This document shows, one piece after another, positions 1 through 21,292 of a stretch of 21,292 bases of DNA. The notes under the pieces are model-generated. The model was given only the letters and a program-made list of their open reading frames with translations, was not told the DNA's origin and made no database searches. The number at the start of each line of letters is the position of its first letter. Position 1 is the stretch's first letter. Location of the stretch: the IMG/VR virus record IMGVR_UViG_3300012006_000030, positions 1 through 21,292 of that record. One strand, 5' to 3'. The DNA is from a virus. The translations under genes were made by a program, and so were the position numbers.

Positions 1-1473
1 GCCGGGTCACCAGCCGCCCTCATCAATGCTTACCTTAAGCCAGATACGAAGACTCCACTATTCGATTACAGCAAAATCCGCCCAGCAGGTGAACCCATCA
101 GAACCTTTGGTGGAACAGCAGCAGGAGCAGAACCTTTAAGTCGTTTGCATCAGTACATTGATAAGATGTTTAAAGGTCGTGCTGGCCAGAAGTTAACTCG
201 TATAGATATTGCCGATATTGGAAACATGATTGGTGTCTGTGTAGTCTCTGGCAATGTCCGCCGCTCTGCAGAGTTGCTTATCGGTCGTGTAGATGATGAA
301 GATTTCCTTAACCTTAAGAACGCTGAAAAGTTTCCAGAGAGAAACTCCTATGACCCAGCAAATCCTGGTTGGGCTTGGATGTCTAACAACTCTGTGGCCG
401 TTAATGTAGGAGACAACCTAGACAACATCATTGATGGCATAGCCCGTAACGGTGAGCCAGGAGTTATCTGGATGGATATCTCTCGTCAGTATGGCCGCCT
501 TGCAGACCCTATCAACAATAAGGACTGGCGCATCGCTGGCTACAACCCATGTGCTGAACAGTCACTAGAGTCTTATGAGTGCTGCACATTAGTTGAGACT
601 TACTTAAACCGCCATGACAATTTAGAAGACTTCAAGCGCACCCTCAAGTTTGCCTATCTCTATGCCAAGACTGTCACTCTTTTGCCAACACACTGGGAAG
701 AGACTAACGCCATCATGCAACGTAATCGTCGCATTGGTACATCTGTATCAGGTGTGGCTAACTTTGCAGACAACAAGGGCTTACCTGTTCTTCGTAAATG
801 GATGGATGAAGGTTACGCAACAATCGGTGCTTACGATAAGACTTACTCTGAATGGCTTGGTGTTCGTGAATCAATCAAGATGACAACAGTGAAGCCATCA
901 GGAACTGTAAGTATCTTGGCTGGTGAATCTCCTGGAGTTCATTGGACTGTTGGTGGTAAGTACTTCTACCGTGCAATCCGTTTTGCTAACTCTGACCCAA
1001 TGCTTCCTCTGTTCAAGATGGCTAACTACCGAGTGGAGCCTGCATCGGAATCGCCCGAAACTACAAGTGTTGTTTTTTTCCCAGTAAAATCCGATGCTAA
1101 AAGAAGTGAGAAGGATGTAAGTATCTACGAGAAGATGGCACTTGCTGCTACTGCTCAAAGATACTGGTCAGATAACTCTGTATCAGTAACTATCTCATTT
1201 GACCCAGAGACAGAGTCTTCGGCTATTGGTACGGCTTTGCATATGTATGACGGACAACTCAAGACCGTGTCCTTCTTACCTTCTGGTAATGCTATCTATC
1301 CACAGATGCCGTACACACAAATCACTGAGGAAGAGTATGAGCGAGAGGGAACAATGAAACTGTTTCCTATTGATTTGGCTGGTGTCTATGCTGGTATGGC
1401 TAGTGATGCTATTGGTGAGGCTTACTGCACCACTGATGCTTGCGAAGTTAGGCTAATCAAAGATAACCAATAG
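1..1473 (+). CDS. nrdJ: Ribonucleoside-triphosphate reductase, adenosylcobalamin-dependent (class II), 3' part
   Basis: Reduces ribonucleotides to deoxyribonucleotides using coenzyme B12, supplying dNTPs for phage DNA synthesis in the cytoplasm. The frame is open from base 1, so the start lies upstream of the window; the internal ATG at 145 is not the start. What remains is the C-terminal two thirds of a Lactobacillus leichmannii-type monomeric enzyme. The active-site loop NPCAEQ has its Cys codon at 550-552 with Glu two residues on, matching the thiyl-radical Cys and catalytic Glu of the family, and a Cys follows 11 residues later (in ECC), as the redox-pair Cys does. The motif VKPSGTVSILAGESPG is also typical. 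The C-terminal CTTDAC fits the CxxxxC swinging-arm pair that shuttles reducing equivalents. Transcription is convergent with the minus-strand genes that follow. Very sure of the family; the symbol follows the class. Confidence 0.95.
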   Translation, partial: AGSPAALINAYLKPDTKTPLFDYSKIRPAGEPIRTFGGTAAGAEPLSRLHQYIDKMFKGRAGQKLTRIDIADIGNMIGVCVVSGNVRRSAELLIGRVDDEDFLNLKNAEKFPERNSYDPANPGWAWMSNNSVAVNVGDNLDNIIDGIARNGEPGVIWMDISRQYGRLADPINNKDWRIAGYNPCAEQSLESYECCTLVETYLNRHDNLEDFKRTLKFAYLYAKTVTLLPTHWEETNAIMQRNRRIGTSVSGVANFADNKGLPVLRKWMDEGYATIGAYDKTYSEWLGVRESIKMTTVKPSGTVSILAGESPGVHWTVGGKYFYRAIRFANSDPMLPLFKMANYRVEPASESPETTSVVFFPVKSDAKRSEKDVSIYEKMALAATAQRYWSDNSVSVTISFDPETESSAIGTALHMYDGQLKTVSFLPSGNAIYPQMPYTQITEEEYEREGTMKLFPIDLAGVYAGMASDAIGEAYCTTDACEVRLIKDNQ

Positions 1474-1504
1474 CCTTCTGGTATGGCTTCTGGTATGGCT
1501 TTGC

Positions 1505-1624
1505 TTAGACTAACTTGTCTACGTAACTACCTATTGCATGGGCATGCTCATCACAACAGAACGAGTCATCTACCCAGATAAGCCACTCAACTTTATTGGC
1601 ACATCCTTCGATGTAACACTTCAC
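1505..1624 (-). CDS. Small Cys/His-rich protein, 39 aa, putative zinc binding
   Basis: Short gene of unknown function starting with GTG at 1624. The start overlaps the stop of the upstream 69-aa gene as GTGA, the coupling style used throughout this element, and the frame ends in TAA at 1505-1507. The protein opens MKCYIEGCANKV. It has Cys3 and Cys8, a second cluster CC at 23-24, and His27 and His29, which could together hold one zinc ion. Trp14 and Trp17 lie between the clusters. Tiny proteins with a CxxxxC plus CxxH pattern are common in actinophage genomes, usually without known function. Supported by overlap and composition only; no homology was checked. Confidence 0.6.
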   Translation of the reverse strand: MKCYIEGCANKVEWLIWVDDSFCCDEHAHAIGSYVDKLV

Positions 1625-1830
1625 TTGAGTAGGTCTTTCTTAATCTTTACACCAGTCTGCTTGTGGGTGTAAGAGTCGCCATTGGTTGTAAAACCTGTGC
1701 CTTCTATAGCGATGACCCATGGGTTTCCAGGAACTCGCATGAGTTTGAGCATGGCTTGTAACACGTTGCTTTTCCACGTTGGCATATCCATTACTACAAA
1801 GACTGGTAGTTCTTGCTTCTTCTTAGCCAT
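1621..1830 (-). CDS. Hypothetical protein, 69 aa
   Basis: Unknown small basic protein. The ATG at 1830 lies 5 bases inside the end of the upstream 136-aa gene, so the two are translationally coupled, and the stop overlaps the GTG of the next small gene. The chain starts with a Lys-rich stretch (AKKKQE), continues with a hydrophobic strand (LPVFVVMD) and ends basic (KIKKDLLK). No membrane segment, cysteine cluster or recognisable motif is visible. Its reality rests on the overlap chain and on the lack of a competing frame. Confidence 0.65.
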   Translation of the reverse strand: MAKKKQELPVFVVMDMPTWKSNVLQAMLKLMRVPGNPWVIAIEGTGFTTNGDSYTHKQTGVKIKKDLLK

Positions 1831-2233
1831 CTGATTCTTCCTTCTCTCGCTTTGCTAAACATCGTGGGTTATGCTCTTTAAGTTTAGTAGTAACAAGGTA
1901 TGGATTGGACACACTTAATTTTCCCAGTATCACCTCAAGTTTTAAAACTGTCTCAAGTATCTGGTCGCACTCTGGGCATGTAAGAACGTAGGTTTGCTCA
2001 TCATCTTTCCACCCTAGAGGAACTAACTTATCCCAGAACAAATCTATTAACTCTTGAGGCGTTAACTTACGCCTTGTGGTTGGCATTTGGTTGTAAATCT
2101 TATTGTCATCGTACTTACTCTTTTGTTTATCTTTTGAATCAAAGGGGATAGGCATCTGTTCCCATTGACGAGCACGAGGAACAGGCGTGTGACTTATAGA
2201 CTTATCGTTGAAGTCATAGAACTTTTTGTCCAT
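1823..2233 (-). CDS. Hypothetical protein with CxxC zinc-ribbon-like element, 136 aa
   Basis: Unrecognised protein, first gene of a three-gene minus-strand set (136, 69 and 39 aa). The ATG at 2233 is preceded by AGGGAC at a workable spacing. The N-terminal 50 residues are polar and Lys/Gln-rich. Residues about 58-75 look helical (LTPQELIDLFWDKL). CPEC at 86-89 and a distal HNPRC give a possible CCHC zinc site in the C-terminal half. This fits a small nucleic-acid-binding or adaptor protein, but no function can be read. The gap to the lysozyme-like gene upstream holds a terminator-like hairpin, so this set may have its own promoter. Confidence 0.7.
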   Translation of the reverse strand: MDKKFYDFNDKSISHTPVPRARQWEQMPIPFDSKDKQKSKYDDNKIYNQMPTTRRKLTPQELIDLFWDKLVPLGWKDDEQTYVLTCPECDQILETVLKLEVILGKLSVSNPYLVTTKLKEHNPRCLAKREKEESDG

Positions 2234-2253
2234 TTTATGTCCCTAACTAACTA

Positions 2254-2280
2254 ACTTACTTCCCTGGCTGCCAGGTAAGT
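2254..2280. other. Inverted repeat, possible operator
   Basis: The arms CCTGG (2263-2267) and CCAGG (2271-2275) face each other across CTG. They are flanked by ACTTA (2254-2258) and TAAGT (2276-2280), which also pair if four unpaired bases are allowed on the left. The repeat sits 21-47 bases upstream of the minus-strand ATG at 2233, next to three tandem AACT units. It could be an operator or leader hairpin for the 136-aa gene. Sequence observation only. Confidence 0.4.
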
Positions 2281-2292
2281 TACTTCGAAGAT

Positions 2293-2316
2293 AGCCCCGC
2301 CATTTCTGACGGGGCT
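2293..2316 (-). terminator. Terminator-like hairpin after the lysozyme-like gene
   Basis: A seven-base-pair G+C-rich stem, AGCCCCG (2293-2299) with CGGGGCT (2310-2316), closes a ten-base loop and begins 20 bases after the stop codon of the transglycosylase gene (minus strand). No clear T-run follows on that strand, so termination efficiency is uncertain. Confidence 0.55.
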
Positions 2317-2335
2317 TCTCCTATTGCTTATGTGC

Positions 2336-2947
2336 TTATGCTGTGGCTTTCGCTTTTGCTATGGCTTTGGCTTTTACTGCTTTGGCTTCTGCTTTTGCTA
2401 TGCGTATTGCTTGCTTCTCAGGGAACTTAGCCAACCAACCCCTAACTACTGGGTTCTTGACTCCCTTCCATGACCGCCAGTTCGTGCCCTTCTTGCTCAT
2501 TAAATAAGCAACTTGGGCATTTACCACAGGGTTCAGCAGTTCGGCATTGTAATCCAAACTGTATTTATCCCTTCTATCTACACCCAACTTGCCAAGCATA
2601 TTAATCTGGAACAACCCAAATGAGTTATCACCAGTTTTGCTATTACCGTTGTGTGAGAGGGGATTACCACGTGATTCTTTCATTATGATAGCCCACGCAT
2701 GTCGCAGGGCTTGTCCTTTGAACCCAACCGCACTTAGCATCTCAACTAACTCTGTCTGAGTCAGATGGTCTGCGTTCTTGTACTTGGCTAAGGTTCGCTC
2801 TTGGTATTGCTTTTGAAAGACTAGGGCTTCGGCTTTCGTAGGTGTGAAGGCTGGTGGAAGACCCACCACGCCTTGTATGACTACGAACATCGCTGTGAAC
2901 AGCGACCCAAAGACAATCTTTCCTCTTTTTGTTAGTTTCATCATCAC
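2336..2947 (-). CDS. Lysozyme-like transglycosylase (SLT-type) with N-terminal signal or anchor
   Basis: Predicted peptidoglycan-cleaving enzyme acting outside the membrane. Residues about 10-30 form a hydrophobic signal or anchor after a basic start (MKLTKRGK). The catalytic fold runs from about residue 62 to 160. Glu91 in IIMKESRGNP is the likely acid catalyst, and SFGLFQINMLG is the typical substrate-cleft motif of the lysozyme-like superfamily. The last 25 residues are an Ala/Lys repeat (KAEAKAVKAKAIAKAKA), unusual for an enzyme and perhaps cell-wall or DNA adhesive. The GTG at 2947 overlaps the integrase stop (GTGA), but GGAG in the integrase 3' end is better spaced for the ATGs at 2944 or 2941. 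It could be a phage endolysin or a host-surface resuscitation-type protein carried as cargo; its position next to int rather than a holin leaves this open. Confidence 0.8.
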   Translation of the reverse strand: MMMKLTKRGKIVFGSLFTAMFVVIQGVVGLPPAFTPTKAEALVFQKQYQERTLAKYKNADHLTQTELVEMLSAVGFKGQALRHAWAIIMKESRGNPLSHNGNSKTGDNSFGLFQINMLGKLGVDRRDKYSLDYNAELLNPVVNAQVAYLMSKKGTNWRSWKGVKNPVVRGWLAKFPEKQAIRIAKAEAKAVKAKAIAKAKATA

Positions 2948-4200
2948 TCCAAAAAGTCATTAACACTTTCCGATGCCTTTGACTGGTTGTGACGAAGGCG
3001 ATGTAAGTATCGCTCTGTCGTCTTTATCGATTGATGCCCCAGACGTTCCTTGACCTCATGCACATCTACCCCACTTTTTAGAAGGTGGGTAGCGTTAGCA
3101 TGCCGAAGGTCATGGGTTCTAGGATTCCAATCGATTGCTGACTTGGCTATTGCCTTGTTCCATATCGTTCTCCATACATCTCGTGGCAGGTGACTCGATT
3201 GTTTTATCACGTCACGCTTCTGGTATGGCTTTGCTTTCAGCCTGTGCTTTCGCACCGCGCCTCTGCATTCACCGCACCGACAACCCCCATGTGTATAGGA
3301 GTAGAGCGTGCCATGTTGGAACGTTTTTCCGTCTTTTGCGAATGGTCGCTCAGACTGTGCACCACGAGAAGTTTCTATTTTACTTGTCTCTAGCACTAAA
3401 GACCTAGAGAAGAGTAGTTCATCTTTTGGTATGGCTTTGGCTATGACATAGCCTTGAATCTCCTGTATGAGCGTTTTACTGAGCATTAGGCTTCGCTTAT
3501 GCCCCGACTTGGTTGCATCGACTACAAGGAACCTACTGGTATGGCTTGCCCCTAAGTCACTCACTCGCCTCTGTATCAGTACCTCACCACTCTTGAAGTT
3601 GATGTCCTTGACTCTGAGTTCTGTGGCTTCTCCGAATCTGCACCCACTTGCTACTAGGAATCGCGCAAATAATTGGGTGTTTTTATTCGGTAAATGCTCA
3701 ATAATAGATAGAAAGTCTGCTGGTTCTAATACGTGTTGAATATCAGCATGGCGCATCTTAATCTTGACCCCATGAGTCGGGTTGCTGGCAATCTCACCTG
3801 TCTGCACCAGATTCTTGAAGGCTGACCCCAGAGAGGCTTTGACTTGCGCCAGAGTTGCAGGTTGAACGCCTTGTAGTTGTAGCCCTTGAAGTAACTCGAT
3901 GACAATTCGTTTGGAGATGGAAGTTACTTTCATGTGACCGATTACTGGCAGGGCATAGGTTTTCAGGATTGAGGAATAGCCCTTGCAAGTGATTGGCATG
4001 AGGTCTGCGACTGGTAGCCATGAGTCGATATAGGTCGATAGGGTCATAGAGGCTCTGGAAGCCCCGTCAGAGCCAGAACGCTCTGCTTGCATGGCGTGAT
4101 ACTCAGCCTCAGTCTTCGTGCCCCACGTGCCAGCAGAGAGGCGTTTACCAGCCTTTCGGTAATAGCCTGTCCAGCGTTCACCGCGCTTAACTACGTACAT
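2944..4200 (-). CDS. int: Tyrosine recombinase (phage integrase) with inserted zinc-type cassette
   Basis: Site-specific recombinase, 418 aa, that would integrate the element by strand exchange between attP and attB. The N-terminal arm-binding and SAM-like core-binding regions span about 1-150. The catalytic domain carries Arg188 (SGCRFGEATEL), Lys231 (ATKSGHKR), His363 and Arg366 (THDLRH), His389 (LGHQ) and the nucleophile Tyr398 (TTERYLH). All catalytic residues are present, so it should be active. Between the Lys and the HxxR box lies an insertion (about 292-330) with GGCRCGEC, Cys307/309/312 and nearby His297 and His304. This resembles a small Cys-rich module seen in other actinophage proteins, including the HNH protein at 15697-16749. 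The ATG at 4200 has GAGAGG seven bases upstream and its own promoter. Confidence 0.95.
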   Translation of the reverse strand: MYVVKRGERWTGYYRKAGKRLSAGTWGTKTEAEYHAMQAERSGSDGASRASMTLSTYIDSWLPVADLMPITCKGYSSILKTYALPVIGHMKVTSISKRIVIELLQGLQLQGVQPATLAQVKASLGSAFKNLVQTGEIASNPTHGVKIKMRHADIQHVLEPADFLSIIEHLPNKNTQLFARFLVASGCRFGEATELRVKDINFKSGEVLIQRRVSDLGASHTSRFLVVDATKSGHKRSLMLSKTLIQEIQGYVIAKAIPKDELLFSRSLVLETSKIETSRGAQSERPFAKDGKTFQHGTLYSYTHGGCRCGECRGAVRKHRLKAKPYQKRDVIKQSSHLPRDVWRTIWNKAIAKSAIDWNPRTHDLRHANATHLLKSGVDVHEVKERLGHQSIKTTERYLHRLRHNQSKASESVNDFLE

Positions 4201-4219
4201 GAGAAGCCCTCTCTACTCA

Positions 4220-4243
4220 TCAGTAACGTTACTGGTCAGTAAC
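4220..4243. promoter_or_regulatory. Operator-like palindrome plus third half-site upstream of int
   Basis: CAGTAACGTTACTG (4221-4234) is a perfect 14-base palindrome. A third half-site CAGTAAC follows at 4237-4243, 16 bases from the first in the same orientation. The sites cover the predicted -10 and spacer of the int promoter, so bound protein would block transcription. They could instead be integrase or excisionase arm sites. Confidence 0.6.
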
Positions 4244-4254
4244 ATTGATGTCAA
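4226..4254 (-). promoter_or_regulatory. Predicted promoter of the integrase gene
   Basis: On the minus strand a perfect -35 TTGACA (4249-4254) is followed after 17 bases by TAACGT (4226-4231), which fits the TAnnnT pattern of actinobacterial -10 boxes. It lies about 25-50 bases upstream of the int ATG at 4200 and directly downstream of a terminator, so int would be transcribed independently of the cluster behind it. Prediction from consensus only. Confidence 0.6.
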
Positions 4255-4259
4255 ATAAA

Positions 4260-4288
4260 AGCCCCTAGCCAAATTAAGGCTAGGGGCT
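4260..4288 (-). terminator. Rho-independent terminator of the leftward cluster
   Basis: Eleven-base-pair stem AGCCCCTAGCC (4260-4270) with GGCTAGGGGCT (4278-4288) and a seven-base loop. On the minus strand it is followed by TTTTATTT. It closes transcription of the cluster that ends with the excisionase-like gene and insulates the integrase promoter that starts within the same T-tract. Confidence 0.85.
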
Positions 4289-4330
4289 GTCATAGAGACT
4301 ATGGGGCTTAGGGATTCATCTACTTATAGG

Positions 4331-4555
4331 TTAAGTAACTCTGCGCCCGTCTGCGGGCTCTACAGGGGTTAGTTCGGTGCTTATATCGGTGCGACTATTT
4401 CGCCACGATTCAATCGTTTCGCTCTTCCAGACTGGCGTTCGCCCTATGTACTTGTCGGGCTCTGGAAGGGTGGTTCGCTTTCGATACTTGTACAGAGTCT
4501 CGACTTTGAGTCCTGTGAGATTGGCGATGTCGGTATTTGTTAGCCATTCGCTCAT
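4331..4555 (-). CDS. Excisionase-like helix-turn-helix protein (MerR/AlpA type), 74 aa
   Basis: Small DNA-binding protein likely acting as recombination directionality factor or local regulator. Residues about 6-30 (TDIANLTGLKVETLYKYRKR) form a winged-helix HTH of the excisionase/HTH_17 class, which starts with a short helix, reads a promoter or att site, and usually has the wing residues that follow (PDKYIGRTPVW). The length is typical for Xis. It is the last gene of the leftward cluster, adjacent to int but behind a terminator, so excision and integration functions would be expressed separately. The ATG overlaps the stop of the DenV-like gene (ATGA). An alternative is a small transcription regulator of int. 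Confidence 0.75.
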   Translation of the reverse strand: MSEWLTNTDIANLTGLKVETLYKYRKRTTLPEPDKYIGRTPVWKSETIESWRNSRTDISTELTPVEPADGRRVT

Positions 4556-5037
4556 AGCGATGCACCAGTTTCTTGTTTACTTTCATTTGGTTTCTTTCCC
4601 ACTTTCCAAACTTGTAATGCACCAACGTTTTTTTCATACCAAAGATATGGCAGATTACTTTCAACATTGAAAGTGTAGTAACTATTATCTTTGCGATTTA
4701 AGTTACTTTGATGCGATGCATGAAACGAATCACTACCTAACCAGATTGGTAATCCAGTATCAGGTAATTCAGAATGCACCGCGATGAATCTATCTAACAT
4801 TGAATCTTTATAACCACGTGCAATCCATTCTTTACAGATTGCAATTCCGTAATCACATAAGGCACGTTCATGACCACGCCACATTTTAGATGCAGGGTGA
4901 TTAACCCAACCCTTAGTCTGTCCACGCAACGCTTGCAGGATTTGCCACGCCTCTACTCGCTGTTTACCTAACCTACGGTAATCAAGAGCCTTAGCAGACT
5001 CGACAAAGTCTGCATACGGCAAGAAAGTATTAACCAT
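4552..5037 (-). CDS. Pyrimidine-dimer-glycosylase-like protein (MSMEG_6728 type)
   Basis: Likely DNA repair-related protein, 161 aa. The start MVNTFLPYADFVESAKALD with RLGKQRVEAWQILQAL, the middle HPASKMWRGHE and the later SFHASHQSNLNRKD match, as I recall them, the actinobacterial MSMEG_6728 family. That family is grouped with T4 endonuclease V (Pyr_excise), which cuts at UV-induced thymine dimers. T4 endonuclease V uses an N-terminal Thr after Met removal; here Thr4 is the closest equivalent, so catalysis cannot be assumed. UV repair would suit a phage of sunlit surface water, which is inference. Start and stop overlap the neighbouring genes (TAATG from whiB, ATGA to xis). Confidence 0.65.
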   Translation of the reverse strand: MVNTFLPYADFVESAKALDYRRLGKQRVEAWQILQALRGQTKGWVNHPASKMWRGHERALCDYGIAICKEWIARGYKDSMLDRFIAVHSELPDTGLPIWLGSDSFHASHQSNLNRKDNSYYTFNVESNLPYLWYEKNVGALQVWKVGKKPNESKQETGASL

Positions 5038-5318
5038 TAGTACTCACCAATAACAGATACATAACTTTTATATTTATTTCTCTGACCCTTTCTCTTTACG
5101 GATTTGCGTTCATCTTCGGTTAATCCACCAAAGACTCCGTAGTTAATTGAATGAGTGAATGCGAAAGATAGACACGCACTCTTAGTTACTACATCGCATT
5201 TACCACAAATAGATTTCGCAAGATGAATCTTTGCTGTATCCGTTGGGTCTGGGAAGAATGTTTCTGGGTCAACGCCCTTTTCCTGACAGGGCGCGTTAAC
5301 AATCTCATTCTTCACCAT
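5037..5318 (-). CDS. WhiB-like iron-sulfur transcription regulator
   Basis: WhiB-family protein, 93 aa, expected to bind a [4Fe-4S] cluster and the host sigma factor region 4 to redirect transcription. Numbered from the ATG at 5318, the four cluster ligands are Cys11, Cys38, Cys41 and Cys49 (CxxC then C after seven residues), followed by the family turn GVFGGLTEDER and a basic tail (KSVKRKGQRNKYK) for DNA contact. A longer reading from a TTG at 5354 exists, but the ATG at 5318 has AAGAAGG nine bases upstream and fits WhiB lengths. Phage WhiB proteins can interfere with host regulators of the same family. It overlaps the upstream gene by 14 bases and the downstream one by TAATG. Confidence 0.92.
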   Translation of the reverse strand: MVKNEIVNAPCQEKGVDPETFFPDPTDTAKIHLAKSICGKCDVVTKSACLSFAFTHSINYGVFGGLTEDERKSVKRKGQRNKYKSYVSVIGEY

Positions 5319-5619
5319 TGAGTTCACCCTTCTTATGTTGAATAAAGAAGTCAATCATCTCTGTTAACTCCTCTGGTTCTAACTCTGCATAGCGAATGAG
5401 AATCTCAATCACATTTAACATTCCCCAGATAATAACCTCTGGTTCTAGATTCAATTCTGTCATTACAGAGTTGAGTTGTTGATTAGCCAGATGCACCATA
5501 ATCTCTTCTGGCAGGTGGTCTTCTCGTCTTGTCTCTGTCTGTACACCACGAGTTATCTTAAGAAACTCGCTGGCAAACTCTAGAGATTTAATAAGTTCCC
5601 TTTGTTCATTTTGATTCAT
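5305..5619 (-). CDS. Hypothetical acidic helical protein, 104 aa
   Basis: Unknown. The chain appears mostly alpha-helical and acidic, with Glu-rich stretches (ELEPEELTEMIDFF) and no cysteine. It starts at the ATG at 5619, overlapping the stop of the small HTH gene, and its end overlaps the start of whiB, so it is probably co-translated with the regulator. A small partner or antirepressor-like protein is possible, but nothing in the sequence shows it. Confidence 0.7.
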   Translation of the reverse strand: MNQNEQRELIKSLEFASEFLKITRGVQTETRREDHLPEEIMVHLANQQLNSVMTELNLEPEVIIWGMLNVIEILIRYAELEPEELTEMIDFFIQHKKGELNGEE

Positions 5620-5783
5620 AGTGATTCCTCTCTGAGTGTGCGGAAGTAGTTGCTCTCAATTTGTCGCACTCTTAACCGAGAGATGTTGAATACCTTTGCA
5701 GTTGTGGCAAGTGACCAGCCCTGCATTCGTAATCGGATTACTAAGTTAGTTCGTTCTATGTCAATTACAGATTCATCTATCAT
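5616..5783 (-). CDS. Small helix-turn-helix protein, 55 aa
   Basis: Short gene starting at ATG 5783 behind a good Shine-Dalgarno (AAGGA, eight bases) and ending TGA at 5616-5618, overlapping the next ATG. The protein has an acidic start (MIDESVIDIE) and then a classic HTH. Residues about 14-45 read LVIRLRMQGWSLATTAKVF followed by NISRLRVRQIE, like sigma-70 region 4 or Trp-repressor-like helices. The glycine in the first helix turn and the basic recognition helix support DNA binding. It could be a phage repressor-like or transcription accessory protein. Upstream of it the otherwise overlapping cluster is interrupted by about 150 bases. Confidence 0.75.
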   Translation of the reverse strand: MIDESVIDIERTNLVIRLRMQGWSLATTAKVFNISRLRVRQIESNYFRTLREESL

Positions 5784-5934
5784 TTATTTTCCTTATCTAT
5801 AAATAGAGTTGAGCAGGGGCAGGTACATCTCGCCATAACTGAGAAAGGTAGAAAGCAGTTATAGGTCATGAATGTCCTTCACCAAAGGAGTACGCCATGT
5901 CAAGCGAAAAAGTGTTAACCCCTACCCAACAAAG
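5784..5934. other. Gap in the leftward cluster with a small inverted repeat
   Basis: These 151 bases hold no minus-strand gene although all neighbours overlap. An inverted repeat ATAACTG (5835-5841) with CAGTTAT (5856-5862) is present. A strong plus-strand ribosome-binding site (AAAGGAG 5884-5890) lies six bases before an ATG at 5897. It may hold an internal promoter for the HTH and whiB genes. Confidence 0.4.
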
Positions 5935-6001
5935 TTATTTAGTTGTGCGTTGTATACAGTTGAAGCAGAACCAGATTACTGCTTCTCCATGTGAGTCGTA
6001 G
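5897..6001 (+). CDS. Possible antisense micro-ORF, 34 aa
   Basis: ATG at 5897 follows AAAGGAG with six-base spacing, one of the best ribosome-binding sites in the window, yet it faces against every gene nearby and overlaps the zinc-finger gene at 5935-6099 from base 5935 on. The product (starting MSSEKVLTPTQQSYL) shows no motif. Either a real leader-like peptide on an opposing transcript or chance. Confidence 0.25.
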   Translation: MSSEKVLTPTQQSYLVVRCIQLKQNQITASPCES

Positions 6002-6099
6002 ATGAATGTTCCTGATGAAGTAAGTTCATTGTTGGAACAATCATCGCACTTAGTTAGTTCAGCAGGAGTAACTTTGCGGATAACCTCAACGTAACCCAT
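5935..6099 (-). CDS. Zinc-ribbon micro-protein, 54 aa
   Basis: Small gene with ATG at 6099 overlapping the TAA of the upstream gene (TAATG) and stop TAA at 5935-5937. Cys18 and Cys21 (CDDC) and Cys45 and Cys48 (CFNC) form a two-knuckle zinc ribbon, with residues between them resembling two beta strands (GTFIYD and EAVIWF). Likely a small nucleic-acid or protein-binding factor. Similar tiny ribbons occur at 13629-13733 and within the neighbouring 98-aa protein. Function unknown. Confidence 0.75.
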   Translation of the reverse strand: MGYVEVIRKVTPAELTKCDDCSNNELTSSGTFIYDSHGEAVIWFCFNCIQRTTK

Positions 6100-6395
6100 T
6101 AGTTACTCTCCTTGAAATCATCTTTGCAAGAGGTACACCACTTACCTTCTGGTGCTTCCTTCTCGTTACTTTCGCAGATTTCGCAGAGTTCGATTACTGA
6201 TGCGTTCTCACCAACGGTGTCGTTGACATGACCGATACAGATTTCCAAAGCATCATCACAGATATTGAAAGCATCATCTAAATCTTTGCCCTCAAAGTCC
6301 TTGCTATCCCACCATGTAACTACCAGCGTTTCATCAAGTGCGTTGCCGTAGGTGCGTTGCAAGATTTCAATCGTCTCTTTTACAGTTGCAATCAT
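6099..6395 (-). CDS. Hypothetical protein with C-terminal zinc ribbon, 98 aa
   Basis: Unknown. The start is chosen at ATG 6395 because AAAGGA lies about eight bases upstream; an earlier ATG at 6440 would overlap the preceding gene by 74 bases. The N-terminal 55 residues look like a helix-strand fold with acidic surface (WWDSKDFEGKDLDD). The C-terminus carries CEIC and CTSC separated by 12 residues, a compact zinc ribbon. The neighbouring downstream gene is also a ribbon protein, so the two may act together. Confidence 0.7.
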   Translation of the reverse strand: MIATVKETIEILQRTYGNALDETLVVTWWDSKDFEGKDLDDAFNICDDALEICIGHVNDTVGENASVIELCEICESNEKEAPEGKWCTSCKDDFKESN

Positions 6396-6588
6396 TTTCC
6401 AATCCTTTCTCAAAAAACTCATCGCTGAGTTTGTGTCCATACTTTTCTACAACAGGGTCAATGTCTTCATCTTCAAAGAATTGTTCAAACTCTGCATCAG
6501 TTAATGCAGATACATCTACAACGAATGCATCTTCATCGACTGCAAAGTAAGTTCCAGTTCCAGCATGTACCAGAATAAAGTTACTCAT
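6367..6588 (-). CDS. Hypothetical acidic protein, 73 aa
   Basis: Unknown small very acidic protein (AEFEQFFEDEDIDP). ATG at 6588 is preferred over a GTG at 6597; it lies two bases after the stop of the upstream gene. It begins with a beta-strand-like segment (MSNFILVHAG) and ends with CNCKRDD. High negative charge in a tiny phage protein can indicate DNA mimicry, but nothing more supports that. Confidence 0.65.
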   Translation of the reverse strand: MSNFILVHAGTGTYFAVDEDAFVVDVSALTDAEFEQFFEDEDIDPVVEKYGHKLSDEFFEKGLENDCNCKRDD

Positions 6589-6590
6589 AG

Positions 6591-6776
6591 TTACCACACC
6601 CCACAGATTTCATCAACGGTTGTTTTAATGCATTCATCAATTACCTGCCACATATTATCATCAGAGGTAATGTACTCATACATTTTTTCCCATGTTGTAT
6701 CAGATATAGGTGAAGGAGTTAATTGGTTTATTTCATCACGAGTTATTAACACAATCTCATTACTTTGTAGTGTCAT
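6591..6776 (-). CDS. Hypothetical protein, 61 aa
   Basis: Unknown acidic protein with a probable helical C-terminal half (TTWEKMYEYITSDDNMW). The ATG at 6776 overlaps the TAA of the upstream gene. No motif is recognised; support comes from its place in the chain of overlapping genes. Confidence 0.6.
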   Translation of the reverse strand: MTLQSNEIVLITRDEINQLTPSPISDTTWEKMYEYITSDDNMWQVIDECIKTTVDEICGVW

Positions 6777-6973
6777 TATTCATCTCCTAAGAACAAAGAA
6801 CCGTCTGACATAGTTCGCACAACACGAGATTCCAGTTGTGCATTTACTAAAGCAGTTAACTGCTCTGGAGTTGTGATGCTAGAGATAGCACCAACAAGAT
6901 ACTCAATACCTTTATCGCCCCACTTAGAGCGAACGACATCGGCAAGTAACATTTCAATTTCACTTGAAATCAT
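6776..6973 (-). CDS. Hypothetical protein, 65 aa
   Basis: Unknown. Predicted helices (EIEMLLADVVRSKWG and TPEQLTALVNAQLES) followed by a short strand-rich tail. It overlaps the upstream membrane-protein gene by four bases (ATGA) and the downstream gene by TAATG. No functional residues are apparent. Confidence 0.6.
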   Translation of the reverse strand: MISSEIEMLLADVVRSKWGDKGIEYLVGAISSITTPEQLTALVNAQLESRVVRTMSDGSLFLGDE

Positions 6974-7143
6974 TTGTTTTCTCCAATCACGTTGTCAATC
7001 ATTTTCATGCATGAGCCATAGCCCAATAAATTGCCACCCTTGCCTACATAGCAGACATCACGAGTTGCATAAGTAAATAGCGATACCAGAATAAATACTG
7101 GAATGATTACAAGGACAATCCAGCCTCTAGTTGTTAGTTTCAT
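6970..7143 (-). CDS. Small single-span membrane protein, 57 aa
   Basis: One transmembrane segment at about residues 10-26 (WIVLVIIPVFILVSLF) after a basic N-terminus (MKLTTRG) predicts an inner-membrane protein with the C-terminal 30 residues outside. Two Cys (DVCYVG and GSCMKM) in that part could form a disulfide. The ATG at 7143 is chosen because AAAGGA lies eight bases upstream and it overlaps the HNH stop (ATGA); a longer reading to 7179 lacks this. The first residues resemble those of the lysozyme-like protein (MKLTKRGKIV). A role such as superinfection exclusion is possible but unproven. Confidence 0.7.
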   Translation of the reverse strand: MKLTTRGWIVLVIIPVFILVSLFTYATRDVCYVGKGGNLLGYGSCMKMIDNVIGENK

Positions 7144-7745
7144 TTCTGATTCCTTTCTTGATTCATTACGTGCTTCCATGTGTTTTGTTCTAGGTGTGTT
7201 TTAACGGTGTGGCAATTTGCACAACGCACAACACACTTTTTAATCTCTCGTTTAAGTTCAACAAGAGTTCGGCGTTCAATATGAGCCCTGCCTATATTGA
7301 ATGATTTGTCGCGGAAGTGGTCAAACTCTAACTCCATGACATTGGTGTTACCGCAATCAGCACATGAGTGCTTCTCTAAGTAGTTGTAAATATAAATCTT
7401 TTTGTCAAGACCCAGTTGATTGAACCAGACACGCTGGTACTCAACCTCACAAGGTTTGCAAACTGATTTATGACCACTAGTTGCTTTCTTCAAAGTCTTA
7501 AACGCAGAAAGTTTCTTGATGTGTTTGCAGATTGTACATTCCTGCAATCCCTTTTCAAGAAGAGAAAGACGCTTAACAGTTTTAGGTGCTAAACGTTGTT
7601 TCTTTTTTGTTTTATACTTTTTAGATTTAGTGATTGTAATCAGACATGTTCTGCATCTGGCACGTAATCCGTATTTACCTTCTCGTTGCTTGTAGTACTC
7701 AGAGAATGGTTTTGATTTACCACACAACGTGCATACTTTTTTCAT
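7140..7745 (-). CDS. HNH-type endonuclease with two N-terminal zinc ribbons
   Basis: Predicted DNA endonuclease, 201 aa. Two tandem ribbons of the same design open the protein: CTLC with CRTC (about 5-34) and CTIC with CKPC (about 70-99). The C-terminal half (about 128-190) carries CADC, LEFDHFRDK, then KCVVRCANCHTVKTH, the conserved HNH/treble-clef layout. It is a longer relative of the HNH protein at 17691-18080. HNH proteins in phages serve as homing or packaging-associated nucleases; here it sits free between a small membrane protein and an unknown gene, which suits a homing-type enzyme. The start has AAGGA about nine bases upstream. Confidence 0.85.
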   Translation of the reverse strand: MKKVCTLCGKSKPFSEYYKQREGKYGLRARCRTCLITITKSKKYKTKKKQRLAPKTVKRLSLLEKGLQECTICKHIKKLSAFKTLKKATSGHKSVCKPCEVEYQRVWFNQLGLDKKIYIYNYLEKHSCADCGNTNVMELEFDHFRDKSFNIGRAHIERRTLVELKREIKKCVVRCANCHTVKTHLEQNTWKHVMNQERNQK

Positions 7746-7757
7746 AAGTTGTATTCC

Positions 7758-8468
7758 TTACTTATCAACCCAGAGTTGGGATAGTGGAAGTGTCTTCCAC
7801 CTGATGTCTGTGTGGTTACTGGGAGTCACATAACCGATAATAAATCGAGAGCCAGTCGTATCAACAATTACACCTTTGCGTAAACGACCATGTGCCTGAA
7901 TGTAAACCTCTTCATTTACAACGGCGTTGTAAGGATTAGTTGAGTTCTCGTAATGGATTCGGTCGTTAACAATAGAGATTAATCGTTCACGTTGCTCTAC
8001 AACCTTTGCACGTACATCTAGTTTCTTTTTTGCAAGAGCAAGTGTTTTAATTGCAGAGTTAGTTGCACAGATGCCAGCAATTTCTGCACCTGCATAAGAC
8101 CAATCTAACTCGGTCTTGTTGTCGTAATCAGTACCAATCTCCCATGCGTATGCACGAAACTGTTGAGTAGATTCAGATAAACCGTAACTACCAATATCGG
8201 AATCAGAAGCAATCTCATGACTGTAATCAAAGGGAGTTCCGTCATGCTTAAAGATAGTTCGGTGTGAGTAGCACCAACCAACAATAATGATTTGGAATCC
8301 TTTGTAACTTTCTTCTTGATACGTTCTATCAACAAGAGTTAGTTCAACGACATGAGGTAATTGTTTACGAGTTCCGTCATAACGAGAATGAGTGTTACTA
8401 CCTACCTTCTCGTAACCATTGTTTTTTTTGTCATAACAGTTTTTTAATCTATCTAGATAGAAACTCAT
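7758..8468 (-). CDS. Hypothetical protein, 236 aa
   Basis: Unrecognised soluble protein. A strand-rich N-terminal part (VELTLVD, GFQIIIVGWCYSHR) is followed by a long helix rich in Lys/Arg/Glu at about 140-170 (LALAKKKLDVRAKVVEQRERL) and a C-terminal strand region resembling a small barrel (VYIQAHGRLRKGVIVDTTGSR). The start overlaps the stop of the upstream gene as TAATG. The end region resembles SH3-like binding folds by eye only. It sits between the VWA/205-aa genes and the HNH gene. Confidence 0.7.
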   Translation of the reverse strand: MSFYLDRLKNCYDKKNNGYEKVGSNTHSRYDGTRKQLPHVVELTLVDRTYQEESYKGFQIIIVGWCYSHRTIFKHDGTPFDYSHEIASDSDIGSYGLSESTQQFRAYAWEIGTDYDNKTELDWSYAGAEIAGICATNSAIKTLALAKKKLDVRAKVVEQRERLISIVNDRIHYENSTNPYNAVVNEEVYIQAHGRLRKGVIVDTTGSRFIIGYVTPSNHTDIRWKTLPLSQLWVDK

Positions 8469-9085
8469 TACGCCACCATGTCTCTCGCTTCAAGGACTTT
8501 CTCAATTAGTAATTGCAGAGTTCGAATATCGAATGTCACCTCTGGTACTGGAATGTAGTTACCGTTTGAATCACGCCGAGAGTTAATGTCACTCTTAACG
8601 TTGCTCACACGTTCACCAATAATTGATTTCAATGACACCATGACTGATTCAAGTGTGCGTTCGGCGTACGCCTGTGCATCAACACGAGCCCTCTCAGCCT
8701 CTTCACGTTCTGCACGAGCCTTTGCCTCACGTAACTTAGACTCTGCCTCTTCCGCATTCCAGCGAACCTCTAGAGGCGCGTACTCAGCAACGATGTCTTG
8801 GGCACGTGCAAGCCAGTAAGTAACTTGACCGTTTCCATTTGACCAGTCCAATGACTTGACCATGTAACCGACAGAGCGTGAACCCTTTGGTGCTGGTTGA
8901 AAGTTTGGATTATTTGGTGAATCGAATCTGAATACTTTGTACTCATACTTTTCATCAGAGACTAACTCTGCCTTTGCAACGTATCTGCGTTCGACTCTAC
9001 TCGCATCTTTTTTATCGGCTGATGAATAATCCCATGAAGGGATAACTGCGTACTTAACGCCTACTTTTAATTCGGTTGATTTCAT
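8468..9085 (-). CDS. Hypothetical protein with coiled coil, 205 aa
   Basis: Unknown. The N-terminal 100 residues are strand-rich (VKYAVIPSWDY, YKVFRFDSPNN, GQVTYWLARAQDI). Residues about 109-145 form a strongly charged coiled coil (EEAESKLREAKARAEREEAE). The C-terminal part may dimerise. ATG at 9085 is well supported by AAGGAG at eight bases. Tandem hairpins separate it from the VWA gene, so expression may be uncoupled from the VWA-MoxR pair, although it may still be part of the same process. Confidence 0.7.
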   Translation of the reverse strand: MKSTELKVGVKYAVIPSWDYSSADKKDASRVERRYVAKAELVSDEKYEYKVFRFDSPNNPNFQPAPKGSRSVGYMVKSLDWSNGNGQVTYWLARAQDIVAEYAPLEVRWNAEEAESKLREAKARAEREEAERARVDAQAYAERTLESVMVSLKSIIGERVSNVKSDINSRRDSNGNYIPVPEVTFDIRTLQLLIEKVLEARDMVA

Positions 9086-9115
9086 TTATTTATTCTCCTT
9101 GTTTGAAAGTTAAGT

Positions 9116-9172
9116 GGTGGAGTGTGCAATCCAGAAAAAAGCACACCCCACCTTGTCACCTAGAGAGTGACA
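9116..9172 (-). other. Two tandem hairpins between the VWA gene and the next gene
   Basis: TGTCAC (9154-9159) pairs with GTGACA (9167-9172), directly after the VWA stop. Next GGTGGAGTGTGC (9116-9127) pairs with GCACACCCCACC (9141-9152) with one mismatch that becomes a G-U pair in the minus-strand RNA. The run of T in that RNA lies in the loop, not after the stem, so this is a partial terminator, processing site or mRNA stabiliser rather than a classic terminator. Confidence 0.5.
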
Positions 9173-9173
9173 G

Positions 9174-11114
9174 TTAGTTGCGAACCAATCGTCTAGTAAT
9201 TGCATACTTAACGATTGTTCGTGCCATAGCGATGAGGTCGAGTGGGTTATTAATAACCGCACCAATCTCGCAACGATGTGCAGTCTCACTATCAAGTGAG
9301 ATTGTTTCGCTACCGTATGGAATATATGCGAATGCAGTTAACACACCTGCACGTGACATGCGAGAGATTGCATCATGGTTGCGTTGCGAATCACCGCCCC
9401 AATCACCGTCTGTGATTGCAAAGAAGATACGTACTGGCTTATCGCTTTCAGCAAGTAACTTAGTTGCATATTGAATTGCCTTGTCTGGTTCAGTACCGCC
9501 ACCAGCACCAGCATCACGCATGACACTCGTTGCCTTATCGCTTGCACGATAGAGAATGCGAGTATCACTATTGAATGTGATAACAGTTGTGTTGGCGTTG
9601 ATACGGTCTAGTGCGCGTTTGATTGCGTACATAGATTTGTATGCGTTGCTGGCTTTACTACCAGACATTGAACCAGATGTATCGAGTGCAATTACACATT
9701 CGATTTCAGTTGCATCTTCAATTCCCTCATTCCAAGAATCGAAAACAGTTTCAATATCTTCACCACGTAAATAACGTGATGCACTTAAGCGACCACTTGA
9801 TTCGTATGTTTCCCATGCAGGGTCATACGATGCTTTGAGTCGCTGTAACTCACGAGAGAATGAAACAGATGCCTCAACAGTTTTTGCATCAGGTGCAAGA
9901 GTGTTGAATGTTTCTAGTTCAGGTTCTTTTGAGTTGTTACTAGATAGTGAAGGAAGTCCACCAACCTGTCGAATGATGTCGTTGATTTCATCGGCGATAG
10001 TTGAAGTAGTAAGAATGTCATTAAGTGTGGTTGCAATTAAATCTGCAATCTCACTACCAATTCCACTACTTGGTTCATCACCTGATTCATCAGATGAATC
10101 ATCATCAGAATCATCTTCATCATCAATAAACTCAACATCATCAATATCAAGATTGATAGTTGGTTTTTTTAATTGCTCTGCGAGTTCTGCATCATCTTCT
10201 AAATTAGATTTAGATGCACGTTCTGAATCTCGCTTCTGTTGTTTAGGTGGTTGTGGTCGAGATGTAGCAGAGGATTCAATGCCCTCATGTGGTCGTTCAC
10301 CATGACCGAATGGGTCACTAATGACTACGTTCACGTCACCGTTGCCATTCTTAGACACCTTTACTTTGACACTAAGTGAATCACCTTCCTCAGTACCGTC
10401 AGAAGGCTCAGAGCCCTCACCACCGCCACCAGTACCGTCACCTTGTGGAAGTATCGCGTGGAATCGCGCAATAAGTTCTTTTCCTTTTTCAGTATCAGTA
10501 GGGAATACCAATAGACGATAAGAATCAACGATGTCGCAGATTTCATCGATATTGTGTTGTTCCTTGTATTCATTACGTGAACGGGCACGTAGTTCAACAG
10601 ATAAGTATCTGCGACCACGTAGTAATGGATATGAGTTCTGGAATGATTCTGGCTTATCAACAAAGTGAATCAAGATAGTTGATGTGAACCATGCAACCGT
10701 TGACGGATAGCGAGTAGTAAATAGCGTTTCAATTCTCTGGTCTTCCAGAGCGTTGTATGCCATGAAGTATTTGTTATCACGAACGTATTCAAAGATGTCA
10801 GAGCCTTCACGTGGTGTAAATAAAATATGTGAAATCTCGTGCAGGTCTAAGCCCTTGATACCAGCGATTGCACGTGCATCAGTTAGTTCACCGATGAGAC
10901 GTGAATTGAATGTCACCTCTGATGCACCAGACCATGCTGGCGCACCAAGAGATGAATGTTCGACTTTGACAGTCACCTTGCGAAAGGTGAATGCAGAATT
11001 AACACGACCGAAGAATTGAGTGAAGCGTTCGATTCGTTGACGTTTTAATTCGTCTTCCGATACCGCACTAAATCCACGAGAGTTAGTTAGTTCAGCGATG
11101 TCTTTAAGTGACAT
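9174..11114 (-). CDS. HExxH metallopeptidase-like plus VWA domain protein (MoxR partner)
   Basis: 646 aa. The N-terminal region carries HEISH (92-96) inside GLDLHEISHILFTPR and EDQRIE (124-129), the layout of the DUF2201-type putative metallopeptidase fused to VWA domains. Residues 226-350 are a disordered, Gly- then Asp/Ser-rich linker. The C-terminal VWA domain has the MIDAS site DTSGS (478-482), Thr541 in GGTEP and Asp569 in ITDGD, so metal-dependent ligand binding looks intact. CobT of cobaltochelatase shares the general layout but is not implied. The gene follows the AAA+ gene by nine bases with AAGGAG before the ATG, so the two form a MoxR/VWA chaperone-like pair that remodels or inserts metal into an unknown target. 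Rare as a phage-borne system with an intact peptidase motif. Confidence 0.88.
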   Translation of the reverse strand: MSLKDIAELTNSRGFSAVSEDELKRQRIERFTQFFGRVNSAFTFRKVTVKVEHSSLGAPAWSGASEVTFNSRLIGELTDARAIAGIKGLDLHEISHILFTPREGSDIFEYVRDNKYFMAYNALEDQRIETLFTTRYPSTVAWFTSTILIHFVDKPESFQNSYPLLRGRRYLSVELRARSRNEYKEQHNIDEICDIVDSYRLLVFPTDTEKGKELIARFHAILPQGDGTGGGGEGSEPSDGTEEGDSLSVKVKVSKNGNGDVNVVISDPFGHGERPHEGIESSATSRPQPPKQQKRDSERASKSNLEDDAELAEQLKKPTINLDIDDVEFIDDEDDSDDDSSDESGDEPSSGIGSEIADLIATTLNDILTTSTIADEINDIIRQVGGLPSLSSNNSKEPELETFNTLAPDAKTVEASVSFSRELQRLKASYDPAWETYESSGRLSASRYLRGEDIETVFDSWNEGIEDATEIECVIALDTSGSMSGSKASNAYKSMYAIKRALDRINANTTVITFNSDTRILYRASDKATSVMRDAGAGGGTEPDKAIQYATKLLAESDKPVRIFFAITDGDWGGDSQRNHDAISRMSRAGVLTAFAYIPYGSETISLDSETAHRCEIGAVINNPLDLIAMARTIVKYAITRRLVRN

Positions 11115-11123
11115 GAGTTCTCC

Positions 11124-11996
11124 TTAAGCATTTGCGTGTTCGGTAGTGATTGCATCTACATCGATGCCCAAGTCTTCCTTGATGTTGTAGGAAGCACCTT
11201 CAAGCAACATGCGTACAGCAGGTCGCTCTTCTGGTGTGAAATTGTTTACGAAGATTTCGCAAGCAAGGTCGTATGAAAGTTCCTTTGAAATCTTCTCGAA
11301 TGTTTTTAAGATACGAGATGTGATTGGAGTTTCAAAGATTGTAGATGAATCAGAACGTGATGCAGATGCACCGACTGATGATGAACGCATTCCGTATGCA
11401 AGGTCTAGAAGCGATGCGGAGTTGATGTACTTACTTTCAACGGAACGGTCGAAATCGTAATGCAGTTTGATTTCGAAACGGTCTGCCAGTTGCTCTGGAA
11501 GAGGTTGTGAACCGCGATACATTGGATTGTAATCAGCGATGATAAGTAAATCTTTGTGCGCCTTAATAACCTCACCCTTGTGTGCAAGCAAAGTGATTAC
11601 ACGAGAGAAGTCCAGAAGTGGTAACACAAAGTGCTTAGCATTCTTAGCGAGTTTATCAATCTCACCAAGATTTAAGATTCCACCGTTACGAACAAGATTA
11701 ACGATTTGTGAATCAACCCATTCCAGTTTGCCGTTCTCATCTGGAACGTAAGAGCCCTGTAATTCAGATGCACTTAATGAATCGTTCGAAGGAACGTTGT
11801 AGTAAGGAATGTTGCGAAGTGATGCGATGTACTGAGCGAAAGAAGATTTGCCAGTACCAGAGTGACCGAAGTTGAGCATGTTCATTTGATTCTTAACTGC
11901 ATAGTCTGCAATTTCAATCTCTGATACATCACAGAATGTACGTGGAATGTAGTGAGCCATTGAATCGAGCGTTGGTATGAATTGGGTGTTTGTCAT
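11124..11996 (-). CDS. MoxR-type AAA+ ATPase with altered Walker B
   Basis: 290 aa. Walker A is GHSGTGKSS (44-52). Walker B reads GGILNLGEID (105-114), where the usual Asp-Glu is Gly111-Glu112, so the Mg-coordinating Asp is missing while the catalytic Glu stays. Sensor 1 is ADYNP (Asn157), and Arg173 in LADRFE is a candidate arginine finger. MoxR-class ATPases form hexamers and act with VWA proteins as chaperones; the VWA gene follows nine bases downstream. The start at 11996 has only a weak ribosome-binding site (CGGAAC), and a 182-base structured gap precedes it. The Asp to Gly change is one base (GAT to GGT), at 11664-11666. Confidence 0.9.
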   Translation of the reverse strand: MTNTQFIPTLDSMAHYIPRTFCDVSEIEIADYAVKNQMNMLNFGHSGTGKSSFAQYIASLRNIPYYNVPSNDSLSASELQGSYVPDENGKLEWVDSQIVNLVRNGGILNLGEIDKLAKNAKHFVLPLLDFSRVITLLAHKGEVIKAHKDLLIIADYNPMYRGSQPLPEQLADRFEIKLHYDFDRSVESKYINSASLLDLAYGMRSSSVGASASRSDSSTIFETPITSRILKTFEKISKELSYDLACEIFVNNFTPEERPAVRMLLEGASYNIKEDLGIDVDAITTEHANA

Positions 11997-12059
11997 GATG
12001 TTCCGTTTCTCTAGGTGATTGATTTGGTATTACATATTTAGTTGTTATTAAGTTGTATA

Positions 12060-12173
12060 GCGTTGGTAGTAAGTAGCACGAGCGACTGTGGAAGACTGAA
12101 AGTTACTTATGAGTTAGTGAGCCCCATGTTCACGATACGGCTTGTGAGTCAGTCAGGTAGTTACTACCAACGC
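12060..12173. repeat. Perfect 13-bp inverted repeat enclosing 88 bases
   Basis: GCGTTGGTAGTAA (12060-12072) and TTACTACCAACGC (12161-12173) are exact reverse complements in the gap before the MoxR gene. Inside lie two GACTG words (12084-12088, 12094-12098) that can pair with CAGTC (12150-12154), and the right arm overlaps a small palindrome, GGTAGT-T-ACTACC (12156-12168). No duplicated flanking bases are visible, so a transposon relic is unlikely. A structured 5' leader RNA or a DNA site controlling moxR-vwa fits better. Confidence 0.65.
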
Positions 12174-12178
12174 AATTA

Positions 12179-12868
12179 CTAGTTGTAATGCGAAGCGCAC
12201 CACTTACCCATTCCAGCGACCACACTCTTTTGTAGAGTGAGTGTGCGACCACAATGGACACATGTACCAGTTGCAATACCGAATGCAGATGCATCAGATA
12301 GTGATAAGCGATTTGCTTGAGTGAGTGTTGTAAGCACTTTGAAATTATTAATCCATGCTTTATTTATTGGGTCGTACTGAACCACGTATAGGCGTTCACT
12401 CTCTCGGCGTTTACGAACCGAGTAGTAGATGTCTCCAACCTTGTACGCACCAACGGTAACGTCACTAGGTGGTGCAACCTTTTCAAGAGTTACTAATCTA
12501 GTGATAAGTGTTTTTGCTTGGTCACGAGTTAGTTTGTGAATTGAATCAACACGATTAGCAAGTATTGCGCTTTCAATCACATTCTTTGCATTATTGCGAG
12601 AGAGCAATAGCAAGTCGATGTATGAGAGTTGCTTGTCGCTGATGTAGTCCTCAACCTTTTTAGGACAAGTGAGTAACTGCTCAATGATTCGAGATGCATG
12701 TTTTTTATTAATCTGAGTTGCATCAGCAATCTCAAACAAGTGAATGCGTGAATCAAGTAGTTGTTGAATGAATCGTGACTGTGCTGGTGAGCAGTACTGC
12801 ACCTTGAAGTCGTTGCCGTATTTATTGCCAGCACGAGAGCCAGCAGGTTTTCCTTTAGTTGTTGTCAT
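12179..12868 (-). CDS. Phage protein with C-terminal DUF6011-like zinc site, 229 aa
   Basis: Unknown function. The N-terminal 25 residues are basic and low in structure. Residues 27-125 look like paired helical segments, with an HTH-like stretch (ATQINKKHASRIIEQLL). The C-terminus GTCVHCGRTLTLQKSVVAGMGKWC resembles the DUF6011 zinc element in many actinophage proteins, with CVHC and a distal Cys plus His. The ATG at 12868 has AAGGA seven bases upstream and overlaps the small membrane protein gene by 14 bases. The mix of a basic start, HTH-like region and zinc site suggests nucleic-acid binding. Confidence 0.75.
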   Translation of the reverse strand: MTTTKGKPAGSRAGNKYGNDFKVQYCSPAQSRFIQQLLDSRIHLFEIADATQINKKHASRIIEQLLTCPKKVEDYISDKQLSYIDLLLLSRNNAKNVIESAILANRVDSIHKLTRDQAKTLITRLVTLEKVAPPSDVTVGAYKVGDIYYSVRKRRESERLYVVQYDPINKAWINNFKVLTTLTQANRLSLSDASAFGIATGTCVHCGRTLTLQKSVVAGMGKWCASHYN

Positions 12869-12953
12869 AGTTATGTCCTTCTAGATGTTGTAGTAATAAT
12901 GAGAGTGCAGTTCCGATGAGCGATGCGATGATTGCAAGAATAAAGATAATCAC
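12855..12953 (-). CDS. Micro membrane protein, 32 aa
   Basis: GTG start at 12953 overlaps the stop of the upstream gene (GTGA) and has AGAAGG about eight bases upstream. The product is one hydrophobic helix (IIFILAIIASLIGTALSLLL) followed by a short polar tail, so a single-pass membrane peptide. A longer upstream reading in the same frame would overlap the preceding gene more and is less likely. Such peptides can act as holin-like or exclusion factors; no evidence for either. Confidence 0.6.
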   Translation of the reverse strand: MIIFILAIIASLIGTALSLLLQHLEGHNYDNN

Positions 12954-13252
12954 GATATAGCCCTTCTCACATAGTTCTGATGTTTCGATGTTGTTACGGA
13001 GTATTTGTATTCTGGAATAAACCAACCATTTGTATTTGACCACCAAGCGATTGGAGTTCCATACGAATAAATAATGTATGAAGGTTGTTCACGATGTAAT
13101 TTAAGAACGCCAGTTTCAGGAAGTCTTCCAGTCTCAGGTTCAAAGCAATCCCATACCAGAGGTATGTAGAAACCGCCGAGATTCGAACCTTTGAATGCAA
13201 CACGTTCACGAATTAAATCGCCAGCCTTTTGATTAGCAGTTTTTGTAGTCAT
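12950..13252 (-). CDS. Conserved-type phage protein with YSYGTPIAW core, 100 aa
   Basis: Unknown function. The segment PSYIIYSYGTPIAWWSNTNG followed by a Tyr-Ser-x-Thr-Thr-Ser-Lys-His-Gln stretch is a pattern I associate with a widespread phage and actinobacterial family of unknown function (possibly DUF8033; not certain). The fold is probably a small beta sheet. The ATG at 13252 overlaps the stop of the gene upstream (TAATG), and the end overlaps the micro membrane gene, so all are co-translated. Confidence 0.75.
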   Translation of the reverse strand: MTTKTANQKAGDLIRERVAFKGSNLGGFYIPLVWDCFEPETGRLPETGVLKLHREQPSYIIYSYGTPIAWWSNTNGWFIPEYKYSVTTSKHQNYVRRAIS

Positions 13253-13629
13253 TAATTACCCCACGCTTTAATTTGTGCCATTTGTGATTCATAGAGAATG
13301 TCAAACTCCTCTTTGGTGTAACCGTTGCACCAAGATTTTCCGTTATGTGCATGAGTAAGTTTTATGTTTCTATCATCAATGCCTAGAAACTTTGCAAGTG
13401 AGTGAGAGCAACGGTGACAGAGACGATGTAAGTCGCGTTCAGCGTTGGGTGATGCGTTGTCAATGAATCCCTCATAGAAGCCCTCTAGTGCCACGTACAT
13501 GCCACCAGACCAACCACCAGTTTCTAATATCTCAACGGATTTGTTACAGCGATTGCATGTAGTGGTTTTTGGTGGATTGCAACGTCTGCATTCTTTGAAT
13601 ACACAAACACCATTTTGAATGTGTGGCAT
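13252..13629 (-). CDS. Hypothetical Cys/His-rich protein, 125 aa
   Basis: Unknown. The start at ATG 13629 is preferred over an upstream in-frame codon because GAGG lies eight bases before it and it forms a TAATG overlap with the gene upstream. The chain has a dense Cys region (CVFKECRRCNPPKTTTCNRC) at about residues 9-28, CHRC at about 90-93, and further His. This suggests two zinc sites, one around the N-terminal Cys and one with the central CHRC and His residues. Likely a structural or regulatory zinc protein of the cluster. Confidence 0.7.
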   Translation of the reverse strand: MPHIQNGVCVFKECRRCNPPKTTTCNRCNKSVEILETGGWSGGMYVALEGFYEGFIDNASPNAERDLHRLCHRCSHSLAKFLGIDDRNIKLTHAHNGKSWCNGYTKEEFDILYESQMAQIKAWGN

Positions 13630-13733
13630 TATTTTGACCTCAATCCTAATTTGCAATCTTTGCAAACTAAACGATTTGGATTATCCAAGAACCAGAGTTC
13701 GTTGGTTTCATTTAAGCAATCTGTGCAAGTCAT
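13629..13733 (-). CDS. Zinc-ribbon micro-protein, 34 aa
   Basis: Tiny gene with ATG at 13733, overlapping the TAA of the gene upstream, and its own TAA overlapping the next ATG. Cys3 and Cys6 (CTDC) with Cys24 and Cys27 (CKDC) form a minimal ribbon with two aromatic residues between (LWFL). Both this and the next junction carry the same twelve bases, CATTATTTTGAC on the plus strand (13627-13638 and 13731-13742). Function unknown. Confidence 0.7.
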   Translation of the reverse strand: MTCTDCLNETNELWFLDNPNRLVCKDCKLGLRSK

Positions 13734-13900
13734 TATTTTGACACCTTATTGATACCAAGTGATTTGATGATTTCAAGAGTTACTGATGATGTTGAGTAGT
13801 AACGAGTGCCGTCATTGAGAATTAAATCAATGAGTGTTGGTGAGATGCGACCGCGAGCAACGATTTCGCCCCTGTCATTTATGTATGTGGATTCTTTCAT
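13733..13900 (-). CDS. Hypothetical protein, 55 aa, first gene of the leftward cluster
   Basis: Unknown. It starts at ATG 13900, with AAAGGA somewhat far upstream (14 bases), and ends TAA overlapping the next ATG. Predicted strand-helix-strand-helix (INDRGEIVARGR, TLIDLILND, RYYSTSSV, LEIIKSLG). It is the first gene after the gene-poor control region, so its leader may carry the promoter of the cluster. Confidence 0.65.
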   Translation of the reverse strand: MKESTYINDRGEIVARGRISPTLIDLILNDGTRYYSTSSVTLEIIKSLGINKVSK

Positions 13901-13967
13901 TTTAGTTACCGTTTCCTTTTGTAGTTACTAGTGGTAGTTGAATATGCAGATTACATATTCACCACGA

Positions 13968-14008
13968 TTTCAATCGATGCTAATTCGCTGATTAGGTGTC
14001 GATTGAAA
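13968..14008. promoter_or_regulatory. Long hairpin upstream of the leftward cluster
   Basis: Arms TTTCAATCGA (13968-13977) and TCGATTGAAA (13999-14008) pair perfectly over ten bases. After a 2/3-base internal loop, CTAAT (13980-13984) pairs with ATTAG (13991-13995), with a six-base loop. It sits 68 bases upstream of the first leftward ATG at 13900, so it can be an operator or a structured leader of that transcript. Confidence 0.6.
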
Positions 14009-14328
14009 CCGTAGAAAACATATAAGTAGATAGTTACTGATTGTGTGATTCCGATTCATTCTCTGTGCAATCGAACGGAATGGATACCGTCTGCATTCTT
14101 TGAAAGAAACAGTCCATGTGAACAGGACACAATCTCCGTAACTTAATCCCTAAGCCCTACCGCTATCCACAATAGATTTCTCTATCGTTAACTCACGCCC
14201 TTGAAATACCGCTTGAATGTAATTACTAATTACAGTCGCATCGCCGTAGCAAGAATGATTGAGTCAATTATTTATTTCGGTGTTATTGCATCGTATAGTC
14301 CGACCGCACAATGTCTGCCTTGATAACT

Positions 14329-14392
14329 AGTTACTTAGTAATTAAATCAACAACATAACCAAACAAAGTTTGTAGTTGATTTATTAGTAACT
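14329..14392. repeat. Nested inverted repeats in AT-rich DNA
   Basis: Outer arms AGTTACT (14329-14335) and AGTAACT (14386-14392), inner arms AAATCAAC (14344-14351) and GTTGATTT (14375-14382). The left outer arm overlaps the palindrome TAACTAGTTA, and the right one lies in ATTAGT-A-ACTAAT. The density of symmetric sites with the core GTTACT suggests binding sites for a dimeric phage protein, or an origin structure. Confidence 0.55.
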
Positions 14393-14711
14393 AATACCGA
14401 ATAAATAAATCGCAGTTTCTTAGTCTCTATGGATAACAATTTATAAAGTAATCATCACCTAATTGAAATCCCCTAGAGGTTCGTAATAGTTTCAATGAGT
14501 TCACCGATATTTATAAATTATTAAATTATTGTTAAAGCCTGTTGCCAGTTTTAACGATTCGCTTTTTTCACTTTGAATGATTCACCAATTTGCCCCGAAG
14601 GGATTCTGAAATCGGTGGTCACACATCGAGTGCGCTACTGGGTCAATTAAACCACACATGTCCGACTGACCATGACATACCTAGTAAGAGAGGTATAAAC
14701 GTTTAGATGCG

Positions 14712-14738
14712 TACACGCTCACACGCCTACACGCTCAC
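14712..14738. repeat. Direct repeat TACACGCTCAC, two copies
   Basis: Two exact 11-base copies at 14712-14722 and 14728-14738 with a 16-base period open a GC-rich block (about 14710-14850). The block also has repeated GTAGAGCC, GTAGCCCC and ACGTGGCG words, and its composition differs sharply from the AT-rich DNA on both sides. Confidence 0.5.
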
Positions 14739-15086
14739 GTGGCGTATAGAGCCCCCAGAAGCCCCGTAGAGCCACGTAGCCCCCATATTGAGGCAATCAC
14801 CCCAGAGTGGGCGTGAACGTGGCGCACGTAGCGATGTGCCAGAGGTGATTCTGAGGCTAATGTCCGAATTGACCGATATGAGTAAGTTTGATGACCCAAT
14901 GTGAATCCACGCAGTTAGTTGAAAGTTCAATTAGTTAGTTGAGAGAGTAAGTAGGAAGTAAGAAAGAAAAGTTAGTTAGGTGAGTGCGCCCTGCCCCTTG
15001 ATTACGTAACGAAATGAAATTGCGCGAGATGTATTTTTTCTCTGTAAAAGTTAACAAGTAATCTATTAAGAAAGAGTAATAGAAGT

Positions 15087-15179
15087 ATGGAGATGATAGA
15101 TATAAAGAGAAGATGTAATCAATGCAAGATGTATAGGGAGTATGAATGTTATTGCGATTGGAGAGAGTATGAATACTAA
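15087..15179 (+). CDS. Possible Cys-rich micro-protein, 30 aa
   Basis: ATG at 15087 begins a short frame with Cys10 and Cys13 (CNQC) and Cys21 and Cys23 (CYC), a plausible mini zinc site between charged residues. The ribosome-binding site is weak. It is one of only two frames in the 1.8 kb gene-poor region and would be co-transcribed with the next micro-ORF. Confidence 0.4.
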   Translation: MEMIDIKRRCNQCKMYREYECYCDWREYEY

Positions 15180-15297
15180 GTACCCGTTAGCGATGCGATT
15201 AGATAGTCGTAGTCGTATGAATGTCATCATGTGGTTCGGTAGGTATGAGATACACAATGATGTAAATCATAACTGTCTATCTCACATGGACACATAA
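15169..15297 (+). CDS. Possible small protein, 42 aa
   Basis: ATG at 15169 lies within the end of the 30-aa frame (11-base overlap), behind GGAGAG. The product (MNTKYPLAMRLDSRSRMNV...) has no recognised motif. It is supported only by overlap and a fair ribosome-binding site. Confidence 0.35.
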   Translation: MNTKYPLAMRLDSRSRMNVIMWFGRYEIHNDVNHNCLSHMDT

Positions 15298-15300
15298 CCA

Positions 15301-15559
15301 TGACAAGTCATCTGTATAGATAGTTACATGATGAGTGTGTACATGTAATCAATGAATGAATAACTACATGGTTAGTACCTGATTACAACGTGGCGAGATG
15401 ACCGACAGGCTGGTCGGTGTCGCACAGTCACACAGCCATGTAACGCAGTAGCCGAGAGTGTTGTCACCAGAGTTGTCACCAAGTTAGTTAACACACCTGA
15501 TTACACGCTGATGTTTACAACATCGCACCTGATTGGTAGTCAGGTGGTGAATGTAAACA
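15301..15559. promoter_or_regulatory. Cluster of palindromes and short direct repeats
   Basis: In 260 bases: TGAC-AA-GTCA (15301-15310); TTACATG/CATGTAA (15324-15330, 15342-15348); ACCGAC/GTCGGT hairpin (15401-15418); direct repeat GTTGTCACCA (15460-15469, 15472-15481); GATGTT/AACATC (15510-15524); CACCTGA/TCAGGTG hairpin (15526-15546). The last hairpin is enclosed by TGTTTACA (15512-15519) and TGTAAACA (15552-15559). CACCTGATT recurs at 15494 and 15526, and ACCTGATT again at 15378. It looks like a binding-site array or origin. Confidence 0.5.
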
Positions 15560-15696
15560 CAAGTCCAATCCAGTTGACCCCCCACCATTACCGCGCTCGC
15601 AGTTAGAGGTCTGCCAGGTGAAAGACGCAGGAATTGACTTTTTGAGGCGTAAAGTAGCCGAAGAATGAATTACCTCCCCTAGGCCACAAGATTTTG

Positions 15697-16749
15697 CTAC
15701 AAGGTGCTAGGCAGTAGCCGAACGCCCTTATCTCTATTGCACTTGGCATGGGCTATCTTGACGTTTTCAAGGGTATCGTCCCCACCAAGGGCCAAGGGAA
15801 CTACATGCTCTACGTGTGGGTAGGTCTCCCAGCCAGGTTGTCCTATGACATGAGGAGCCGTGAAGTCAACAGGCTCCTGGCAGAGGTAGCAGTCGGAGCC
15901 ATCACGGTCAATTATCTGCTTGCGGGTGTAGTAGGCGTACTGACCGCCATTCTTCTTGGCACGGTCACGACTGGTTACATAACCATTTTTTTGCCTAGAC
16001 CGTCGTTCTTTCTCTCTAAACTTTTGTGGGTCTTTTTCTACCTGTTCACGGCGGTACTTAGCGGCAACGGCAAGGCACAAACCACAAGCAACTGCCCTAT
16101 TCTTTCTGCAACGACCGTAGTCACCAATAGAGGTGCCGTGCTGGTTATTAAGTCTTTCTTTTTCTTCTGCCTTAATACTAGCCTTCTTTTTTCTGGCTAA
16201 CTCTTTCTCTTCCTCTTTCTTTTTTTGTAAACAAAGTCTTTCTTCCAATTTTTTAACACTTTCAGCCTTGTATTTATCTTTTTTGCGTTTATTACGGGCA
16301 ATTCTACGCTTTTCAGACAGGACCTTTCGGATATCAGCCCGTCGCTTCATTTCAACCTTATGAAGTTCTTTCTTTTTTTCTTTTACTCTTTCTTTTTCTT
16401 GTTTCTTAGCAATTGCTTTAAATTCTTTATTTAGTTTATTAAGGCTCCTTTCCTCTTTTCTTTTTTCCTGTGCTATCTTTTTATCAATCTGTTTTTTATC
16501 AAACTCTTTTGGAGTTAATAGGCGTTTTTTATTTGGGTCGTATAATCTTGAATAGGATTTACGTCTCTCTTCGTTCTCTGGCTTACTTAAGTAATTTTTC
16601 TTATGTTCACGATTTTTATCGGGATTGTAGGTATTGCGGCGAGTGATGTTGTAAGCATCTTTGCAGGGCTGACATTTGGATTCTTTCATTCTTCGATGTT
16701 TGCGATAACCAGACTCAGAACCGCATATGTCCCTTACGATACTTTCCAT
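15697..16749 (-). CDS. HNH endonuclease with long Lys/Arg/Glu coiled coil
   Basis: 350 aa. Residues 10-29 hold a Cys module (CGSESGYRKH then CQPC). Residues about 80-200 are an extended charged coiled coil. A second Cys module follows at 204-225 (HGTSIGDYGRC and CGLC), similar in layout to the cassette inside the integrase. The C-terminal HNH nuclease has CYLC (287-290), His315 in VEHVVPLALGG, Asn329 and His334 with HAKCN, the full catalytic and zinc set. It probably cuts DNA; the coil may be a spacer or oligomerisation rod. It stands alone on the minus strand beside a divergent rightward operon. Homing endonuclease or packaging nuclease are both possible. The poly-T/poly-C coding strand reflects the Lys bias. 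Confidence 0.88.
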   Translation of the reverse strand: MESIVRDICGSESGYRKHRRMKESKCQPCKDAYNITRRNTYNPDKNREHKKNYLSKPENEERRKSYSRLYDPNKKRLLTPKEFDKKQIDKKIAQEKRKEERSLNKLNKEFKAIAKKQEKERVKEKKKELHKVEMKRRADIRKVLSEKRRIARNKRKKDKYKAESVKKLEERLCLQKKKEEEKELARKKKASIKAEEKERLNNQHGTSIGDYGRCRKNRAVACGLCLAVAAKYRREQVEKDPQKFREKERRSRQKNGYVTSRDRAKKNGGQYAYYTRKQIIDRDGSDCYLCQEPVDFTAPHVIGQPGWETYPHVEHVVPLALGGDDTLENVKIAHAKCNRDKGVRLLPSTL

Positions 16750-16819
16750 AGGCAGTAGCCTAACATAAATTCACATGTTTTACGCTGAGGCAGTAGCCAA
16801 AGTGAGCCACAATAGCCAC

Positions 16820-17089
16820 ATGAGTCGTAATAACGAGTTCTCCAGTGGCAGAGGCGCTAAGAATCGCGCTGAGCAAGATGCCCAGGACTTTCATGCATCC
16901 CTAGCACCTATGAAAGAGACCATCCGTAGTCAAGGTGCCTCATTTGCCTCTGTCTCAGGGCATCTACGCAAGAATGCCACCTTGATATTTGGAAGCAAGA
17001 TGGGCAAGAAGGACACATTGGCGTGGGCGGCCAAGAAGCACTCCGAAGACCCAGAGAATTTCCTCAAGAATATAGGATTTAGAAAATGA
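16820..17089 (+). CDS. Hypothetical protein, 89 aa, first gene of the rightward module
   Basis: Unknown basic protein. ATG at 16820 is chosen, but an in-frame ATG at 16775 would add 15 residues (MFYAEAVAKV...) that are encoded across a GCAGTAGCC repeat; both starts have weak ribosome-binding sites, so the start is uncertain. Predicted helices at about 14-34 (KNRAEQDAQDFHASLAPMKE) and in the C-terminal half (KKDTLAWAAKKHS). The stop overlaps the next ATG. The family is not recognised; a small structural or DNA-binding protein is possible. Confidence 0.6.
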   Translation: MSRNNEFSSGRGAKNRAEQDAQDFHASLAPMKETIRSQGASFASVSGHLRKNATLIFGSKMGKKDTLAWAAKKHSEDPENFLKNIGFRK

Positions 17090-17637
17090 GCGTAGAACAA
17101 GACGAGCACGGTGGAGACCTTCCAATCAAAGAAGGTAGTACAACTAAGTATCCTGCGCTAGGTTGCTCTCATTGTCCTGCAGCCTTCCGCAGCAAGGAGC
17201 GCTATTCTACCCATCAGGCTGAGCGTCACCCCGATAAGCCCGTACAGGAGTCCTGGGAGTCATCAGAGGGCCACCACGTGACCTACGTTCCTAATTTTAA
17301 TCGACAAACGCCCCACCTCTACGTCTTAACAGATGCCAACTCAGGAACGCACCTGTCTAATCTTGCTATAAGCCACGAGGGTAAGTTAGATGCCGTCCAG
17401 ACTCACTCAAAGCACCGCCGTCAAGGGCACGCATCAGAGTTGTGGAACGCTGCCAATGAGCATGCCGCTGCTACCCCAGGTGTTCCAACGCCTCAGTACT
17501 CTGGCTTGGTTACTGGTCTTGGAGATAAGTGGACTAAGAAGACGGCCGCTAGACGCAATGAAGAGGCACCAAAGCGTCAAGGCTCGGTATTGAGCCCCCG
17601 CCAGATGATGGGTCTACTTGATTTAGAAAGACAATGA
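17086..17637 (+). CDS. C2H2 finger plus GNAT-like acetyltransferase protein, 183 aa
   Basis: Residues 27-48 form a C2H2 finger (Cys27, Cys30, His43, His48 in CSHC...STHQAERH), rare in phages. Residues 60-160 look like a GNAT fold: strands (HVTYVPN, HLYVLTDA, LAISHEG), then KLDAVQTHSKHRRQGHASELW with the acetyl-CoA pyrophosphate loop R-x-x-G-x-A, then a helix. The C-terminus SVLSPRQMMGLLDLE resembles the LSxQQ leader of the proteins at 19042-21292. It could acetylate a host or phage protein after recognition by the finger. The gene is coupled to the upstream gene by ATGA. The family call rests on motif A only. Confidence 0.65.
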   Translation: MSVEQDEHGGDLPIKEGSTTKYPALGCSHCPAAFRSKERYSTHQAERHPDKPVQESWESSEGHHVTYVPNFNRQTPHLYVLTDANSGTHLSNLAISHEGKLDAVQTHSKHRRQGHASELWNAANEHAAATPGVPTPQYSGLVTGLGDKWTKKTAARRNEEAPKRQGSVLSPRQMMGLLDLERQ

Positions 17638-17690
17638 GCCCCACGAAATAAGATTTCTCTTTTCTCTGTAAAGGCAGTAGCCTAATAACT

Positions 17691-18080
17691 ATGCCGTATA
17701 AAGATAAGAAGTCAGATGCGGCGGTAGAGAGCAATAAAAAATCTAATCTTAAGTACTATCAGAAGAATAAGAAGGCCCAGTTAGTACGTAATAAGAGCAA
17801 GAGAGATTTAATACGTGATTTTGTGCATAAATACAAAGAATCACGTGGCTGCATGGATTGCGGTGAAAAACTACCGTACTACGTCCTTGACCTAGACCAC
17901 AGGGAGCCCAGTGAAAAGGAGTTCACACCCTCGCGCCTCTACAAGAATGGCTCCTGGAGTGTGATGCGTGCAGAGTTAGATAAATGCGACGTGGTATGTG
18001 CTAATTGCCATAGGATACGTACCCACGAGAAAAATCACTACGTCATTAGAAAGCAACTTACTGTAGAGGCAGAACTATGA
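17691..18080 (+). CDS. HNH-type endonuclease, 129 aa
   Basis: Compact HNH/treble-clef nuclease. A Lys-rich N-terminal half (about 1-45, DNA binding) precedes CMDC, LDLDHREPSEKEF, and KCDVVCANCHRIRTHEKNH, matching the C-terminal half of the 201-aa HNH protein at 7140-7745. The catalytic HNH triad is present (DLDH, CANCH). It starts at ATG 17691, eight bases after a GCAGTAGCC repeat, and its stop overlaps the next micro-gene (ATGA). Likely a free-standing homing-type endonuclease. Confidence 0.85.
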   Translation: MPYKDKKSDAAVESNKKSNLKYYQKNKKAQLVRNKSKRDLIRDFVHKYKESRGCMDCGEKLPYYVLDLDHREPSEKEFTPSRLYKNGSWSVMRAELDKCDVVCANCHRIRTHEKNHYVIRKQLTVEAEL

Positions 18081-18193
18081 CTCATGAACATGATTTTATA
18101 AAGGACCTAGATGGTCAAGTGACCTGCTCAATATGTGGTGCGATGGATGATGAAAAACCAAATGTATTTGAGACACAGGTAGATTTCGAATGA
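18077..18193 (+). CDS. Micro-protein with CxxC, 38 aa
   Basis: ATG at 18077 overlaps the HNH stop; TGA at 18191-18193 overlaps the next ATG. Acidic, with CSIC at 17-20 and several His near the start (MTHEHDF). Perhaps half of a metal site or a dimeric zinc protein. Unknown. Confidence 0.6.
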   Translation: MTHEHDFIKDLDGQVTCSICGAMDDEKPNVFETQVDFE

Positions 18194-18288
18194 AATCACT
18201 AGCAATTACGGCGGCCCTGGTATTCTGGCTACCACTGGTAGTTATCCTAGCATTTGTTATAGTCATGATAAAGAGCCGTAAAAAATGA
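18190..18288 (+). CDS. Micro membrane protein, 32 aa
   Basis: Nearly the whole product is one membrane helix (AALVFWLPLVVILAFVIVMI) flanked by a short N-terminus and a basic C-terminus (KSRKK), so the C-terminus should face the cytoplasm. Four-base overlaps on both sides. Unknown function. Confidence 0.65.
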   Translation: MKSLAITAALVFWLPLVVILAFVIVMIKSRKK

Positions 18289-18419
18289 CGCATCAAAATA
18301 TTTGCGCTAGTAAAGTTCATATCAAGTGCAGTTACCTCTGTGCTAACTGCCAAATGCACCTAAGTAAGGAGCACGAGGTAGAAGTGGTAGATGAGAGGCA
18401 GGACAATGACACACGATGA
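18285..18419 (+). CDS. Cys/His-rich micro-protein, 44 aa
   Basis: Cys7, Cys15, Cys19 and Cys22 with His25 and His30 (CSYLCANCQMHLSKEH) form a likely zinc knuckle; the tail is acidic. ATG at 18285 overlaps the previous stop, and the 3' end overlaps the next gene by 14 bases. Unknown. Confidence 0.6.
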   Translation: MTHQNICASKVHIKCSYLCANCQMHLSKEHEVEVVDERQDNDTR

Positions 18420-18945
18420 ATTGCTGACAGAGTACGCACTTACCATTGAAGAAGAGGCTATTTGCGCCCAAGTGGGTTGGGATAGACAACTGCCCTATCT
18501 AGGACAGCCAGAAAAGAATATGAACTACTCCGAGGGCGATGTCTGGGAATCGATGCAACATATGATTGCGGCGGGTAGCGAGTTAGCCTTTGCCCGAATG
18601 ATTGGTATCACCGACTTTGTTCCTCACGTCAACAAGTGGAAGACAGAGGTAGACGTCCCAGGATTTGGCGAAGTTAGATATGCATTCCCGCCAAAGTTTC
18701 CTGAATACACCAATGAGATACGTGGACTTAGGTTCACCACAAACGATGACCCCGATTTAAAGTATGTCCTTTTGGCTGGTGGATTAGCAAAGAAGACACG
18801 TCGCCAAGCACCAGATTGGAAAGGCGCCCCATATGTCTCTGTGGGTTGGATGTATGGTCATGAATGTATGAAAGAAACATGGCGATTTAATCAGAAGACA
18901 TTCTACGTTCCTCGTGCATCACTACATGCTATGGAAGACCTATGA
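18406..18945 (+). CDS. Hypothetical protein, 179 aa
   Basis: Unrecognised soluble protein that looks conserved in style: an acidic N-terminal helix region (DELLTEYALTIEEEAI), a central region with Pro and aromatic residues, and the C-terminal stretch YVLLAGG with YVSVGWMYGHECMKETW and TFYVP. ATG at 18406 has AGAGG seven to eight bases upstream; an in-frame ATG at 18391 would add five residues. It lies between the micro-genes and the leader-tagged array. It might be a structural or host-takeover protein; no evidence decides. Confidence 0.75.
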   Translation: MTHDELLTEYALTIEEEAICAQVGWDRQLPYLGQPEKNMNYSEGDVWESMQHMIAAGSELAFARMIGITDFVPHVNKWKTEVDVPGFGEVRYAFPPKFPEYTNEIRGLRFTTNDDPDLKYVLLAGGLAKKTRRQAPDWKGAPYVSVGWMYGHECMKETWRFNQKTFYVPRASLHAMEDL

Positions 18946-18989
18946 GTCACATAGTTAAGTTAACTAAAGAAGAAGTGCGTGCTAAATAG
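18942..18989 (+). CDS. Possible 15-aa remnant or leader peptide
   Basis: ATG at 18942 overlaps the previous stop (ATGA) and codes MSHIVKLTKEEVRAK before a stop at 18987. It is too short to judge; the amphipathic, charged sequence looks like the start of a truncated gene. The 52 bases after it up to 19041 hold no feature, and the next start lacks a ribosome-binding site. Confidence 0.25.
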   Translation: MSHIVKLTKEEVRAK

Positions 18990-19041
18990 TTAGAAGGCTA
19001 TTACTGAGAAAAAAGGCACCCTCGGCGTTATCCTTGGTCTT

Positions 19042-19500
19042 ATGGCTGCTCAAGATAACCTCTCTAATGAACTATTCTTTAAGGTTCATCGCGGCGTCAA
19101 TGTCTCGTATCCACATTACCCCGAAGAGGGTGGGTCTTCCAAGTACGTCGTTGATAGCAAAAATCTAGGTGTTCACTGGAGCGCAGATGCAGACGTGGCT
19201 AAAGGCTTTGCTAATAGCCCTAACAGTCGCAGCACCGAGCCATCGTGGAGAACAGACCACGCAAAAGTAATACATGCAGATGTTCCTATGAGTTCTGTTG
19301 AAACGAATGAGGAAACAATGAGGAACGGTGGATTTGCAAACTTTAGCCGTCAAGACCCTTATGAAGAAAAAGAAGTAATGGTTAAAAAAGGCGCCCCCAT
19401 TAAAGTTACAGGCATCACTAAGTTACGTCAATCAAAAGATAAGAGTGAAGTTAAGTCACGCAAGCGCACGTACAAGATTCCACGGGAGATGAGCGCATGA
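19042..19500 (+). CDS. ADP-ribosyltransferase-like protein of R-S-E type with shared leader, 152 aa
   Basis: Predicted to transfer ADP-ribose from NAD to a target. After the leader MAAQDNLSNELFF the fold shows the three sites of Arg-type toxins: Arg17 in VHRGV, Ser47 in GVHWSADADVAKGFA, and Glu109-x-Glu111 in YEEKEVMV followed by KGAPIKV. Order and spacing fit the ART superfamily by eye, and a full catalytic triad is present. The last residues (MSA) and the stop lie in ATGAGCGCA, which mirrors the ATGAGCGCC start of the other array genes. No ribosome-binding site is visible, but the leader homology supports this ATG. It is the first of the tandem array and probably an effector against the host. 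Confidence 0.75.
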   Translation: MAAQDNLSNELFFKVHRGVNVSYPHYPEEGGSSKYVVDSKNLGVHWSADADVAKGFANSPNSRSTEPSWRTDHAKVIHADVPMSSVETNEETMRNGGFANFSRQDPYEEKEVMVKKGAPIKVTGITKLRQSKDKSEVKSRKRTYKIPREMSA

Positions 19501-20021
19501 TGAAGCGTCCTCCTAAAGATGTAGGTAAAGCATTAGATGCTGGATATCAGCCTATGTTCATGACTGGTCCAGAGATTAAAGAAAACTTTGCACCCTTTAG
19601 GGGCGACAAACAGATTGTCAAAAAACCAGATACAGAAGACACCAGTCAGAACACTCACCGTGAAGAGACTAACTCTGAGATGTGGAATAGAAAACTTACA
19701 GAGTCAAAGAAGACTGGAGCACAACGTTTTGGTAAGGAGGCCTTTGAACGTGTAGGCAATGCTTGGCGCACCCTTAGCGGTCCTACTTTGGCTAATCGCG
19801 GAATTCGCCCAGATACATCATTAGAGTCAGTTGCTAAGACCAAGGGAATACCAGGTCACGTGTCATTACAGGCAGAGCCAGATTGGAAGACTGGCAAGAG
19901 AGAGGTACTAGGTGGCCATCACCGCATAGCGTTATCTGCTGAGCAGTTTAAGAATCACATCTTCCCTGTTAAGTATTATGACTCTATATCCGATGCCACT
20001 GGGGACAAGGGGTACATGTGA
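19497..20021 (+). CDS. ParB-like (ParB/Srx fold) protein, 174 aa
   Basis: Residues 19-30 (PMFMTGPEIKEN) and WNRKLTES (63-70) match the protein that starts at 21051. At 139-145, GGHHRIA is the nucleotide-binding signature of ParB N-terminal domains, embedded in KREVLGGHHRIALSAEQ. ParB-like domains bind CTP or nucleotides and in phages may act as nucleases or DNA clamps. The leader (MSA-x-NLS) is missing, though the upstream junction keeps ATGAGCGC. A longer insertion (about 71-115) separates the conserved halves. ATG at 19497 overlaps the previous stop; the stop overlaps a GTG. Confidence 0.75.
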   Translation: MMKRPPKDVGKALDAGYQPMFMTGPEIKENFAPFRGDKQIVKKPDTEDTSQNTHREETNSEMWNRKLTESKKTGAQRFGKEAFERVGNAWRTLSGPTLANRGIRPDTSLESVAKTKGIPGHVSLQAEPDWKTGKREVLGGHHRIALSAEQFKNHIFPVKYYDSISDATGDKGYM

Positions 20022-20371
20022 GCGCCTCAGACAACCTCTCTCAGCAACTCTTTCATGGAACAGGAGCAGTGATTCCTACAGGTGGTCTCGTTAAGACTCC
20101 TGACGATGTAACTTACGCTACAACTTCTTATGGTTACGCTAAAGCCCATGCTGAAGATAAACTACACCGACCAGCAGTTCCAACTCCCAACTGGCAAATG
20201 CCGATGTTTAATCCAATTTACGAAGTGACCCCTGTGTCTAAGGCCGAAACACGTAAGACTACAAAGGCTGAACAGAAGCACGCACCAGAACATATGTTTA
20301 GTAACGATGTTGCTATATCTGAAAAAGGTTTTAAAGTAAAACGTGTAGCGGGATGGGCGGCAATTAAATGA
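20018..20371 (+). CDS. Arr-like ADP-ribosyltransferase domain with shared leader, 117 aa
   Basis: The GTG at 20018 overlaps the previous stop (GTGA). After the leader MSASDNLSQQ the chain reads LFHGTGAVIPTGGL, then VTYATTSYGYAKAHAEDKL, then PIYEVTPV, and SEKGFKVKRVAGW at the end. This order resembles rifampin ADP-ribosyltransferase (Arr): HGT, YxTT...A..A, IYxVxP, a C-terminal strand pair ending in Trp. His13 and Tyr33 would be the NAD-site residues. True Arr modifies rifamycins; here, in a phage array, a protein or nucleic-acid target is more likely. Resistance function is not implied. Confidence 0.7.
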   Translation: MSASDNLSQQLFHGTGAVIPTGGLVKTPDDVTYATTSYGYAKAHAEDKLHRPAVPTPNWQMPMFNPIYEVTPVSKAETRKTTKAEQKHAPEHMFSNDVAISEKGFKVKRVAGWAAIK

Positions 20372-20709
20372 GCGCCTCAGATAACTTGTCGGCTGGTCAG
20401 TTTCGCACTTACTACCACGGCACTGACGCTAGTAACGTTGAGTCAATAAAAAAGAGTGGTTTACATGAAGGCACTTACCTTGCTAACCATCCAGGTACTT
20501 CAGAAATCTACGGGGACAATGTTTTTAAGGTAACTATTCCTCCTCACCATGAGTTTGCACTTAATGAGGATGAGTATTGGGAAAACAATCAAGAACAACA
20601 CGGATACAAGCCTGCAGAAGTTCCAGACTCTAAAGACCTTGTGACTATGCGTCCTAAAGAGTTAAAGTTAGAAGGACCTAAGCCTTGGCAAGAGTGGTTA
20701 AAAAAATGA
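20368..20709 (+). CDS. ART/PARP-like HGT-type protein with shared leader, 113 aa
   Basis: Starts with the leader MSASDNLSAGQF, then YYHGTDASNVESIKKSGL, GTYLANHPGTSEIYG, VFKVTIPP. HGT at 17-19, Tyr37, and the following strand are the first two elements of the His-Tyr type ADP-ribosyltransferase fold; the third (Glu) position is unclear, perhaps in the acidic stretch around 65-75. The C-terminus is Lys-rich (RPKELKLEGPKPWQEW). ATGA overlaps on both sides. A third, different ART relative in a row, but its activity is less certain than that of the 19042 protein. Confidence 0.65.
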   Translation: MSASDNLSAGQFRTYYHGTDASNVESIKKSGLHEGTYLANHPGTSEIYGDNVFKVTIPPHHEFALNEDEYWENNQEQHGYKPAEVPDSKDLVTMRPKELKLEGPKPWQEWLKK

Positions 20710-21047
20710 GCGCCCAGAATCTTTCTTATCAGCAACTGGCTATGTTTATTCCAGCACACGAAATTGCTAAGTTACCGATGATGGATGCCCACAGAGGTGA
20801 ACCAAACACGGAAGTCCTTGCTCGTAAGTTAAAGTCTGCCAAGGAAGATACATGGGAAGAGTCAAAGGGCATGTACGAGTCCATCAAGAAGATTGGTGTA
20901 CAGCAACCTGTAGATATTATCCATGACTCAAAGCGTGGACCAATGCTTGGAGAAGGTCATCACCGTATCGCATCTGCCATGGATGTTAATCCAGATATGT
21001 TGATTCCTGTTACTCACAAAGAACCTCACGAAGCACGAAGCGAGTAA
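20706..21047 (+). CDS. ParB-like protein with shared leader, 113 aa
   Basis: ATG 20706 is chosen over an upstream codon at 20685 because the leader MSAQNLSYQQ and the ATGA overlap with the previous stop start here. The core GMYESIKKIGVQQPVDIIHDSKRG with PMLGEGHHRIASAMD (residues 55-93) is a clear ParB N-terminal domain: G-x-Q-x-P, then G-x-G-H-H-R-I. It has no HTH or dimerisation domain, so a stand-alone ParB/Srx fold, not a partition protein. Related to the proteins starting at 19497 and 21051. Confidence 0.85.
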   Translation: MSAQNLSYQQLAMFIPAHEIAKLPMMDAHRGEPNTEVLARKLKSAKEDTWEESKGMYESIKKIGVQQPVDIIHDSKRGPMLGEGHHRIASAMDVNPDMLIPVTHKEPHEARSE

Positions 21048-21050
21048 TAA

Positions 21051-21292
21051 ATGAGCGCCCAAGATAATCTTTCTCTTCAGCAACATCTACAAGCAGGACA
21101 ACTACCTATGTATATGACTGGACATGAGATTAAAGAGCATTACGGTTCTTCAGAACGTGATTCAGGAAAAACCGAACAAGATGTCTGGGATAGAAAGTTA
21201 ACAGAGTCTCAAGTAGATGAGGGATATGACTCCGAGTCTAAATCTTTATATGAGAGTATTAAGAAGCACGGTGTACAAAACCCAGTAGAGAT
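21051..21292 (+). CDS. ParB-like protein with shared leader, cut by window end
   Basis: ATG at 21051, three bases after the previous stop. The first 80 residues are visible: leader MSAQDNLSLQQ, then PMYMTGHEIKEH, VWDRKLTES and SLYESIKKHGVQNPV, which aligns with 19497 in the first half and with 20706 in the second. This bridges the two and shows that all three are paralogues. The GGHHR signature should follow outside the window. Confidence 0.8.
   Translation, partial: MSAQDNLSLQQHLQAGQLPMYMTGHEIKEHYGSSERDSGKTEQDVWDRKLTESQVDEGYDSESKSLYESIKKHGVQNPVE

Follow-up and report, generated by a model that had tools for sequence, protein, structure and literature searches.

Paired MoxR-type AAA+ ATPases and VWA proteins act in bacteria as chaperones or metal inserters, and the presence of such a pair in a phage, with a metallopeptidase-type domain on the VWA partner, raises the question of what it would remodel there. 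We examined this in a stretch of 21,292 nucleotides (the window), which makes up 21.3 of the 24.7 kb of IMG/VR record IMGVR_UViG_3300012006_000030. The assignment of the pair to this kind in the initial annotation was upheld. The gene for the 290-residue MoxR-type ATPase (AAA_5; 11124..11996, minus strand), identified from its open reading frame and from Pfam, PHROG and PDB profile matches, comes first and is followed after 9 nt by that for the 646-residue metallopeptidase-VWA protein (9174..11114, minus strand), a viral CobT-like protein recognized from its open reading frame, VWA Pfam matches, relatives and similarity of fold to numerous VWA proteins of phages. An AAGGAG ribosome-binding site for the second gene (11120..11125, minus strand) lies over the stop codon of the first.

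The two genes are adjacent in every locus that holds both (78/78), mostly with a gap of 2-14 nt. Relatives with the gene order of the window occur on contigs of 76-101 kb; in one of them, L006, an 81-kb contig with identical gene order, the VWA protein is 76% identical to that of the window. The phage had been called compact, a description that does not hold, as the window is only part of a 24.7-kb fragment and its relatives come from contigs that reach ~100 kb. Between the window and L006, dN/dS is 0.12 for the VWA protein and 0.05 for the AAA+ protein, values which indicate that purifying selection is acting on both genes. Three features point to an actinobacterium as the host: a WhiB-type protein, a relationship to phages of Gordonia and Brevibacterium, and a ribonucleotide reductase (RNR) in L006 that shares 78% identity with its counterpart in the lake Actinomycetia phage DSL-LC01. 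DSL-LC01 carries a pair of its own, of another subfamily. An integrase and a likely excisionase, the latter called by eye, suggest that the phage is temperate; both are encoded at window 2944-5354 on the minus strand, together with a pyrimidine dimer glycosylase and the WhiB-like protein.

The AAA+ protein matches Pfam AAA_5 (E 1.7e-18) and PHROG 249, 'porphyrin biosynthesis' (E 2e-21). Its Walker A motif, GHSGTGKS, spans residues 44-51 (11844..11867, minus strand) and is kept in relatives. The Walker B region, ILNLGE, is found at residues 107-112 (11661..11678, minus strand), with an invariant E112 and with a glycine at the aspartate position, which varies in the family between D, N and G. 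Residues G47, K50, E112 and R173 are conserved among relatives, R173 being the putative arginine finger. A complete AAA+ partner nine bases upstream had been claimed; its position, Walker A motif, E112 and R173 bear this out, but the canonical Walker B aspartate is missing. Among solved structures, the best single-domain AAA+ matches are NorQ (5e-28) and a CbbQ-type protein (3e-27), with CobS at 1.5e-9; the higher scores of midasin in this profile search are sums over several AAA+ modules of one chain. In a tree with modest support and long branches, the protein groups with NorQ (support 83/64), apart from CobS and other phage CobS-likes (90/88). Tree placement and PDB scores thus both put it outside the CobS clade, and weakly suggest a grouping with NorQ/CbbQ instead.

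The partner begins with a metallopeptidase-type domain (residues 1-224; 10443..11114, minus strand), predicted by AlphaFold2 with a pLDDT of 91.9 and a pTM of 0.85. The model comprises a long helix, three strands (48-70), a helix at 80-99 with the HExxH motif HEISH (residues 92-96; 10827..10841, minus strand) and a helix at 117-135 with LEDQRIE (residues 123-129; 10728..10748, minus strand), which resembles a motif of a cyanophage 'peptidase'. This matches the layout of zincins, in which an antiparallel β-sheet is followed by the HExxH helix and then by a helix with acidic residues, with E124 or D125 as the candidate third metal ligand. Pfam yielded nothing significant for the N-terminal part, and a Foldseek search of the PDB with the domain alone gave no significant match (best E 2.1); ~32 of the best 50 matches, none of them significant, were zinc metallopeptidases.

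The C-terminal VWA domain (residues 470-646; 9174..9707, minus strand) ends in a conserved helix and is supported by Pfam VWA (E 3.9e-7) and by fold matches to MDN1-MIDAS (1.6e-6) and NorD (3.8e-5). Its MIDAS comprises DTSGS at residues 478-482 (D478, S480 and S482; 9669..9683), T541 (9492..9494) and D569 (9408..9410), all on the minus strand. The best 50 PDB matches of the full-length model list VWA domains only, and against viral models it recovers many phage VWA proteins in long alignments, among them those of haloarchaeal tailed viruses, of Gordonia phages and of Thermus phage P74-26. Ahead of the VWA domain, a profile alignment with CobT places residues 410-462 (9729..9887, minus strand), with W434, G441-R-L and R447, where NorD has its finger. 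Model confidence is low at 433-441 and 459-468 of this stretch and its border. In NorQD structures, the finger enters the pore, the C-terminus lies on the ring and the MIDAS faces the target (PMC13036017); by analogy, residues 410-462 may act as a finger.

The motifs that had been reported for the 646-residue protein, HEISH, EDQRIE and the MIDAS residues of DTSGS, T541 and D569, are all in place. Across 48 de-duplicated relatives, residues H92, E93, H96, D125, R127, D478, S480, S482, T541 and D569 are invariant and E124, Q126 and E129 almost so, although conservation of the N-terminal motifs is overstated in this set because some of its members were drawn with search patterns containing those motifs. 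An eight-row alignment reaching down to 23% identity shows no variation at H92, E93, H96, D125, R127, E129 or the MIDAS positions, and the Gordonia and Brevibacterium relatives, found by plain tblastn, keep the N-terminal motifs too. When residues were shuffled, HExxH arose in 1.1% of trials and DxSxS in 45%, so the MIDAS string could occur by chance alone; the VWA assignment rests instead on conservation, the Pfam matches and the predicted fold.

The family to which the pair belongs is already known from many tailed phages, with conflicting guesses at what it does, either inserting cobalt or assembling virions. Liu et al. 2021 (PMC8651126) described a cobST cluster widespread in tailed viruses, in which, as in the window, an AAA+ gene adjoins a VWA-MIDAS gene, and read the products as cobaltochelatase subunits that use host CobN. 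For group 2.2 jumbo phages, Iyer et al. 2021 (PMC7824862) reported MoxR alongside a vWA domain joined to an N-terminal metallopeptidase and proposed a part in virion assembly; as described there, the domain order resembles that of the window protein, but the phage group, the genome size and the proposed role differ. The possibility had been raised that the pair is a standard gene of its phage group with a known role. It is indeed a described standard cluster, but in the literature searched we found no experiment on the viral CobST cluster or the MoxR/vWA-metallopeptidase pair. The closest named pairs, in Gordonia phages (Chidieberevirus, GMA6, DalanDe) and Brevibacterium phage Cantare, agree with the window in genes, order and all motifs at 27-39% identity over most of their length; they differ in longer AAA+ tails, in the absence of an RNR (three records) and in lacking the 205-residue neighbour described below. 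The present analysis adds a comparison in which the cobalamin and virion-assembly readings are weighed against each other.

How close the window protein stands to bacterial CobT varies along its length. The AAA+/VWA pairing is common to both systems, and a profile alignment relates the finger and VWA region to CobT (E 4.9e-6). The N-terminal domain aligns collinearly, with LEDQRIET on VEQARVEA, but at E 0.048 and a probability of 1%, which is a hint at most. The N-terminal CobT domain PF06213 gave no match at E 0.01, nor at 0.1 for residues 1-224, and the CobT_C VWA domain PF11775 scored 23.4 bits (cut-off 21) across 46 residues, below generic VWA models. Unlike the bacterial pair, that of the window thus has no PF06213 match, retains HExxH and includes an AAA+ protein outside the CobS clade. 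Bridging sequences come from phages CRP-810 and T5S1, whose CobT-likes give full-length alignments with CobT (E 5e-36 and 3.5e-27), match PF06213 and carry HExxH (DHEAGH) at a site where bacterial CobT has none. Altogether, HExxH was found in 13 of 14 phage CobT-likes, from actinophages, cyanophages, ICP2, RHEph10, SSU5, CRP-810, T5S1 and others; seven of these were retrieved with a bacterial CobT or CobS query and hence carry no motif bias, and two (L088 and L089) were found with motif patterns. The exception is P74-26, which has the pair without HExxH. None of 23 bacterial CobT proteins, all alphaproteobacterial and so from one bacterial class, has the motif. The peptidase annotation of cyanophage cobT has been called an error (PMC8651126); two cyanophage proteins examined here nevertheless carry HExxH and EDxRhE, and a cyanophage 'peptidase' near cobS, with HExxH and EDVRIE, matches our N-terminal profile (E 9.7e-6).

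Judged from these alignments, homology between the N-terminal domains of phage CobT-likes and CobT has good support in one part of the family and is likely in the remainder. Given the contrast in HExxH between phage and bacterial proteins and the full-length alignment of the bridging phage sequences, the CobT N-terminus looks like a degenerate version of the peptidase-type domain, the motif presumably having been lost in CobT. A broader proposal, that viral 'CobT' proteins, instead of being chelatase subunits, work at the replication stage as active zinc peptidases driven by AAA+, and that bacterial CobT descends from one whose active site decayed, is tentative and, on balance, doubtful.

The cobalamin reading holds that the pair replaces CobS/CobT, uses host CobN and raises cobalamin for an AdoCbl-dependent RNR of the phage. 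Besides the published proposal and the kinship with CobT, over the finger and VWA region here and over the full length in some phage CobT-likes, it draws on the neighbourhood. A class II AdoCbl-dependent RNR, probably cut at the window start, is encoded at window 145-1473 on the plus strand, and this enzyme (TIGR02505) is present in 58 of the 64 lineage loci with enough flank. Beyond the lineage the association dissolves. Three complete Gordonia/Brevibacterium phage records, which carry the closest named pairs, lack an RNR of any class; among 12 named phages with such a pair, class II RNR is present in three (DSL-LC01, T5S1 and P74-26) and five have no RNR, with SSU5 and two cyanophages carrying an RNR that scores below the cut-off of the class II model and RHEph10 an ambiguous case. 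Conversely, a related class II RNR occurs in 1195 phage records but a close relative of the VWA protein in only 16. We therefore rejected a functional link between the pair and class II RNR, which is near-constant in this lineage and fails outside it. Phage-encoded CobN was found in none of 25 phage records, a count that leaves room for host CobN, and the missing PF06213 match, the AAA+ protein nearer NorQ/CbbQ than CobS and the HExxH kept here but absent from bacterial CobT also count against chelation. We consider this reading unlikely, and the label 'vitamin B12 genes' fits the pair poorly.

A survey of neighbouring genes, as the initial annotation had advised, placed the pair, by the annotation of the phage records, usually among replication, recombination or nucleotide genes and not among virion genes. 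A primase is close to it in ICP2, DNA polymerase III alpha is beside it in RHEph10 and a DNA polymerase in SSU5; recombination endonuclease gp46 and clamp genes are near it in P-SSM2 and S-RIM44, DNA polymerase and primase/helicase genes in T5S1, and DnaB in P74-26. In L088, as in the phages of Gordonia and Brevibacterium, it is surrounded by helicase/primase and DnaE. For CRP-810 and DSL-LC01, the annotation shows no replication gene near the pair. In ICP2, RHEph10 and SSU5 (L141, L142 and L143) the order is reversed, the CobT-like gene preceding the AAA+ gene. No structural gene lies directly beside the pair in any of the annotated phage regions examined, which speaks against virion proteins as its target, one of the options first suggested. 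A chaperone-protease that matures structural proteins, by analogy with the group 2.2 jumbo phages, for which such a role has been proposed (PMC7824862), and with archaeal ATV p618/p892, thus appears a distinctly improbable account of a pair whose neighbours are mostly early genes.

The early-region location would also suit a take-over tool owned by the phage, with which it disassembles or cuts a host protein such as a defence complex. On bacterial chromosomes close relatives are hardly found: when 84,980 species genomes were searched by pattern, a method that relies on conserved motifs and passes over more distant relatives, three loci came up. At least one, L088, is phage; filed under an uncultured Thiotrichales genome bin, it looks like a phage contig and encodes the pair along with primase, DnaB and DnaE. 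On the same counts we rejected a recent acquisition from a host. Counter-defence genes are usually patchy, however, and this one is stable in its lineage and widespread in unrelated phages; we regard a role of this kind as quite unlikely. A PADLOC search, bearing alike on counter-defence and on the defence module considered earlier, produced no family match and only a weak P-loop match, to IetA. A third component, as conserved in the MoxR-VWA ternary conflict system (PMC7159879), did not show in the locus comparison either, where no third gene is conserved across relatives of the pair. The 205-residue gene downstream (8468..9085, minus strand), proposed earlier as a third part, follows the pair in 51 loci of the lineage but, in the locus comparison, is missing in nearly all sister-lineage loci (~30% identity) and in the Gordonia/Brevibacterium loci; as a lineage-specific neighbour, it is probably not an obligate part.

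We favour, at roughly 45%, an ATP-driven MoxR/VWA protein-remodelling machine with a peptidase-type domain, encoded among early genes. This reading draws together the constant adjacency of the genes, the conserved HExxH, LEDxRIE and MIDAS, the prevalence of HExxH among phage CobT-likes, the working model of NorQD and the replication neighbours. The AAA+ protein would form a ring, on which the partner would dock by means of its VWA domain and the preceding finger-like segment; the MIDAS metal site would hold the target, and the docked partner would bring to it the N-terminal zinc-peptidase-type domain, with a presumed bound metal and presumed proteolytic activity. ATP hydrolysis would then pull the target apart or open it for a cut. 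The mechanism taken as most likely is thus NorQD-like, with the peptidase-type domain in place of the N-terminal domain of NorD; the NorD examined differs from the window protein in having no HExxH in that part, and its target differs. The weakest step is the choice of target. A protein that serves DNA replication, nucleotide metabolism or the early take-over of the host is the most likely candidate, in preference to a virion protein or one of the cobalamin pathway. Early genes are arranged in modules, and a position beside replication genes may reflect that arrangement; it is no direct evidence on the target.

Cutting may not be essential everywhere, as the P74-26 pair lacks HExxH. This phage, the bacterial CobT proteins without the motif, and the handling of metals by NorQD and CobST would also fit a non-proteolytic adaptor, in which the HExxH domain binds a structural metal or the pair inserts metal into a metalloprotein as NorQD does. 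In zincins the glutamate of HExxH serves hydrolysis rather than metal binding. Its strict conservation here counts against such an adaptor, which we consider very improbable.

These distinctions bear on annotation. CobS-like genes occur in several hundred phage records (461 matches), many labelled 'CobS' or 'porphyrin biosynthesis', and are counted as B12 auxiliary metabolic genes; if what selection keeps is the intact peptidase site of the partner, many of these labels mislead, and a common phage machine becomes open to tests in isolated phages.

Elsewhere in the window, ~2 kb (13666-15696) without a convincing open reading frame precedes an HNH-type gene and a run of plus-strand genes; an Rfam search of this interval returned no match and its repeats are weak only. 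A run of small genes at window 19042-21292 (plus strand), and at 1482-4154 of L006 (minus strand), encodes products with a common N-terminal tag like MAAxDNLSxxQF, whose remaining parts differ (by eye, ADP-ribosyltransferase-like, ParB-like with GHHRIA, and others). Open reading frames of this type number 59 in 1.41 Mb of actinophage loci, compared with 2 in the 0.47 Mb from other loci. By analogy with the internal proteins of T4, the tag may mark effectors carried in the virion for packaging or targeting.
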